In this document: in pieces, positions 1 to 64,000 of the stretch | Layout: every line of letters begins with the position of its first letter | How positions within the stretch are numbered: the stretch's first letter is position 1 | Assembly: GCF_020405225.1 (NCBI RefSeq) | Contig: NZ_CP084472.1 | Location: 2,914,001 to 2,978,000 of the forward strand | Direction: 5' to 3' | From: Natrinema sp. DC36 | GTDB lineage: Archaea > Halobacteriota > Halobacteria > Halobacteriales > Natrialbaceae | DNA: 64,000 bases | Notes under the pieces: model-generated | What the model was told of the DNA's origin: nothing | The model's database searches: none | What the model saw: only the letters and a program-made list of their open reading frames with translations | Program-made: the position numbers and the translations under genes

Positions 1-156
1 GAAGAATATGATACCGTGGAAGGAGATGTTCGCTACGTCCTCGAGTATTACCGTGTTGCCGATGGGTTCGCATGTGATCCGGTTTCACATGGTGGAGAGA
101 TGGCGATCAAAAAAAACATGATCACTGACTCTTCTCCTGTAGTAGGAGGACAGTAA
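1..156 (+). CDS. C-terminal end of an unrecognised protein (cut by window edge)
   Basis: An open frame runs from base 1 to a TAA at 154-156 and gives 51 residues, with a middle reading RYVLEYYRVADGFACDPVSH. I do not recognise the family. The reading is only moderately supported, because the stretch is less GC-rich than the rest of the window and no start is visible. If it is real, it is the tail of a gene lying mostly to the left. Confidence 0.35.
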   Translation, partial: EEYDTVEGDVRYVLEYYRVADGFACDPVSHGGEMAIKKNMITDSSPVVGGQ

Positions 157-559
157 CAGAAACCGCGTGCAGTATGGAAACGCCGGCCAAAGCCCAGCGT
201 TTGAGACCCAGCCCTTGGCAGGAGATCTGTTGCTCACGGGTGGGTGCGAAACCGGGTGTAACAATATATGACTTCACGTCAGGACATGATTTGATCTCGG
301 AGTTCGATCCTGAGGAGGTTTGGCTATGATCATTGGTCGGAAGCCCCCGGTTGCGAGCGTTACGACGCACCCCGGACGCTCGATGACCATAATCTGTGCG
401 CCCTGCGCGCAAGTTCTTGGCCGACAAAATCTCCAGGCACCGTCGCGGGCGTCTGCGACCGTCAGGTCAACGTGATCTCGAGCGCCACCGAAAACTCGCT
501 CGCGAAGCCGAGATGATTGCTAGCCCTGAGGGAGAAAAGGCGTGATGACAGTCGTCAAG
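157..559. other. Gap with no supported gene; looks degenerate
   Basis: About 400 bases between the left-edge frame and the first clear gene. Short frames exist on both strands, including a basic 49-codon frame ending with the TGA at 542-544 that contains DLERHRKLAREAEM, and a 101-codon frame on the minus strand. None has a promoter, a family signature or haloarchaeal acidic composition. It may be the remains of a decayed gene or mobile element, but no inverted repeats or target duplications were found. Confidence 0.4.
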
Positions 560-1930
560 TCAGTTAGTCCCGGTCGGATCGACACCAGGCAGCGTGATGA
601 GGTTCTCACGGCCGATACGAAGCTTCTCGATCTCGTCGTCGTCGTCCATCTTCGAGAGCAACTGCGACACCTTGGCGTTCGACCAGCCGGTCTCCGAGAC
701 GATGGTGGCCTGCTTCATCCGGCCGCCGTTTTGATCGATCAGGCGTAGGACGCGTTCCTCGTCGCTCAACAGCTCTGGATCAATCGCATTGTCGTGCGTT
801 TCTTTAAATGTGAGACTGGTCCCAGCACCTGACTCGGGCGTCTGATCGTCGACCGTGGATGACGATCCGGATTGGGCGATCGCCGCAGGGCCACCGTCCA
901 CGCCACGTGTCGCGTCTCGAGAATTACTCTGGTCGCTTTTGCGGCTGTCGGATTGTTCGGCACGTCCGAATAATGCGGTGATCGAGAACGAGGAGATTCG
1001 GTCCTGTGTGATCGGATCGTAACCGTATTTGCGCGCAATTAGATAGCCGCCGGCACCGAAGATAAGTACGAGAAACGCGACAATCACCCACCCTGCAGTC
1101 GACAGCAACGGAGGACCAGATCCGCTGGGACTGTCAGGTCCATCGGGATCACTACTGGCACCCTGGAGGATCGTAATCTCGAGACCGTCTTGGTCGAACT
1201 GATGGGGACCATCCCAGATGAGCGCACCATTTTCCGTGCTCGTTGGTGTATCGACGAATCCGTAGTTCTCCGGCGGTTTGATGACAAGTCGCTGTCCATC
1301 GCTCAATATCGGTAAGAGGGAACGGTCAGGTGACCAGAGAGCATCACCGACATGAAGGCGATCACCGTCGACCACCGCAAAGTTCGTCCAGACGAACGAG
1401 TAGGAGATAACTCCAATCCGCACATCGTCACCGTTCGAGGGTTGTGACTCTACATCGGTCTCAGGACGTATAATCCGAGGGTCGTCCCAATTCACAGTCT
1501 CGATCGACATCTCGCGACCGGTCGATTCGGCTGCGAGATTTGCGAACTCCTGAAATGTATGTGAATTATATAGGTCAACTTGATCACCCGAAACGACTGT
1601 ATTGGCGTATTCATTGAAAATTTCTGCTTCGGTATCGTTCCGTATGAGAAATCGACTCTCAATCGTCCACACTGCGTTCCCGTCATCAGCAATTTGGATC
1701 CGAATTTTCTGCCAGGGATCAGGCCGTTCCGGTGGTTCAACAGTCTCTTGAGACGAGATGGAACGTGACTGTTCGACGGCTGGGGAGAGGGAGGGCGATG
1801 CTGACGAGGACCGTTCGACAGTCGTCGGTGTGGTAGCCGACGGTGTCGCGGCCACTGCCCCCAAGCTCGACGTAGCGAGGAGGACTGCGAGGGTAATTAC
1901 GGTGGCAGTGGTAATCCGCATGCGTACCAA
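560..1930 (-). CDS. Membrane-anchored winged-helix regulator (DUF7345/DUF7343 type)
   Basis: 456 residues. An N-terminal signal peptide (about 1-28, ending in GAVAA) leads to an extracytoplasmic domain of roughly 245 residues. One membrane segment near 279-300 (GWVIVAFLVLIFGAGGYLIA) follows, then a Ser/Gln-rich linker, and a C-terminal winged helix from about 390 (DEERVLRLIDQNGGRMKQ). This outside-sensor, inside-HTH plan is a known haloarchaeal family. It is divergently paired with the secreted protein at 2073, which suggests the two act in the same envelope response. Target genes are unknown. The start is placed at the ATG preceding the hydrophobic signal. Confidence 0.85.
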   Translation of the reverse strand: MVRMRITTATVITLAVLLATSSLGAVAATPSATTPTTVERSSSASPSLSPAVEQSRSISSQETVEPPERPDPWQKIRIQIADDGNAVWTIESRFLIRNDTEAEIFNEYANTVVSGDQVDLYNSHTFQEFANLAAESTGREMSIETVNWDDPRIIRPETDVESQPSNGDDVRIGVISYSFVWTNFAVVDGDRLHVGDALWSPDRSLLPILSDGQRLVIKPPENYGFVDTPTSTENGALIWDGPHQFDQDGLEITILQGASSDPDGPDSPSGSGPPLLSTAGWVIVAFLVLIFGAGGYLIARKYGYDPITQDRISSFSITALFGRAEQSDSRKSDQSNSRDATRGVDGGPAAIAQSGSSSTVDDQTPESGAGTSLTFKETHDNAIDPELLSDEERVLRLIDQNGGRMKQATIVSETGWSNAKVSQLLSKMDDDDEIEKLRIGRENLITLPGVDPTGTN

Positions 1931-2072
1931 CGGGTGGTTTCCGGGGGGAAAAAACCCTTTCCATCGAAAAATGTATTGTTACCGACCACAGGAGACCATC
2001 GTAAATAAGCCGTATTTTTGCTGTGGTCGATAAACACCTTCTTTTTGTATCAGGAGTTCATATGGAACCGCG

Positions 2073-3284
2073 ATGAACAACGCGACACCTGTCTTCCTCG
2101 CGTTTCTCCTCGTCCTCTCGTTGCCTATGATGGCTACTGTCGGGGCGACTCCTAGCGTGGAGACCAGCGGGCAATCCGAGACGGCCCTCCAAGGGAAGCA
2201 GTTCCTGCAAACAGCGCCGGTTGAAGTCGAGAACTCGACGAACCGACTCCAACTCGATGGCGACGTGAGCAGCGGATATACCGAGTATACGCCGAATATC
2301 GGGATGGTTTTTGCGATTGCTGACGATGAACTCCGAATCGACCACGACCAGTACACAATTGTCGACAGGAAGTTCGCCACAGCGTCGAGAGAAGAACGAA
2401 TCGCGATGATCAATCGGGCGTACAAGCGGATTCAGCAACGCGAAGACGAACTCGAGCGACGAGAGCGCGAAGCAGTAGAAAGACACGAAGCGAGTGAGCG
2501 CTCGTCGAGAGAACTGCTCCAGGCCCTCCTCCGAAATCACAACGAGGCAGCGATACTGTCGGACAGCCTCGACGATCTCAAAGAACGAGCATCCCAAGTA
2601 CCGAGCTATTCGCTACGTCAAACGCGTTCCAACCACAAGAAGCTGGACTATCATCAGACACCTCTCCGGGCGAACCTCGAGCAGCTGTCGATGACCCCAG
2701 TCAGTAGTACCCCTCGTGACGTGGTCGTCTCCACTTCGCAGACTGGGTACCAGATCGAAATAATGGACGGAACGCAATACATCGTTGAAACGACACGGTT
2801 CGACAACCGTGACCAAACAGCGCCGGATCAGTTCGGCGATGGCGAAGCATACGATCACGCGAGGGGGCTCTATCCGTGGGCGGGAGACCGACCGTATTTC
2901 CAGGATAACAGTCCGGATCACTACTGGACTGAGATGTCTCACGAACAGGGCCGCCTCGAGTTTTACTTCGACAGCGGGACCGGTGATGTCTATCGCGAGA
3001 TACAGGAACTTGACGCATCGTTGATGCCATCCACAGAGGGGGAAAGCTGGCTGAGTAGCGGGGTTACTATGTCGGTAAACAGGACGTCGATGGGTGGGCC
3101 GATCGAGGTGACAGTGACCGATACAGCAGCTAGCGAGCCAATGAACTCGACTATTACGGTTGATGGCGTCGAGATAGGCGAAACTGGCGACGATGGGAAA
3201 TTATGGGTGATTTCGCCAGTCGGCACACATGAACTCACAGCGAAAACAGAGAACGGGACCGTCACCGGAAGAATCACTCGTTGA
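2073..3284 (+). CDS. Secreted haloarchaeal protein, DUF7096/DUF7094-like
   Basis: 403 residues with a signal peptide (about 1-25, LPMMATVGATP). A helical, charged middle (about 105-170, containing RIQQREDELERREREAVER) is probably a coiled coil, and an Ig-like beta-rich C-terminus ends near residue 400. No catalytic motif is seen. It lies head to head with the membrane winged-helix regulator at 560-1930, a pairing I believe recurs in haloarchaea, so the two are probably functionally linked. The assignment to these DUF families is from recall of their sequence style and should be treated as likely rather than certain. Confidence 0.75.
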   Translation: MNNATPVFLAFLLVLSLPMMATVGATPSVETSGQSETALQGKQFLQTAPVEVENSTNRLQLDGDVSSGYTEYTPNIGMVFAIADDELRIDHDQYTIVDRKFATASREERIAMINRAYKRIQQREDELERREREAVERHEASERSSRELLQALLRNHNEAAILSDSLDDLKERASQVPSYSLRQTRSNHKKLDYHQTPLRANLEQLSMTPVSSTPRDVVVSTSQTGYQIEIMDGTQYIVETTRFDNRDQTAPDQFGDGEAYDHARGLYPWAGDRPYFQDNSPDHYWTEMSHEQGRLEFYFDSGTGDVYREIQELDASLMPSTEGESWLSSGVTMSVNRTSMGGPIEVTVTDTAASEPMNSTITVDGVEIGETGDDGKLWVISPVGTHELTAKTENGTVTGRITR

Positions 3285-3360
3285 AAGAGTGTAGACGCAC
3301 TATTCCCGAAAGAAGTTGCAATCCGGCCGACGAACAAGATAGTAGTAGTCGATGCTTGCG

Positions 3361-3370
3361 TTCATATAGG
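3361..3370 (+). promoter_or_regulatory. TATA box for the pilin-like gene at 3391
   Basis: TTCATATAGG is centred about 26 bases before the ATG at 3391, the spacing expected for a leaderless haloarchaeal transcript. Confidence 0.5.
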
Positions 3371-3390
3371 GAGGAGCAACCAAGGCGGCT

Positions 3391-3888
3391 ATGCACGTGG
3401 GGCCGCTCCGGTATGGCCGGGAAAGACGCAGCATACGCGCCGTAAGTCCAGTCGTCGGCGTCCTCGCGTTAGTCGTACTCACCGTCTGTCTCGCGGCCGT
3501 CGTCGCGGCCGGCGTCGGTGCGTGGTCGCTCGAGTCGCCCGGACCGACCGCGAGCTTCGAACTCGAGGCCGACGGAAACGACTCATCGATCACGGTCGAG
3601 CACGTAGCCGGCGATGCGATCGACGTCGAGGCGCTATCGGTGACGATCGCAGTCGACGGCACGGAATTGGACGCACAGCCGCCGATTCCGTTCGTGGGTG
3701 CGAAGGGATTCGACGGCGCGCCCGACGGCCCGTTCAACGCGAAAAGCGATTCGACGTGGACGGCGGGGGAGCTGGCCGGCGTAACGATCGCCAACAACAG
3801 CCCGACGCTCGCGACGGGCGATTCGGTCACCGTCACGCTCACCGTCGACGGTCGACGGGTGGCTAGCCTCGAGACGACGGCGACTTGA
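3391..3888 (+). CDS. Type IV pilin-like protein
   Basis: 165 residues. The N-terminus carries a short basic leader, then RAVSPVVGVLALVVLTVCLA, the classic haloarchaeal pilin processing site and hydrophobic assembly helix recognised by the prepilin peptidase PibD. The rest is an acidic beta-rich domain. It could be a minor pilin or a pilin-anchored surface protein, since no pilus assembly ATPase or membrane platform gene is nearby. The ATG at 3391 fits the TATA box and leaves a leader of normal length. Confidence 0.85.
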   Translation: MHVGPLRYGRERRSIRAVSPVVGVLALVVLTVCLAAVVAAGVGAWSLESPGPTASFELEADGNDSSITVEHVAGDAIDVEALSVTIAVDGTELDAQPPIPFVGAKGFDGAPDGPFNAKSDSTWTAGELAGVTIANNSPTLATGDSVTVTLTVDGRRVASLETTAT

Positions 3889-3911
3889 CGAGGGCTGCGA
3901 TACCCGCTTGA

Positions 3912-4535
3912 TCACTCCGGTGCGCGACCGATCGTCGTAATCGCGACGTCGGGATCGTACGACGGTCCCATGAACGCGTGTTTCACGTCCTCGAAGCCGG
4001 CGGTTTTGAACATGCGATCGGCTTCGTACTCGTCGTAGAAGAGCATGATCGAGTCGGCCAGCAGCTGACTGACGATGTTATCGGGATAGTTCGGCCCGAC
4101 GACGAGCACCTGTCCGCCGGGTTTGAGGACGCGACGGAACTCCCGCAGGGCGAGGATCGGGTTCGGCCAGTACTCGATCGAACCGGAAGACCAGACGACG
4201 TCGAACGTATCGGTCGCGAACGGCAGCCGCTCGGCGTCGCCGCGGTGGAAGTGCACCGGCGGCGCGCGAGTGCCGAACTTCTCGTAGGCCTGTGCGAGCT
4301 GGTGTTCGCTCTGGTCGAGCGCGTAGACCTCGTCGACGTGCTCGAGCAGGCCCTCGGTCGCGAAGCCGGTGCCGCAGCCGACGTCGAGGACGGTCATGTC
4401 GTCCTCGAACTCGAGCAGCGACAGGGCCTCGCTGCGCATCTCCGCGTTCCAGATGAAGGGGTTCACCCGATCGTAGACCCGCGAGAGGTACTTGTAGAAC
4501 AGTCGGGCGCGGGCCTTGTTCTCGAGAAGTCCCAT
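3912..4535 (-). CDS. Class I SAM-dependent methyltransferase
   Basis: 207 residues. Motif I is VLDVGCGTG near residue 50, an acidic residue follows the second strand (ALDQSE), GDAERLPF lies near 101, and the post-motif FRRVLKPGGQVLVVG is near 134. The N-terminal LLENKARARLFYKYLSRVYD resembles archaeal relatives of the plant MPBQ/MSBQ (quinone ring) methyltransferases, so a role in methylating menaquinone is possible. The substrate cannot be read from sequence. The ATG at 4535 is supported by a TATA box 27 bases upstream. Confidence 0.8.
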   Translation of the reverse strand: MGLLENKARARLFYKYLSRVYDRVNPFIWNAEMRSEALSLLEFEDDMTVLDVGCGTGFATEGLLEHVDEVYALDQSEHQLAQAYEKFGTRAPPVHFHRGDAERLPFATDTFDVVWSSGSIEYWPNPILALREFRRVLKPGGQVLVVGPNYPDNIVSQLLADSIMLFYDEYEADRMFKTAGFEDVKHAFMGPSYDPDVAITTIGRAPE

Positions 4536-4557
4536 TTGTGACGAGTTTCGGTCCGAT

Positions 4558-4566
4558 CGCTATATG
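4558..4566 (-). promoter_or_regulatory. TATA box for the methyltransferase gene
   Basis: CGCTATATG on the plus strand (read CATATAGCG on the coding strand) is centred 27 bases before the ATG at 4535, suggesting a leaderless transcript. Confidence 0.5.
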
Positions 4567-4653
4567 TCTGCTGTTATTCGCGCTCCGAACGCGGTGAAAG
4601 TCGATATTACTGCCCTATTAAGGCCGGTTCGAGCTGAGGCAGTTTCGCAACTA

Positions 4654-4661
4654 CCATATAC
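4654..4661 (+). promoter_or_regulatory. Putative TATA box of the ATP synthase operon
   Basis: CCATATAC lies about 35 bases before the ATG of atpH. Transcription would start near 4684 and give a leader of under 10 bases. It is the only TATA-like element close to the operon start. Confidence 0.4.
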
Positions 4662-4692
4662 GCGCTCTGGCAAACGTCCGATTGCTTAGAGT

Positions 4693-5025
4693 ATGCCGAG
4701 GCCACAGGTTCTCGAACGAATTAAGTCGGCGGAAGCGGAGGCCGACGAGATCGTCGCACAGGCAGAAAACGACCGCGACGAGCGAATAGCCAAGGCCCGG
4801 GAACGTGCCGAGGAGATTCGCACGGAAGCGGAACAGGAGGCCCAAGAGTTGAAGGAGCGCCGCCTGGAGGACGCTCGCGAGGAGATCGATGCGGAGTGCG
4901 AGCGGGTCCTCGAAGACGGCGAACAGAAGCGTGAAGCGCTCGCCGAGCGCGCCCGGGATCGGGTCGATGACGTGACCGATCACGTCGTCGACCTGTTCCA
5001 GGAGGACGTCCATGCTCAGACCTGA
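4693..5025 (+). CDS. atpH: A-type ATP synthase subunit H
   Basis: 110 residues, almost wholly charged helix (for example AKARERAEEIRTEAEQEAQE). Subunit H forms the peripheral stalk with subunit E and joins the catalytic A3B3 head to the membrane subunit I. The length and heptad pattern fit the family. It is the first gene of the ATP synthase operon, and its last 14 bases overlap the start of atpI. Confidence 0.9.
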   Translation: MPRPQVLERIKSAEAEADEIVAQAENDRDERIAKARERAEEIRTEAEQEAQELKERRLEDAREEIDAECERVLEDGEQKREALAERARDRVDDVTDHVVDLFQEDVHAQT

Positions 5026-7252
5026 GCGAATGAGCAAGGTCTCGGTGACCGGTTCGCGGGGCGTCATGCCCGCGGTCATCGAGACGGTTCACGAGCTGAG
5101 TCTGGTGCATCTCTCGGACTACGACGGCTCCTGGGAGGGGTTCGACAACGGTAACCCGATGGCGGGTGCCGATCGAGCCTCCGAGAAGCTGGTGACCGTC
5201 CGAGCGCTCGAGAGCACCCTCGAGCTGTCGGCCGACGAGGCCGAATCGGGAAGCATCGACGAGGGCTGGGAAGACCGGCTCGAGTCGGTCCGCACGCGGG
5301 TCAACGAACTCGACGATCGGCGCGGAGAGATCACCGACGAGCTCCGCCAGATCAACGAGAAGATCGACCGCATCGCTCCGTTCGCGGAGCTCGGAATCGA
5401 CCTCGACCTGCTGTCGGGGTACGAGACGGTCGATGTCCTCGTCGGTGAGGGCCCCCTCGAGGAAGTCGAGGCGGCCGTCGCCGCGTCCGACGACATTCGG
5501 GCGTTCGAGACGTTCACCGGTGGCGATATCGTGGCGGTCGTCGCCGCGCCCACCGAGGACGCCGACGAGAACCCCATCGACGACGCGCTGGTCGGCGTCG
5601 AGTTCACCCGCTACGAGGTGCCCGACACCGAGCAGAGTCCCGAGGACTACGTCGACGAACTCGAGAGTCGGAAGCGGGACCTCGAGTCGCGGCTCGACGA
5701 GATCGACGCGGAACTCGCGGAGATCAAAGACGAGGAAGCCGAGTTCCTCCTGCGGGTCGAAGAGGAACTAACGATCGAGGTCCAGCAGGCGGAAGCGCCG
5801 CTACAGTTCGCGACGACCGAACGCGCGTTCGTCGCGGAGGGCTGGATTCCGACCGACGAGTACGACCGACTCGTCGCCGCGCTGAACGACGCCGTCGGCG
5901 ACAGCGTCGAGATCGAAGAACTCGAGCGGGCGGATTACGACCGCCACGGCGCACACTCCCACACGGAAGACGTTCAGAAGGGAACGCCCGCCGGGGCCGA
6001 CGAGGAAGACGACAGCGCTGCCGAGGCGGACGACCAGCGACAGAAGGCCGTCACGGACGGCGGTTCGGCAGTCACGATGGGTGACGAGCCGCCGACGATC
6101 CAGGACAATCCCGGACCGGCCAAGCCGTTCGAACTGCTGGTACAGGCGGTCAACCGACCGAAGTACAGCGAGCTGGATCCGACGATCTTCCTGTTCCTGA
6201 CGTTCCCGCTGTTCTTCGGGTTCATGATCGGCGACGTCGGCTACGGGATCATGTACGTGGCCATCGGGGCCTACATGGCCACGCAGTTCGACAGCAAAGG
6301 CGTCACCAGTCTCGGCGGCGTTGCGATCTGGGCGGGCCTGTTCACGATCCTCTTCGGATTCGTGTACGGCGAGATATTCGGCCTCCACATCCTCGGAGAG
6401 GTCGTTTGGCACGACCTGCTGAACGTCGAACTCTTGCCGCTCAACAAGGGGCTCGAGCCGGCGGCCGCCGACTTCGCCCTGGGCTGGATGGTCGTTAGCG
6501 TGCTGGCCGGGATCGTCCACCTCAACATCGGATACATCCTGGACTTCTACGAGAATCTCAGCCATGGGGTCAAAGACGCCCTCTTCCACAGCGGCTCGTG
6601 GATCCTGATGATCAACGGGATCTGGATCTGGATCTTCTCGGCGCAGGCGGAGGGATCGAAGCCCGACTTCCTGTTCACGACGTTTGCTAGCGACGGACCG
6701 TTCCCGATCGGGTTCACCGGGTTCCCGATGTGGTCGCTATTCACGTTCCCCGAAGCGATCCCGCTTCTGGGCGGGTTCCCGCTTACGGCACCGCTGCTGG
6801 TCTTCCTGATCGGGTTCGTCATGCTCGGCGTCAGCGAACCCGTCGAACTCGTCGAATCGCTCGACGTCGTCGTCAACGTCTTCTCGTACACCCGGATGGG
6901 CGCAGTGTTGCTCGCGAAGGCCGGCATGGCGTTCGTGGTCAACCTGCTGTTCTTCGGCGCCTACGAGGACCCAGACGGCGAGTTCCACTTCCTTCGAAAT
7001 CACGAACCGAGCTACGTCGCGGAACACTACGGCGAGGGTGCCGACGTCGTCTTCGGCGGCCTCATGCACTCGGGTACCGCAGCCCTGCTCGGTGGACTTG
7101 TTATTCTCGTGCTCGGACACATCGTCGTGTTAGTGCTTGGCGTGACAAGCGCCGGCTTACAGGCTGTGCGCCTCGAGTACGTCGAATTCTTTAACAAGTT
7201 TTATGAAGGCGGTGGGGAGAACTACGAACCGTTCGGAACCGATCGAAACTAG
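5012..7252 (+). CDS. atpI: A-type ATP synthase subunit I (a-subunit)
   Basis: 746 residues. The cytoplasmic half (1 to about 390) has long helices and forms the stator connection. It includes a very acidic insert near 315-360 (GADEEDDSAAEADD). The C-terminal half has about seven membrane helices starting near FLFLTFPLFFGFMIGDVGYG and forms the proton half-channels next to the K ring. I chose the ATG at 5012 (MLRPERMSKVSV), which overlaps atpH by 14 bases. The ATG six codons later is the alternative. Confidence 0.95.
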   Translation: MLRPERMSKVSVTGSRGVMPAVIETVHELSLVHLSDYDGSWEGFDNGNPMAGADRASEKLVTVRALESTLELSADEAESGSIDEGWEDRLESVRTRVNELDDRRGEITDELRQINEKIDRIAPFAELGIDLDLLSGYETVDVLVGEGPLEEVEAAVAASDDIRAFETFTGGDIVAVVAAPTEDADENPIDDALVGVEFTRYEVPDTEQSPEDYVDELESRKRDLESRLDEIDAELAEIKDEEAEFLLRVEEELTIEVQQAEAPLQFATTERAFVAEGWIPTDEYDRLVAALNDAVGDSVEIEELERADYDRHGAHSHTEDVQKGTPAGADEEDDSAAEADDQRQKAVTDGGSAVTMGDEPPTIQDNPGPAKPFELLVQAVNRPKYSELDPTIFLFLTFPLFFGFMIGDVGYGIMYVAIGAYMATQFDSKGVTSLGGVAIWAGLFTILFGFVYGEIFGLHILGEVVWHDLLNVELLPLNKGLEPAAADFALGWMVVSVLAGIVHLNIGYILDFYENLSHGVKDALFHSGSWILMINGIWIWIFSAQAEGSKPDFLFTTFASDGPFPIGFTGFPMWSLFTFPEAIPLLGGFPLTAPLLVFLIGFVMLGVSEPVELVESLDVVVNVFSYTRMGAVLLAKAGMAFVVNLLFFGAYEDPDGEFHFLRNHEPSYVAEHYGEGADVVFGGLMHSGTAALLGGLVILVLGHIVVLVLGVTSAGLQAVRLEYVEFFNKFYEGGGENYEPFGTDRN

Positions 7253-7275
7253 ACTGAGGACTAATAATTAACACA

Positions 7276-7533
7276 ATGATTGAATTCGCAGACCTTGCAC
7301 TTCAGAACGGCGGAACAGTCGAAGCAGCGCCCACACTCAACGACGCAGGTGCCGCGGCAATCGCCGTCGGTCTCGCTGCACTCGCAGCGGGATACGCCGA
7401 GCGCGGTATCGGCGCGGCAGCCGTCGGTGCGATCGCCGAGGACGACGACATGTTCGTCCCGGGCCTGATCATGACCGTCCTCCCGGAGACGCTCGTGATC
7501 CTCGCCCTGGTCGTCGTCTTCATCGTCGGATAA
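7276..7533 (+). CDS. atpK: A-type ATP synthase subunit K (proteolipid c ring)
   Basis: 85 residues with two membrane hairpin helices. The Gly/Ala-rich first helix is AAAIAVGLAALAAGYAERGI. The second helix contains the ion-carrying carboxylate in VLPETLVIL (Glu71). The first 20 or so residues (ending near EAAPTLND) form an extra N-terminal stretch. The gene sits between atpI and atpE as in other archaea. Confidence 0.95.
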   Translation: MIEFADLALQNGGTVEAAPTLNDAGAAAIAVGLAALAAGYAERGIGAAAVGAIAEDDDMFVPGLIMTVLPETLVILALVVVFIVG

Positions 7534-7555
7534 CCACACCCCCCTTCTCTCACCA

Positions 7556-8137
7556 ATGAGTTTGGACACAGTCGTCAAAGACATTCGAGAAGAGGCCAAC
7601 GCGCGTGCGGAGGACATCCGCGCGGAGGGCGAAACGCGCGCCGAGGAGATCGAATCGGCGGCCGAATCCGACGCCGAGGAGATCCTCGCCGACGCGGAAC
7701 AGGAGGTCGAACGCGAAATCGACCAACTCCGCGAACAGCGCCTCTCCAGCGCGAAGCTGGAGGCGAAACAGAAGCGCCTGGAGGCCCGTCGCGACGTGCT
7801 CGGCGAAGTCCGCGAGGCGGTCGAGGACGAACTCGCATCTCTCGAGGGCGACACCCGCGAGGAGCTCACACGAGATCTGCTCGAGGCAGCGAGCGTCGAG
7901 TTCGACGAGGGCGACGACGTCAACGTCTCCGGTCGCAGCGACGATCAGGAGCTGCTCGAGTCGATCCTCACGGACTACGACGGCTACGAGTACGCCGGCG
8001 AGGTCGACTGCCTCGGCGGCGTCGTCGTCGAGAGCGACCAGTCCCGCGTCCGAGTCAACAACACGTTCGACTCGGTCCTCGAGGACGTCTGGGAAGACAA
8101 CCTTCAGGCGATCAGCAACCGACTCTTCGAGCAATGA
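7556..8137 (+). CDS. atpE: A-type ATP synthase subunit E
   Basis: 193 residues. The N-terminal half is an extended charged helix (about 1-95) that pairs with subunit H in the peripheral stalks. The C-terminal half is a globular alpha/beta domain with the conserved GGVVVES segment that caps the B subunit. The stop codon overlaps the atpC start in an ATGA arrangement, so translation is probably coupled. Confidence 0.95.
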   Translation: MSLDTVVKDIREEANARAEDIRAEGETRAEEIESAAESDAEEILADAEQEVEREIDQLREQRLSSAKLEAKQKRLEARRDVLGEVREAVEDELASLEGDTREELTRDLLEAASVEFDEGDDVNVSGRSDDQELLESILTDYDGYEYAGEVDCLGGVVVESDQSRVRVNNTFDSVLEDVWEDNLQAISNRLFEQ

Positions 8138-9186
8138 GCACGGGTGCCTCGAATCCGGAATACGTGAACGCTCGCGTGCGGTCGCGCCGAGCCTCGCTGT
8201 TCTCGGACGAAGACTACCGCAAGCTGATCCGGATGGGGCCGAGCGAGATCGCGCGGTTCATGGAGGAAACGGAGTACGAACGCGAGATCAACGAGCTCGG
8301 CACGCGGTTTTCGGGCGTCGACCTGATCGAATACGCGCTGAACCGCAACCTCGCGAAGCACTTCGACGACCTGTTGGACTGGTCGAACGGGCGACTCTAC
8401 GATCTGATCGCCCGCTACCTGCGGAAGTTCGACGTCTGGAACCTGAAAACGATCGTCCGCGGAATCTACACCGACACCGATCCCGAGGACATCCAGACGG
8501 ACCTCATCCGCGCCGGCGAACTCGACGACCGGACGATCGACCGGCTACTCGAGGCCGACGAGATCGAGGACGCGATCGAAGTGCTGTACGGAACGAACTA
8601 CTACGAGCCGCTGACGGTCGCCTACGAGGAGTTCGAGGAAACCGGCGCGCTCGTTCCCCTCGAGAACGCGCTCGACCGGGAGTTCTACGAGAATCTGCTC
8701 GCGGACCTCGGCCGACCCCAGGAGGGACCGGAAGCGAAGTACGTCGAGTTCCTCGAGGCCGAGATCGACTTCCGGAACGCCCGGAACGCCCTGCGACTCG
8801 CTCGCAGCGGTGCCGATCTCGATCCCGCGACCTACTACATCGACGGCGGCGTCCTCTTCGACGCGTCGGATCTCAACCGACTCGTCGGCGACTACGACGC
8901 GCTCGTCGACCACATCGCCGATAGCAGGCGGTACGGCGACCGACTCTCGAGCGCGCTGGGTCGGCTGCGCGATGCTGACAGCCTTATCCAGTTCGAGCAC
9001 GCACTAGACGCCGCGTTGCTCGAGTACGCCGACACGCTCTCGAGCATCTACCCGGCCTCGGTCTCGGCCGTGTTGTCGTACATCCTCGCGAAGGAACGCG
9101 AGGTCGAGAACATCCGCGCTATCGCGCGCGGTCGCGAGGTCGGGCTCGCAGAGAACGAGATCGAAGAGGAGCTGGTGATCCTATGA
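8134..9186 (+). CDS. atpC: A-type ATP synthase subunit C
   Basis: 350 residues of helical repeats. Subunit C is the central adaptor joining the D/F shaft to the K ring, related to V-ATPase subunit d. The N-terminal NPEYVNARVRSRRASLF and the terminal ENIRAIARGREVGL are family signatures. The gene overlaps both neighbours by four bases (ATGA), showing tight translational coupling within the operon. Confidence 0.95.
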   Translation: MSTGASNPEYVNARVRSRRASLFSDEDYRKLIRMGPSEIARFMEETEYEREINELGTRFSGVDLIEYALNRNLAKHFDDLLDWSNGRLYDLIARYLRKFDVWNLKTIVRGIYTDTDPEDIQTDLIRAGELDDRTIDRLLEADEIEDAIEVLYGTNYYEPLTVAYEEFEETGALVPLENALDREFYENLLADLGRPQEGPEAKYVEFLEAEIDFRNARNALRLARSGADLDPATYYIDGGVLFDASDLNRLVGDYDALVDHIADSRRYGDRLSSALGRLRDADSLIQFEHALDAALLEYADTLSSIYPASVSAVLSYILAKEREVENIRAIARGREVGLAENEIEEELVIL

Positions 9187-9515
9187 GCCAGGAAATCGCA
9201 GTCGTCGGCAGTCCGGAGTTCACGACCGGCTTTCGCCTCGCGGGCGTCCGCCGATTCGAGAACGTCCCGGACGACGAGAAAGACGAACGGTTAGACGACG
9301 CGGCGACGACGGCCCTCGAGGACGAGGGCGTCGGGATCGTCGTCATGCACGACGAGGATCTCGATCACCTGTCGCGAAACGTTCGCCAGGAGGTCGAAAC
9401 GAGCGTCGAGCCGGTCGTCGTCACCATCGGCAGCGGCACGGGTGGCGGCGGACTGCGCGACCAGATCAAACGCGCGATCGGGATCGACCTGATGGACGAG
9501 GACGAAGACAGCTAA
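9183..9515 (+). CDS. atpF: A-type ATP synthase subunit F
   Basis: 110 residues. This small alpha/beta subunit (IAVVGSPEFTTGFRLAGVRR at the N-terminus) binds subunit D in the central rotor shaft. The C-terminal RDQIKRAIGIDL helix is the part expected to reach the catalytic head. It starts within the stop codon of atpC and ends three bases before atpA. Confidence 0.95.
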   Translation: MSQEIAVVGSPEFTTGFRLAGVRRFENVPDDEKDERLDDAATTALEDEGVGIVVMHDEDLDHLSRNVRQEVETSVEPVVVTIGSGTGGGGLRDQIKRAIGIDLMDEDEDS

Positions 9516-9518
9516 ACT

Positions 9519-11282
<1,764 letters not shown>

Positions 11283-11285
11283 ACA

Positions 11286-12695
11286 ATGAAAGAGTACCAG
11301 ACTATCACGGAAATCAGCGGTCCGCTGGTGTTCGCCGAGGTCGACGAACCGGTCGGCTACGACGAAATCGTCGAGATCGAGACCGAGGACGGGCGAACGC
11401 TGCGCGGCCAGGTGCTGGAATCGAGCGAAGGGATCGTTTCGATTCAGGTGTTCGAAGGGACGGGCGGGATCGACCGCAACGCCTCCGTTCGCTTCCTGGG
11501 TGAGACGATGAAGATGCCCGTCACCGAGGATCTGCTCGGGCGGGTGCTCGACGGCTCCGGCAACCCGATCGACGGCGGCCCGGAGATCGTCCCCGACGAA
11601 CGACAGGATATCGTTGGCAAAGCGATCAACCCCTACTCGCGGGAGTATCCCGAGGAGTTCATCCAGACCGGCGTCTCCGCCATCGACGGCATGAACACGC
11701 TGGTTCGGGGCCAGAAGCTCCCGATCTTCTCCGGTTCGGGGCTCCCCCATAACGACCTCGCACTCCAGATCGCCCGTCAGGCGACGGTGCCAGAGGAAGA
11801 CGAATCGGGCGAGGGCTCGGAGTTCGCAGTCATCTTCGGCGCGATGGGAATCACGGCCGAAGAGGCAAACGAGTTCATGGACGACTTCGAACGCACGGGC
11901 GCGCTCGAGCGCTCGGTCGTCTTCATGAACCTCGCGGACGACCCCGCAGTCGAGCGGCAGGTCACCCCGCGACTCGCGCTCACCACGGCCGAGTACCTGG
12001 CCTTCGAGAAGGACTACCACGTGCTCGTCATCCTGACGGACATGACCAACTACTGTGAGGCGCTGCGCGAAATCGGTGCCGCACGCGAGGAGGTCCCGGG
12101 CCGACGTGGCTACCCCGGATACATGTACACCGACCTGGCGCAGCTCTACGAGCGCGCGGGTCGAATCGAGGGCAAGGAGGGGTCGGTCACGCAGATTCCG
12201 ATCCTGACGATGCCCGGGGACGACGACACACACCCGATTCCGGACCTGACCGGGTACATCACCGAGGGCCAGATCATGATGGATCGGGACCTCAACAGTC
12301 AGGGGATCGAGCCGCCGGTCAACGTCCTGCCCAGCCTCTCGCGGCTGATGGACGACGGGATCGGCGAGGGTCTGACCCGCGAAGACCACGGCGACGTCTC
12401 CGACCAGATGTACGCCGCCTACGCGGAGGGTGAGGACCTGCGCGACCTCGTGAACATCGTCGGTCGCGAAGCCCTCTCCGAGCGGGACAACAAGTTCCTC
12501 GACTTCGCCGACCGCTTCGAGACGGAGTTCGTCCAGCAGGGGTACGACACCAACCGCTCGATCGACGAAACGCTCGATATCGGCTGGGATCTGCTGTCGA
12601 CCCTGCCGAAAGAGGCGCTCAACCGGATCGACGAGGAGCTCATCGCGGAGCACTACCGCGAAGACGAGACGGCCGAAGCCGTGCAGGCCGACTGA
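11286..12695 (+). CDS. atpB: A-type ATP synthase subunit B
   Basis: 469 residues. This is the non-catalytic nucleotide-binding partner of subunit A. The region where A has its P-loop reads [12 protein letters not shown], lacking the Lys-Thr pair, as is normal for the family. The N-terminal [15 protein letters not shown] and the signature [14 protein letters not shown] are clear. The usual downstream partner atpD is not next. T tracts and a small membrane protein follow instead. Confidence 0.98.
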
Positions 12696-12717
12696 TCGTC
12701 GCGGATCGCCCGTATCC

Positions 12718-12748
12718 AGTTTTTGCTGTTTCGATCGGCCGTTTTTGA
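12718..12748 (+). terminator. Two T5 tracts after atpB
   Basis: TTTTT occurs at 12720-12724 and 12742-12746, just after the atpB stop. Haloarchaeal transcription commonly ends at such T runs without a hairpin. This would cut the main ATP synthase transcript before the distant atpD. Confidence 0.45.
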
Positions 12749-12892
12749 TTCATCGTTTAGCGACACCTCGAGCGCCAGCCGACGCGGAACAGTAAACAGA
12801 GAAATGAATTAGAAAAAGGGGAGATACTGAGACGATCCGATTCCTGTTGAAATAGAAAAATAAATGCAGTATAAATGTATTATATATTATCG

Positions 12893-13171
12893 ATGTCTGA
12901 TTCAGTAGTCGCTATTTGTATCGGTGTCATAGCTGGATTTGTGTTCCTCATCTATGAGTTTATTTTGACATCGTATATTGAAGATCGCATCGATGAACGT
13001 GGTATAACCGTTCTACAGATATTGGGTGGAGGTGGTGGATCAGGATTGCTGATCTGGCTCACGGATACCTATCTCTCATCGTTCGTGTACGGGCTCGCCG
13101 GACTCGTACTCGTGGTTGTTGCGGTTGCTATCGGTAGCCGATGGGGAACAGTTTGGCTGGCTTCGGAGTGA
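12893..13171 (+). CDS. Small membrane protein, unrecognised
   Basis: 92 residues with two or three membrane segments (VVAICIGVIAGFVFLIYEFI, GGGGGSGLLIWLTDTYL, GLAGLVLVVVAVAIGSRW). I start it at the ATG at 12893, although an ATG six codons earlier is in frame. The upstream 100 bases are AT-rich. I do not recognise a family. It occupies the place where atpD often lies. Confidence 0.55.
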   Translation: MSDSVVAICIGVIAGFVFLIYEFILTSYIEDRIDERGITVLQILGGGGGSGLLIWLTDTYLSSFVYGLAGLVLVVVAVAIGSRWGTVWLASE

Positions 13172-13225
13172 CGGCGTTCGACTCGAGTTTTCGCCTTGTC
13201 CAGTGTTTGATAGAACTAGGACCGG

Positions 13226-13540
13226 TCAGCGTTCGCTGTCAGTATCAGCCGATGCCGTCTCGGTCCAGGCTGCTCGCATGACGATTTGAACACCGAGGAC
13301 GGCGCCGATAATCAAAAAGAAAACGAGAGCATCGCTTTCGATGCCAACGAACTGTACGGTAGCGATGTGAATCGAGATCGTCACTAGAACTGCCATGACG
13401 ACCTCGATCAGCCAGTCGGGGACGTAACCCGCGTGGCGATTCTGTACCATCAGTGCCGTATTAAATAGTACTCTGACACTATAGGCCAAATAATTTCCGG
13501 AGACTATTAGAAGAGATAGTCGGACTGCGATCACGGCCAC
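13226..13540 (-). CDS. Small membrane protein, unrecognised
   Basis: 104 residues with three predicted membrane helices (VIAVRLSLLIVSGNYLAY, WLIEVVMAVLVTISIHIATV, ALVFFLIIGAVLGVQIVM) and a short acidic tail. It converges with the membrane protein at 12893. No known domain is recognised. Codon use is less GC-rich than the neighbouring ATP synthase genes. Confidence 0.55.
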   Translation of the reverse strand: MAVIAVRLSLLIVSGNYLAYSVRVLFNTALMVQNRHAGYVPDWLIEVVMAVLVTISIHIATVQFVGIESDALVFFLIIGAVLGVQIVMRAAWTETASADTDSER

Positions 13541-13628
13541 AGTACCGAATCAATAATTCGGTGTCGAACTGTCACTGTGTGCGATAGATCGAAACAACCG
13601 TATGCTCCGCCAGTGAATCGTGGTATGT

Positions 13629-15242
13629 ATGCACAAACCATTGCTCGCCCCGGAGTTCCTCGACCGGGCGCGGACGCACTACGGCGACGACGAGGCGGTC
13701 GTCGCCACCACGGGCGAACGGTTCACGTACGACGAACTCGGCGAACGCGCCGATCGGTTTTCAGCGGCGCTCCAGGAGCGCGGGATCGAAAAAGGCGACC
13801 GCGTCGCCGTACTGGATCCGAACACGCACTACCACCTCGAGGCGGCCTACGGAATCATGCAAACGGGGGCGGTCCACACCCCGCTGAACTATCGGCTGAC
13901 GCCCGACGATTTCGAGTACATCCTGTCCGACGCAGGGGTCGACGCGATCTACGCGGATTACGACTTCGCCGAGCGCATCGAAGCGGTTCGCGACGAGGTG
14001 CCGACGGAGACGTTCATCACGAACGACGCGGCTGCCGTCGACGGTGACTGGGAAAGCTTCGACGCGGTGCTCGAGAAGGCTGGTACCGAGTACAATCGCC
14101 CCGAGATGGCCGAGGACGAGATCATCACGATCAACTACACCTCGGGGACGACGGGCGATCCGAAGGGGGTCTGTCGCACGCACCGCTGCGAGACCATCCA
14201 CGCCTATCTGACGGTGGCTCACCAGGACCTCACCGACGATGACACCTACCTGTGGACGCTGCCGATGTTCCACGCGAACGGCTGGGGCCACATCTTCGCG
14301 GTGACGGGAATCGGCGCGACCCACGTCTGCACGCGCGGAATCGACGCCGGAGAGATCTTCGAGACCGTCCGATCGGAGGATGTCTCCTACATGTGCGGCG
14401 CGCCGACGGTGCTGAACATGCTGGTCGATTATTACGAGGAGAACGGCCCCGAGACGGTCGGCGACGAGGACGTTCGCCTCGCCACTGCCGGCAGCGCGCC
14501 GCCGGAGGCGACCATCCGAACCGTCGAGGACGAGTTCGGCTGGTACCTGAAGCACGTCTACGGCGCGACCGAGACCGGGCCGCTGATCACCACCTCCGAC
14601 GCGCGCCGGCGCTTCGACGACGACAGCGACGATCGGTTCCGAATCAAGAAGCGCCAGGGACTGGCCTATCTGGGCACCGAAATTCGGGTGGTCGACGAGG
14701 AGGGGGACGACATCCCGCGCGATGACGAGACGCTGGGCGAGGTCGTCGTCCGCGGCAACCAGATCATGGAGAAGTACTGGGAGAAGCCCGAAGCGACCGA
14801 GGAGGCCTTTACCGACCGCGTCGAGGGCTACTACCACACCGGCGACCTCGCGACGATCGACGAGAACGGCCTGATCGCGATTCAGGATCGCAAGAAGGAC
14901 ATTATCATCTCGGGCGGGGAGAACATCTCGAGCATCGAACTCGAGGACGCGCTGTTCGACCACCCCGAGGTATCGGACGTGGCCGTGATTCCGGCACCGA
15001 GCGACGAGTGGGGCGAGACGCCGAAGGCGTTCGTCGTCCCCTCGAGCGGCGACCCGGACGATCCGGGCGTGACGGAGGGCGACCTCGAGGCCTTTACTCG
15101 CGAGCACCTCGCGGGCTACAAAGTGGTCCACAGGGTCGAGTTCGTCGCGGAGCTGCCGACGACCGCGACGGGCAAGGTCCAGAAGTACGAACTTCGACAG
15201 GAAGAGTGGGAGGACGAAGAGCGGATGGTCGGACAGGGGTGA
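13629..15242 (+). CDS. Acyl-CoA synthetase (AMP-forming)
   Basis: 537 residues from the ATG at 13629. It has the adenylate-forming P-loop YTSGTTGDPKGV (about 172-183), the aromatic motif YGATETGP, the hinge region YHTGDLATIDENG, and the catalytic lysine in TATGKVQKYELR near the C-terminus. It activates a carboxylic acid to an acyl-CoA through an acyl-AMP. Chain length and substrate are not readable, but medium or long fatty acids are usual. It is closely similar over its whole length to the product of 38194-39804, so the two are recent paralogs. Confidence 0.92.
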   Translation: MHKPLLAPEFLDRARTHYGDDEAVVATTGERFTYDELGERADRFSAALQERGIEKGDRVAVLDPNTHYHLEAAYGIMQTGAVHTPLNYRLTPDDFEYILSDAGVDAIYADYDFAERIEAVRDEVPTETFITNDAAAVDGDWESFDAVLEKAGTEYNRPEMAEDEIITINYTSGTTGDPKGVCRTHRCETIHAYLTVAHQDLTDDDTYLWTLPMFHANGWGHIFAVTGIGATHVCTRGIDAGEIFETVRSEDVSYMCGAPTVLNMLVDYYEENGPETVGDEDVRLATAGSAPPEATIRTVEDEFGWYLKHVYGATETGPLITTSDARRRFDDDSDDRFRIKKRQGLAYLGTEIRVVDEEGDDIPRDDETLGEVVVRGNQIMEKYWEKPEATEEAFTDRVEGYYHTGDLATIDENGLIAIQDRKKDIIISGGENISSIELEDALFDHPEVSDVAVIPAPSDEWGETPKAFVVPSSGDPDDPGVTEGDLEAFTREHLAGYKVVHRVEFVAELPTTATGKVQKYELRQEEWEDEERMVGQG

Positions 15243-15300
15243 CGCTCGAGACCGGCGACCAGATAGGGATCGGACCCGATCGGTCCGTGCCGCTACGGCG

Positions 15301-15310
15301 TCCTATATAG
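15301..15310 (+). promoter_or_regulatory. TATA box for the ABC importer operon
   Basis: TCCTATATAG lies about 58 bases before the ATG at 15364, which gives an expected transcription start near 15332 and a leader of about 30 bases. No riboswitch fold was recognised in the leader. Confidence 0.5.
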
Positions 15311-15363
15311 GTCAGTAACCCGAACATAGCAACGGATTAGTAGGTTTTGGCGGATTCTCGAGT

Positions 15364-16509
15364 ATGTCCGACCCGACAGGGACGACGCGACGCACAGTGC
15401 TTTCGAGTGGGGTTGCCGCCGGGACCGCCGCGATGGCGGGCTGTCTAAGCGATCTCACTGGAGGGGGCAGTGGGCAGACGTTCACCGTCGGTCACGGCGA
15501 CTACGAGACCGAGATCGACTCGTCGTCGTTCCCCGACGAACTACAGATCTACTGCGTCCAGACCGGCTGGTCGAACTGGGGGGCCGTCATGGAGGCCTTC
15601 GAAGAGGAGTACGATCTCCCGCTGTACGACGCGCAGGGTTCCTCCGGCGAGGCGCTCGAGGACATGCGAGCCAACGCCCGGAACCCGACCCACTCGGCGT
15701 ACAACGGCGGCTACTCGTTCGGCCTCGAGGCGATGAACGACGACCTGACGACCGACTACAAGCCGGCCAACTGGGACGTCATCCCCGGCGATCTGAAGAC
15801 TGACAACGGTCACGTGACCGCGACCCGCCAGATGACGACCGCGGTGACCTACCGGGCCGACGTCTACGAGGAGCGGGGACTGGACGCCCCCGAAACGTGG
15901 GAGGACCTGAAACATCCCGACATCGCACAGGATCTGGCCTTCACGCCGCCTCACACCGCCAACGGGCAGGCCTCCGCGCTGTCGGTCAACCGGGCCTACG
16001 GCGGCGATCTGGATAACCTCGACCCGGTTATCGAGTACCACGAGGCGATCGCCGACCACGGCGCGGACTTCCGGCGCAACGTCGAGGGGCCGATGACCGC
16101 CGGCGAGATCTCGACCGTCGTCGAGTACGACTACACCGGGCTGAACCTCAAGTACAACAACGACGAGTTCGACGAGGACCAGATCGAGGTCGCGATCCTC
16201 GAAGGACCCGAGGGCGAGCCGGGTGCGATGAACGTCCCCTACGGCTACGCGCTCCTGCGGAACGCGCCCAACCCCGAGGCGGCGAAGCTGTTCATGGACT
16301 ACGTGTTGACCGAGGACTGTCAGAAGCTGTTCTTCGACGCCTACGTCCGCCCGATCCGAGCGAACGACCTCGACCAGCCCGACGAGTTCCCCGACCAGTC
16401 GTCCTACGAGGCGGCCGGATTCACCGTCGATCAGGAGACCCTCGTCGAGAACCAGACCGACATCCAGGAGGAACTCGTCGATCGAACCCCACTGCAGGGA
16501 GCCCAGTGA
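15364..16509 (+). CDS. ABC importer substrate-binding lipoprotein
   Basis: 381 residues. A twin-arginine signal (TTRRTVLSSGV) is followed by the lipobox AMAGC at about residue 27, so the mature protein is a lipid-anchored solute-binding protein outside the membrane. The fold segments (AVTYRADVYEERGLDAPETW, MNVPYGYALLRNAPNPEAA) match the family that binds iron, 2-aminoethylphosphonate, polyamines or thiamine. I cannot decide the substrate. It is the first of four genes forming one importer, with six bases between it and the first permease. Confidence 0.85.
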   Translation: MSDPTGTTRRTVLSSGVAAGTAAMAGCLSDLTGGGSGQTFTVGHGDYETEIDSSSFPDELQIYCVQTGWSNWGAVMEAFEEEYDLPLYDAQGSSGEALEDMRANARNPTHSAYNGGYSFGLEAMNDDLTTDYKPANWDVIPGDLKTDNGHVTATRQMTTAVTYRADVYEERGLDAPETWEDLKHPDIAQDLAFTPPHTANGQASALSVNRAYGGDLDNLDPVIEYHEAIADHGADFRRNVEGPMTAGEISTVVEYDYTGLNLKYNNDEFDEDQIEVAILEGPEGEPGAMNVPYGYALLRNAPNPEAAKLFMDYVLTEDCQKLFFDAYVRPIRANDLDQPDEFPDQSSYEAAGFTVDQETLVENQTDIQEELVDRTPLQGAQ

Positions 16510-16515
16510 TCGCGG

Positions 16516-17439
16516 ATGTCAGTCCGGAAATCGACGACGGCGTCGGTCCGTCGAGTCGCGACGCTCGCGTCGACGACCGCCCGTCCGACGACCGAACGCG
16601 AGCGCGAACGCCGGCGGATCGCGGTCCTCTGCCTCCCGTTTTTCGCGCTCGCGGTCGTGGCAGGCTTCGTCCCGCTGGCGATGCTCGTCCGGATCAGCCT
16701 CGCGGAGGACACGATCTGGATGGAGGGCTGGTCGTTCGAGGCCTGGGAGACGCTCGCGACGACCGCGGAGTACCGGCGTGTCGCCTGGAACACGCTGTGG
16801 TTCGTCGGGCTCGCGACGGCCGTCAGCGTCGCGCTCGGCGTCGCGGTCGCACACGTCCTCGAGAAGTACGATCTGCCCGCCAAGCGACTCGTCGTCGCGG
16901 CGGTGTCGTTCCCCATCGCGCTGCCGGGGATCATCGTCGCGTACCTGGTCATCGTCCTGCTGGGCCGACAGGGGCTGGTAACGAACGCGGTCGCCGTCGC
17001 GACGGGCGGGGCACCGCTCGAACTCGCGAGCGCGACCGCGATCACCGGCCTCTTTCTCGGGTTCGTCTACTCGTTGCTCCCGCGGGCGACCATGGTGTTG
17101 CGCGGGACCTACGCGGAGATCAACACGCAGGCCGAAGAGGCGGCACGCGCGCTCGGCGCGAGCCGGTGGCAGACGTTCTATCACGTCACGTTCCCCGAGA
17201 TCCGCCCGGGGATCGTCGCGGCCGTAATTCTCACGTTCCGCTCCGGACTCGCGATCTTCGGGACCGTGTTGATCCTGCAGAGCCACCGGGTGATCACCCT
17301 CCAGATACACAACGAGATGAGCGTCGGCTCGTACAACCCGGACGTTGCGGCCGCGATCGGGCTCGTCTACGTGGTCTTTATCGTCGCGTTCACGTTCGTC
17401 GGACTGCAGTTCGTCGAAAACGATGCGGTGGAGATCTGA
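16516..17439 (+). CDS. ABC importer permease 1
   Basis: 307 residues with about six membrane helices. The cytoplasmic EAA loop that contacts the ATPase reads EEAARALGASRWQTFYHVTF. A long arginine-rich N-terminus precedes the first helix. It forms a heterodimer with the next permease. It stops one base before that gene begins. Confidence 0.88.
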   Translation: MSVRKSTTASVRRVATLASTTARPTTERERERRRIAVLCLPFFALAVVAGFVPLAMLVRISLAEDTIWMEGWSFEAWETLATTAEYRRVAWNTLWFVGLATAVSVALGVAVAHVLEKYDLPAKRLVVAAVSFPIALPGIIVAYLVIVLLGRQGLVTNAVAVATGGAPLELASATAITGLFLGFVYSLLPRATMVLRGTYAEINTQAEEAARALGASRWQTFYHVTFPEIRPGIVAAVILTFRSGLAIFGTVLILQSHRVITLQIHNEMSVGSYNPDVAAAIGLVYVVFIVAFTFVGLQFVENDAVEI

Positions 17440-17440
17440 G

Positions 17441-18388
17441 ATGACCGGGCTCACGGAATCGGACGAGAACGGCGATCACCCGGCGGCGACATCCGGGGCG
17501 GCACGCGCCGATCCGCGTCCGGACGGAGGCACAACCGGGACGGCCGCCAACGAAGAGTGGTCGCGATCGAGAACGGCGCTGTCGACGGCAGTTGGCCGTC
17601 CAGTTCTGGTCGGCGTCGTCACGATCGTCGTCGCGTTCCTGACCGTCCCGGTCCTCGTCACGTTCGGTTCGTCGTTCGCACAGTCGGCGGCCGGCGTCAT
17701 CCCACGGGGGTTCGTGACGCTCGAGCACTGGCGACAGGTACTCGGCTTCGGCGAGCACGGCGTGCGAGCGAACGCGATCCCCGGGCTCGCCTTCAGCCTC
17801 GCAGTCGCGACCGGCGGCATGGTCCTGAACGTGATCATCGGCGTCCCGGTCGCGTACGCGCTCGCGCGGTACGACTTCTTCGCGCGGAACTGGGTCAACA
17901 CGTTCGCGATCCTGCCGCTCGTGCCGGGGCTGATCCTCGGAATCGCGTTCGTGCAGACCTACCCGGAACACGGCCGCTCGGCGCTGGGGCTGATCGTCGG
18001 CTACTGTCTCCTCAAGTCGCCGTACATGGTCCTGACGGTCCAGAGCTCGTTCCAGTCGATGGATCTGATCCGCCTCGAGGAGAGCGCCCGATCGCTGGGA
18101 GCCTCGTGGCCGCGGGCGTTTCTGACGATCATCGTCCCCCACGCCAAACGAGGGATCGTCGCCGGCTGTATTATCACCTGGACGCTCGCGGCCGCGGAGT
18201 TTAACTTCACGTACATGGTCGCGAGCGGAAGCCCGGATCCGTTCGCGATCTTTCTCTACCGGAACATCTCGAACGCGACGCACCTCCAGTCTGCGGCGGC
18301 CGTCTCGGTCTACTTCGTGATCGTCGTCGCCGCGATACTCGTCCTCCAACTGCTCGGTAACAGGGGGTTTTCGACCGCACAACGATGA
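17441..18388 (+). CDS. ABC importer permease 2
   Basis: 315 residues from the ATG at 17441, one base after the permease 1 stop. It has an acidic N-terminal tail (about 50 residues), then six membrane helices. The EAA loop reads EESARSLGASWPRAFLTIIV. It pairs with permease 1 to form the membrane pore of the importer. Confidence 0.88.
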   Translation: MTGLTESDENGDHPAATSGAARADPRPDGGTTGTAANEEWSRSRTALSTAVGRPVLVGVVTIVVAFLTVPVLVTFGSSFAQSAAGVIPRGFVTLEHWRQVLGFGEHGVRANAIPGLAFSLAVATGGMVLNVIIGVPVAYALARYDFFARNWVNTFAILPLVPGLILGIAFVQTYPEHGRSALGLIVGYCLLKSPYMVLTVQSSFQSMDLIRLEESARSLGASWPRAFLTIIVPHAKRGIVAGCIITWTLAAAEFNFTYMVASGSPDPFAIFLYRNISNATHLQSAAAVSVYFVIVVAAILVLQLLGNRGFSTAQR

Positions 18389-18470
18389 CACCGAAATACA
18401 CCGTCGATCGGAAACCGAATCGAATCGCTCACCGACCTCGGCTCGCGGCGACAGCCGGAGGTGGCCGGCC

Positions 18471-19484
18471 GTGAGCGACGTCACCCTCGAGTCGCTCACG
18501 AAGGCCTACGGCGACGAAGTGGCCGTCGACGGGATCGATCTGACGATCCGGGACGGCGAGATCCTCGGGATCGTCGGCCCCTCCGGCTGCGGGAAGACGA
18601 CCACGTTGCGGACCATCGCCGGCTTCGAGACGCCGACTCACGGCCGGGTGCTGTTCGACGGGGGCGACGTCACCCACGTCCCGCCCGAGGAGCGAACCGT
18701 CGGGCTGGTTTTCCAGTCCTACGCCCTGTTCGACACTATGACCGTCCGGGAGAACGTCGCGTTCGGGCCGAAGATGCAGGGCGTCCCGAAAGCCGAGCGC
18801 CGCGAGCGGGCCGACGAACTGCTCTCCATGCTCGACATCGCCGAGTTGGCCGACCGACGGCCGACGACGCTGTCGGGCGGCCAGGAACAGCGGGTCGGCC
18901 TCGCGCGGGCGCTCGCGATCGAACCACACGTCCTCCTGCTCGACGAGCCGATGACGGGGCTGGACGCCGAACTCAAGACCCGGCTGCGCGACGAGATCGG
19001 CGAGTTGCTGGCCGACCTCGAGGTGACCGCGCTCTACGTCACCCACGATCAGGAGGAGGCGATGGCGATGTGCGATCGGATCGCGGTCCTCGCGGACGGC
19101 ACGCTCGAGCAGGTGGGACCGCCCGCGGAGATCTATCGCCGGCCCGCCAACCCCTTCGTCGCGAACTTCGTCGGGAGTTCGACCCTCCTCGAGGGTGTCG
19201 CCGAGAACGGCCACGTCGATCTGGGCTTTGCCGAACTGCCCGTGTCGGCTGAGACGGACGGCTCGGTGCAGGTCGCGGCTCGGCCCGCCGCCTTCGATCT
19301 GGGCGAGGGACCGATCGAGGCCGACGTGACCGACGTGACGTATCTCGGGGACCGAACCCGGCTCGCGGCGACGCTGCCCGACGACACGCCCGTGACGCTG
19401 CACGCCGACGGTATCGACGGCTATCGGGTCGGCGAATCGATCCCGCTCTCGATCGACGAGCAGCGGGTCCACGTCCTCGAGTAG
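18471..19484 (+). CDS. ABC importer ATPase
   Basis: 337 residues from a GTG at 18471. A strong ribosome binding site, GGAGGTG at 18457-18463, sets this start. Walker A is GPSGCGKTT, the signature LSGGQEQR, Walker B VLLLDEPMTGLD and the switch histidine THDQEEAM. A C-terminal TOBE-like domain (from about 240) is typical of the PotA/FbpC/UgpC importer group. It completes the four-gene transport operon. Confidence 0.9.
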   Translation: MSDVTLESLTKAYGDEVAVDGIDLTIRDGEILGIVGPSGCGKTTTLRTIAGFETPTHGRVLFDGGDVTHVPPEERTVGLVFQSYALFDTMTVRENVAFGPKMQGVPKAERRERADELLSMLDIAELADRRPTTLSGGQEQRVGLARALAIEPHVLLLDEPMTGLDAELKTRLRDEIGELLADLEVTALYVTHDQEEAMAMCDRIAVLADGTLEQVGPPAEIYRRPANPFVANFVGSSTLLEGVAENGHVDLGFAELPVSAETDGSVQVAARPAAFDLGEGPIEADVTDVTYLGDRTRLAATLPDDTPVTLHADGIDGYRVGESIPLSIDEQRVHVLE

Positions 19485-19520
19485 GCGGTGTCGCGAGACC
19501 CCATCGAAAAGTAACAACGG

Positions 19521-19805
19521 TCACCCGTCGCGCTCGCTCCGATCGAATCCAGCGGATCGATCGGATCGGTCCTGCTCGTCGTCGCGAACACGGCCGTCGC
19601 ACGGCTGCCGACGGCCGTCGACCGAGTGACTCCGGTCGCGGGCCGAACGCGACGGCTCTCGACCGCCGCGTTCTTTCGCGATCCGTTCCGCTTCCCGCCG
19701 GTCCATGACGGTCGGATCCGACGTTTCTCGACTGATCGCCAGCCACAGGACGAGCGGGATTACGAGGGAGACGAGGAGCAGGATCACGACGACGACGGCG
19801 GCCAT
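19521..19805 (-). CDS. Small membrane protein with charged tail
   Basis: 94 residues from the ATG at 19805. One N-terminal membrane helix (AAVVVVILLLVSLVIPLVLW) is followed by a hydrophilic, Arg/Asp-rich tail. No family is recognised. It lies convergent with the ABC operon and divergent from the zinc-ribbon gene. Longer in-frame starts exist but read through GC-poor non-membrane sequence and look unlikely. Confidence 0.55.
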   Translation of the reverse strand: MAAVVVVILLLVSLVIPLVLWLAISRETSDPTVMDRREAERIAKERGGREPSRSARDRSHSVDGRRQPCDGRVRDDEQDRSDRSAGFDRSERDG

Positions 19806-19869
19806 GGCTCGGTCGATACTCGTGGGTCCGAGCACAAAAGATTTGTGAGATGATACGAATAGAGCACGT

Positions 19870-20073
19870 ATGCGAGACGACGATCGCGGCTGTCCGAAGT
19901 GTGGCCACACGGAGACGGAGATCGACAAAATTTCGACGACCGGGAGCGGCCTCTCGAAGCTCCTCGACGTCCAGAACCGTCGATTTCACGTCGTGAGCTG
20001 TACGAGTTGCGGCTATTCGGAACTCTACAAGGGCCAGTCGTCGGGCGACATGGTCGATCTGTTTCTCGGGTAG
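19870..20073 (+). CDS. Zinc-ribbon protein (DUF2082-like)
   Basis: 67 residues with two CxxC knuckles, CPKCGH near residue 8 and CTSCGY near residue 46. This is a single zinc ribbon as in COG3478-type proteins described as nucleic-acid binding. No other domain is present. It precedes atpD by about 100 bases. Confidence 0.75.
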   Translation: MRDDDRGCPKCGHTETEIDKISTTGSGLSKLLDVQNRRFHVVSCTSCGYSELYKGQSSGDMVDLFLG

Positions 20074-20169
20074 CCCGACCCTCGAGGTCGAGTTCCCCGC
20101 CGTTCGGCGGCGAACGGTGCGCGGAAACTGTAAACAGTTATCCGACTGGGGGCGCTAGCCCCCCACAAG

Positions 20170-20916
20170 ATGGCCAACGACGTCAAGCCCACCCGCAAGA
20201 ACTTGATGGCGATCGAGGATCGCATCGAGCTTTCCGAGCGGGGACACGGCACGCTCGAGAAGAAACGCGACGGGCTGATCATGGAGTTCATGGACATTCT
20301 GGACAAGGCCCAGGACGTCCGCGGCGACCTCGCCGACGACTACGAGGCCGCTCAGAAGAAGATCAACATGGCTCGGGCGATGGAAGGCGACGTCGCGGTC
20401 CGCGGTGCCGCGGCGGCGCTGCAGGAACACCCCGAGATCACCACCGAATCCAAGAACATCATGGGCGTCGTCGTCCCGCAGATCGAGTCCTCCAAAGTCA
20501 CCAAGAGCCTCGACCAGCGGGGCTACGGGATCATGGGCACCTCCGCCCGCATCGACGAGGCCGCCGAAGCCTACGAGGACCTCCTCGAGAGCATTATCCT
20601 CGCCGCCGAGGTCGAGACGGCGATGAAGAAGATGCTCCGGGAGATCGAGACCACCAAGCGCCGCGTCAACGCACTCGAGTTCAAGCTCCTGCCGGAACTG
20701 TACGACAATCAGGAGTACATCGAGCAGAAACTCGAGGAACAGGAACGCGAGGAGACGTTCCGCCTGAAGAAGATCAAGGAGAAGAAGGAAGCCGAAGAGA
20801 AGGCGGAGCGAGAGGCAGAAGCGGAGGCCGAAGCCGAAGAAGCCGAGGAGAAACGGGACGAACTCGAGGAGATTCAGCCGGACACCGCCGCACAGTCCCC
20901 GACGAGCACTCAGTGA
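20170..20916 (+). CDS. atpD: A-type ATP synthase subunit D
   Basis: 248 residues. The N-terminal [20 protein letters not shown] and the highly conserved [20 protein letters not shown] segment identify the central rotor shaft subunit, which turns inside A3B3. The C-terminal 50 residues form a Glu/Lys/Ala-rich helix longer than in non-halophilic homologs. It lies 7.5 kb from atpB, beyond genes with no relation to the enzyme, and must have its own promoter. Confidence 0.95.
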
Positions 20917-21261
20917 AGCGGACGGGCTGATTCGCTCGGTCAATCGACCGGGCGTTCACTCGCGGATTCGATCCCGACGGCCCGTCCGGAGTGTGGATCG
21001 TCCCCGACTCAGTTTTCCCTCCCCGACGAGCACCGCAGAGACGCACCGTCGGACGCCGCGTTCGGTTCCGTCTGTCCGCACTGTGACCCTCGAGCGATTC
21101 AGCGCCGATTCGTCGGTCGAGCCGGCGATCGATCCTCAAGCGTCGACGCCACCAGCTCGAGCAGCTGCGCTATCGATCGAGCCGACGCGTCGAAAAGCGG
21201 AGTGTGCTTCCGTCCCGATGGGACGAGCCGATCGAGCGCGGAGCCTCGATGACGGGCCCGG
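20917..21261. other. Gap after atpD with no supported gene
   Basis: About 345 bases between the atpD stop and the 3' end of the DUF5811 gene. A plus-strand frame runs through it from 20993 and continues opposite the DUF5811 gene, but it is Ser/Arg/Pro-rich, lacks a promoter and looks like a GC-rich shadow. No RNA gene or repeat was recognised. Confidence 0.5.
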
Positions 21262-21657
21262 CTACTTGCCGGTCGGCCGCACGTTGTTGCTGATCGCCTG
21301 TTTGACCTGCAGTGCCGCACTCGCGGCCAGCCCGCGGGCGACTTCGTCGCGTTCGTCCGCGGTGATGACCTCCTCGGGGGCCGCCTCCTCGAGGTCGGGC
21401 GTGAAGCCGGCACTGACCGCGTGGCCGACCGGCGGCCGGACGGCGACGGTGACCTGCGGGCCGGTCATCCCGGTCGAGACGTCGGCGTCGACGACGTATT
21501 CGTTGGGGAGGAACTCGCGCGTGCGGGCCGCGATCCGCGAGACGTCGCGGTGGAGCAGTCGTTTCTGTGCGCTCGAGAGGTCCGGAACGTCCGCCGCTGC
21601 ACGCTGCCCAGCACCAGTCTCGCCCGGTAGCCCTGCGTACGGCGTATTTCCGTTCAT
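21262..21657 (-). CDS. DUF5811 family protein
   Basis: 131 residues. The N-terminal MNGNTPYAGLPGETG and the middle VAVRPPVGHAVSAGFTPD are characteristic of this haloarchaeal family of unknown function. No membrane segment or catalytic motif is seen. It is transcribed in the same direction as the arginine decarboxylase gene 54 bases upstream and may be co-transcribed with it. Confidence 0.8.
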   Translation of the reverse strand: MNGNTPYAGLPGETGAGQRAAADVPDLSSAQKRLLHRDVSRIAARTREFLPNEYVVDADVSTGMTGPQVTVAVRPPVGHAVSAGFTPDLEEAAPEEVITADERDEVARGLAASAALQVKQAISNNVRPTGK

Positions 21658-21711
21658 GAGAAGTGTGTACCCGTAGCAATGCGCCGCCGGGTCAAAAGGG
21701 TTCGCCTTCAG

Positions 21712-22197
21712 TCAATCCGAGAGGATCGGCTCGCTGTCCCCGTAAACGGCGAGGACGACCGCCGTCGTGTGCCGACCCGAATCGGCCTGCCGACTCTCGA
21801 CGGCCGCCCGCGGGTCCGTGAACTCCCAGTCGCGAAGCTCCCGTCCCGCGTCCAGTCCCTCGCGAACCCGGCGTTCGACGTCATCGCGGTCCATCTCGCC
21901 CGCGGTCTCGTAGAACAGGCCCGGGCCGTCGTCGACCGATTGCGCCCACGCCAGCGCCGCGCTCACGCGACCGGGGCCGGCGGTGGTGGCTCGAGCCTCG
22001 ACGACGGTCAGTCGCTCGCCCGCGGGGCCGAGGTCGGGCGCGGTGCCAACGGCCTCGACGCGGGTCTCGGCGGGAATGACGGAGGAGACCGAGACGAGAT
22101 TGTAGTTCTCGACGCCGGCCTCGGCGAGGGCCGCGTCGTAGGACGCCATCGCCGTGGGAGCCGACGCGGCCCCCCAGACGACTCGAATCGTGCTCAT
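21712..22197 (-). CDS. pdaD: Pyruvoyl-dependent arginine decarboxylase
   Basis: 161 residues from the ATG at 22197. The self-cleavage site is the Ser-Ser pair in NLVSVSSVIPAET (about residues 32-44), where the second serine becomes the pyruvoyl cofactor. The N-terminal IRVVWGAASAPT is typical of the family. It converts arginine to agmatine, which archaea need for agmatidine in tRNA-Ile2 and for polyamines. A longer reading exists but begins in unlike sequence. Confidence 0.9.
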   Translation of the reverse strand: MSTIRVVWGAASAPTAMASYDAALAEAGVENYNLVSVSSVIPAETRVEAVGTAPDLGPAGERLTVVEARATTAGPGRVSAALAWAQSVDDGPGLFYETAGEMDRDDVERRVREGLDAGRELRDWEFTDPRAAVESRQADSGRHTTAVVLAVYGDSEPILSD

Positions 22198-22251
22198 ACT
22201 CGCTTTCGGGGACCAGCGGCGTAAGGGCTTGCGATCCGGGGTCGAACACAC

Positions 22252-22590
22252 CGTCTTGATAGCGAGTACAACGGCCGGGAGCGCGGCTCGAGCAGAGGCG
22301 AGAGCCGCGCGAACCCGGGAAAGGCAGGCGACTCACCGACAGTCACCGCGAGCGAAGCGAGCGGGCCGACGACTGACCCGGAGCGAACGAAGTGAGCGGC
22401 GGAGAAAGAGGAGTGCTTTTAATCGAATTTTTGCCGAGGGCGCGGCGGAGCCGCGCCCGTGGTTCGAAAGACGTCTTCGGCGTCTTTCGTCATCAAGCGA
22501 GACCTCTGGTCTCGCGGACCTCGCGAATCTCCGATTCGCTCCGTCACGAGAGAGCTTCGCTCTCTCGAACGACAGCGCAAAACTTCGTGC
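22252..22590. repeat. Non-coding hairpin-rich stretch with a five-hairpin array
   Basis: No gene is supported in these 340 bases. A large imperfect hairpin has CCGGG/CCCGG at 22275-22279 and 22314-22318 and GCGCGGCTC/GAGCCGCGC at 22281-22289 and 22302-22310. A GAGCGAACGAAGTGAGC word follows at 22381-22397. Five consecutive hairpins then lie at 22438-22458, 22465-22489, 22497-22515, 22523-22539 and 22547-22567. Each has a perfect or near-perfect stem of 7-11 pairs and a three-base loop. The stems differ from each other, and the spacers between hairpins are 6, 7, 7 and 7 bases. Confidence 0.85.
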
Positions 22591-23823
22591 TTACTGGTAG
22601 AAGTAGCCGGCCGACGAGATCACGTCGCTCGAGTCGTCCTCCTCGATCTTCTCGAGGGCGTCCGCGAAGTCCTGGTGGGTGACCTCGTTGCGGTCGTTGC
22701 GGATGGCGAACATGCCGGCCTCGGTGGCGAGACTCTCGATGTCCGCACCGGAGTAGCCGTCCGTGTCGGCGGCCAGATCGGCGAAGTCGATGTCGTCGGC
22801 GACGTTCATCCCGCGGGTGTGGATCGCGAGGATCTGCTCGCGGCCCTCCTCGCTGGGTTCGGGGACTTCGATGAGGCGGTCGAACCGGCCGGGGCGCAGG
22901 ATGGCGCGGTCGAGCATGTCGAAGCGGTTGGTGGCGGCGATGATGCGGATCTCGCCGCGGGCCTCGAAGCCGTCCATCTCCGAGAGCAGTTGCATCATCG
23001 TCCGCTGGACCTCGGCGTCGCCGGAGGTCTTGGACTCCGTTCGGCGAGTCGCGATGGCGTCGATTTCGTCGATGAAGATAATGGCGGGTTCGCGCTCGCG
23101 GGCCATCTCGAAGAGGTCGCGAACGAGCCGGGAGCCCTCGCCGATGAACTTGCGGACGAGCTCCGAGCCGGCCATCTTGATGAAGGTGGCGTCGGTCTCG
23201 TTGGCGACGGCCTTGGCGAGCATCGTCTTCCCGGTGCCCGGCGGGCCGTAGAGGAGCACGCCGCTGGGCGGATCGATCCCCACCTCGTCGAACAGTTCGG
23301 GTTCGGCCAGGGGCTGCTCGACGGCTTCGCGGACTTCGCGGACCTGCTCGTCGATGCCGCCGATGTCGGCGTAGGTCACCGTCGGTTTCTCGGTAATCTC
23401 CATCGACTGGGCGCGCGCGTCGGTTTCGGTGTTCAACACCGTCTGGATCGCAAAGGAGTCGTTGACCGCGACGCGGTCGCCCGGCGCAACGCTATCGATG
23501 ATCCGAGCGGAGACGTCCGTGAGCACCTCCTGATTGTTGCCGTGCTGTTTGACGATGACTTGCTCGTCGTCGAGGACGTCCTCGACGGTGGCGATGTACA
23601 GCGACGAGCTCTTCAGCGTCTCGTTTTCGCGTTCGACGCGGTCGACTTTCTCCCGGAGGCGTTCGCGGCGGTCCTCGGCGTCGTCGAGCTGGGCCGACAG
23701 CTTGTCGTTGACGTCGACGAGCTCTTCGTAGTGCCCGCGAAGCGCCTCGAGCCGCTCGTCGTCGGGGAGATCGGCGTCGATATCGCGGTGAGGTCGGTCG
23801 GGAATAGACGGGCTTCGAGACAT
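22591..23823 (-). CDS. pan: Proteasome-activating nucleotidase (PAN)
   Basis: 410 residues. It has an N-terminal coiled coil (about 20-75), an OB domain (about 75-135), and an AAA+ ATPase with Walker A GPPGTGKT at 193-200 and Walker B IIFIDEID at 249-256. Pore loop residues KFIGEG lie near 225. The last three residues, FYQ, form the HbYX motif that opens the 20S proteasome gate. Haloarchaea usually have two PANs, and I cannot tell which this is. The gene's 3' end abuts the hairpin array. Confidence 0.95.
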   Translation of the reverse strand: MSRSPSIPDRPHRDIDADLPDDERLEALRGHYEELVDVNDKLSAQLDDAEDRRERLREKVDRVERENETLKSSSLYIATVEDVLDDEQVIVKQHGNNQEVLTDVSARIIDSVAPGDRVAVNDSFAIQTVLNTETDARAQSMEITEKPTVTYADIGGIDEQVREVREAVEQPLAEPELFDEVGIDPPSGVLLYGPPGTGKTMLAKAVANETDATFIKMAGSELVRKFIGEGSRLVRDLFEMAREREPAIIFIDEIDAIATRRTESKTSGDAEVQRTMMQLLSEMDGFEARGEIRIIAATNRFDMLDRAILRPGRFDRLIEVPEPSEEGREQILAIHTRGMNVADDIDFADLAADTDGYSGADIESLATEAGMFAIRNDRNEVTHQDFADALEKIEEDDSSDVISSAGYFYQ

Positions 23824-23945
23824 CCTGATATACGCCGTTAAGATAGCGACAGTAAATGTGCCTTTGGGTCCCGGAGGAATTTCTGTCGGATGGCAGTACA
23901 GTCGGCCCGGCTATGGCAGGCCGTCGGGGGAGAGCAGAGCGCCGA

Positions 23946-25790
23946 TCACTCGAGCAGCGACTCGAACTCCTCGAGGCGCCGGCCGTAGGTCTCGAGCGCG
24001 CGATCGATCGGCTCCGAGGAACTCATGTCGACGCCGGCGATCCGCAGGAGTTCGAGCGGGTACTCCCGGGAACCGCGGCGGAGGAACTCGAGGTAGTCCT
24101 CGGCAGCGGGCTGGCCGCGCTCGAGGACGTCGTCGACGATCGCGAGCGCGGCGGAGATACCCGTCGAGTACTGGTAGACGTAGAAGGCCCGGTAGAAGTG
24201 CGGGATGCGCATCCACTCGGTGGCGATGCGGTCGTCGATCACGGCGGGCTCGTAGTAGTCCTCCTTCAGTCCGCGGTAGACCTCGTCCAGTCGATCGGCG
24301 GTCAGCGGTTCGCCCGCTTCCTCGAGGCGATGGGTCTCGTGTTCGAACTCCGCGAACAGCGTCTGGCGGTAGAGCGTCGAGCGGACGCGCTCGAGGAACT
24401 CGTTGAGGACGTGTTTCCGGAACTCGGGGTCGTCGACGGTCTCGAGGAGGTGATTGGTCAGCAGGGCCTCGTTGACGGTGCTGGCGACCTCGGCGACGAA
24501 TATCTCGTAGTTCGAGTAGATGAAGGGCTGTTCCTCTTTCGTCAGTTCGGAGTGCATCGAGTGGCCGAGTTCGTGGGCCAGCGTGTACATCGAGGAGATG
24601 TCGCGCTGATAGTTCAGCAGGATGAATGGCTGGGTGTCGTAGGTGCCCCCCGAATACGCGCCAGACTGTTTCCCCTCGTTCTCGTAGACGTCGACCCACT
24701 GGGAATCGAGTCCGTCGGCGACGCGGGACTGGTACTCCTCGCCCAGCGGCGCGAGCGCGTCGACGACGTACTCGGTCGCTTGATCGTACTCGAGGTCCGG
24801 TCCCTCGTCGCCCGTCAGGGGCATGTAGAGGTCCCACATCTGCAGGTCGTCGACCCCCAGCGCTTGCTCCTTGAGTTCGGCGTGGTGGTGGAGCTTGTCG
24901 AGGTTGTCGTGGACGGTGTCGACAAGCGTATCGTAGACCTCGACTGGAACGTTCGGCCCGTCGAGGGCGGCTTCGCGCGACGTGTCGTAGTTGCGCGCTC
25001 GAGCGGTCTTGACGTCGGCTTTGACGCTGTTCTTGTAGCTGGCCGCGACCGCGTTTCGGACCGACGCCCACTCGTCGAAGTAGCCCTCGTAGACCCGCTG
25101 TCGGAACTCGCGGTCGGGTCGCTTGAGCAGGTTCGTGAAGTTGCTCTGGGTGATCTCGACCGCCTCGCTGTCTCGCGGGCCCTGTCCGCTCGACTCGTCC
25201 GAGGCGCGTAGCGCCTCGCTCTCAGGCTCCTCGACCGTCGGAAACTCCATGTCCGCGTTCGAGAGCATGGTGTACACCTCGCCCGTCGCACCCATCACCT
25301 CGCCGAGATCGGTCAACAGCGCCTCGACCTCGGCCGAGCGCGTGTGGGGTTTCATCCGGAGGACGTCGTCGACGTAGTGGTCGTAGGTCTCGAGGTCGGG
25401 TTCGGCCTCAACCATCGACTCGAACTCCTCGCGGGTTAGCTCCTGGATTTCGGGGTCGATGAAGGAGGCGGCGGACTGGGCGTTGGAGGCCAGCGACTGT
25501 GAGCGGGCCGTCAGCGCCTGATACTCCTGATTCGTCGTATCTTCGTCGCGGCGCATGCGGGCGTAGGCCGCGACCGTCGATACCTCGCGCATGATCTCGT
25601 CGCGCAACTCGAGGACCGCCAGGAAGGTTTCGGCGTCGTCGGTGACCCGCCCCTCGTAGGACTCGAGGTCGTCGACGCGTTCGGCGACCGCCTCGTAGGC
25701 GGACTCCCAGTCGTCGTCGGTCGCGTAGATGCTCTCGAGGTCCCAGGTGTACGCCTCGTCGACCTCGGAGCGCTCGGGGACGGAACTCAT
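23946..25790 (-). CDS. pepF: Oligoendopeptidase F (M3 metallopeptidase)
   Basis: 614 residues. The zinc site HELGHS begins at residue 406, with the third ligand expected in the downstream YEIFVAEVAS helix (Glu). N-terminal and catalytic domains match the M3B family in length. It cleaves short peptides in the cytoplasm, fitting a role downstream of the proteasome whose PAN regulator lies next door. An acidic insert (about 195-210, ASDESSGQGPRDSEA) is haloarchaeal. Confidence 0.93.
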   Translation of the reverse strand: MSSVPERSEVDEAYTWDLESIYATDDDWESAYEAVAERVDDLESYEGRVTDDAETFLAVLELRDEIMREVSTVAAYARMRRDEDTTNQEYQALTARSQSLASNAQSAASFIDPEIQELTREEFESMVEAEPDLETYDHYVDDVLRMKPHTRSAEVEALLTDLGEVMGATGEVYTMLSNADMEFPTVEEPESEALRASDESSGQGPRDSEAVEITQSNFTNLLKRPDREFRQRVYEGYFDEWASVRNAVAASYKNSVKADVKTARARNYDTSREAALDGPNVPVEVYDTLVDTVHDNLDKLHHHAELKEQALGVDDLQMWDLYMPLTGDEGPDLEYDQATEYVVDALAPLGEEYQSRVADGLDSQWVDVYENEGKQSGAYSGGTYDTQPFILLNYQRDISSMYTLAHELGHSMHSELTKEEQPFIYSNYEIFVAEVASTVNEALLTNHLLETVDDPEFRKHVLNEFLERVRSTLYRQTLFAEFEHETHRLEEAGEPLTADRLDEVYRGLKEDYYEPAVIDDRIATEWMRIPHFYRAFYVYQYSTGISAALAIVDDVLERGQPAAEDYLEFLRRGSREYPLELLRIAGVDMSSSEPIDRALETYGRRLEEFESLLE

Positions 25791-25844
25791 ATCTCGGATT
25801 TTGAAACGGAGGAGGTAAAGGGTATCGGACGCTCACGCGGACGC

Positions 25845-26081
25845 CTACGTTTCCGCGTCGACCGCGGTCCGGACGACTCGAGCGACGCCCAGCATCGCGA
25901 CGTACGTTCCGACGAGAACGAGCAAGACGAGCAAGATGACGCCCAGGACGGACGCACCCGCCTCGGGATGGGTCCGCAGCGGTGACGTGAGACGGAGTCC
26001 GAAGAAGCACACGAGCACGCCCGCAGCGACGCGGCTCGACGCGCGCCAGTAGGCGCCGTACTCCTCGGGCGAGAGATCCAT
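25845..26081 (-). CDS. Small two-helix membrane protein
   Basis: 78 residues with two membrane segments (SSRVAAGVLVCFFGLRL and LGVILLVLLVLVGTYVAMLG) and a short acidic end. No family is recognised. The start (MDLSPEEYGAYWRASSR) is reasonable for a haloarchaeal membrane protein. It lies 54 bases upstream of the pepF start on the same strand, so the two may share a transcript. Confidence 0.6.
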   Translation of the reverse strand: MDLSPEEYGAYWRASSRVAAGVLVCFFGLRLTSPLRTHPEAGASVLGVILLVLLVLVGTYVAMLGVARVVRTAVDAET

Positions 26082-26173
26082 GCGCCGACGTGTGTCCGCG
26101 GCCGTGAAAAACGCTCGTACACAGCCACCCGAGGGCCGGTGATCCGAACGCTCACCGCTGAACTACCTCCCCG

Positions 26174-27019
26174 TCACTGCATCCCGTCGGCCACCTGCCC
26201 CGCCACTCGAGCCCCGGTCTGCCGGTCGATTCGCCGACGCTCGAACACCGCTCGAGCGCTCTCGGCCGCCGCGTCGTCGATCTCGAACTCGAGGCCGGGG
26301 TAGTCCACGTCGGTCAGCACGAGCGGCTCCGGCGGCGCGGGTGCGATTCCCTCGTGGCCGGGCAGCGGGTCGGGCTCGAGGACGCGATCGATTTTCGCGA
26401 ACGGGGCGTCGCCGGCACCGACGTCGCGAGCCAGCGATACCAGTCGGCGGACGAGTTCGCGGGCGAAGCCGCCCGCACTGACCGTGACGACGAGGTACGC
26501 GCCGTCACGCCGGGCCTCGAGCGAGGGCGAGCGCTCGGTGTTGTGGTCGTCCGGCGTCAGGTTGTGAACGTCGTGGGCGCCCGAGAGCGCCTCGCAGGCC
26601 GCGCGGAACCGCTCGTCGTCGAGAGAGCGATCGGGCGTATCGGCGTTCACCGGCGGAGATTGCGGTGCATACAGGTGATAGGTATACTCTCGGCGGTTCG
26701 CGTGATGCGTCGCGTGGAACCCCTCCGGCGCGTCGGCGGCCGCCCACGCGCGAACGTCCGCGGGAAGTTCGGCGTTCAGCGCCCGCGGTGCGAGCCAATC
26801 GGGGGCCTCGAGCGCGATCGTCTGGGCGAGCGCGGAGACGCCCGCGTCGGTCCGGCCGGCAGCGGCGTAGCCGTCGGGTTTGTCGGCGTCGGGGGCGAGG
26901 ACCTCGAGCGCGCGGAGCGCGTCGAAGATCGCGTCCTCGACGGTTGGGACGTCGGGCTGGCGCTGGAAGCCGTGATAGTCCGTGCCGTCGTAAGCGATTC
27001 TGAACGCGCGAAGGGGCAT
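26174..27019 (-). CDS. truA: tRNA pseudouridine synthase A
   Basis: 281 residues. The catalytic aspartate is Asp58 in AAAGRTDAGV. The N-terminal FRIAYDGTDYHGFQRQP and the FHATHHANRREYTYHLY segment are TruA signatures. It makes pseudouridine in the tRNA anticodon arm (positions 38-40). Its upstream region carries the structured repeat at 27138-27294. Confidence 0.93.
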   Translation of the reverse strand: MPLRAFRIAYDGTDYHGFQRQPDVPTVEDAIFDALRALEVLAPDADKPDGYAAAGRTDAGVSALAQTIALEAPDWLAPRALNAELPADVRAWAAADAPEGFHATHHANRREYTYHLYAPQSPPVNADTPDRSLDDERFRAACEALSGAHDVHNLTPDDHNTERSPSLEARRDGAYLVVTVSAGGFARELVRRLVSLARDVGAGDAPFAKIDRVLEPDPLPGHEGIAPAPPEPLVLTDVDYPGLEFEIDDAAAESARAVFERRRIDRQTGARVAGQVADGMQ

Positions 27020-27137
27020 TTGATCTCGAGTCGACCCAGCGCGGCCAGCAGGTTATACGGTTCGCTCGTCCCCGAACGCTGTGACGACCGCACAGCCCAG
27101 AGAAGGCGCGTTTCACTCCGACCCGATCGACCGACGT

Positions 27138-27294
27138 GCGGTGGCGCGCGCCGAGCCGCGGTGAATGCGAATGAACCGCGGCACAAAGCCGTGCGAGCGT
27201 TAGCGCGGGACCGGAGGTCCCGCGAACCATGCGAACGGGCGCTGCGCGCCCGTGAGCAGAAATCGGCTGGGGAGGACGTGGCGATTCCCTGTTG
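27138..27294 (+). repeat. Structured dispersed element, copy A
   Basis: 157 bp between truA and the gene at 27400. It opens with GCGGTGGCGCGCGC (27138-27151) and closes with TCGGCTGGGGAGGACGTGG (27263-27281) plus CGATTCCCTGTTG. The inside holds three hairpins: GCCGCGGT/ACCGCGGC (27155-27162, 27175-27182), CGCGGGACC/GGTCCCGCG around a GGA loop (27204-27224), and ACGGGCGC/GCGCCCGT around a TGC loop (27235-27253). GTGCGAG at 27191-27197 is shared with copy B. There is no coding potential. Confidence 0.8.
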
Positions 27295-27399
27295 TCACGA
27301 TAGCAGGGCGCCTTGTCACACTCAATTCCATCAGAATACGCTGTTCATTCACACGACTGTTGGGCGGCGAAGTCGTCCCTCCGTGTTCCAATCAGCGAC

Positions 27400-27921
27400 T
27401 CACAGCTCATCGTCGGGATCGAACCGGTCGTGGTCGGGCTCGTGAACGTCGAATTCGTCGGTGCCGGACTCGCCGATATCCGAATCGTCGAGGTCGAATT
27501 CGTCGGTCTCGAGCGTCGATCCGTCGGCGCTGATGGCCCCGTCCTGGACCTCGATGGTGACGCCGTCGTCGTCCGAGGACATTCCCAGTAACTGCCCCGT
27601 CGCCGACTCCACTTCCTGATTGATCGACCAGACGAACCGCAGGACGGACTCGAGTTCGGTCCCGACATCGCGGAGGCTGCGCTGCCGGGAGAGATCGCCC
27701 AGACTCCGTGCCCCTTCCGGATGGAGGTACTGGATCGGATGCTCGGTCGGTACCTCGCGGAGGTCGACGTCGAACGACCAGATGTAAGGAAGGGCCTGGA
27801 GGGCGTACCCCTGCGGTTTCGGCGCTCGTCGGCCGGCAGCGCTCAGCGCGATGGTCTTCGCCGTCGATTCGCCGTCGGTGTCGAAGTAGACGCCCGGAAC
27901 GCGCGGAATGGAAATTCGCAT
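27400..27921 (-). CDS. Haloarchaeal protein of unknown function
   Basis: 173 residues. The N-terminal 120 residues appear globular (ISIPRVPGVYFDTDGES, RRAPKPQGYALQALPYIWSF). The C-terminal third is extremely Asp-rich (DEFDLDDSDIGESGTDEFDV) and probably disordered. No known motif or membrane segment is visible. The gene stands alone, with its 3' end facing the repeat copy A. Confidence 0.7.
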   Translation of the reverse strand: MRISIPRVPGVYFDTDGESTAKTIALSAAGRRAPKPQGYALQALPYIWSFDVDLREVPTEHPIQYLHPEGARSLGDLSRQRSLRDVGTELESVLRFVWSINQEVESATGQLLGMSSDDDGVTIEVQDGAISADGSTLETDEFDLDDSDIGESGTDEFDVHEPDHDRFDPDDEL

Positions 27922-28020
27922 ACTCGTGGTAGGGGGTCGGGGACGGGTGAGTCTCGACCCGGCACTCCCAGCCTCGTTTTATAGGGGCGCGGTGGATTTC
28001 GGCTGCCCGTTTCGCTCCCG

Positions 28021-28767
28021 TCAGTGGAAGGTATCCGCGAACTTGTCCCGACGATTGATATCGAGTTCGCTCACGCTCGAGCCCTCACGGCTCGCGGCGA
28101 AGCGAATCGCTTCGGCGATGTCCGCGGGCTCGTCGGCCTCGTCCTCGTCGTACCGTTCGGTGAAAGGCTCGCCTTCAGCAGCCCCGAACTCCGAGCGGAC
28201 CTCGGCGGGGTTGACGATCGTGATCCCGACATCGTCGTCACCGATCTGGGCCGCGAGGCTCTTGGCGAAGCCCCGGACCCACCACTTCGTCGCAGCGTAC
28301 ACGGGATTGGACGGCCGCGGGTGCTTCCCGGCGAAACTGGCGACGAAGATCAGGTGTCCCTCGCGCTCGCGGACGTGGGGAATCGCCGCCCGCGTCGCGT
28401 AGAAGACGCCGTCGACGTTGGTCTCCTGCATCGTCTCGTAGTCGTCGGTCGACAGCGATTCGATGTCGCTCCCGCGACCCAGTCCGGCGTTGTTCACCAG
28501 CACGTCGATCCCGCCGAAGCGGTCGACGGCCGCCTCGAAGAGCGCGTCGACGTCGTCTTCCTCGCGAACGTTCGCGGGAACGACCAGCGTCTCGACGTCG
28601 TGGGTTGCCTCGAGGTCCGCTGCGAGATCGGTCATTCGGTCCTCGCTGCGGGCCGCGAGGACGACGTTCGCTCCCGCGGCGGCGAGTTCGCGACAGGTCG
28701 CCGCGCCGATTCCGGAACTCGCGCCCGTGACGATCGCCGCCTTCTCGGCGAGTGACGTATTTCCCAT
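28021..28767 (-). CDS. Short-chain dehydrogenase/reductase
   Basis: 248 residues from the ATG at 28767. The cofactor-binding motif is TGASSGIG (about 15-22), followed by NNAG near 92 and the catalytic Ser in FVASFAG, then YAATK (Tyr and Lys). Arg after the second strand (AARSED) suggests NADP(H). The substrate is unknown. A longer frame upstream lacks the normal SDR start and overlaps the divergent promoter. Confidence 0.9.
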   Translation of the reverse strand: MGNTSLAEKAAIVTGASSGIGAATCRELAAAGANVVLAARSEDRMTDLAADLEATHDVETLVVPANVREEDDVDALFEAAVDRFGGIDVLVNNAGLGRGSDIESLSTDDYETMQETNVDGVFYATRAAIPHVREREGHLIFVASFAGKHPRPSNPVYAATKWWVRGFAKSLAAQIGDDDVGITIVNPAEVRSEFGAAEGEPFTERYDEDEADEPADIAEAIRFAASREGSSVSELDINRRDKFADTFH

Positions 28768-28877
28768 AGTCGGCAGTAATGCGCACCCTGTCCCTAAAAC
28801 CGGGGGCCGGCACTGGCTGTCTCGTTCCGAACCGATCCCCGCTGATGAGACGAGGCGGGGCGGAAATCGTTCGACAG

Positions 28878-28887
28878 CGATATATAG
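28878..28887 (+). promoter_or_regulatory. TATA box for the gene at 28912
   Basis: CGATATATAG-type element centred 28 bases before the ATG at 28912, consistent with leaderless transcription. It lies in the region divergent to the SDR gene. Confidence 0.5.
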
Positions 28888-28911
28888 ACAACTGAGAAAC
28901 AATTCCGTACA

Positions 28912-29565
28912 ATGGGGGGCCATTGGGGGACGAGCAGCGGCAGTAGCGATCGCAGTATCGTTCGAGCGCCACGAGTGGCAGCGGCGCTCGAAGAGTGGAC
29001 GTATTCGACCAGTCCGTCGGACAGGGACGCCATCTCACAGCGGCTCTCGACGACGTTTCCGACGGCAGACGTGCGGCGGAGTGGCGCATCGACGGCCGCC
29101 GACGTTCGCGTCGACGGCGTCCGCGTCATCGTCGCTCACCGGCTGGATTCGGCGTTCCGGCGCGATTTCCACGTGCTTGCCGACCAGTTCGACGACGTGG
29201 TCGTCTACTCGACGACCTGTCACACGTCGACGCCGAACGGGTGGCGGGAGTTCAAACACCGTCATCGCGGGAACCACGCTGGGGCCCGAGTTCGGTTCGT
29301 CCACCGACGGGAAGCCACTGCGGACGACGGTGGGAGCACCGTCCGAGCGCTCGCGGCGCTGGCGCTTCCGATCGTCGGGATCGTCGGCCTGCTCGCAGCG
29401 TCGCTCGGGCTGTTCGATACGGGTGGATCCGCGGTCGCCGGTCTCGAGGGACACGCACGTGCGATCGGTCTGATCGCCGCAGTCGTGGTCGGCGTCACGG
29501 TTGCATGTCTACTGACGCGCCGCCGGATCTACGTCTCACTGTTGCGGCGGATTCCACACACCTGA
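28912..29565 (+). CDS. Membrane protein of unknown function
   Basis: 217 residues. The first 140 residues are soluble and include a compact alpha/beta segment (FHVLADQFDDVVVYSTTCHT). Two membrane helices are at the C-terminus (ALAALALPIVGIVGLLAASL and AIGLIAAVVVGVTVACLL). No family is recognised. The start is set by the TATA box 28 bases upstream. It is possibly a haloarchaea-specific tail-anchored protein. Confidence 0.65.
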   Translation: MGGHWGTSSGSSDRSIVRAPRVAAALEEWTYSTSPSDRDAISQRLSTTFPTADVRRSGASTAADVRVDGVRVIVAHRLDSAFRRDFHVLADQFDDVVVYSTTCHTSTPNGWREFKHRHRGNHAGARVRFVHRREATADDGGSTVRALAALALPIVGIVGLLAASLGLFDTGGSAVAGLEGHARAIGLIAAVVVGVTVACLLTRRRIYVSLLRRIPHT

Positions 29566-29658
29566 TCACCGGCGGCAACCGCTATCGCGGACGTCGCGAA
29601 CCGGGCCGGTATCGGGGCCACAACCTTGATCCGCGTGCTACCGAAACCGGAAAACGAC

Positions 29659-30048
29659 ATGAGCGGCGACCGTACCTCGGGCCGGACGCCGCGACTCGAG
29701 GAGTACTGGGGCTGGGTCGCGGTCGTGCTGTTCCTGTGGCTGGCCGTCGACCTGCTGACCTCGGTGGCGGCCGCGGCGACTGTCGGCCTCGAGTCCGAGA
29801 CGAACCCGCTGATGGCGTGGCTGTTAGGGCATCACCTCGCGGTCGTGGTTACGGTTCATCTGGGCATCGCCGTGCTGGTCGTCGGCCTGTTTTCGGTGCT
29901 CTTCGCTCGCGCCCGCGCCGTTCCGCGACGACTGGAACGGCCCGTGCAGTTGGGGCTCGAGGGATTTCTTGGCGTCCTCGTTTCGATCGGGCTGTTCGCG
30001 TTCGCGAACAACGTGACGGTGGTCGTGCTTGGACGGGGACTCTTCTAA
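29659..30048 (+). CDS. Membrane protein, possibly DUF5658 family
   Basis: 129 residues from the ATG at 29659 (an in-frame ATG 11 codons upstream is less likely). Three or four membrane helices are seen. The motif pattern D-LLTS-GLESETNPLMAW, with an acidic residue before NPL in the first loop, resembles DUF5658 proteins. The function is unknown. The gene ends just before repeat copy C. Confidence 0.6.
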   Translation: MSGDRTSGRTPRLEEYWGWVAVVLFLWLAVDLLTSVAAAATVGLESETNPLMAWLLGHHLAVVVTVHLGIAVLVVGLFSVLFARARAVPRRLERPVQLGLEGFLGVLVSIGLFAFANNVTVVVLGRGLF

Positions 30049-30116
30049 TCGATCGCAGTTCCCGTCTCGTCCGAATAGTTGAAGGCGACTCTGACAACGA
30101 CACTCCGACGACCGTG

Positions 30117-30240
30117 GAACCGGGAATTTCCACACCCACCCCAGCCGATTTCTCCTCACGGGTGCTTCTCGCCCGTCTATTCGCGGGCTTTCAGCCCGTC
30201 CGCACCTCGCTTTCGTCCGCCGCGGATCAGCGCGCCACCG
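30117..30240 (-). repeat. Structured dispersed element, copy C
   Basis: 124 bp on the minus strand, between two convergent genes. It starts with CGGTGGCGCGC (complement of 30230-30240) and ends with TCGGCTGGGGTGGGTGTGG (complement of 30130-30148) plus AAATTCCCGGTTC. Internal hairpins are CGGGCT/AGCCCG with a TTC loop on the plus strand (30184-30198) and ACGGG/CCCGT closer to the 3' box. CCCGTGAGGAGAAATCGG matches copy A at 17 of 18 bases. Confidence 0.75.
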
Positions 30241-30325
30241 AGACGAACCGACGAGCGAGATACCATCGATTCGACGATCTCCGTTCGTCCGCCAATAATC
30301 GAGCGATACGACAGAGTCCGCCGGT

Positions 30326-31909
30326 TCAGTAGCTCTCGAGGTCGTACAGCTCGCCGTACTTCGAGGTGACGTACTCGAGGAAGTAGTCCGCGGTCAGCCC
30401 CTCACCGGTCGCTCGCTCGATCAGGTCGGGCGTGACGTAGCGCTTGCCGTGGCGATGGACGTTCTCGCGGAGCCAGCCGTTGAGTTCGTCGAACTCGCCC
30501 TCGCGGATCTGCTCGTCGAACTCGCCTCGCGGCTCATCGCCGCTCGGTGTTTCCGAGGCGCGTGACGCCTCGCTCCCGCGATCGTCTTCCGCCGCGGCGT
30601 ACAACTGCGCCGCGAGCACCGATCCCAGCGAGTACGTCGAGAAGTAGCCGAAATCGCCGTGAGACCAGTGAATGTCCTGCAGGCAGCCCTCCGAATCGGT
30701 TTCGGGACGAACGCCGAGGTACTCCTCGTACTTGTCGTTCCAGACTTCGGGGACCTCCGAGACCTCGAGGTCGCCCCGGATCAGGTCGCGCTCGATCTCG
30801 AAGCGGATGACGATGTGGAGGTGGTAGGTGAGTTCGTCGGCCTCGACCCGGATGAGATTGTCGTCGTGGACCTGATTCGCGGACTGGTAGGCCGCTTCGG
30901 GCGTCACGTCCTCGAGTTCCGGGAACCGCTCGCGAGCGATCGGCAGGAAGTGCTCCCAGAAGGGGCGCGAACGGCCGACGTGGTTCTCCCAGAGTCGAGA
31001 CTGGGACTCGTGGACGGAGAGGTCTCGAGCCTCGCCCAGCGGCGTGGCGTACCCCTCGTCGGGGAGCCCCTGCGTGTAATTCGCGTGACCGAACTCGTGG
31101 ATGGTCGAGGTGATCGACCCGAGCAGGTCGTCCTCCTCGAAGCGGGTCGTGACGCGGGCGTCGAACTGCGTTCCCGACGAGAAGGGATGCGGTGCCGTGT
31201 CGAGTCGACCGCGGTCCCAGTCGTAGCCCAGCGAGTCGAGCACGTCCCGTGCGAGCGCCTCCTGATCGTCGTCATCGAACTGACCCGCGAAGGCGTCGGT
31301 CGTCAGCTCGGCGTCGCTCTCCTGGACCGCATCGATCAGCGGGACCAGGTTCTCGCGCAGACGCTCGAGGACCCGTTCGGCCGTCTCGAGGTCGATGTAG
31401 GGCTCGTAGTCCGCGAAGAGCACGGCGTAGGGATCCGCGTCCGGATCGATGTGGTTGGCGTACTCCCGCTTGAGTTCGACCAGTTTCTCGAGCGTCGGCG
31501 CGAACTGCTCGAAGTCGTCTTCCTCCCGGGCCTGCTTCCACGTGGGATGGGCGTTCGACGCCGTCGCCGAAATCTCCTCGACCAGTTCCCCCGGAACGCT
31601 CGTCTCGCGGTCGTACGTGCGGCGAACCTCGCGGACGACCGCGGATTGATCGTCCTCGAGGTCGTTGGACTCGAGGCGCTCGAGTAGTTTGCCGGTCTCG
31701 TCGGCAGTCAGGAGTTCGTGACTGATCGAGGACAGCGTCGAGAGCTGCTGTGCGCGGGCGGGCGTCCCGTCGTCGGGCATCACGACCTCCTGATCCCACC
31801 GCAGGATTCCGGCCGCGTTGCCCACGTTCGAGATGCGCTGCACCCGGTCTTCGAACTGTTCGTACGTGTCGGCCTCGCTCGCGTCGCTCGGAGCCTGATC
31901 GGTCGCCAT
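30326..31909 (-). CDS. Carboxypeptidase M32 (Taq type)
   Basis: 527 residues. The zinc motif HEFGH is at 271-275. The family signatures DPRF-like HPFSSGTQFDARVTTRFE and downstream SANQVHDDNLIRVEADELTY (third ligand region) are present. It removes C-terminal residues from peptides in the cytosol. Near residues 440-465 is an acidic insert (DDRGSEASRASETPSGDEPR), probably a halophile-specific loop. Confidence 0.92.
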   Translation of the reverse strand: MATDQAPSDASEADTYEQFEDRVQRISNVGNAAGILRWDQEVVMPDDGTPARAQQLSTLSSISHELLTADETGKLLERLESNDLEDDQSAVVREVRRTYDRETSVPGELVEEISATASNAHPTWKQAREEDDFEQFAPTLEKLVELKREYANHIDPDADPYAVLFADYEPYIDLETAERVLERLRENLVPLIDAVQESDAELTTDAFAGQFDDDDQEALARDVLDSLGYDWDRGRLDTAPHPFSSGTQFDARVTTRFEEDDLLGSITSTIHEFGHANYTQGLPDEGYATPLGEARDLSVHESQSRLWENHVGRSRPFWEHFLPIARERFPELEDVTPEAAYQSANQVHDDNLIRVEADELTYHLHIVIRFEIERDLIRGDLEVSEVPEVWNDKYEEYLGVRPETDSEGCLQDIHWSHGDFGYFSTYSLGSVLAAQLYAAAEDDRGSEASRASETPSGDEPRGEFDEQIREGEFDELNGWLRENVHRHGKRYVTPDLIERATGEGLTADYFLEYVTSKYGELYDLESY

Positions 31910-32143
31910 AGACGTATCGTTCGCTCGGAATCGGTATCAACGTCCGGGTTCCGGTCACTTCGAAGCGATCGAGCGCGAATGGCGGGCGGGGGTACTCGGA
32001 GACCTGTCGACTCTCGAAACGATCAGCACGCCGTTGCAAAGGCGTTGCACGCTGCTATCACGCCGCGCTCGCCAACTGATGAGAGACAGATGGAACGTGC
32101 AAGCAGCGGACTGTTCCACCGAGCTGACGTAAGTCGTTTCACT

Positions 32144-32512
32144 ATGGTCGTTGCATCACCAATCGCGTCAGCTATCGTATTCATCGTAAGCCTGCTGATC
32201 GGCGCGCTCGGCATCTACGCGGGTGCGCGAGTTATCGTCGGTCGGGGAGACTACGATCACGCCATCATCACCGCGTTGATCGGAGCCATCGTCTGGGCGA
32301 TCGTCGGTTTCGTCGTCGGCTGGATACCGCTCGTCGGGCCGCTACTGGCACTGATCGCGTACGTCGCGGTCATCAACTGGCGGTACCCCGGCGACTGGAC
32401 CGCCGCGGCGATGATCGGGCTCGTGGCGTGGGTCACCGTCCTGATCGTGCTCTACGCCCTCGCCGTGCTCGGCGTCACCGGTTTCGAGGCGGTCGGCGTC
32501 CCGGGGGTCTAA
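32144..32512 (+). CDS. Four-helix membrane protein, unrecognised
   Basis: 122 residues from the ATG at 32144. About four membrane helices (ASAIVFIVSLLIGALGIYAG, ALIGAIVWAIVGFVVGWIPL, LIAYVAVINWRYPG, AAMIGLVAWVTVLIVLYALA) fill nearly the whole protein. It looks like a conserved haloarchaeal integral membrane protein, without catalytic residues. Longer upstream readings are in unlike composition and overlap the M32 gene. Confidence 0.65.
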   Translation: MVVASPIASAIVFIVSLLIGALGIYAGARVIVGRGDYDHAIITALIGAIVWAIVGFVVGWIPLVGPLLALIAYVAVINWRYPGDWTAAAMIGLVAWVTVLIVLYALAVLGVTGFEAVGVPGV

Positions 32513-32560
32513 AAATAGACGATCGTATCTCACCGATCGAATAGAGCTACCGCGACGGAA

Positions 32561-33661
32561 TCACCGCGCCGGCCACCGCTTTGCGACCCGTCGATAGGTC
32601 TCGAGGCAGCGCTCGAGGACGGTGATCGAGACGCTCTCGTCGTCGGTGTGGGCCTCGCCGGGCTCGGACGGGCCGTAGATGACACACTCCGTGCCGGCCT
32701 GCGAGAGCCACCCCGCGTCGGTCGCGTGGGGTTTCGTCACCAGTTCGGGCTCGCCCGCCTGCGCGTCGGTTGCGGCCGCCAGAACCGCGTCGGCGAAGGG
32801 CTCGTCCTCGCAGCGCATCGGCGGCAGATCCTGATCGACCGTCAACTCGACTCCCTCGAGGGCCGCGACCCGCTCGAGGGCCGCACGTTCGCCCGGCACC
32901 GTCCGCTCGTCGACGGTGAACGCACAGTGGGCCGGGACGACGTTCATCGCCGAGCCGCCTTCGATCTCGGTGACTGTGAGCCGACCCTCGAGCGTGTCGC
33001 CCGCCGCGTCGACCGACGGGGGCTCGAGATCGCGAACGAGGTCCACGGCCGCGGTAGCGCGGTAGATGGCGTTTTCACCGGCGTCGGCCTCGCTGGCGTG
33101 CGCTGCCGTTCCGCGGGCGGTGATCGTACTCCCGCGCCGGCCCTTGTGTGCGACGGCGACGTCGGTGACGTCCGGTCCCGAGTAGTTCGTCGATCCCTCG
33201 CCGACGACGGCGTAGTCGGGTGAGAACCCCTGCTCGATCGCATGCCGTGCGCCGACGCCGCCGACTTCCTCGCCGACGAAGCTCGCGAAGACCAACTCGC
33301 CGGCGGGGTCGGCGTCGCGAAAGGCGAGCAACGCGGCCGCGAGCGCCCCCTTCATGTCCGCCGTGCCGCGACCGTAGAGGCGACCGTCGCGCTCGTCGAC
33401 GACGTACTCGTTCGTTCCGTCGCCGTCTCCGCCGCCGCTCGCGACCTGTGACTCGGCCGGTGACACGACGTCGTGGTGTCCGACCAGCGCGAGCGTTTCC
33501 TCGCCAGTTCCCTTCCGAGCGATCACGTTGCCCGCGGCGTCTCGAGTCACGTCGGCGTCGGTCTCGCGACGGAGCCACGCCTCGAGGAAGTCGCCGGCGG
33601 CGGTCTCGTCCTCGTGGCTCGGGATCGACACCAACTCGCGGGTCAGATCGACGAGAGTCAT
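32561..33661 (-). CDS. M20 family metallopeptidase
   Basis: 366 residues from the ATG at 33661. The zinc-binding motifs are GHHDVVSP (His), GRGTADMKGA (bridging Asp), GEEVGG (catalytic and ligand Glu) and the C-terminal GEAHTDDE (His). The dimerisation domain lies between about 170 and 290. The group includes ArgE/DapE deacylases and dipeptidases. The exact substrate cannot be read, and no arginine or lysine biosynthesis genes are adjacent. Confidence 0.88.
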   Translation of the reverse strand: MTLVDLTRELVSIPSHEDETAAGDFLEAWLRRETDADVTRDAAGNVIARKGTGEETLALVGHHDVVSPAESQVASGGGDGDGTNEYVVDERDGRLYGRGTADMKGALAAALLAFRDADPAGELVFASFVGEEVGGVGARHAIEQGFSPDYAVVGEGSTNYSGPDVTDVAVAHKGRRGSTITARGTAAHASEADAGENAIYRATAAVDLVRDLEPPSVDAAGDTLEGRLTVTEIEGGSAMNVVPAHCAFTVDERTVPGERAALERVAALEGVELTVDQDLPPMRCEDEPFADAVLAAATDAQAGEPELVTKPHATDAGWLSQAGTECVIYGPSEPGEAHTDDESVSITVLERCLETYRRVAKRWPAR

Positions 33662-33856
33662 GACCCACACGTCGGTGGCTGTAATGTTCAGTGCACCGGA
33701 AGCCGCCACCGAACGGTTTCGCCAGTCGCATCCGGAAGCGCGGTGGATCGTTGCGATGCGTTTCAACGAGCAGGGCTGCTGCACGGGCGCGCCGGAGCTA
33801 TCACGGAATGTCGCGTGTGACGTGGAACCGTTGTACGCGGATTTGCTGTGAACACC

Positions 33857-33864
33857 CTTATAGG
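33857..33864 (+). promoter_or_regulatory. TATA box for the PIN-ATPase gene
   Basis: CTTATAGG is centred 26 bases before the ATG at 33886. This fixes that start and argues against longer frames upstream. Confidence 0.55.
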
Positions 33865-33885
33865 CGTACGTCGACCAGTTTATGT

Positions 33886-35787
33886 ATGAACGTCGTGCCG
33901 GATACGAGCGTGGTCATCGACGGCCGCGTCTCGGCGACTATCGAAGACGGGCAGTTCGAGGGAGCGACGATCTGCGTCCCCGAGGCGGTCGTCGCGGAAC
34001 TCGAGGCGCAGGCGAACGACGGGATCGACAGCGGCTGGGACGGCCTCGAAGAGCTCCAGCGGCTGGCCGACCTGGCCGACGAGGGCGTCGTCGACCTCGA
34101 GTACGTCGGCGAGCGGCCCAACGCCATCGAGCGGGGCCACGCCTCCGAGGGCGAGATCGACGCTCTGATCCGCGATCTCGCGGAGGAGCTCGACGCGACC
34201 TTCGTCACGAGCGACGTCGTCCAGGCCGAAGTCGCCGAGGCGAAGGGACTCGACGTCGAGCACGTCTCACCCGAGGTTCGCGAGATCGGGACGCTGGCCG
34301 TCGAGGAGTTCTTCGACGACCGGACGATGAGCGTCCACCTCAAGACGGACGCCGTGCCGAAGGCCAAGCGCGGCGAACTCGGCGCGATGCGCTACGAGGA
34401 GATCGCCGACGAACCACTCGACGAGGCCACGATGGACGAGTACGCTCGCGAGGTCGTCGACGGTGCGAAGGAGTCCCCCGACGGCTTCCTCGAGCTCTCG
34501 GAACCGGGGATGACCATCGTCCAGTTCCGGGACTACCGGATCGCGATCGGCCGACCCCCCTTCTCGGACGGCATCGAGATCACCGCCGTCCGGCCGATCG
34601 CCCAGACCGACATCGACGACTACGAGCACGCCGACGAGCTGAAAGACCGGCTGCTCGAGCGCCAGCGCGGCGTCCTCATTTCGGGGGCGCCCGGCGCAGG
34701 GAAGTCGACGTTCGCGCAGGCGGTCGCCCGCTACATTTCGGATCACGACTACTCCGTCAAGACGATGGAGAAGCCGCGTGACCTGCAGGTCGGTCCCGAC
34801 ATCACCCAGTACACGGAACTGGGCGGCGAGATGGCCAAGACCGCCGACGCCCTGTTGATGGTCCGGCCGGATTACACCATCTACGACGAGGTCCGGAAAA
34901 CCAACGACTTCGAGGTCTTCGCGGATATGCGACTGGCCGGCGTCGGCATGATCGGCGTCGTCCACGCGACGCGAGCGATCGACGCGCTCCAGCGACTCGT
35001 GGGTCGCGTCGAACTCGGGATGATTCCCCAGGTCGTCGACACCGTCGTCTACATCGAAGCCGGCGAGGTTCACACCGTTTACGACGTGAGAACGGAGGTC
35101 AAGGTGCCCGCCGGACTCACCGAGGAGGATCTCGCTCGCCCCGTGATTCAGATTACGAACTTCCAGACCGGCGAGCCCGAGTACGAGATCTACACCTTCA
35201 ACCGCCAGGTCGTCACCGTCCCGCTGAAAGACGAGGACGGCGGTCCGGCGAACGAGTCAGGCGTCGACCGCATCGCCAAACAGGAGATCGAACGGGAGAT
35301 CCGCTCGATCGCCCACGGCTACGTCGACGTCGAACTCAAGGGCCAGGACAAGGCCGTTGTCTACGTCGAGGAGGACGACATCTCGAGCGTCATCGGCAAG
35401 GGCGGCGGTCGAATCACCGACGTCGAGAACCGGCTCGGGATCGATATCGACGTCCGAACGCACGACGAGAACCCAAACTACGGTCCGGGCGGTCCGGGCG
35501 GTGCCGGCGGAGCCAGCGCGAACGGCGGCGGCGGTAGCGGTGGCGGCAGTAGCGGCGGTTCCCAGGCCGGTCAGATGGTCCAGCCCGAGATCACCTCACG
35601 TCACATCGTCATCCCCGTCGACGGCAACCACGGCGAGACGGTCGAGGTTCAGGCCGCCGGCGACTACCTCTTTACCGCAACGGTGAGCCGCGGCGGCGAA
35701 ATACAGGTCTCGCGTGGGAGCGCGATCGCGGAGGAACTCGAGCGTGCGATCGACCGGAAAGATCCGGTGACGATCGTTCCGTCGTAA
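33886..35787 (+). CDS. PIN domain - ATPase - KH protein
   Basis: 633 residues. The N-terminal PIN nuclease domain (NVVPDTSVVIDGRV, TFVTSDVVQAEVA) carries the conserved acidic residues. A secretion-type (VirB11/PilT-like) ATPase follows, with Walker A GAPGAGKST near 267-275. A KH RNA-binding segment (VIGKGGGRITDVENRLGIDI) lies near 505. A Gly/Ser-rich linker separates a C-terminal beta domain. The architecture is widespread in archaea and is thought to act on RNA or ribosomes, though its role is not established. Confidence 0.92.
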   Translation: MNVVPDTSVVIDGRVSATIEDGQFEGATICVPEAVVAELEAQANDGIDSGWDGLEELQRLADLADEGVVDLEYVGERPNAIERGHASEGEIDALIRDLAEELDATFVTSDVVQAEVAEAKGLDVEHVSPEVREIGTLAVEEFFDDRTMSVHLKTDAVPKAKRGELGAMRYEEIADEPLDEATMDEYAREVVDGAKESPDGFLELSEPGMTIVQFRDYRIAIGRPPFSDGIEITAVRPIAQTDIDDYEHADELKDRLLERQRGVLISGAPGAGKSTFAQAVARYISDHDYSVKTMEKPRDLQVGPDITQYTELGGEMAKTADALLMVRPDYTIYDEVRKTNDFEVFADMRLAGVGMIGVVHATRAIDALQRLVGRVELGMIPQVVDTVVYIEAGEVHTVYDVRTEVKVPAGLTEEDLARPVIQITNFQTGEPEYEIYTFNRQVVTVPLKDEDGGPANESGVDRIAKQEIEREIRSIAHGYVDVELKGQDKAVVYVEEDDISSVIGKGGGRITDVENRLGIDIDVRTHDENPNYGPGGPGGAGGASANGGGGSGGGSSGGSQAGQMVQPEITSRHIVIPVDGNHGETVEVQAAGDYLFTATVSRGGEIQVSRGSAIAEELERAIDRKDPVTIVPS

Positions 35788-36178
35788 GAAGTTGAACCGC
35801 GAGCGGTGCGCGGTTCGGAGCGAGCGAAGGGAGTGAGAACCGCGAAAACGCGAACGGGCGGTAGCCCGTGAGCGAACGGAGTGAGCAGTTTTGCGGGGCG
35901 GTATACAAACGGAGTGAGTGGACCCGAGAGACAAACCGCGCGCGAGCGCAGTCAGCCGATTTTGCACGAATGCCGATCACTCTGCCAGCATAGCGAGACT
36001 CCAACCGATCAGAAGTTCGTGGCCTCGACGGATCGAGATGGACAAACGGTCATCGATCGGCGGCGAAACCGATCCGTGTGAACGAGGAACACACCACAAT
36101 TGACCATAATTTAGGCAGTAGCTTCATATACGAGACGATCATTGGGATAATTAGAGAACAACATGGTGATTCAGACAT
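35788..36178. repeat. Hairpin-rich intergenic stretch
   Basis: No gene is supported. Hairpins are GAACCGCG/CGCGGTTC (35794-35816) and ACGGGC/GCCCGT (35854-35869). GAGCGAACGGAGTGAGC at 35870-35886 matches 16 of 17 bases of the word at 22381. From 36080 the sequence becomes AT-rich and leads to the nadE start. This is a different family from the elements at 27138, 30117 and 42596, as it lacks both of their end boxes. Confidence 0.65.
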
Positions 36179-37096
36179 ATGGGAGCAGGTAGTAAGACGT
36201 TCGTCTACCAGAGTATCGAACACACGAACGGGCCCTTTTTCACGGATCGCCGATCGCTCGAGGCGATTCGAGAGCGGATCGTCGCCGATATCCGTGCGAC
36301 CGTCGCCGACGCCGACGCGGACGGGGTCGTCGTCGCGATGAGCGGCGGCATCGACTCGACGCTGACGACGGCGCTGGCGGTCGAAGCCGTCGGTAGTGAG
36401 AGCGTCCTCGGGCTGGGACTCCCCTGCCACATGACCGAGCAGGCCCACGTCAGCGACGCGCACACGATCGCCGAGGGAATGGGAATCGACTTCGAGGAGA
36501 TTCAGTTGCGCCCGCTGCTGGACGTCTTCGACGAAACGGTCGCGAGCGAACTCGAGTCCGAGACTGAGGCAGACGACCGGCCGAACGAGCGGAACCGCGA
36601 AATCGGAAACGCGACCGCGCGGCTCAGGATGCTCACCGCCTACTACGCGGCCAACCGTCAGTCGCGGGTCGTCCTCGGCACGGCGAACCGCTCGGAGTGG
36701 TTGCTCGGCTACTTCACCAAGTACGGAGATGGCGCAGCCGACGCCTATCCAATCGGTGACTGCTACAAAACGGAGGTTCGGGCGCTCGCGAAACACATCG
36801 GACTCCCCCGCCGGATCGTCAGCAAGGAACCGACGGCGGGCTTCTGGGCCACCCAGACGGACGCCGACGAACTCGGCGCGCGCTACGACGTCATCGACCC
36901 GCTGTTGTACCGGCTCGTCGAAGAGGGCCGCTCCCTCGACGAGGCCGTCGCCGAACTGCAACTCGATCGCGACACGGCCGAGGAGATCGTCTCGCTGCAC
37001 GCAGACACCGAACACAAACGCGCGACACCGCCGACGCCGGGGATCGCTGGCCGTGGCAAGGGAGGACTTCTCGACGGTTCGGACGCGCTCGAGTGA
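36179..37096 (+). CDS. nadE: NAD synthetase
   Basis: 305 residues. The ATP pyrophosphatase P-loop is VVVAMSGGIDSTLTTALAVE (about 50-69), and the downstream GTANRSEWLLGYFTKYGDG and KTEVRALAKHIGLP segments are NadE-specific. It makes NAD from deamido-NAD, probably using ammonia, since no glutaminase domain is present. The C-terminal KRATPPTPGI also fits the family. The N-terminal 25 residues (MGAGSKTFVYQS) vary from other haloarchaeal NadE, and the true start could be somewhat further in. Confidence 0.9.
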   Translation: MGAGSKTFVYQSIEHTNGPFFTDRRSLEAIRERIVADIRATVADADADGVVVAMSGGIDSTLTTALAVEAVGSESVLGLGLPCHMTEQAHVSDAHTIAEGMGIDFEEIQLRPLLDVFDETVASELESETEADDRPNERNREIGNATARLRMLTAYYAANRQSRVVLGTANRSEWLLGYFTKYGDGAADAYPIGDCYKTEVRALAKHIGLPRRIVSKEPTAGFWATQTDADELGARYDVIDPLLYRLVEEGRSLDEAVAELQLDRDTAEEIVSLHADTEHKRATPPTPGIAGRGKGGLLDGSDALE

Positions 37097-37145
37097 CCGG
37101 CGGCCGCGGTCGTGTCGCTCCACAACCGATCACGACGACCGGCTG

Positions 37146-37559
37146 TCACTGATCAGACCTGGCGGCGTACAGGTTCGGGTTGCGCCACCAGAACAGCCCC
37201 CACGACAGGAGGAAGCCGCCGGCCATCGCGAGGAGATCCGACAGAAAGCCGATGAGATCCAGACCGGCCATCGCCACGAGCACGACCGCCGATCCCATCG
37301 CTGCCCCCGTCACGACAAACAGGACGTCGCCGCCGATCTTCGCCCGCGAACGCTCCCAGTACGGTTGCTGCTCTTCGTCGTACCAGACGCCGACGTAGAT
37401 CAGTACCGGCGACATGATCGCGATAACCGTAATCACTCGGTACGTCTCCGGGAGAATAGTCGGCCCCAGCACGAATAGATTCAACAGATTTGCGACCATC
37501 GCCGCGAGAAACAGGCCGATCAGCAGCCAGCCCCATCGCGGGAGCCGTTCTTTATCCAT
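37146..37559 (-). CDS. Four-helix membrane protein
   Basis: 137 residues from the ATG at 37559, chosen because an AT-rich box centred near 37586 lies 27 bases upstream. The in-frame ATG at 37574 would be too close. Four membrane segments (WLLIGLFLAAMVANLLNLFV, VITVIAIMSPVLIYVGVW, VLFVVTGAAMGSAVVLVAMA, LAMAGGFLLSWGLFWW) occur. The function is unknown. Confidence 0.65.
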   Translation of the reverse strand: MDKERLPRWGWLLIGLFLAAMVANLLNLFVLGPTILPETYRVITVIAIMSPVLIYVGVWYDEEQQPYWERSRAKIGGDVLFVVTGAAMGSAVVLVAMAGLDLIGFLSDLLAMAGGFLLSWGLFWWRNPNLYAARSDQ

Positions 37560-37604
37560 ACCGGGGACGGTCACTACTGAAAAATAATACTACCGTTCCG
37601 ACCG

Positions 37605-37898
37605 TTATTCCGCGCAGCAAGCGTCCTTTTTCGGGGAGTCCTCGACGCCGTTCCCGTCTGCCGCAACCGGCTCCTCGAGCCGATAGAGGCTCTGCCGAGC
37701 GTCCGCAAAGTAGATGTCCTCGTCGACGATCCCGATCTCTTCGAGTCGCTCGAGCGCGTACCGCACCGTCCGGGCCGAGAGCATCGATTCCTCGACGATC
37801 TGTTTCTGCGTCAGCGGCCCGTCGTACTCGAGAACCTTGAAGACGAGTTTCGCACTCGGTGGCAAGTCTTCGATTTCCTCCCCGTCGGTCTCTGCCAT
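37605..37898 (-). CDS. Winged-helix transcriptional regulator (MarR-like)
   Basis: 97 residues. The helix-turn-helix is LTQKQIVEESMLSARTVRYA, followed by the wing LEEIGIVDEDIYFADARQSL. The protein is little more than the DNA-binding domain plus an acidic tail ending CCAE. The adjacent cysteines may bind a metal or act as a redox switch, which is an inference. This family is common and poorly studied in haloarchaea. Confidence 0.8.
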   Translation of the reverse strand: MAETDGEEIEDLPPSAKLVFKVLEYDGPLTQKQIVEESMLSARTVRYALERLEEIGIVDEDIYFADARQSLYRLEEPVAADGNGVEDSPKKDACCAE

Positions 37899-38193
37899 AT
37901 TACGAATCGAAAGGCCCCAGCAGTATAAAAGTTGAGCCTTACCCGACGGGCATTGAAATAAGTTACAATATATTTTATTTCGTAAATTGTATTCTGAGTC
38001 GCCAAATAGCGAGATATGACTGTTGTCCCTGATCGGACGAAAGCCGTCAGCGACGACATGAATCAGTACTTCGAACGTATTCGCCTCGCGGCTCTCGGAA
38101 CGAGACGACGATTCGATCAGCGAACGATTCGTCGGTGTTCGTCCCGCAGAAATCGTCCTCTACCAGTCCACCTCGCCGCTCAGCGTTCGCCGA
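37899..38193. other. Intergenic region without a supported gene
   Basis: About 295 bases. The first 100 are AT-rich (ATATTTTATTTCGTAAATTG near 37969) and probably hold the promoter of the winged-helix gene. The rest is GC-rich with short spurious frames. No hairpin array or repeat was recognised. Confidence 0.4.
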
Positions 38194-39804
38194 TCACCCC
38201 TCGCCGATCATCCGGTCTTCGTCCTCCCACTCCTGTTCGCGCAGTTCGTACTTCTGGGTCTTTCCGGTCGCCGTTTTCGGGAGCTCTTTGACGTATTCGA
38301 CCCGGTGGACGACCTTGTAACTCGCCAGTCGGTCGCGGGTGAACTCGGTCAGTTCGTCGGCCGATACCGGCGGATCGGTCGGATCCCCGTTCGAGGGGAC
38401 GACGAACGCCTTCGGCGTCTCGCCCCACTTATCGCTCGGTGCCGGAATCACGGCCGCGTCCGCGACCGCGTCGTGATCGAACAGCGCGTCCTCGAGTTCG
38501 ATGCTCGAGATGTTCTCCCCGCCCGAGATGATGATGTCCTTCTTGCGATCTCGAATCGCGATCAGGCCGTTCTCGTCGACCGTCGCGAGGTCGCCAGTGT
38601 GATAGTAGCCCTCGACGCGGTCGTTGAACGCTTCGTCGGTCTCGTCGGGCTTGTTCCAGTAGCGGTCCATGATCTGGTTGCCCCGGACGACGATCTCACC
38701 GAGCGTCGCGTCGTCACGAGGGACGTCGTTCCCCTCCTCGTCGACGACGCGAACGTCGGTGCCGAGAACGCCCATCCCCTGGCGCTTTTTGATCTCGAAG
38801 CGGTTCTCGTCGTTCATGAGGCGCTTGGCGTCGGAGATAGTGATCAGCGGTCCCGTCTCGGTCGCCCCGTAGAGGTGTTTCAGGTACCAACCGAAGCGAT
38901 TCTCGACGGCCCGGATGGTGGCTTCCGGCGGCGCGCTCCCGGCGGTCGTTACCCGAACCTGTTTCTCGCCGGCCATCTCGGGTTCCCCCTCGGCTTCGTA
39001 GTAGTCGATCAGTTGGTTGAGCACCGCCGGAGCCGCACAGAGGAAGGAGACGTCCTCCTCGCGGATAGAGGAGACGACCTCGTCGGGATTGACCCCGCGC
39101 GTACAGACGTGAGTCGCGCCCATGCCGGTCACCGCATAAATGTGTCCCCAGCCGTTGACGTGGAACATCGGCAGCGTCCACAGATAGGTGTCGTCGTCGG
39201 TGATCTCGTGATAGATCGACATTAGATACGCGTGGAGCGTCTCGGTCCGATGCGTGCGACAGACCCCCTTCGGATCGCCCGTCGTCCCCGAGGTGTAGTT
39301 GATCGTGATGATCTCGTCCTCGGCCATCTCGGGCTGATCGAACTCGGTCCCGGCGTCCTCGAGGACGCCGTCGAACTCCTCCCAGTTCCCCTCAACCGCG
39401 TCTGCGTCGTTCGTGACGAACGTCTCCGTCGGCACCTCGTCGCGGATCGCCTCGATCTTCTCCGCGAACGCGTAGTCGGCGTAGATCGCGTCGACGCCCG
39501 CGTCCGACAGGATGTACTCGTAATCGGCCGGCTCGAGGCGGTAGTTCAGCGGCGTGTGGACCGCACCGAGTTGCATCGCGCCGAAGGCCGCCTCGAGGTG
39601 GTAGTGCGTGTTCGGATCGAGCACGGCGACGCGGTCGCCCTTCTCGATTCCACGGTCCTGGAGCGCCGCGGCGAACCGGTCGGCCCGCTCGCCGAACTCA
39701 GCGTAGGTGAACCGGTCACCGTCGACCCCCACGATCGCTTCCTCGTCTCCGTAGTACTCCCGCGCTTGCTCGAGGAAATCAGTGACGACGAGTGGCGTTT
39801 CCAT
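38194..39804 (-). CDS. Acyl-CoA synthetase (AMP-forming), paralog
   Basis: 536 residues from the ATG at 39804. It has the same motifs as the enzyme at 13629: YTSGTTGDPKGVCRTHR, YGATETGPL, YHTGDLATVDENGLIA and TATGKTQKYELR with the catalytic lysine. Long stretches are identical or nearly so between the two. A 26-codon upstream extension in frame is unlikely, because a TATA box (CCTATACG, 39829-39836) sits 28 bases before this ATG. Confidence 0.92.
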   Translation of the reverse strand: METPLVVTDFLEQAREYYGDEEAIVGVDGDRFTYAEFGERADRFAAALQDRGIEKGDRVAVLDPNTHYHLEAAFGAMQLGAVHTPLNYRLEPADYEYILSDAGVDAIYADYAFAEKIEAIRDEVPTETFVTNDADAVEGNWEEFDGVLEDAGTEFDQPEMAEDEIITINYTSGTTGDPKGVCRTHRTETLHAYLMSIYHEITDDDTYLWTLPMFHVNGWGHIYAVTGMGATHVCTRGVNPDEVVSSIREEDVSFLCAAPAVLNQLIDYYEAEGEPEMAGEKQVRVTTAGSAPPEATIRAVENRFGWYLKHLYGATETGPLITISDAKRLMNDENRFEIKKRQGMGVLGTDVRVVDEEGNDVPRDDATLGEIVVRGNQIMDRYWNKPDETDEAFNDRVEGYYHTGDLATVDENGLIAIRDRKKDIIISGGENISSIELEDALFDHDAVADAAVIPAPSDKWGETPKAFVVPSNGDPTDPPVSADELTEFTRDRLASYKVVHRVEYVKELPKTATGKTQKYELREQEWEDEDRMIGEG

Positions 39805-39828
39805 GTGCCGCAATTTTTGCGAATTAGT

Positions 39829-39836
39829 CCTATACG
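39829..39836 (-). promoter_or_regulatory. TATA box for the acyl-CoA synthetase at 39804
   Basis: CCTATACG on the plus strand (CGTATAGG on the coding strand) is centred 28 bases from the start codon, consistent with a leaderless transcript. Confidence 0.5.
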
Positions 39837-39915
39837 TATTTCGTTTAGTGTCGAACGTGAAGAACGTCCGAGAGGACAGCACGCTCGCTCGTCGTCACCG
39901 AAAGCGTCGTCCCGT

Positions 39916-41100
39916 TCAGAGTCGCTCCCAGACGTTCTGGTCGTCCTCGAACCCGTCCGGATCGTCGGCCGCCGCGAACTCGTCGCTTCCGTCGAGTTCC
40001 GAGAGATCCTCGGGCGACAGCTCACCGTCGCCGTCGATGACGGCCGTCTGTTCCTCGAGGTCCATCTCCGGCCAGGCGGTCTCCTCCCAGAGGCCGCGGT
40101 CGCTGTAGTAGTAGACGACGCCGTCGTTGACGACCGCGAACAGTCCACGCTGCTGGTCGTGGACGACGCGCTCGTTCGTGTCGATCGCGACGTCGACGAC
40201 GTCCTCGAGCGTGTCGAGCGAGACGTGATAGTCGCCGATCCACATCGGGATCGAGCCCCGCGAAATCCACTCGGCGTAGCGCTGTTCGTGGACCGCTCGA
40301 CGGGCCGCCTCGAGATCCGTGGGAGACCGGCGGGCGACGAGCGCTGCACCGGCCAGCGACAGCGTTCCGAGCACCGAGAGACCGCCAACGAGCGTCGCAC
40401 TGCGGGACTCGGTCGTCCGCGCCGTCCCGCTCCGATAGCTATGAGTCGCCGAATCCGACAGCGAGTTGCCGAGCCAATAGGCGTCGTCCGTTATCTCTAC
40501 CGGCGTCGTCGCCGTCACGGTCCCCTGCTGGCGGCCCGTATCGTACTCGACGCGAAGTGCCATCGACAACTCGACCGAACCGACGCCGGAGACCTCGCGC
40601 TCGAGTTGCCGCTGTCGCTGCCGGTAGGATTCCACGTCGATCGTCGCGTTCGACGTCGCGACGCCGTTCTCGACCGACGCCGACTCAGCTAGCACCTCGT
40701 GGCTCTCGTTCCAGAACGTGGAGCCGTCGCGGGTCGCCTCGAACCGAAGCCGTAGTTCGTGCGTCACGTCCCCATCCTCGATAGGGGCCCCGCCGGTTTC
40801 GTTCCGGATCCTCGTCTCGGGCCGGATCGTCAATTCCGGCGTGGCATTCAGAAAGTAGACCGAGCTATCCTCGAGGCGATCGCCCTCGGTCCAGAGCGTG
40901 CCGTTCTCGGTGACGACGGCGCTCGTTTCCGCGTCGGTCGTGACGCGTTCTTCGCTGAATTGGGCCGCGGTCGTCGTCACCGGATTCGCGACTGCCCAGC
41001 CGGTCGCAGCGATCGCGAGAACGCCGACGACGACCAGCGCGATCGCGATCGCGCGTCCGTGTCTGGCGAGCACCAGTTCGAGCCGCGGGCTATCGATCAT
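39916..41100 (-). CDS. DUF5305 family envelope protein
   Basis: 394 residues. It has an N-terminal membrane helix (IAIALVVVGVLAIAATGWAV) and an extracellular beta-rich domain (about 40-235). A second membrane helix lies near 240-262 (LVGGLSVLGTLSLAGAALVA). An acidic cytoplasmic tail ends in DDQNVWERL. DUF5305 proteins are commonly found beside SipW-like signal peptidases, as here (161 bases from the peptidase stop). A role in surface protein export or assembly is inferred from that context. Confidence 0.8.
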   Translation of the reverse strand: MIDSPRLELVLARHGRAIAIALVVVGVLAIAATGWAVANPVTTTAAQFSEERVTTDAETSAVVTENGTLWTEGDRLEDSSVYFLNATPELTIRPETRIRNETGGAPIEDGDVTHELRLRFEATRDGSTFWNESHEVLAESASVENGVATSNATIDVESYRQRQRQLEREVSGVGSVELSMALRVEYDTGRQQGTVTATTPVEITDDAYWLGNSLSDSATHSYRSGTARTTESRSATLVGGLSVLGTLSLAGAALVARRSPTDLEAARRAVHEQRYAEWISRGSIPMWIGDYHVSLDTLEDVVDVAIDTNERVVHDQQRGLFAVVNDGVVYYYSDRGLWEETAWPEMDLEEQTAVIDGDGELSPEDLSELDGSDEFAAADDPDGFEDDQNVWERL

Positions 41101-41261
41101 TTGTCACCCCTCCCGATTCGACCTCGCCGTTTAAACTCGTCCGCTGGCCGACCACGCCCGCCCGCTGGCCGAGCTGTCCGTTTCCGAACTGGTCGGTCAC
41201 CGGAACAATACATGCGTAAGTGAAAGAAACCGACCATTATAAGGATAGTGGCCTCGAGCGG

Positions 41262-42443
41262 CTACTCTCGATCGCGGAGCCACTTCCGCAGCCGTCGCTC
41301 GAGGCGGGTCGAGAGCGGGACGTGATCCCCCGCGGACCGGATCCGGAGATCGCCGCTGCCGAAGATCAGGAGGACGATCGCGACGGTGATCCCGACGATG
41401 ACCCCGTTTACCGCGGCGATCGCGGCAAATGGATGGATCCCGTGGAGCCAGACCAGTACCGACGGTGGGAGAACGGCGAGATACCGGTATTCACCGAGAT
41501 GACGCGTATATTCTCCCGTTTCCTCCGGCGCGGACAGCGTCACCGTCGTCTCCCCGCTCCCGCGAATCCCGATCGTCTGCCACTCTGGGTTGGCCGCGAT
41601 CCCGCCGCTTTCGGCGTCGTGAACGACCACTACCGGCAGGTAGCCGGCGTTATCGACCGTCCTGGTGAGTTCGGCCGTCGCACCGGGTGCGACGACCTGC
41701 GGATCGTCGGTTGGCGACTCGGTACTCACGAGCCCGTACTCGGCGGTTCCCGACGGAACGACCATCGCCGCGGTCGCGAACGTGACGAACACCAGTAGAA
41801 TCAGCCCCAGTGCAGTCCAGAACGCGATCACGTTCTCGCGCGAGCGCCGTCTGCTCGTCTCGCGCCGCGCCGGGCCGAGCCGCTCGAACACCGTCCCGAA
41901 GCCGAGCATGGCGACGCCGATCGCGACCAGCATTGCGCCGAGCCCGTTGCCGGATGCGGTCGTCGTCAGGCCGAGGATCTGCGCGACGGTTTCGTAGGTC
42001 CCCGTTGCGATGCCATGAATGCCCATGACGGCCGTTCCGAGGTGGGGTATCGTCACGACCTCGCCGTTTACCTGCCAGGCTTTGGCGACGATCTGGCCGT
42101 CCGTGACGTGGGGCTCACCGCCGTCCTGATCCGTAAACGGATTCGCGTCGCCTTTCGTGACGTATCCTTCGTCCGTCTCACCGACCACGCGGTGGGTCGT
42201 CAGCCCGCCGCCGTGGAGCTCTCTGGCCTGAAAAACGACGACATCGCCCTCCTCGATGTCGCCCGTGACGGCGCTGGGAACGGAGACGAACCCGTCGCCG
42301 GCATCCATCGCAGGCTCCATGCTGCCAGTTGCGACGTAGCCGAGCAGAATCGGCTGTCCGAGGAGCTGCCCGACGATCAGCAGGATGACGACCAGCGCGA
42401 GGCCGAAGCCGAGCCCCCGCTTGAGGAGTGACGCGGTAGTCAT
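41262..42443 (-). CDS. SipW-like signal peptidase I with C-terminal extension
   Basis: 393 residues from the ATG at 42443. The catalytic core has Ser in ATGSMEPAM, His in LTTHRVVGE and Asp in GDANPFTDQD. This is the archaeal/ER Ser-His-Asp type with no Lys. Beyond about residue 150 it continues with two membrane helices, an extracellular beta domain (about 235-335) and a last membrane helix, roughly doubling the usual length. The ATG fits a TATA box at 42506. An in-frame GTG at 42503 would overlap that box. Confidence 0.88.
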   Translation of the reverse strand: MTTASLLKRGLGFGLALVVILLIVGQLLGQPILLGYVATGSMEPAMDAGDGFVSVPSAVTGDIEEGDVVVFQARELHGGGLTTHRVVGETDEGYVTKGDANPFTDQDGGEPHVTDGQIVAKAWQVNGEVVTIPHLGTAVMGIHGIATGTYETVAQILGLTTTASGNGLGAMLVAIGVAMLGFGTVFERLGPARRETSRRRSRENVIAFWTALGLILLVFVTFATAAMVVPSGTAEYGLVSTESPTDDPQVVAPGATAELTRTVDNAGYLPVVVVHDAESGGIAANPEWQTIGIRGSGETTVTLSAPEETGEYTRHLGEYRYLAVLPPSVLVWLHGIHPFAAIAAVNGVIVGITVAIVLLIFGSGDLRIRSAGDHVPLSTRLERRLRKWLRDRE

Positions 42444-42505
42444 CGACGAGTGACGAGTACGATCATGATTGGCTGACTGTTCGACTACACTATATTTCTT
42501 CACCA

Positions 42506-42513
42506 GTATAAAG
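42506..42513 (-). promoter_or_regulatory. TATA box for the signal peptidase gene
   Basis: GTATAAAG on the plus strand (CTTTATAC on the coding strand), about 66 bases before the ATG at 42443. It overlaps the alternative GTG at 42503 and so argues against that start. Confidence 0.4.
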
Positions 42514-42595
42514 CCCGCGAGAGTTCTGACGGGGAGTCACGGAGTCGTCGCATACTCGAGAGACCGCGCGTTTCGGCCCCACTGGCTGTCACCCC

Positions 42596-42722
42596 GCGGT
42601 GGCGCGCGCTGGCGACGCGCTCGAGTCCGCTCGAGAGCGCGTCGGTGACGTCGTGCGAGGGATGAGTGAGCGAGCCTGCGAGCGAACGAGTCGGCTGGGG
42701 AGGGCGTGGAAATCCCTAGTTG
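42596..42722 (+). repeat. Structured dispersed element, copy B
   Basis: 127 bp in the 340-base gap between the signal peptidase and the CARDB-like gene, oriented opposite to both. It opens with GCGGTGGCGCGCGC (42596-42609), identical over 14 bases to copy A. It closes with TCGGCTGGGGAGGGCGTGG (42691-42709) plus AAATCCCTAGTTG. One clear hairpin, GACGCGCT/AGCGCGTC (42614-42621 and 42636-42643), follows the 5' box. GTGCGAG occurs at 42653-42659. Confidence 0.8.
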
Positions 42723-42783
42723 CCGACTGAGCAGGACACTTGTCCGTACTGGTCGTGGTTTCGAGACGTGGTAACAAACACGA

Positions 42784-43917
42784 CTAGCGAAGAACGGTCC
42801 ACCGCCGATTCGCGACGACCGCCAGGGCCAACAGTCCGGCCGTCGCGGGCGGCGCGAGCGCCGCCGTCGTCGCCGCCGAAAGGTCGCGGTTCTGGATCGA
42901 AAACGGGCCCGGCTCCTCGACCGTCACCGTACCCGCGGACACGCCGCTGACCGCGACCTCGTAGGTCCCCGCCGCCGCGAACCGCCACTGGAAGGTCACC
43001 GTCCGCTCGCCGTTAGCCGGGATCGAAACGGTTCTGGTATCGACGACGATCCCGTCAACCGAAAGCTCGAGCGTGCGTTCGAGTGACCTATCGGACGGGT
43101 TCCGAACCGTCGCCCGGACGGTAGCGGTCTCGCCGGCGGTGATCGTGGCGTCGTCGACGGTGGCGCTCGAGACCTCGACCTGCGGACCCTCGACGGTTAC
43201 CGACTGATGCCCGATCCCCTCGATCCCGACATCGTACGTGCCGGGCCACTCCATGCGCCGTTCGAAGCTGACGGTCTCTTCCTCGCCCGACGAGAGGGCG
43301 ATCGTTCGCCGGTCGACGACGGTCCCATCGACCGTCAGCCGGGCCGTTTCGGTGCCCCATCCGTCGCCGTTATTTCGGTAGGTCGCGTTGACCGTGACCG
43401 TCTCGCCAGCCTCGACGTTCGTCGACGAGACGGTCAGATTCGAGCCGTCAATATCGGACTCGGTTTCGACCTCGTCCTCGTCCTCGTACTGCGCGACGAC
43501 CGTGAACGTCTCCGTCCCGCTGACCGTATCGTGCGTGTCAACCGCAACGCCGATACTGGTCGTCGAGCCCGGCGTCGGCTCGAGGGGGTTCGATCGGCTG
43601 ATGGTGTTCGTCGGATCGTCGCCCCTGTAGAAGGTGAGTCCGGGAACGTGGTTCTCGATCCAGACCCGTTCGACGTCGTCGTCGGTGACCGAGATCGTAA
43701 AGATATCGTCTTCGCGCGTTATCGCGCGGTCGTTGAGTTTCTCGAGGTCGAGTCTGAGTTCACCACCGTCAACCGTGGCATATCGGGAGTCGGTCGGCTC
43801 CATGAAAACGTCATCAACTTCACGGTCTTCGCCTAGCGTCACCGCGGCTGTCGGTACTACGAGTGCCACGAGAAAGCAGACTGCAGCGGCGGTGAGTAGT
43901 ACTCTGTTGGACGGCAT
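42784..43917 (-). CDS. Secreted CARDB-like repeat protein with C-terminal anchor
   Basis: 377 residues from the ATG at 43917. A signal peptide is at 1-30. A unique N-terminal domain is followed by two Ig-like CARDB-type repeats, each with the pattern VEAGETVTVNATYRNNGD and ITAGETATVRATVRNPSD. It ends with a membrane helix and a short basic tail (ANRRWTVLR), so it is anchored on the outer face. It lies between the DUF1102-type gene and the signal peptidase, on the same strand as both, so it is probably part of the same surface locus. Confidence 0.78.
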   Translation of the reverse strand: MPSNRVLLTAAAVCFLVALVVPTAAVTLGEDREVDDVFMEPTDSRYATVDGGELRLDLEKLNDRAITREDDIFTISVTDDDVERVWIENHVPGLTFYRGDDPTNTISRSNPLEPTPGSTTSIGVAVDTHDTVSGTETFTVVAQYEDEDEVETESDIDGSNLTVSSTNVEAGETVTVNATYRNNGDGWGTETARLTVDGTVVDRRTIALSSGEEETVSFERRMEWPGTYDVGIEGIGHQSVTVEGPQVEVSSATVDDATITAGETATVRATVRNPSDRSLERTLELSVDGIVVDTRTVSIPANGERTVTFQWRFAAAGTYEVAVSGVSAGTVTVEEPGPFSIQNRDLSAATTAALAPPATAGLLALAVVANRRWTVLR

Positions 43918-44099
43918 CTGAAACACGCGGTATCGCGTCGTTCGGGTAGCTGGTCAAGATGCTATACTGCAAGTGAAGCCGGTCGACGGTCTGCCGTAGC
44001 GCGGATCTAACGGCTGTCGACCGAAGTCCCAATCATGAGACTCGAGCTCTCTAACTGAGAGATTGCTCACCTTGCGGAGAGGGCGTGGGACGGTCGTCG

Positions 44100-44705
44100 T
44101 CACGTACCGTCATCGTTCGCAACGATAGTGATAGTATCGAGAAACGTACTGGCGTCGATATTGCTCGGGTTGATATCAGGAACGTTAATCTTGAGCGTGA
44201 TGTCTTCAGTTGCCCCCTGAGCGATGTTGACATTGTTCGTACCATCATTGCTAACGATTGTGTTATCACCCGAATCCATGAAGATGAACTCGATAGTACC
44301 CAGGTCATTAGTACCATCCGTGACCGTGTTTTCGATCGCGGTTCCTTCGTTGACCGTAATGTTCGACGCGGTACCGTCGGCGGTGATATGGAGATCGATT
44401 CCCCCATCGCCCTCGTTGCCAGCGGTGAACAGTGGATCGATCGTCGTCGTTGCGTTCGCGTTGAGACCGTTCCCGGTGGACGGTCCATTGGCGTCGAGAT
44501 CTATCTGTAGTGTTCCCTCCGTGTTATTAGCGTATCCGCTCGATGACGGATCAAGTTGCAGGAACGCGCTACTGTCACCCTCCACGCTCACGTTCACGGT
44601 CCGGTCGGCTTCCACACTACTAAACGCACCCGTTCCGAGTGCGGCTCCGCCGCCCGCGACAATCGTTCCCAGTCCAACTAACACATTACGTCGGTTCATT
44701 CTCAT
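44100..44705 (-). CDS. DUF1102-type secreted protein (possible TasA-like fibre subunit)
   Basis: 201 residues from the ATG at 44705 (the ATG two codons later is equally good). The N-terminus MNRRNVLVGLGTIVAGGGAA is a twin-arginine-like signal. Directly after it comes GAFSSVEADRTVNVSVEGDS, the DUF1102 hallmark. The rest is a beta-rich domain ending ITIVANDDG, without cysteines. Proteins of this type next to SipW-like peptidases resemble the Bacillus TasA and archaeal bundling-pilus subunits. The fibre role is an inference. Confidence 0.8.
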   Translation of the reverse strand: MRMNRRNVLVGLGTIVAGGGAALGTGAFSSVEADRTVNVSVEGDSSAFLQLDPSSSGYANNTEGTLQIDLDANGPSTGNGLNANATTTIDPLFTAGNEGDGGIDLHITADGTASNITVNEGTAIENTVTDGTNDLGTIEFIFMDSGDNTIVSNDGTNNVNIAQGATEDITLKINVPDINPSNIDASTFLDTITIVANDDGT

Positions 44706-44765
44706 TGGTATGATCTCCGTTCTACATCCCAGCACCGACCTGCGACGGGTGCCAGAACGCAGTTC

Positions 44766-44903
44766 CTACTCGCCCCCACGAACGTCACCCACTTTGTATT
44801 GAGTATCCAGAACGTCCGAAAGACCGGCCATACGGTCGTTCAAGCCGCTCTTGAACTGGTTATCGAGGCCGCGGATAGCCGCAAGCAGTCCCTGAAATGC
44901 CAT
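44766..44903 (-). CDS. Possible 45-residue small protein
   Basis: An ATG at 44903 opens a frame to TAG at 44766-44768. It begins MAFQGLLAAIRGLDNQFKSG and continues as a mixed amphipathic helix with acidic and basic positions, ending VRGGE. It lies 60 bases upstream of the DUF1102-type gene on the same strand and could be co-transcribed. Codon use is only moderately GC-rich in third positions. No homolog is recognised, so this is tentative. Confidence 0.35.
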   Translation of the reverse strand: MAFQGLLAAIRGLDNQFKSGLNDRMAGLSDVLDTQYKVGDVRGGE

Positions 44904-45159
44904 CGATCAATCTGCGAGCGCCAGCGACTCGAGGGATCGGTGATCGGCTGACGATGCCGGCGTTCTCGAGCTACTACTACAGCAGAAATCGGAGACGGAA
45001 ACGACACATCGCCATACGACTGCCTGAAGCCATCGTCGGGAATCGGGCACCGAGCGACGACAGAAGACTCACTCAAGCAGTACTTGACAATATATGTGTT
45101 GGTCAGATTTTTCGAAATATCATGTGTGCTTTTATGATCGGTGAGCTATTAAGCAGGTA
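44904..45159. other. Divergent control region of the surface locus
   Basis: About 255 bases between the left-facing small frame/DUF1102 gene and the right-facing vWA gene. It turns AT-rich from 45080. No convincing gene is present. It contains TTTTATG at 45130-45136, the likely promoter of the vWA gene. Confidence 0.45.
45130..45136 (+). promoter_or_regulatory. TATA-like box for the vWA gene
   Basis: TTTTATG is centred 27 bases before the ATG at 45160, consistent with a leaderless transcript. Confidence 0.4.
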
Positions 45160-47775
45160 ATGGCCAACAAAGAAGGGGGAGACTGGGGCACTACCCGCGA
45201 TTCGGAGACGCGGGCCGCCAGTCCGCTCATCGGCATTGTTCTGCTGTTCGCGCTCGTGATGATGGGCGCAATGCTGGTGTTCGTCGCCGGATCGGCGATG
45301 TTCGACGCGCTTCAGTCACAAACACACGCAGAACAAACCGAGCAAACACTGAAACAGTTCGATTCGGATTTAGCGACGCTCGGGTTGCAAAACGATACGC
45401 CGAAATCGGTCTATCTCGATGAGGAGACTGAAAGCGAAATCGTAGCCGATGGCGAGCTCACAGTAGCGGTATCGGACGGTTATAAGAGGGATGAAAGCGA
45501 TCCCATCGAACTGCGCACGTTAGTGACAACGGACGAGGGAGGGAACAAGTTCGCGTATCAAGGTGGAGGGCTCTGGCGCCTCAACGGTGATCGAGCGACG
45601 GTCGTTACGGATCCGAATCTCAGATACTACACCGAAACCGTCAACGGTGAACACGTCGGACGAGTCGACGTTTCGCCCACGACGATTGACGGGTCCATCG
45701 GGAGCGGAGAACACACTGCACAGCAAACCGGCTTAAACACTTTCGAGTCATTCGGTGACGATATCGAGTACGTGAACTACGTGACGGTCGAGGTTACCGG
45801 CACCTCGTACCATCACGGATGGTACGACTTTCTAAAAGAGGAGTTCGATGCGACCGACGAAAGTAAGCTCCCGGTATCCTGCACTAACCCCGGTAACGTC
45901 GATGAGAACGTTATCTGTCACGACGAAGCGGGAGAGACGGTTACCGTCGTCGCGACCGTCGACGGGGAGACACCGCTCGCGAACCTCGTAGATATCGAAC
46001 CGACGGTATACGGCGGACTGTATATCGAAGGAACATCGGACCGATTCAGTAACCGACTGGAGGTGAACGGATACGATGATCACAGGACCGGGACCAACGA
46101 GAGCGAGGACCTCCTCCTGGCGAATTACGATACGTACACTCTCGACAACCACGCAAACATAGCGGGCATACCAGTCGTAAATGGTGATCTCAGTTCTATT
46201 GGTAATCCAGAGATCTCATCGATCGGATACGGTCTCACTGTCGACCCGGTACATAACAGGGGTCCGTTTGACGAGGATAACAACGCGTACTGGTTAGGTG
46301 CGAGTGTAAGCGACAGGGATGCACTCGCAACCGAATTGTCTAGCTCGTATAGCGACATCGATGAGATCGACAGTGAAATCGACGACGTTCAAACGAACTA
46401 CCTTGATGGAAATCCTTCGGCTGACGGGACCGTCACAGCGGGATTGTACGAGGGAACCGGATCTATCGATACCCTCGATTCGTCGGACGGAAACGTTCAC
46501 GTCAGCGTCGATAGTGACGTCGACCTCAAAAATGTCGAGGTGAAAGGGGACAACCGGACGAGTATCTACGTCGATGGAGACATCGAGCTCTCGAACGTCG
46601 ACATCGAGCCCGACGACCGAGCGAACGCCCTCTGGATTTACGCCTCGAGCGACTCGAAGATAACGATCGACGGCGACTTTCAGGGCGTTGTCTACGCGCC
46701 GGGCGCCGATATCGAGATCGCAGACGGGGTGACGATCGACGGTGCGGTCGTCGCCGGCAACGGTGCGGGGATCGGTGACAACGTCGAGATCAACTTCGAT
46801 CGATCGCTACGGACGGACACACCGCTTTCGGACGCCGATGAAAACAAGATATTCGAGTACGGCGATACGAGAGCACCGATCGACGCGACGTTCGTACTTG
46901 ATCGGTCTGGATCGATGGGACCGCATGAGTCCCGAATAGGCACCGTAGATATAGATGGTGCCGACTGGGAACCCATTTCCGTCAACAAACCATTTAGGAA
47001 TGAAAGATATTGGCGAAGTGTAGTGGTCAGAAACACGACCAGCGGTGAGCAGAAGCGACTCGGGTATCGTGACTATGCCACTCCCGAAAACTGGGACGAA
47101 GTGCGGGTTGACTGTAATAGGTGGGGCTGCTCTGCCGAGCTGGGGCAATATGAACACCCGGGCAACGATCCAAGCAGACACCGAGTTGCGGCAACGAAGA
47201 ATTTCATCAATTTGATGAATAAGACTAACGGTGACCGAGTCGGCGTCTATGACTTCAATACCAACGGTAACGTTCTCCATCCACTCAACAACAACAACCT
47301 TGAGACAGCTAGAGAGAACGTCGTCGGGAACGCACAAGGCGGAACAAACATGGCCGCTGGAGTGAGGAAGGCCCTCGAGGACTACGAAGAGAACGGAAAA
47401 GCAGATCAGAAACGTGTCATGGTACTATTGAGTGACGGGAAAAACAGTGACGAGAGCTACAACGACCAGATGGACGCGCTCGTCAAGGAGGCCAACGAGA
47501 GTGACGTTACTCTCTACACCGTCGGGCTCACTGGGCCGAGAAACAGTTCGATTCCCGAAGAGAAACTCGAGAGATGGGCAAACGAGACTGGCGGGAAGTT
47601 CTACAAAGCCGATAGTGCCAGCGATCTCAACGAACTGTTCATCGACGAAATCGCGAAGAATGAAGTCAGGATCGATGAGGATATACAGATTGGAGTTTCC
47701 GTCACGAACAAACGAAAAACGACGAGCGGATACGCGATCAGTGTCTCTGAACAGACAATCACGATAGACAACTAA
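45160..47775 (+). CDS. Pilin-anchored vWA surface protein (DUF7289-like)
   Basis: 871 residues. The N-terminus has the pilin-like leader AASPLIGIVLLFALVMMGAM. A DUF7289-type region follows, to about 400. A right-handed, bactofilin-like segment comes next (about 445-545; SIYVDGDIELSNVDIE, QGVVYAPGADIEIADG). A vWA domain occupies about 570-850 with a complete MIDAS (VLDRSGSMGP, the Thr in QGGTNMAAG, LLSDGKNSD). It probably binds ligands through a metal ion at the cell surface. It is transcribed away from the DUF1102 gene. Confidence 0.85.
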   Translation: MANKEGGDWGTTRDSETRAASPLIGIVLLFALVMMGAMLVFVAGSAMFDALQSQTHAEQTEQTLKQFDSDLATLGLQNDTPKSVYLDEETESEIVADGELTVAVSDGYKRDESDPIELRTLVTTDEGGNKFAYQGGGLWRLNGDRATVVTDPNLRYYTETVNGEHVGRVDVSPTTIDGSIGSGEHTAQQTGLNTFESFGDDIEYVNYVTVEVTGTSYHHGWYDFLKEEFDATDESKLPVSCTNPGNVDENVICHDEAGETVTVVATVDGETPLANLVDIEPTVYGGLYIEGTSDRFSNRLEVNGYDDHRTGTNESEDLLLANYDTYTLDNHANIAGIPVVNGDLSSIGNPEISSIGYGLTVDPVHNRGPFDEDNNAYWLGASVSDRDALATELSSSYSDIDEIDSEIDDVQTNYLDGNPSADGTVTAGLYEGTGSIDTLDSSDGNVHVSVDSDVDLKNVEVKGDNRTSIYVDGDIELSNVDIEPDDRANALWIYASSDSKITIDGDFQGVVYAPGADIEIADGVTIDGAVVAGNGAGIGDNVEINFDRSLRTDTPLSDADENKIFEYGDTRAPIDATFVLDRSGSMGPHESRIGTVDIDGADWEPISVNKPFRNERYWRSVVVRNTTSGEQKRLGYRDYATPENWDEVRVDCNRWGCSAELGQYEHPGNDPSRHRVAATKNFINLMNKTNGDRVGVYDFNTNGNVLHPLNNNNLETARENVVGNAQGGTNMAAGVRKALEDYEENGKADQKRVMVLLSDGKNSDESYNDQMDALVKEANESDVTLYTVGLTGPRNSSIPEEKLERWANETGGKFYKADSASDLNELFIDEIAKNEVRIDEDIQIGVSVTNKRKTTSGYAISVSEQTITIDN

Positions 47776-47860
47776 CTATCAGCAGTCGGTCTCTTACGCA
47801 GTGCCAAAACTTCGACACAGACTCATCGACTGATATATAATTCACACTCGGCAACAAGCA

Positions 47861-47868
47861 TTATATAT
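47861..47868 (+). promoter_or_regulatory. TATA box for the winged-helix gene at 47901
   Basis: TTATATAT lies 40-33 bases before the ATG at 47901. AGGGGG just before the ATG (47895-47900) may be a ribosome binding site, although it is unusually close. Confidence 0.45.
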
Positions 47869-47900
47869 CAATAGAACTGTTATTCGTACTGATTAGGGGG

Positions 47901-48473
47901 ATGGCGACAACAGGCGAGAGCCAGTCGGCTACAGCAAGGTCAACAAAGCGAGACGATCAGTCACAAGAAGGCGAAATTTTCGACCTGCTAAGCAACCAGC
48001 GTCGCCGATACGCCATCCACTACTGCAAGCGCGAGGACGAACCCGTCACGCTCGGCGATCTCGCCGAACACGTCGCCGCCTGGGAACTCGACAAGGAGGT
48101 CGAAGCGATCACGTCGGCCGAGCGAAAGCGCGTCTACACCTCACTGCAGCAAACGCATCTCCCCACGCTCGAGCGAGCCGGTATGATCGAGTTCGACGAT
48201 CGAACGATCGAACTCACCGACGAGGCGGCCGAACTGGACGTCTATCTCGATATCGTCCCCGGCGACTCGGTCCCGTGGGCTGTCTACTACCTCGGGTTAA
48301 CTGCGGTCGGCTCGGTCGTGATGGCGGGGCTGTGGCTCGAGGTCGTTCCGACCGAGACGGTTCCGGAACTCGGTTGGGCGACGGCGATATTCGGGCTGTT
48401 TGCCGTCTCGGCGGTCGTCCACGTGGTACAGAACCGGCGGATGCGACTCGGTGAAATGGACCGGCCACCATGA
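47901..48473 (+). CDS. Membrane-bound winged-helix protein (DUF7344)
   Basis: 190 residues. An N-terminal winged helix (IFDLLSNQRRRYAIHYC, VTLGDLAEHVAAWE) is followed by a dimer-like helix and two C-terminal membrane helices (AVYYLGLTAVGSVVMAGLWL, ATAIFGLFAVSAVVHVV). DUF7344 proteins are haloarchaeal candidate regulators. Its stop codon overlaps the start of the next gene (ATGA), so it is translationally coupled to a secreted protein it may regulate. Confidence 0.85.
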   Translation: MATTGESQSATARSTKRDDQSQEGEIFDLLSNQRRRYAIHYCKREDEPVTLGDLAEHVAAWELDKEVEAITSAERKRVYTSLQQTHLPTLERAGMIEFDDRTIELTDEAAELDVYLDIVPGDSVPWAVYYLGLTAVGSVVMAGLWLEVVPTETVPELGWATAIFGLFAVSAVVHVVQNRRMRLGEMDRPP

Positions 48474-49522
48474 CGAGCAGATTCACGAAACTCGGGATCG
48501 TATTCGTGTTGCTCGGGACAGTAGCGATGCTTGCACCGGTACTCGGAATATCGTCGCTGACTGCCGACAGAGGGGTACAAGTGAATGCGGCTGAAACGCC
48601 GGCGACGGCGTATCTCGGAATTACGGATCAGGAGACCAGCGAGATCACTCGTACCTGCACGGGGTTCTTCACAAGGCAATGTGAGAGTAACGAAGTCGAT
48701 ACTATCGAACTCGAGAACAACATCGAAAATTCGTTCGGTTCGGTTACGGTCGAAGTCGCCTCGGTGAGCGGGGCAGACGATTCGATTTTACAGGTGGCTA
48801 ACGATGGCGAGCTATCAACTCTCGATCCGGAAGACCCGCCCCAACCGGTGAGCCTGGCGTGTGGAAAAGGTGGCGGAACCGCCAGTAACGCAGAAGTGAC
48901 GTTCCTGATCGACGCGGAGGGGTCGGGACTTTCGGTGACCGAAGCCACGTACACCGTCGGCGGGATTTCGTACGATTGTGACGAGGACGACAGCGCCGGC
49001 GATGGAAAACTGACCGACGATCCGATCCCGATTAACGACCCTGACATTGATCTCCAGGTCGTCGAAGGGACGCCAGAAGCCCTCGCACCGACCGGATACG
49101 ACGAGGGACAGGGGAACAGCAGAGTTCAGTTCGAACTCGAGAACACTGGTACAAACGGAGCAACTGTGACTGGAATTACGGTAACCGATGCCAGTGATTC
49201 GACACACATCAATATGCTCGATGATGGATTCATCTTTCCCTCCGCAGGCGACGAAGTCACGGTTGATTCGACTGGGACGGTCAATCTTGACGGCAGTCTT
49301 CAGGTCGGAACCAACCGGTACAATTTGTCGAGCTCTACGGCGATAACGAACGGAGAGTCGGTCGTCGTCGATATCGAACAGTTCCGCGACGGTGAGAACG
49401 GAGGCACCTACAATCAGGTAGATATGCAAGGGAAAACCGTCACTATCGTGCTATACGTCGAGGGTGCGAATTCGAACGAGCCAAACGAGGAGATACCGGT
49501 CGAAATCACTCTCGGTCTGTGA
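48470..49522 (+). CDS. Secreted DUF1102-related protein
   Basis: 350 residues. An N-terminal signal (LGIVFVLLGTVAMLAPVLG) leads into SSLTADRGVQVNAAETPATA, the same motif as in the DUF1102-type proteins of this locus. It has a beta-rich body, four cysteines near 60-70 and 125-165 (TCTGFFTRQC among them) and acidic patches. It lacks a C-terminal membrane anchor. Coupled by a four-base overlap to the upstream winged-helix protein. Confidence 0.72.
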   Translation: MTSRFTKLGIVFVLLGTVAMLAPVLGISSLTADRGVQVNAAETPATAYLGITDQETSEITRTCTGFFTRQCESNEVDTIELENNIENSFGSVTVEVASVSGADDSILQVANDGELSTLDPEDPPQPVSLACGKGGGTASNAEVTFLIDAEGSGLSVTEATYTVGGISYDCDEDDSAGDGKLTDDPIPINDPDIDLQVVEGTPEALAPTGYDEGQGNSRVQFELENTGTNGATVTGITVTDASDSTHINMLDDGFIFPSAGDEVTVDSTGTVNLDGSLQVGTNRYNLSSSTAITNGESVVVDIEQFRDGENGGTYNQVDMQGKTVTIVLYVEGANSNEPNEEIPVEITLGL

Positions 49523-49884
49523 GACTCGCGGGAGGGGGTCGGGTCGATTCGTGAAATTACGTTCTGCAGTTCTAACCCGGCGGTTCGGAGATAACAGTCC
49601 GACGGACCACGACGTGTTCTCTCGGAATCGGCGTTCGACACAGAAGTCGGCGTGAGAACTGATACAGAACGCTTTCTGCACAGGTAGAGGCGGCACCTTG
49701 ATTAGGTCAACCGCGAGAGGATCTGATCCATCGTATTTCGAACGGAATAAACGTAGTAAACGGTTTGGAAGATAGACAGTCCTTTTGTCCTGATTATCCG
49801 AGGGGATAGGTACGCTATACTAGGTCACGACGGAGCCGAGGATGAGGCACGGCGGACCGAAAGCATACCGTGTAGCGGGGGACA
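49523..49884. other. Intergenic region without a supported gene
   Basis: 362 bases. CGCTATACTA near 49811-49820 is a possible TATA box, about 70 bases before the secreted protein at 49885. A T-rich CCTTTTGTCC at about 49780 may end the upstream transcript. No hairpin element or repeat box was seen. Confidence 0.4.
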
Positions 49885-50757
49885 ATGGGCAAGCATTCGA
49901 TCACGAAAGCCGGTGCTGTGGTAGTGGTAGTGGGGACGCTCTTACTCGTCGGCCCGTCGTTCGGGTTCAGTTCGTTCGCGGCCGACCGCGGTACCGACAT
50001 CCGGACCGCCACGGATTCGAACGCCTACCTCGGCATCGAGAGCGCGGGCGACGTAAGCGGGACGGAACTGCGAGCCGACAGCGATCCGCTCCGCGTCGGA
50101 ACCCTCGTCAATAACGTCGACGAATCGCTCGAGGTGCAGGACGTGACGATCCAGTCCATCGGCGATGGGAGCGTCGACGATAGTCTCTTGGCCGTCGCAT
50201 CGCCGACGACCGGCGATACGGTCGCCGCCGGGGACGAAACGAACGTCACAATCGAATGCGCGGCAAAGCAGAGCGTCGGTCCACAGAACGTCGTCGTTCG
50301 CGTCGACGGCGTAACGGGGACGACGATACGAATCGCGGAGCCGACGTTCAACGCGACCGTCGATATCCAGTGTGGTCAAGGGAAGTTTACCGGGGCTGCG
50401 ACGTTCAACGCGAACGACGTCACCACCGATAGTACGACGCAGACGGTCTCGTTTAGCGTCGACGGGCTCGGCAACAAAGGCGTCGCGACGATCGACTTCT
50501 CCGATCCGCAGGACAACGGCGGCGTCGACTACAGTAGCGTGACGGACGCCGACCTCACGGTCCAAAGCGGCAAGGGCGATGCATCGTTCGACTCGCAGTC
50601 GTCTCAGCTCACGTACACCGCACAGGGCAACGAGAAAGGAACCGTTACCATCGAACTCTCGAACATCGATGTCGACGGGCCGACCGGTGAGTCCTACCAA
50701 GCGACGTACTCCGACACCAGCGATCGTACCGACGGAGATATCTTCGAAATCACGTGA
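49885..50757 (+). CDS. Secreted DUF1102-related protein, second copy
   Basis: 290 residues. A signal segment (AGAVVVVVGTLLLVGPSFGF) is followed by SSFAADRGTDIRTATDSNAY, clearly the same start motif as the product of 48470, and a beta-rich body with two cysteines (IECAAKQ, IQCGQGK). It has no anchor at its C-terminus. Its N-terminal half aligns with the preceding gene, so the two are paralogs that have diverged. It may be a second structural or capping subunit. Confidence 0.72.
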   Translation: MGKHSITKAGAVVVVVGTLLLVGPSFGFSSFAADRGTDIRTATDSNAYLGIESAGDVSGTELRADSDPLRVGTLVNNVDESLEVQDVTIQSIGDGSVDDSLLAVASPTTGDTVAAGDETNVTIECAAKQSVGPQNVVVRVDGVTGTTIRIAEPTFNATVDIQCGQGKFTGAATFNANDVTTDSTTQTVSFSVDGLGNKGVATIDFSDPQDNGGVDYSSVTDADLTVQSGKGDASFDSQSSQLTYTAQGNEKGTVTIELSNIDVDGPTGESYQATYSDTSDRTDGDIFEIT

Positions 50758-50847
50758 TCGGTTGTCCCCCTCGAGTCCGCACCGTCAGCGAGGCGGGTCG
50801 AGTGAGACGCCGCGGACGGGCACCGATTCGTACACAATGCGAACACC

Positions 50848-50853
50848 TTTTTA
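50848..50853 (+). promoter_or_regulatory. TATA-like box for the EMC6-like gene
   Basis: TTTTTA (within CACCTTTTTAGCG) is centred about 27 bases before the ATG at 50877, consistent with a leaderless transcript. Confidence 0.4.
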
Positions 50854-50876
50854 GCGCTGGCCTCGGATTTCGATCC

Positions 50877-51194
50877 ATGTCGACCGAATCGATCAGTGAC
50901 CGGCGCGAGCACATCCGCTCGGTCAGCGTAACCGCCCTGTCCGCGCTGCTGGGCGTCGGCGCGGCGCTGGCCTCCGCGAACTGGGTCGGGCTCTCCCAGA
51001 CAGCAGCCCAGAACACGCAGGCACTCGCGTTCGTCCTGGGAGCGATCCTCGTCCAGTACATCTTCATCAACGCCTCGGGGATCTACGGCGAGGACGAGTT
51101 CGGGGCGAAACACTACCTGTTCATCGCGTTCATGACCTTCTCGCTGTGGTTCGTGACGTGGGGCATTCTGCTGACCGCGGAGTTCTCGGGCTAA
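50877..51194 (+). CDS. EMC6-like membrane protein
   Basis: 105 residues from the ATG at 50877. Three membrane helices (SVTALSALLGVGAALASANW, ALAFVLGAILVQYIFINASG, LFIAFMTFSLWFVTWGILLT) fit the short archaeal EMC6-like family, relatives of a subunit of the ER membrane protein insertion complex. It ends two bases before the ABCE1 gene and is probably co-transcribed with it, which links membrane insertion and ribosome recycling. Confidence 0.78.
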   Translation: MSTESISDRREHIRSVSVTALSALLGVGAALASANWVGLSQTAAQNTQALAFVLGAILVQYIFINASGIYGEDEFGAKHYLFIAFMTFSLWFVTWGILLTAEFSG

Positions 51195-51196
51195 CC

Positions 51197-53011
51197 ATGG
51201 CGGACGACAGCATCGCCGTCGTAGACTTAGACCGGTGCCAGCCCGATCGGTGCAGCTACGAGTGCAAGAACTACTGCCCGCCGAATCGAACCGGAAAGGA
51301 GTGTATCACCCTCCGCGGCGAGGAGGCCGCCGAGGGCCAGCCCGAACAGATCCACATCTCCGAGGAGATCTGTCTTGGCGAGACCTGCGGTATCTGCGTC
51401 GAGAAGTGTCCCTTCGACGCGATCGAGATCATCAACCTCCCGCAGGAACTCCAGGACGAGCCCGTCCACCGCTACGGCGAGAACGCCTTCTCGCTCTACG
51501 GCCTCCCCGCACCGCAGGAGGGCCAGGTCACCGGGATCCTCGGTCCCAACGGGATCGGGAAGACGACCGCCGTCCGCATTTTGGCCGGCGAACTCGAGCC
51601 CAACCTCGGCCGCCACGAGGAGGAACCGGGCTGGGACGAGGTGCTCGAGGCCTATCGGGGGACCGAACTGCAGGACTACATCGCGGACGTGCGCGACGGC
51701 GACATCACGATCGCGCGAAAGCCCCAGTACGTCGATCAGATCCCGAACAGTTTCGACGGGAACACCCGACAGCTCCTCGAGCGAACCGACGAGCGCGGTG
51801 CGCTCGACGAACTGGTCGAACGGCTCGAGATCGGGCCGGTCATGGAGCAGTCGATCGACGACCTCTCGGGCGGGGAACTCCAGCGGGTCGCCATCGCGGC
51901 GACGCTCGCCCGCGATACGGACTTCTACTTCCTCGACGAGGTCACGCCGTACCTCGATATCGGCCAGCGCGTGACGGCGGCGCGGCTGATCCGCGAACTC
52001 GCCGAGGCGGAGGACAGGTCGGTGCTCGTCGTCGAACACGACCTCGCGATCCTCGACCTGCTCGCGGACACGCTCCACGTCGCTTACGGTGAGCCGGGTG
52101 CGTACGGCGTCATCACCTCGCCGAAATCGGTCCGCAACGGGATCAACGAGTACCTCTCGGGCTACCTCGACAACGAGAACATGCGGATCCGGCCGGATCC
52201 GATCGAATTCGAGGAGCACGCGCCCCGAACCGAAACCTACGGCGATACGCTCGTGGAGTACCCCGACCTCACCAAGAGCTACGGCGAGGGCGAGTTCACG
52301 CTGGAGGTCGAGGGCGGCGCGATTCGTGAGAACGAAGTGCTGGGAGTCGTCGGTCCGAACGGGATCGGGAAGTCGACGTTCGCGAAGTTGCTCACCGGGA
52401 ACCTCACGCCCGATGGCGGCGACACCGACCTCGATCTCGATATCTCCTACAAGCCCCAGTACGTCACGATCGACCAGCACATGCGGGTCGACGCGTTCCT
52501 CTCGTCGATCACGGACCAGTTCGGTTCCTCGTACTGGAACACCGAGATCGCCCAGCCGCTCCAGTTAGAGCGGATCATGGAGCAGAACCTGTCGGACCTT
52601 TCCGGCGGCGAACGCCAGCGGGTGGCCATCGCGGCCTGCCTGTCGGACTCGGCCGATCTCTACTTGCTCGACGAGCCCTCGGCCCACCTCGACGTCGAAC
52701 AGCGGGTCCAGGCCTCCAAGGCGATTCGGCGCTACGCCGAACAGCAAGACGCCACCGTGATGGTTATCGACCACGACATCTACATGATGGATCTGCTCGC
52801 CGATCGCCTCATGGTCTTCGACGGCGAACCCGCGGTTCAGGGTCACGCCGGCCAGCCACAACCGATGCGCGACGGCATGAACGAGTTCCTCGCGAACCTC
52901 GAGGTTACCTTCCGCCGGGACGAGCGCACCTCCCGGCCGCGGATCAACAAGCCCGACTCGCAGCTGGATAGCCAGCAGAAAAGCGAGGGCGAGTACTACT
53001 ACGCGCCGTAG
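51197..53011 (+). CDS. rli: Ribosome recycling ATPase ABCE1/Rli1
   Basis: 604 residues from the ATG at 51197. The N-terminal iron-sulfur region has the cysteine sets CQPDRCSYECKNYCP and CLGETCGICVEKCP, expected to hold two 4Fe-4S clusters. Two ABC domains follow, with Walker A GPNGIGKTT and GPNGIGKST and signatures LSGGELQR and LSGGERQR. It splits ribosomes after termination and is essential in archaea. Confidence 0.96.
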   Translation: MADDSIAVVDLDRCQPDRCSYECKNYCPPNRTGKECITLRGEEAAEGQPEQIHISEEICLGETCGICVEKCPFDAIEIINLPQELQDEPVHRYGENAFSLYGLPAPQEGQVTGILGPNGIGKTTAVRILAGELEPNLGRHEEEPGWDEVLEAYRGTELQDYIADVRDGDITIARKPQYVDQIPNSFDGNTRQLLERTDERGALDELVERLEIGPVMEQSIDDLSGGELQRVAIAATLARDTDFYFLDEVTPYLDIGQRVTAARLIRELAEAEDRSVLVVEHDLAILDLLADTLHVAYGEPGAYGVITSPKSVRNGINEYLSGYLDNENMRIRPDPIEFEEHAPRTETYGDTLVEYPDLTKSYGEGEFTLEVEGGAIRENEVLGVVGPNGIGKSTFAKLLTGNLTPDGGDTDLDLDISYKPQYVTIDQHMRVDAFLSSITDQFGSSYWNTEIAQPLQLERIMEQNLSDLSGGERQRVAIAACLSDSADLYLLDEPSAHLDVEQRVQASKAIRRYAEQQDATVMVIDHDIYMMDLLADRLMVFDGEPAVQGHAGQPQPMRDGMNEFLANLEVTFRRDERTSRPRINKPDSQLDSQQKSEGEYYYAP

Positions 53012-53064
53012 GTCGTCGGCTCGGAATTCGGCAGTCGTACCGCGTCAAGAATTGATACTCGGAA

Positions 53065-53586
53065 TTAGCTAATCAGCCGCTGACAGCTCCCACAGAGGTT
53101 CTCCTCTTTGATGTCGACCTCACGGACCGTCGGCGAGAAGTTCATCACGCAGCGGTTGTTGTCGCAGTGCTCGAGGCCGTAGGTGTGGCCGATCTCGTGG
53201 ACGATCTCCTTGCGGACGCGATCCTCGAAGATGTCGGCGGCGCTCTGGTTCGAGAAGCCGCCGTCGCTCGAGGTCTGCAGCCGATAGGTGGAGACGACGC
53301 TCCCGCTGCCGTCGAGGTAGGCCAGTCCGAAGACGTAGTTGCGCCGTCGGTAGAAGAGGTCGTGAGGGGTGATTGCGATGTTTTTCGTGCCGCGGCCGAC
53401 CCGTTCGGCGAGTTGAATGAACGTCTCGGCGGAGTACTGGTTCCGATCGGAGTCGTAAGCGCCGTTGGGGACCGACTGCGAGTCGTTGACCGACACGTCG
53501 CAGTCGTAGACCGATCGCAACGCGGTGGAGGCCGCCCGCTTGACCTCGGCGGGGACGTTGCCGACCGGCACGATATCGACGAGCAT
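53065..53586 (-). CDS. amzA: Archaemetzincin
   Basis: 173 residues from the ATG at 53586, which sits 28 bases after a TATA-like element (TTTATG on the coding strand, 53612-53617). The metzincin site is HEIGHTYGLEHC, with Glu catalytic and three His binding zinc. A second, structural zinc site is formed by that Cys plus CVM and CGSC near the C-terminus. It is a metalloprotease whose substrates are unknown. Confidence 0.93.
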   Translation of the reverse strand: MLVDIVPVGNVPAEVKRAASTALRSVYDCDVSVNDSQSVPNGAYDSDRNQYSAETFIQLAERVGRGTKNIAITPHDLFYRRRNYVFGLAYLDGSGSVVSTYRLQTSSDGGFSNQSAADIFEDRVRKEIVHEIGHTYGLEHCDNNRCVMNFSPTVREVDIKEENLCGSCQRLIS

Positions 53587-53655
53587 AGCAAGGGCTATGG
53601 CCGCGGGTGGCATAAACGTCCCGCCGTGGCCCACTCTCGCCGGAATCTCGAGACG

Positions 53656-54030
53656 ATGAACGATCACCTCGCGCGCTACGAGCGCGCCGTCGAGGTCGGG
53701 ATCGGCCGCCGGACCGACCCCGCTCGAGCGCTCGCGGAACGGGGAGTATCGGTCACCGCGACCGATATCCACGACCGCGACGTGCCGGAGGGAGTGCGGT
53801 TCGTCCGCGACGATATCGTCGATCCCGACCCCGCGATTTACGCGAGCGCAGACGTGGTGTACGCGCGGAACCTGCCGCCGGAACTTCACCGGCCGGCGCT
53901 CGAGGTGGCCCGCAATGCCGACGCCGATTTCCTGTTTACGACGCTGGGCGGTGATCAGCCCGCAGTACCGGTCGAACGGAAGACGATCGCGGCGGGGACG
54001 CTGTACGTGGCTCGAGCGCTGCCCGAGTGA
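53656..54030 (+). CDS. UPF0146 family protein
   Basis: 124 residues from the ATG at 53656. An in-frame GTG at 53626 (VAHSRRNLET) is a serious alternative. The VEVGIGRRTDPARAL and VTATDIHDRDVPEGVRFVRD segments match this archaeal family, which has a methyltransferase-like Rossmann core lacking a clear SAM motif. Its role is unknown. It is divergent from amzA. Confidence 0.8.
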   Translation: MNDHLARYERAVEVGIGRRTDPARALAERGVSVTATDIHDRDVPEGVRFVRDDIVDPDPAIYASADVVYARNLPPELHRPALEVARNADADFLFTTLGGDQPAVPVERKTIAAGTLYVARALPE

Positions 54031-54166
54031 CCGTGATAAACCGGTACGACTGTGAGTCAGACGCGCGTGAAATTGGTACGTTCGTAAGCCAGATGCGTGT
54101 GTGAGACCGACACAACCGTGAGGCCAGCACGAATGAATTATCTTGACGCGGGACAGTTCAACAATC

Positions 54167-54796
54167 GTGAACGCCGAGTACGTCACTTACGCCGTCGTAA
54201 TCGCGGTCGCCATTGCGGTGCTGGCGGCGGTACTCGTCGGTATCGTCGCCCTCGTTCGGTTCCTGTTCCGGCTCTTTACGGTTCCGGGCGTCGTCGTCCA
54301 CGAGTTCGCCCACAAACAGGCCTGCGATCTCGTCGGGGTTCCCGTCCTCGAGGTCGCGTACTTCCGCTTTGGCGATCCGCCGGGGTACGTCCGACACGTC
54401 ACGCCCGATCGGTATCGGGCGTCGTTCGTCGTCAGCGTCGCGCCGTTTCTCGTCAACACGGTGGTCGCGTTCGCTGCGTTCCTGAGTCTCGCAGCGCTCG
54501 TCGCGACGGTCGGTGATCTCCAAACCGTCTCGAACGGGACGATCGCCGCCGCAACCGTCCTCGGCTGGCTGGGACTCTCGATCGGGATGCACGCGTTTCC
54601 GAGCAGGGGGGACGCGAACGTGCTCTGGACTCGGTCGCGCGCCGAGTGGCGGGGGTCGCCGAGGGTGTTGCTCGGCGTTCCGATCGTCGTCGTAATCTAC
54701 ATTGCGAACCTGCTCTCGTGGCTCTGGGCGGACGTGCTCTACGCGATCGGTCTGTTCGTCCTGGCGGCGTGGGTCGTGGGACTCGGCGGGCTTTGA
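54167..54796 (+). CDS. Putative membrane metalloprotease (HEFAH)
   Basis: 209 residues from a GTG at 54167, about 30 bases after an AATTATC box. A TTG eight codons earlier is the alternative. Several membrane helices surround [20 protein letters not shown], a zinc HExxH motif at a membrane edge as in site-2-protease-like families. A second cluster, [17 protein letters not shown], may supply the third ligand. It is a likely intramembrane protease, with the substrate unknown. Confidence 0.72.
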
Positions 54797-54836
54797 AATC
54801 GGTCTCTTTTATCCCCGTCGGCCCGTTCGGACGGCT

Positions 54837-55718
54837 ATGAACGCAGATGCCGTCGTCCTCGATATCGACGGGGTACTCGTCGACGTTGCAGATTCCTACC
54901 GACGGGCGATCGTCGAATCCGTCGACACGGTCTACGACCGGACGATCCGGAAGGACGACATTCAGTTGTTCAAAGACGCGGGCGGGTTCAACAACGACTG
55001 GGAGCTGACGGACGCCGCCGCGCTCTACATCCTCGCGACCGAGGAAGGCTATCGCGAGTCGCTCGAGGAATACACCGACGGGATCGCCACCGCGGGCGGC
55101 GGCCTCGAGGCGGCCGAAACCGTCGTCCGCGAGGCGATCGGCGCGCGGGCGACCCAGCGCGTGACGAACCGCTGGGACCGCGAGCGACTCCGCGACGTCT
55201 TTCAGCAACTGTACCTCGGCGACGATCTCTATCGCGGGCTCGAGGGCGGCGAACCCGACCTCGAGCGCGAAACGCGCGGGTTTATCCACGACGAGCCGGT
55301 GTTGCTCGAAGCCGACGCGAGAGATCGGCTGCTCGAGGGGTACGACGTCGGCGTCCTGACCGGGCGACCGGAAGCCGAAGCCGAGATCGCGCTCGATCGA
55401 GTCGGGCTCGACGACGCGATTCCGATCGAGCACCGCTTTACGATGGACGACTGGGAAGAAGGGAAGCCCCACCCGCGGGCGTTGACGACGCTCGCGGAGC
55501 GATTCGACGCCGAGTCGGTCGTCTTCGTCGGCGACACGCTGGACGATATCCGGACGGCGGTCAACGCCGGCGACGCCGATCCGACCCGGGACTACCGCGG
55601 TATCGGCGTGCTGACCGGCGGGTTGACGGGCGAGGAGGGACGGCAGAAGTACGAGCGCGAGGGCGCGGCGGCGATCCTCGAGTCGATCAACGCGCTACCG
55701 GACCTGCTCGAGTCGTAA
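54837..55718 (+). CDS. HAD-superfamily hydrolase (TIGR01548-like)
   Basis: 293 residues from the ATG at 54837. A TATA-like CTTTTATC at 54806-54813 lies 27 bases before it. HAD motif I is [10 protein letters not shown] (nucleophile Asp with a second Asp), motif [11 protein letters not shown], and motifs III/IV KPHPRAL and [12 protein letters not shown] helical cap lies between motifs I and II. It is probably a phosphatase, and the substrate is unknown. Confidence 0.85.
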
Positions 55719-55746
55719 CGGCCTCGAGCGCGTCGGTTCCGACCGG

Positions 55747-56199
55747 CTAGGAGAGCTGTTCGCCGGGGAGACGAACGAAAGTCAGCCAGAAATTTTCGAA
55801 CGAGCGGACGAGATCGATGAATTCGTCCGGTTCGACCGGTTTCTGGACGTACGCGTTCGCGTGGAGGTCGTACGAACGGGCGATGTCCTCCTCCGACGCC
55901 GAACTCGTCAGTACGATCACAGGGATTGATCGGAGCGCCCGTTCGGACTTGAGTTCAGAAAGGATATCAGCGCCGTCAACATCGGGGAGCTGGAAATCCA
56001 GCAGAATCATGTCCGGACGCGGGCTCTCCGCGTGGTCGTTGCGCTGGTGGACGAAATCGAGCGCCGCTTCGCCGTCGGTGACCGTGTGAATGTCGCTCGC
56101 GATGTTCGCGTCCTCGAACGACTCTGAGAACAGCCGCGCGTCGCCGGGGTTGGGTTCGACTAGCAGAATGGTGATCGCATCCTCGATCGGTGGAGACAT
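55747..56199 (-). CDS. Response regulator receiver protein
   Basis: 150 residues from the ATG at 56199. A single receiver domain with no output domain. The phospho-acceptor Asp is in MILLDFQLPDVDG (about residue 61), the switch Ser/Thr in VIVLTSSAS and the Lys in YVQKPVEP. The acidic pair usually found at the end of strand one reads VEPNPGD, so one acid is replaced and magnesium binding may rely on the later Asp. No histidine kinase is adjacent. Confidence 0.85.
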   Translation of the reverse strand: MSPPIEDAITILLVEPNPGDARLFSESFEDANIASDIHTVTDGEAALDFVHQRNDHAESPRPDMILLDFQLPDVDGADILSELKSERALRSIPVIVLTSSASEEDIARSYDLHANAYVQKPVEPDEFIDLVRSFENFWLTFVRLPGEQLS

Positions 56200-56313
56200 A
56201 CACCTGTTTGGAGGGAGTCGGAAAAGAAGTATACGGTTATTCAAACTGAATGTACTCGTTTGTACACAGGTATCGATAGGCGGCGTCGCGACCGAACAAG
56301 TCGGTCGGGCCGA

Positions 56314-56904
56314 TCACGCGACCGGCTCGTCCAGTCGGTGGCACGAATCGAATCGATCGTCGGCCAGGTAGACGGTCTCATCGCGAACGATCACGGCGAC
56401 GGAGTCGAGCGTCGCACCGCGGCACGGTCCCGCCGTGCAGACGCCGTCACCGCACTCGAAGCGCGCGCCGTGTTCGTGACACACCAGGTGGTCGTCGCGG
56501 ACGATCGCGCCGGGGCCGGGATCGAGTCGAACAGTCGGCCTGTGCGGACACGAGTTCCGCCACGCGGACACCTCGTCGCCCGTCCGCCGGAGGATCAGTT
56601 CGGTTCCCCGATTCCCGGACCGAGCCTCGCACCGAAGCGTTCCGTCCGTCGGAACGGCCGCGAGCGGAGCGATGCGTCTGGTGTCGTCGCTCGCCGTCGC
56701 CGGCCGTTCGGGGGCGATCCCGTCGGTTTCATCGGTTTCATCAGTCGCATCGGTTTCGTCGCTGCTCGAGCCCCCCTCGCTTCCGCCGTCGACGCTGAAT
56801 CGAAACGTCGCGTCGTCGGTCGACACGTCGCCCTCGTCGTCGTAGACGCGAACGGAGGCGGATTCGTCGTGTCCCTCGAGCGTTACTCGGACGGGATCGG
56901 TCAT
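56314..56904 (-). CDS. Rieske-type iron-sulfur protein
   Basis: 196 residues from the ATG at 56904. The 2Fe-2S ligands are C-P-H in WRNSCPHRPTV and C-H-E-H in VCHEHGARFEC, with the normal spacing. An acidic, Ser/Asp/Thr-rich linker (about 40-65, DETDATDETDETDG) joins an N-terminal domain of unknown fold. It is cytoplasmic, with no signal peptide. A small ferredoxin-like component is the probable role. No oxygenase partner is nearby. Confidence 0.85.
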   Translation of the reverse strand: MTDPVRVTLEGHDESASVRVYDDEGDVSTDDATFRFSVDGGSEGGSSSDETDATDETDETDGIAPERPATASDDTRRIAPLAAVPTDGTLRCEARSGNRGTELILRRTGDEVSAWRNSCPHRPTVRLDPGPGAIVRDDHLVCHEHGARFECGDGVCTAGPCRGATLDSVAVIVRDETVYLADDRFDSCHRLDEPVA

Positions 56905-57030
56905 ACGCCCTATTTTCGGCCAGCCTAAAAGTACGTTCCGGACCGAGTTGCCGCCTCCGAGATCGAGCGGTCGAATCCGGTCACCGAGAGCGCGCGATAT
57001 TCCTTTAGGGACGCCGAGCGAACGACGCGT

Positions 57031-57366
57031 ATGGACGACGCAGAAGTCACCGTCGACGTGGAGGTCGAAGTGGAAGTGGACTCGAACGAACTCGAGATCG
57101 AAGTCGGCGACCAGCGCGAGTTCGAGGGGGAACTCGAGGCGAACGGGCTGACGATCGAGGTCGAAGCGGAGATCGAGGTCGAAGGCGAAAGCGACGCGAA
57201 CGAGGAATCGACCGGTGGAACCGACGAGGACGAGGAAGCAACGGAAAGCGAAGCCGAGGAAGCGGAACCCGACGAGGAAGCAACGGAAAGCGAAGCCGAG
57301 GAAGCGGAACCCGACGAGGAAGCAACGGAAAGCGAAGCCGAGGAAGCGGAACCCGACGAGGACTGA
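57031..57366 (+). CDS. Highly acidic repeat protein
   Basis: 111 residues, mostly Glu/Asp. The first 60 residues alternate acidic and hydrophobic residues (VDVEVEVEVDSNELEIEV), as in beta strands. The last 50 hold three perfect copies of a 14-residue unit (DEEATESEAEEAEP) from 42-bp DNA repeats. No function is known. It is divergent from the Rieske gene. Confidence 0.6.
   Translation: MDDAEVTVDVEVEVEVDSNELEIEVGDQREFEGELEANGLTIEVEAEIEVEGESDANEESTGGTDEDEEATESEAEEAEPDEEATESEAEEAEPDEEATESEAEEAEPDED
57229..57354 (+). repeat. Three tandem 42-bp repeats within the acidic gene
   Basis: The units are 57229-57270, 57271-57312 and 57313-57354. They appear identical in sequence, which points to recent expansion and allows slippage to change the number of 14-residue units without shifting the frame. 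Confidence 0.85.
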
Positions 57367-57444
57367 TCGGACGGCGGTTGTGCGATCGGTTGCAAACAGT
57401 GATAGTCGCCCGACCGTCTCCGAAACAGCGGGACTCAAAGCGGG

Positions 57445-57450
57445 TTTTAT
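57445..57450 (+). promoter_or_regulatory. TATA-like box for the UspA gene
   Basis: TTTTAT (in CGGGTTTTATTG) lies 26-31 bases before the ATG at 57476, as expected for a leaderless transcript. Confidence 0.45.
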
Positions 57451-57475
57451 TGTCACCCCATCCGAACGTCGGGCC

Positions 57476-57901
57476 ATGTATCGCGTGTTAATCCCGGTCG
57501 ATACGACCGAGGAGCGTGCGCTGGCGCAGGCCGAATACGTAACGTCACTGCCGAACGCCGCGGAGTCGGTCGAGGCCTACCTCCTGTTCGTCTTCACCGA
57601 GGACAGCGACGACCTCCCACAGGAGTTCGAGAAGTTCAAGTCGGCCTCGCGGATCGGCTCCGTCCGCCGCGCACAGGAGACCCTCGAGGCCGCCGGCATC
57701 GAGGTGACGATCCTCGAGGACAGCGGCGACACGGAAGACGACATCCTCGAGGAAGCCGAGGCCTACGACGTCGACTCGATCGTCCTCGGCGGCCGAAAGC
57801 GCTCGCCGGTCGGGAAAGCGATCTTCGGCAGCACGACCCAGGGAATCATTCTCAGTTCGGACCGTCCGGTGGTCGTCACCGGCAGCGGTGGTGGGGAATA
57901 A
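57476..57901 (+). CDS. Universal stress protein, UspA family
   Basis: 141 residues from the ATG at 57476. The N-terminal MYRVLIPVDTTEERA and the ATP-binding motif GGRKRSPVGKAIFGSTTQ (G-x2-...-G-S/T) are present, so it is of the nucleotide-binding class. Its partners are unknown. The start is supported by the TATA box 29 bases upstream. Confidence 0.9.
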   Translation: MYRVLIPVDTTEERALAQAEYVTSLPNAAESVEAYLLFVFTEDSDDLPQEFEKFKSASRIGSVRRAQETLEAAGIEVTILEDSGDTEDDILEEAEAYDVDSIVLGGRKRSPVGKAIFGSTTQGIILSSDRPVVVTGSGGGE

Positions 57902-57983
57902 CTCACTCACGGCCGGGCAGACTCGGAGCGTCGCTTGTTTCCGCCGGCAGCCATCTTATCCGGAACGGGACCGTTCATCCAGT

Positions 57984-58850
57984 ATGGAAATTCGGGAACC
58001 GAAACCCGACGAGGCCGAGCGGATTCGCGAGGTCGTGGACAGTTCGATGACGAGCTCGTTCAGGCTCAGTCCACAGCAGATCGACGGGATTACCGACGGT
58101 CAGTTCGCCGACGAGGCCATCGCCGAGAAGATCGACGACGAGAACACCCTGCTTCACCTCGTCGAAACCGGCGAGGGGATCGAAGGTACGGCCATCGCCG
58201 GCTTCGTCGAGGGACGCCTCGAGGACGAGTGGGGCGAGGTGAACTGGCTGTTCGTCGACCCCGAGCACCGAGGCAAGGGTATCGGAACGGAGCTGTACGA
58301 GACCGCGACCGAGGCGCTCCGCGACGGCGGTGCCGATCACGTCTGCGTCACCGTCCTCGAGGCCAACACCGAGGGCCACCAGTTCGTCGAACGGTTCGGT
58401 CTCGAGCACGACGGCGACCGCCGTATCGAGGTCGCCGGCGAGTCCCTGGTAAAGTACGTATACACGGATTCGGATATCGACGTGGAGCTCCCGACGGAGT
58501 CGCGGGCGGATGAGTCGGGTGATGAGAAGATGGCGAAAGACGAATCGGATGCGGAGGACGCGGAGGTGGACGAATTTCCCGAAACGGAGACGACGGACGG
58601 TCACCTGACGGCGACGAGCGACGACGGAAAGACGGTGTACATCGCCCGTGACGGGGAGAAATCCGGCACCGCGGCACCGTTTTTCATCACCTACGAAGAC
58701 GAGGGCCACGAGGAACAGTACGGCTACTACTGTGCGAACTGCGGCTCGCTCGACGTCTCGATGGACAACATGGAACGACTCGAGTGTAGCGCCTGCGGGA
58801 ACTCCCACGCGGAGCGATCCAAGGAGTCGTACGACGACTCGCACCTCTAA
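57984..58850 (+). CDS. GNAT acetyltransferase fused to a zinc ribbon (DUF5816-like)
   Basis: 288 residues from the ATG at 57984. The GNAT domain (1 to about 155) has the acetyl-CoA loop HRGKGIGTELYET. An acidic linker (about 165-210) joins a C-terminal domain with CANCGSLD and CSACGNS knuckles, matching DUF5816 in style. The acceptor is unknown. The two domains are read in one frame with no internal stop. Confidence 0.82.
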   Translation: MEIREPKPDEAERIREVVDSSMTSSFRLSPQQIDGITDGQFADEAIAEKIDDENTLLHLVETGEGIEGTAIAGFVEGRLEDEWGEVNWLFVDPEHRGKGIGTELYETATEALRDGGADHVCVTVLEANTEGHQFVERFGLEHDGDRRIEVAGESLVKYVYTDSDIDVELPTESRADESGDEKMAKDESDAEDAEVDEFPETETTDGHLTATSDDGKTVYIARDGEKSGTAAPFFITYEDEGHEEQYGYYCANCGSLDVSMDNMERLECSACGNSHAERSKESYDDSHL

Positions 58851-58872
58851 CGTCGAGGGCAGGCGAGCGCCG

Positions 58873-59316
58873 TTACTTCGCGAAGATGCTGTCGGCCGTC
58901 GCCGCGCCGATGACGCTGAAGACCGAGCCCACGGCCACGGCTTTGAACGTGACCTCGGCGAACTCGCCGTTCGTCTCGGGCTCGAGAAACGTCTCGGGAG
59001 CACCGAACAGGAGCGCGAGGATGGTGACCGAACCGAAGGTGACCAGCATCAGCGAGATGAAACGGATCGGAATCCCGGCGACTTCCTGTTCGTCGTCCGC
59101 GTCTCTGGTCGTGTCCGCCTTGTACAGCGCCGCGTAGCCGATAGTGAAGACGATAGCGACGATCGCCAGCGCCTGCAGGTCGTGCATGTTCCCCGCGAGC
59201 GTCCAGACCTCTTCGGTGACCACGAACGGACCGGCGAGCAGGAATCCGCCGACGATCTGCTGGGCCGAGTCCGCGAGTCGGAAGTCCTGCGGACGGCGCG
59301 GCCGGCGAAGCTTCAT
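58873..59316 (-). CDS. DUF2391 family membrane protein
   Basis: 147 residues. A basic N-terminus (MKLRRPRRPQDFRL) precedes four membrane helices (QIVGGFLLAGPFVVTEEVWT, ALAIVAIVFTIGYAALY, FISLMLVTFGSVTILALLFG, KAVAVGSVFSVIGAATAD). Pattern and length fit the DUF2391 family. The function is unknown. Confidence 0.8.
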   Translation of the reverse strand: MKLRRPRRPQDFRLADSAQQIVGGFLLAGPFVVTEEVWTLAGNMHDLQALAIVAIVFTIGYAALYKADTTRDADDEQEVAGIPIRFISLMLVTFGSVTILALLFGAPETFLEPETNGEFAEVTFKAVAVGSVFSVIGAATADSIFAK

Positions 59317-59367
59317 AGCGGGAGATTACGGTGGAGCGATAAAACGGTCCCGTTTGCGGCGGCGAGC

Positions 59368-60108
59368 TTACACGAACAACAGCAGCGCGGCGTAGCCCGC
59401 CGCACCGCCGGCGAACGCCCAGAATCGGCTCTCCCGATCCGACGGCAGCTCCTCCTTGATCACGTTGAGGATGATCCCGCCGGCCAGAAACGGCACGAAC
59501 ACCGCGATGAGGAGTTCGGTGTCCTCGAGGACGTAGCCGCCGGCGAAGCCGGCGAGCACCGATGCGGACAACACCCACCGTCCGCGGCGGTGATACGGCT
59601 TCCCGTGGTGGTCTCGGAGGCTGTCGTCCGTGACGAGGAAGTGCAGCGCCATCGCGACGGTAAACAGGAGGACACTGCCGAGTTCACGGTCCCACAGGAG
59701 GTAGCCGACGATCGCGTTGTAGGCGGCGAACGATCCGACGTGGATCCAGAAGACGTCGGTTCCGGCCAATTTGACGATTCCGTCCGAATCGGTATTCGAC
59801 CGTCGAGCGAGGTGCTCGAGGCCGTAGAAGGTGACGAACCCGAGGAGCGCGATCAGGTAGCCGTGGTGTTCGGCGAAGACGGTCGGGTTCCCGTGTTCCG
59901 CGAGCGTCGCCGCTGCCTCACCGACCTCTGGCAGGAGGTGGACGAAGACGTAAGCGACCGAGACGCCGCCGGCGATCGACAGCCATCGGCTCCGCGGGAA
60001 CCGACCGCCGAAGCCCAGTCGGCCGGCAAAGAGATGAACCAGCGCGAGGGCGATCGCGAACACCGGTGTGAGCACCGCGTCCGAAAACAGTGCGTCGCTC
60101 GAGAGCAT
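59368..60108 (-). CDS. ZIP-like membrane protein
   Basis: 246 residues from the ATG at 60108. An earlier ATG (60189) would overlap the antiporter stop and is less likely. About seven membrane helices, with HLLPE in the second or third and AGGIILNVIKEELP near the end, resemble the ZIP zinc/iron transporter family. Key ZIP histidines are only partly kept (HFLVTDDSLRDHH), so transport is unproven. Confidence 0.6.
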   Translation of the reverse strand: MLSSDALFSDAVLTPVFAIALALVHLFAGRLGFGGRFPRSRWLSIAGGVSVAYVFVHLLPEVGEAAATLAEHGNPTVFAEHHGYLIALLGFVTFYGLEHLARRSNTDSDGIVKLAGTDVFWIHVGSFAAYNAIVGYLLWDRELGSVLLFTVAMALHFLVTDDSLRDHHGKPYHRRGRWVLSASVLAGFAGGYVLEDTELLIAVFVPFLAGGIILNVIKEELPSDRESRFWAFAGGAAGYAALLLFV

Positions 60109-60157
60109 CCACGCGGACGATACCACGCCGAGAAGTATCGGTCTGTGGCCGGCCGAT

Positions 60158-61543
60158 TCAGTCGTCGACGCTGGCCGGACGGTCTCCACCCATCGGCATC
60201 GCGTCGCCGATGGTCCCCGCCGTTCGCCGCACGAGACGACCGAACGCTCGTCGCCGGCTGACGAACAGCGCCGTCCCGAGGACCATGTAGATCGCGGTGT
60301 AGACGAGCAGGAGTTCCGTACTCGAGACGGGGAGCGAAACGTACTCCCGAATGATGGCGAACTCGAGGAGGACCTGCGAGAGGAACAGGACGAGCAGGAC
60401 GAGCGCCTCCCTGACCGAGATTTCGAACCGGACCAGCAGCGAGACGGCGAAGAAGGACTGGGCGGCGGTCAGCCAGATCTCCGCGGATTGCTTGAAGTCG
60501 AAGGCGAGGACGCCGTAGCGACCCAGCGCGAGGGAGTGGACGACGACGAGCGTCCCGATGAGTAGCGTCCACTGGTTGAGCTTCGACGAGATCAAGGCGT
60601 TGAAGCCCGCCGTCGAGCGCGCCTTGTTCACCAGGTAGACGACGACGATGAGCTCCGGCGCTTCGGAGGCCAGCGGCGCGATCCACTGAATCATGAAGAA
60701 GGAGGGGATACCGACGCTCTCGCCGAGTTCCTCGAGCCCGTGTGCGAAGGGCTCGACGGCGGTGAAGATCATCACGCCGGAGTAGGCGAAGAGCACGAGG
60801 ACGGTCGCGATTCGGCCCGGTCTGGAGAAGCCCTGAAGGTACGCCGGCACGCCGACGTGGTCCATGTCCGGTTCGACCTCGCCGCGGAGGATAACCGCGA
60901 TGTAGCAGACGTAGAGGCCGACTAGAAACAGCATGTCGAAGATGTCGATCCCGCCGTTGAGCGGGACGAGGAACGCCCAGAGCGTCGCGATGAGGAGAAA
61001 CACGATCTCGAGGCCGATTTCTCGATCGAGGATGACGACGTCGGTGAGGAAGCCGGGGCGGTTCTCGACGGCGGGATCGGCCGACGACCCCCGGCGGAAG
61101 ATCGTAAAGAGAGCGACGCCGGCCCAGCCGATGCCGATGAGGATCCGGTTCGCGCCGGTCATGTTGGCGACCGCCAGGTTGCCGGCCTCGACTCCTCGTT
61201 CGGTTCCCGCGAACACGCCCGCGTTCCACGCGTAGAGGGCGTCGACGGCGTACTCTGGCGCGACCGCCAACACGGCGAGGACCGCGATCGCGAACGCTTG
61301 TGGCACGTCCTTTTCGGCGGTTTCGGCGGCCCACGCGAGGAGGAACGCCGCACCGAGGACGGCGACTCCGGTCACGATCACCGTGCTGAGCGTCGAGAGC
61401 GTTCGGAGCGCAGCCGGTGCTCGATAGTCGAACCCGAGGGCCGTCGCGAGCCAGGGGAGGAGATCGGTAGCCACCACTACGGCGACCCAGGGGAGTGTCA
61501 GTGCGACCGCGGCCGAAATCGCGCCGAGCGCTCGTCGTCTCAT
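60158..61543 (-). CDS. Sodium/calcium antiporter-like protein
   Basis: 461 residues from the ATG at 61543. About eleven membrane helices in two related halves. The alpha-repeat-like motifs contain acidic residues (AVLAVAPEYAVDALYAWNAG and QWIAPLASEAPELIVVVYLV), fitting the cation/Ca2+ exchanger superfamily. It is probably involved in calcium or sodium balance. The ZIP-like gene follows on the same strand, so the two may form a small ion-handling operon. Confidence 0.82.
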   Translation of the reverse strand: MRRRALGAISAAVALTLPWVAVVVATDLLPWLATALGFDYRAPAALRTLSTLSTVIVTGVAVLGAAFLLAWAAETAEKDVPQAFAIAVLAVLAVAPEYAVDALYAWNAGVFAGTERGVEAGNLAVANMTGANRILIGIGWAGVALFTIFRRGSSADPAVENRPGFLTDVVILDREIGLEIVFLLIATLWAFLVPLNGGIDIFDMLFLVGLYVCYIAVILRGEVEPDMDHVGVPAYLQGFSRPGRIATVLVLFAYSGVMIFTAVEPFAHGLEELGESVGIPSFFMIQWIAPLASEAPELIVVVYLVNKARSTAGFNALISSKLNQWTLLIGTLVVVHSLALGRYGVLAFDFKQSAEIWLTAAQSFFAVSLLVRFEISVREALVLLVLFLSQVLLEFAIIREYVSLPVSSTELLLVYTAIYMVLGTALFVSRRRAFGRLVRRTAGTIGDAMPMGGDRPASVDD

Positions 61544-61612
61544 AGAACTCGTATAGGAACGCGTACCGGTCGAGCGGTGATACGTGATACGGTGTGATGG
61601 CAATACGGCCTG

Positions 61613-62278
61613 CTACTGCTGTGGCGCGTGCTCCTCGTAGGGCTGGACGACGACGAAACCCTCCGAGCCGGTGAACTCGAGCTGGTAGGTCTCGTCCGAG
61701 GACTGCCCGATCATGTTCGAGAGGGCGCCGTCGACGTGACTGCCGGGGGTGGTCCCGCTCCAGGCGACGGTCGCACTGGGATCGGTTCTGACGGGGGGTG
61801 TCAGGACCAGCGGCTCGCCGTGGGTCGTGATCGCGACGCTGCCGGGACCCTCGAGAAAGACGTTGGTCATGCCGCCAGCCGAGAAGCCGGCGATGCTCTT
61901 GATGGTTCGGATCTCGTAGTTCACGCTCGACTCGAACGCGAGCACGTCGTTCCCGTTGACCGAGATCGACTGGCCGGCGTCGAGTTCGAGGATCTGGATC
62001 TTCTTCTCCCGATCCGCCAGATAAAGATGACCCGTTCCGGTCGCCTCCATCACCGGCGTTCCCTCGCTCGTGGCTTTCTCCTTGAGGAAGCCGGTGATTC
62101 CGCCTTCGGCGGAGGACTTCCCCTTGAAGGAGATATCCCCGTCGTACGCGATCATCGATCCGGCCTTGGCAGTTACCGAACCGTCGAGGTCGACGTCCAG
62201 TAGCTTGCCGTTCTCGAGCTGGAAGGTCTCGCCGCCGTCTTTCGGTTCGTTCGCGCTGACGAATTCATCGACGTTCAT
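61613..62278 (-). CDS. AIM24 family protein
   Basis: 221 residues from the ATG at 62278. The beta-rich core reads VTAKAGSMIAYDGDISFKGK, SVNYEIRTIK and GSHVDGALSNMIGQ, as in the AIM24/TIGR00266 family (related to mitochondrial Aim24). There is no membrane segment. The biochemical role is unknown. Confidence 0.85.
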   Translation of the reverse strand: MNVDEFVSANEPKDGGETFQLENGKLLDVDLDGSVTAKAGSMIAYDGDISFKGKSSAEGGITGFLKEKATSEGTPVMEATGTGHLYLADREKKIQILELDAGQSISVNGNDVLAFESSVNYEIRTIKSIAGFSAGGMTNVFLEGPGSVAITTHGEPLVLTPPVRTDPSATVAWSGTTPGSHVDGALSNMIGQSSDETYQLEFTGSEGFVVVQPYEEHAPQQ

Positions 62279-62380
62279 AGTGTCTCGAGCCTGTTGGCTC
62301 TCCTGACCCTTGGGCGGGTGCGAAGAAATAGTTACTGATACACCACTTTCAGGGCAGCGTGAACGACTGCCCGACATCGA

Positions 62381-63976
62381 TCAGGCACCGTTCCGAACGA
62401 AATCGGCCGCCTTCTCGGCGATCATCGTCGTCGGCGCGTCCGTGTTGCCGCTCGTGATCGTCGGCATCACCGAGGCGTCGACGACGCGCAACCCCTCGAG
62501 CCCGCGGACCCGGAGCCGGTCGTCGACGACGGCCGTGTCGTCGTCGCCCATCTTGCAGGTACCGACGGGATGGTACAGCGTCTCGGCCGTCTCGCGGATG
62601 TGCTCGATCAGCCCCTCGTCGCTCTGCACGTCGGAGCCGGGGAGGACCTCCGCCCCGCGATACTCGTCGAACGGCTCCGCCTGCAGGATCTCCCGGACCA
62701 GTTTGAGCCCCTCGAGAAGCACCTCGAGATCGTCGCCCTCGGTCAGATACTGCGGGTCGATGGCCGGTTCGTCGAAGGGGTCGGCGGACTCGAGCGCGAT
62801 CCGGCCGCGGCTGTCGGGACGGAGCCGGAGCGCGCCCAGGGAGAAGCCGTGCCCGTCGGGGTTGTCGAACCCGTGATCGACGAAGTACGACGGTGCGAAG
62901 TGAAACTGGATATCGGGCCGGTCGGCGTCCTCGGTGACGGTCGCGAAGCCGCCCGCTTCGGCGATGTTCGAGGTGAGCGGTCCCGTCTTCAACACCAGGA
63001 ACGTGAGGAGGTTCCGGATCGAGTCCGCGTCCGCGAGGGTGATCGGTTTCTCGCACGCGTAGTTGACCCCGACCTGCAGGTGATCCTGCAGATTTCGACC
63101 GACGCCGGGGAGGTCTTCGACGACGGAAATACCGTGTTCCGCGAGGTGGTCCGCCGGGCCGACGCCGGAGAGCATGAGCAAGTGGGGCGAGTTGACGGCA
63201 CCGGCCGAGAGGATGACTTCCTCGGTCGCATCGACCGTCGCGGGACTCCCGTCGGCATCGTCTCGAGCGTACTCCACGCCGACGGCGTTCGTCCCATCGA
63301 AGCGGACCCGCGTCACTCGCGCTCCCGTCACCGCGGTCAGGTTCGGCCGATCCAGCGCCGGTTTCAGGTACGCGTCGGCGGCGCTGTGGCGACGGCCGTC
63401 CTTCTGGGTGACCTGGTAGAAGCCGACCCCGTCCTGCTCGCCGGCGTTGAAGTCCTCGTTGTGGGGCAGGCCGACCGCCCGTCCGGCATCGACGAACGCC
63501 TCGCTGAGTTCGTTCGGCGACCGGAGGTCGGCGACGTGGCGCGGCCCGCTGATCGAGTGGGAATCCGAGGGGCCGCGCTCGTTGTCTTCGGCCCGCATGA
63601 AAGAGGGAAGAACTTCCTCGTACCCCCAGCCGTCGTTTCCCAGGTCCGCCCAGTGATCGTAGTCTTCGGGCTGGCCGCGTACGTAGATCATCGCGTTGAT
63701 CGAACTCGAGCCGCCCAGCGTCTTCCCGCGGGGCCAGTAGAGTTCCCTGTCGTTGAGTTCCGACTGGGCCGCGGTGTGATAGTTCCAGTCGACTCCCGAC
63801 TGGAACAGGTCCGAGAACGCCGCCGGAATGCCGATCTCGCGGTTCTCGTCCGGCGTCCCGGCCTCGAGCAGCAGTACCTCGGTGTCGGCGTCAGCCGACA
63901 ACCTGTTCGCGAGCACACATCCCGCCGGCCCCGCGCCGACGATCACGTAATCGGCGGATCGTTCTTCCCCTTCCAT
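62381..63976 (-). CDS. GMC oxidoreductase (choline dehydrogenase-like)
   Basis: 531 residues. The FAD-binding motif is DYVIVGAGPAGCVLANRLSA at the N-terminus, followed by the GMC signature GKTLGGSSSINAMIYVRG. The active-site His is in ETLYHPVGTCKMG, and the second conserved residue is Asn in TSGNTDAPT. It oxidises an alcohol, and choline is possible but not shown. The gene is complete and ends the window. Confidence 0.9.
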   Translation of the reverse strand: MEGEERSADYVIVGAGPAGCVLANRLSADADTEVLLLEAGTPDENREIGIPAAFSDLFQSGVDWNYHTAAQSELNDRELYWPRGKTLGGSSSINAMIYVRGQPEDYDHWADLGNDGWGYEEVLPSFMRAEDNERGPSDSHSISGPRHVADLRSPNELSEAFVDAGRAVGLPHNEDFNAGEQDGVGFYQVTQKDGRRHSAADAYLKPALDRPNLTAVTGARVTRVRFDGTNAVGVEYARDDADGSPATVDATEEVILSAGAVNSPHLLMLSGVGPADHLAEHGISVVEDLPGVGRNLQDHLQVGVNYACEKPITLADADSIRNLLTFLVLKTGPLTSNIAEAGGFATVTEDADRPDIQFHFAPSYFVDHGFDNPDGHGFSLGALRLRPDSRGRIALESADPFDEPAIDPQYLTEGDDLEVLLEGLKLVREILQAEPFDEYRGAEVLPGSDVQSDEGLIEHIRETAETLYHPVGTCKMGDDDTAVVDDRLRVRGLEGLRVVDASVMPTITSGNTDAPTTMIAEKAADFVRNGA

Positions 63977-64000
63977 GATATGCTAACACATATCAGAGAT

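What the first reader, a model, noticed from the sequence alone, without database searches (positions are those of the whole stretch)
27138..27294. A dispersed intergenic element with fixed ends and a variable hairpin core (three copies)
Copies A (27138-27294, plus), B (42596-42722, plus) and C (30117-30240, minus) share a 5' box (CGGTGGCGCGC; A and B share 14 bases) and a 19-base 3' box that starts TCGGCTGGGG in all three. A and B share 16 of 17 bases through TCGGCTGGGGAGG(A/G)CGT. Between the boxes the sequences are unrelated yet each is built of GC-rich hairpins. That is the signature of selection on structure, such as a small RNA or a non-autonomous mobile element, rather than simple duplication. 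All three sit between genes.
Basis: seen in the sequence. Interest (0 to 1): 0.8.

Follow-up and report, generated by a model that had tools for sequence, protein, structure and literature searches.

The report
Shape-conserved haloarchaeal intergenic repeat
The three look-alike stretches belong to a family of about 100 dispersed elements in this salt-loving archaeon that keep one folded shape and stay at the same chromosomal sites while their hairpin arms differ between sister species, which makes them an apparently undescribed dispersed structured element of unknown function.

Summary
Copies A, B and C are three of about 100 elements in this genome (112 places for the 3' box against 12 for the reversed control). 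A covariance model finds the family in 176 of 292 haloarchaeal species sampled; in a phylum-wide sample every positive genome was haloarchaeal.

The selected thing is a fold. Helices P1-P3 show 134 double compensatory cells (shuffles 47±6). P3 carries near-invariant tandem G·A steps. G-U pairs outnumber C-A 141 to 18, so one strand, as RNA or single-stranded DNA, is the folded one.

At 35 orthologous sites in a sister species the element stays in place, but the P2 arm is under 75% identical at 27 and P3 at 24, although the loci are about 89% identical. Arms and about 60-nt modules are replaced wholesale. This explains 'fixed ends, unrelated core'.

Copies are intergenic, orientation-random, enriched between convergent genes and almost only chromosomal. 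Some congeners have none. The genome has no Y1 transposase; Rfam has no match; no description was found in the papers searched.

Best reading: a non-autonomous, now mostly immobile structured repeat family whose arms are shuffled by recombination between copies. An RNA function is open; transcription was not testable.

The parts
27139..27281 (+). Copy A, core from 5' box (27139-27148) to 3' box (27263-27281); expanded form in which a two-hairpin module (type Y, TTAGCGCGG...GAGCAGA) occupies the P3 place
   Evidence: model R2 match at G000:C1:2941136-2941281, E 1.5e-9
27094..27138 (+). Copy A, weakly conserved upstream part of the unit (approximate left limit)
   Evidence: Information content and pairwise extents
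27282..27354 (+). Copy A, conserved downstream tail (ATTCCCTGTTGYCACGATAGCAGG..., approximate right limit +72)
   Evidence: orthologous tail conserved in G303
42597..42709 (+). Copy B, core, plain form with P1, P2 and P3
   Evidence: model R2 match at G000:C1:2956594-2956709, E 6.9e-17; orthologue conserved in G299, P3 identical and P2 85%
42710..42782 (+). Copy B, downstream tail (approximate right limit)
30130..30240 (-). Copy C, degenerate core between the boxes; fits the family by its boxes and tail but is not listed by model R2
   Evidence: in G299 the body is missing and the 3' tail remains
30058..30129 (-). Copy C, downstream tail (approximate right limit)

Best explanation
A family of dispersed, non-coding, structured repeats of haloarchaeal chromosomes. 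SHOWN: one strand has the covariation pattern of a compact fold. A helix P1 carries the variable arm P2; the arm P3 is a stack of two-base-pair steps separated by tandem G·A pairs; conserved G-rich segments lie around them. In this genus a closing stem P0 and a hairpin P4 that uses the G-rich box are predicted but less proven. SHOWN: positions are inherited between sister species, while arms P2 and P3 and about 60-nt modules differ as whole blocks, sometimes one arm without the other. INFERRED: the blocks are exchanged between copies by recombination or gene conversion anchored in the conserved segments. INFERRED: the family spread as a non-autonomous element that needed an unknown trans-acting machinery able to recognise the folded strand (RNA or single-stranded DNA), is mostly immobile here now, and persists best where it does least harm, between convergent genes. 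The fold is kept because that recognition depends on shape and on the conserved boxes, not on arm sequence.
For: About 100 copies here and 90 in G299, but none in two congeners and two copies in a third, so the family is dispensable and of variable number. Compensatory changes; G-U 141 against C-A 18 and tandem GA/GA in 64 of 65 copies at two P3 steps. 35 orthologous sites occupied in both species with P2 below 0.75 identity at 27 and P3 at 24, one arm only changed at 8; P2 identity at changed sites is like that of random paralogues (median 0.59). Orientation relative to neighbouring genes random, 18 and 20. Convergent intergenic regions enriched, 35/89 against 20/162, p=2e-6. Almost only on the chromosome.
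Against: No clean empty site, target duplication or donor machinery was found. Positions are stable between G000 and G299, so recent mobility is not shown. Gene conversion is inferred from the pattern; no donor was traced inside one genome, and the four-gamete test was uninformative. The strand-specific fold with elaborate G·A-laced arms is more than a typical MITE needs and is equally expected of an RNA with a function.
Confidence: 0.55

Rival explanations
1. A haloarchaeal small-RNA gene family: each copy is transcribed as a folded RNA, and the arms are diversified, for example to bind different targets or proteins.
For: Strand-specific fold with compensatory changes, invariant G-rich single-stranded segments, random orientation to genes as expected of independent transcription units, class-wide conservation. 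A metatranscriptome study reports 22 unassigned ncRNAs shared by several Halobacteria (PMC7002113).
Against: No fixed AT-rich promoter-like block upstream of the 5' box. Absent from some congeners and most g4/g5 genomes tested. About 100 near-redundant copies are unusual for a regulatory RNA. No expression data held.
Confidence: 0.28
2. A cis-acting element of convergent gene ends: a two-way transcription terminator, insulator or 3'-end processing structure.
For: Convergent intergenic regions enriched. Close pairs of copies are tail to tail, about 105-160 bp apart, in both genomes (coordinates).
Against: 60% of the regions that hold a copy are not convergent and 14 of 89 are divergent. The fold is strand-asymmetric while orientation is random. 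The same enrichment is expected of any insertion tolerated only away from promoters. Some congeners have no copy.
Confidence: 0.09
3. A PATE-like derivative of IS200/IS605 transposons, mobilised as single-stranded DNA by a Y1 transposase.
For: Short, palindrome-rich, with fixed ends and nested insertions, as described for PATEs and SMRs in Haloquadratum (PMC3119063). Strand asymmetry also fits a single-stranded DNA substrate.
Against: No Y1 transposase (PF01797) in this genome and 10 of 11 TnpB matches on contigs other than the chromosome. The family spans the class with strong compensatory evolution.
Confidence: 0.06

Closest known systems
PATEs and SMRs of Haloquadratum walsbyi (PMC3119063)
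   Same: Short, transposase-free, dispersed haloarchaeal repeats with palindromes, conserved end segments, and other short elements nested in the palindromes
   Different: PATEs are related to IS605-type transposons; here the genome has no Y1 gene and TnpB lies elsewhere. PATEs show strain-specific insertions; here sites are shared between species and arms are replaced in place. Compensatory fold conservation across genera is not part of the PATE description
REP/BIME sequences with RAYT (bacteria)
   Same: Many intergenic palindromic copies
   Different: Requires a Y1 RAYT gene, absent here; no short REP core with a GTAG-type foot was seen
BOX and ERIC elements (bacteria; from general knowledge)
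   Same: Intergenic, about 100-300 bp, imperfect hairpins, modular length variation (BOX)
   Different: Other domain of life, no sequence relation tested; wholesale arm replacement at orthologous sites is not a described hallmark, to my knowledge
HEARO / OMEGA (IscB, TnpB) RNAs (from general knowledge)
   Same: Structured RNA present in multiple copies, some without a protein gene
   Different: No linked nuclease gene; only one TnpB match on the chromosome
Conserved intergenic sRNAs of halite Halobacteria (PMC7002113)
   Same: 22 unassigned ncRNAs found in several Halobacteria; could in principle include this family
   Different: Not described there as a dispersed multi-copy family; the sequences are in supplements that could not be read here

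Membership tests
PATE (IS605-derived, haloarchaea) | Too short to code for a transposase, palindromes near the ends | tested here: met
   Unit about 220-450 bp with hairpins; no coding copy found in this genome
PATE (IS605-derived, haloarchaea) | Ends related to IS605-type transposons of the host | tested here: inconclusive
   No Y1 gene in this genome and TnpB almost only on other contigs; the ends themselves were not aligned to a library of IS ends
PATE (IS605-derived, haloarchaea) | Strain- or species-specific insertions with an empty sister site | tested here: inconclusive
   35 sites occupied in both species; site C in G299 keeps the 3' tail, so it is not a clean empty site
MITE | Terminal inverted repeats | tested here: inconclusive
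   The ends of the unit are not inverted repeats; the internal closing stem P0 (about 8 bp) is near the core ends in this genus only
MITE | Target-site duplication | not tested
   No clean empty site was found
REP with RAYT | Y1 RAYT transposase in the genome | tested here: not met
   PF01797 has no match in this genome; the control genomes ring
Any described RNA family (Rfam 15) | Match at or above a family's gathering score | tested here: not met
   No match in the window; at relaxed thresholds nothing credible on family copies of either subtype
Structured RNA family (general) | Base pairs kept by compensatory changes | tested here: met
   16 of 23 pairs with double changes within the genome; 18 of 23 across genera, on an alignment fitted to the model
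Structured RNA family (general) | Transcription of the folded strand | not testable with these tools
   No expression data held

The most novel reading that the evidence does not exclude
A class-wide family of haloarchaeal structured RNAs, built from arms laced with tandem G·A steps, that diversifies by exchanging entire helices between about 100 fixed genomic copies: a natural arm-shuffling RNA repertoire kept for a cellular or selfish function, with a plasmid branch that lies beside an OB-fold single-strand-binding-like protein gene.
Probability: 0.25. Interest if true: 0.85.

Novelty: new variant of a known kind. Interest (0 to 1): 0.62.

Why it matters
A family of up to about 100 structured copies per genome, found in most haloarchaeal genera sampled, is absent from Rfam and was not found in the papers searched. 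The orthologous-site comparison separates conservation of place, of fold and of sequence: the first two persist while the third is replaced in blocks. That offers a testable natural system for recombination between dispersed repeats in polyploid archaea and, if the elements are transcribed, for helix shuffling in RNA. It also gives a covariance-model description with which such intergenic repeats can be annotated in haloarchaeal genomes.

Tried and rejected
Chance: rejected. Known RNA family: no Rfam match. Phage origin: no phage record matches, and one viral contig holds the box. Plasmid-borne repeat: matches in only three large replicons. IS200/IS605 or RAYT: no Y1 gene, TnpB elsewhere. Strand-specific cis-regulatory element: orientation is random. 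Own promoter: no fixed AT-rich block upstream. A single ancestral functional locus: the g30 species have one copy each, but at least two different sites are used, one between cobalamin-biosynthesis-like genes and one between thiolase-like and aminotransferase-like genes (read from the translations). A general link to the OB-fold gene: only 3 of 30 loci around its homologues hold the element; other weak model hits there are upstream palindromes without the G-rich box. Four-gamete test for arm recombination: uninformative because P2 arms are nearly all unique. RNAalifold's first P1 pairing (model R1) was replaced by the pairing that covaries (model R2). Literature by box sequences and by theme: no paper found that describes the family.

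Full report
OBSERVATION. The 3' box TCGGCTGGGGNGGNNGTGG occurs exactly three times in the window; allowing 3 mismatches gives 8 places against 1.06 expected. The 5' box alone is uninformative. In the whole genome (5.10 Mb, 7 contigs; window = G000:C1:2914001-2978000) the 3' box has 112 places with up to 2 mismatches, against 12 for the reversed pattern.

ANATOMY. Of 97 copies read out, 91 have the 5' box. Their box-to-box lengths cluster in steps of about 60 nt: mostly 84-95, about 141-156, 197-222, 230-269 and 310-338. The plain form has 35-37 copies. The others carry modules at set points: X after GTGCGAGG, Y before AATCGG, Z at the tip of P2, singly or together. Copy B is plain, A carries Y, C is degenerate. 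Conservation outside the boxes fades over about 45 nt upstream and 70 nt downstream. Of the longest alignments between similar copies, many end at +72 to +75 on the right.

STRUCTURE. On 35 plain copies (alignment A1) the helices P1 (columns 10-15/62-67), P2 (17-28/46-57) and P3 (71-82/94-104) are paired in 96.3% of cells. 16 of 23 pairs show double changes, with 134 double-change cells against 46.7±6.1 in shuffles (0/500); slid controls pair in 15-46%. The same holds across genera on 32 matches (97.6%, 119 against 32.7±4.0), with the caveat that this alignment was fitted to the model. In 65 plain copies of two species, G-U pairs outnumber C-A 141 to 18 in P1-P3, so the boxed strand is the one that folds. 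Tandem GA/GA is present in 64 of 65 copies at two P3 steps and in 42 at a third. An extended fold adds a closing stem P0 (TGC.GGTGGC with GCCAC..GCA) and a hairpin P4 that pairs GGGGA of the 3' box with TTCCC. These two are mostly invariant and therefore less proven. A second subtype in Haladaptatus, Haloarchaeobius, Halolamina, Halosimplex, Halorussus, Haloarcula and others keeps P1, P2 and the G-rich box but has a different, long 3' domain beginning GGGUGGGACUGAAAGGGGCC.

DISTRIBUTION. Model R2 finds 112 matches at E<=1 in this genome, about 98 of them at E<1e-3, and 90 in sister species G299. In the class, 176 of 292 species and 46 of 77 genera match. In a phylum-wide sample all 29 positive genomes are haloarchaea of the same order (strict filters). 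Numbers are patchy: congeners G096 and G118 have none and G291 has two; each of 10 g30 species has one. All but three matches here, and all 90 in G299, are on the largest contig, which holds about 80% of the DNA. The three exceptions are a distinct plasmid variant, one on each of three contigs.

CONTEXT. Of 88 copies with both neighbours called (own simple ORF caller, so approximate), 4 or fewer overlap a called ORF. Orientation in tandem gene pairs is random (18 and 20). Intergenic regions with an element are convergent in 35 of 89 cases against 20 of 162 without one (p=2e-6). Close pairs of copies (about 105-160 bp apart) are tail to tail in both genomes (coordinates).

EVOLUTION. G299 has loci about 89% identical to this genome. 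At 35 orthologous sites both species hold a copy. The P2 arm is at least 0.9 identical at 7 and below 0.75 at 27; P3 is at least 0.9 at 5 and below 0.75 at 24; at 8 sites exactly one arm has changed; total length differs by more than 25 nt at 21 (first 23 sites). A few rows come from tail-to-tail pairs and could be mispaired. P2 identity between orthologues at changed sites is about what random paralogues show (median 0.59); that G299 arms are closer to some paralogue than to the orthologue (27 and 30 of 35) is partly a best-of-many effect. The flank next to the element is less conserved (median 0.77) than the locus, so the replaced tract often includes it. The window copies show the range. 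B is conserved (P3 identical, P2 85%). A in relative G303 has conserved flanks but another P2 and no Y module, and G299 has an unrelated hairpin sequence there. C in G299 has lost its body and kept the 3' tail. The pattern is block replacement at fixed sites, most simply by recombination between copies. That step is inferred.

MECHANISM. Steps shown: a strand-specific fold, positional inheritance, block differences, dispensability. Steps inferred: exchange by gene conversion, past spread by an unknown trans-acting machinery acting on the folded strand, persistence mainly where it does least harm. A small-RNA role is the main rival and cannot be excluded without expression data.

COMPARISON. 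The closest described elements are the PATEs and SMRs of Haloquadratum (PMC3119063). Their link to IS605-type transposons found no support here: no Y1 gene in the genome and TnpB almost only on other contigs; the ends themselves were not aligned to ISFinder. REP/RAYT is excluded for this genome by the lack of Y1. Rfam has no match. Searches by sequence and topic found no paper that describes the family; subscription papers and supplements were not searchable, so prior description cannot be ruled out.

Noticed in passing
G000:C2:309208-309309, C3:19480-19581, C4:63004-63105 (L296-L298); also L316, L317, L147, L135: A plasmid variant of the element, one model match per contig on three plasmid contigs, convergent with and close to the 3' end of an Ssb-like OB-fold gene (PF21473 just below cut-off); the same arrangement recurs in other genera.
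   Followed up: partly
G000:C1:2461627/2461853, 2495961/2496178, 2821552/2821796, 3648695/3648980; G299 equivalents: Close pairs of copies are tail to tail, about 105-160 bp apart; no head-to-head or tandem pair that close was seen in the lists.
   Followed up: partly
L148 (G299 at site A): At the orthologue of site A, G299 holds a different hairpin-rich sequence (AGCATCCGCGAGCGAAGCGAGCGGTT...); similar text stands downstream of the element in L126 and L140, perhaps another dispersed haloarchaeal repeat.
   Followed up: no
L318-L344, about 170-260 bp upstream of the OB-fold gene: A strongly conserved long palindrome (GCGCGCTCTCGCTCGCGCC...GGCGCGAGCGAGAGCGCGC) lies upstream of many plasmid OB-fold genes; it lacks the G-rich box and is not part of this family.
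   Followed up: no
L148, near 1298-1578 (G299 at site C): G299 has a tandem duplication of about 45 bp (TCTCGTCCGAATGTTTGACGGCGACTCTGACAACGACA) next to the deleted copy C.
   Followed up: no
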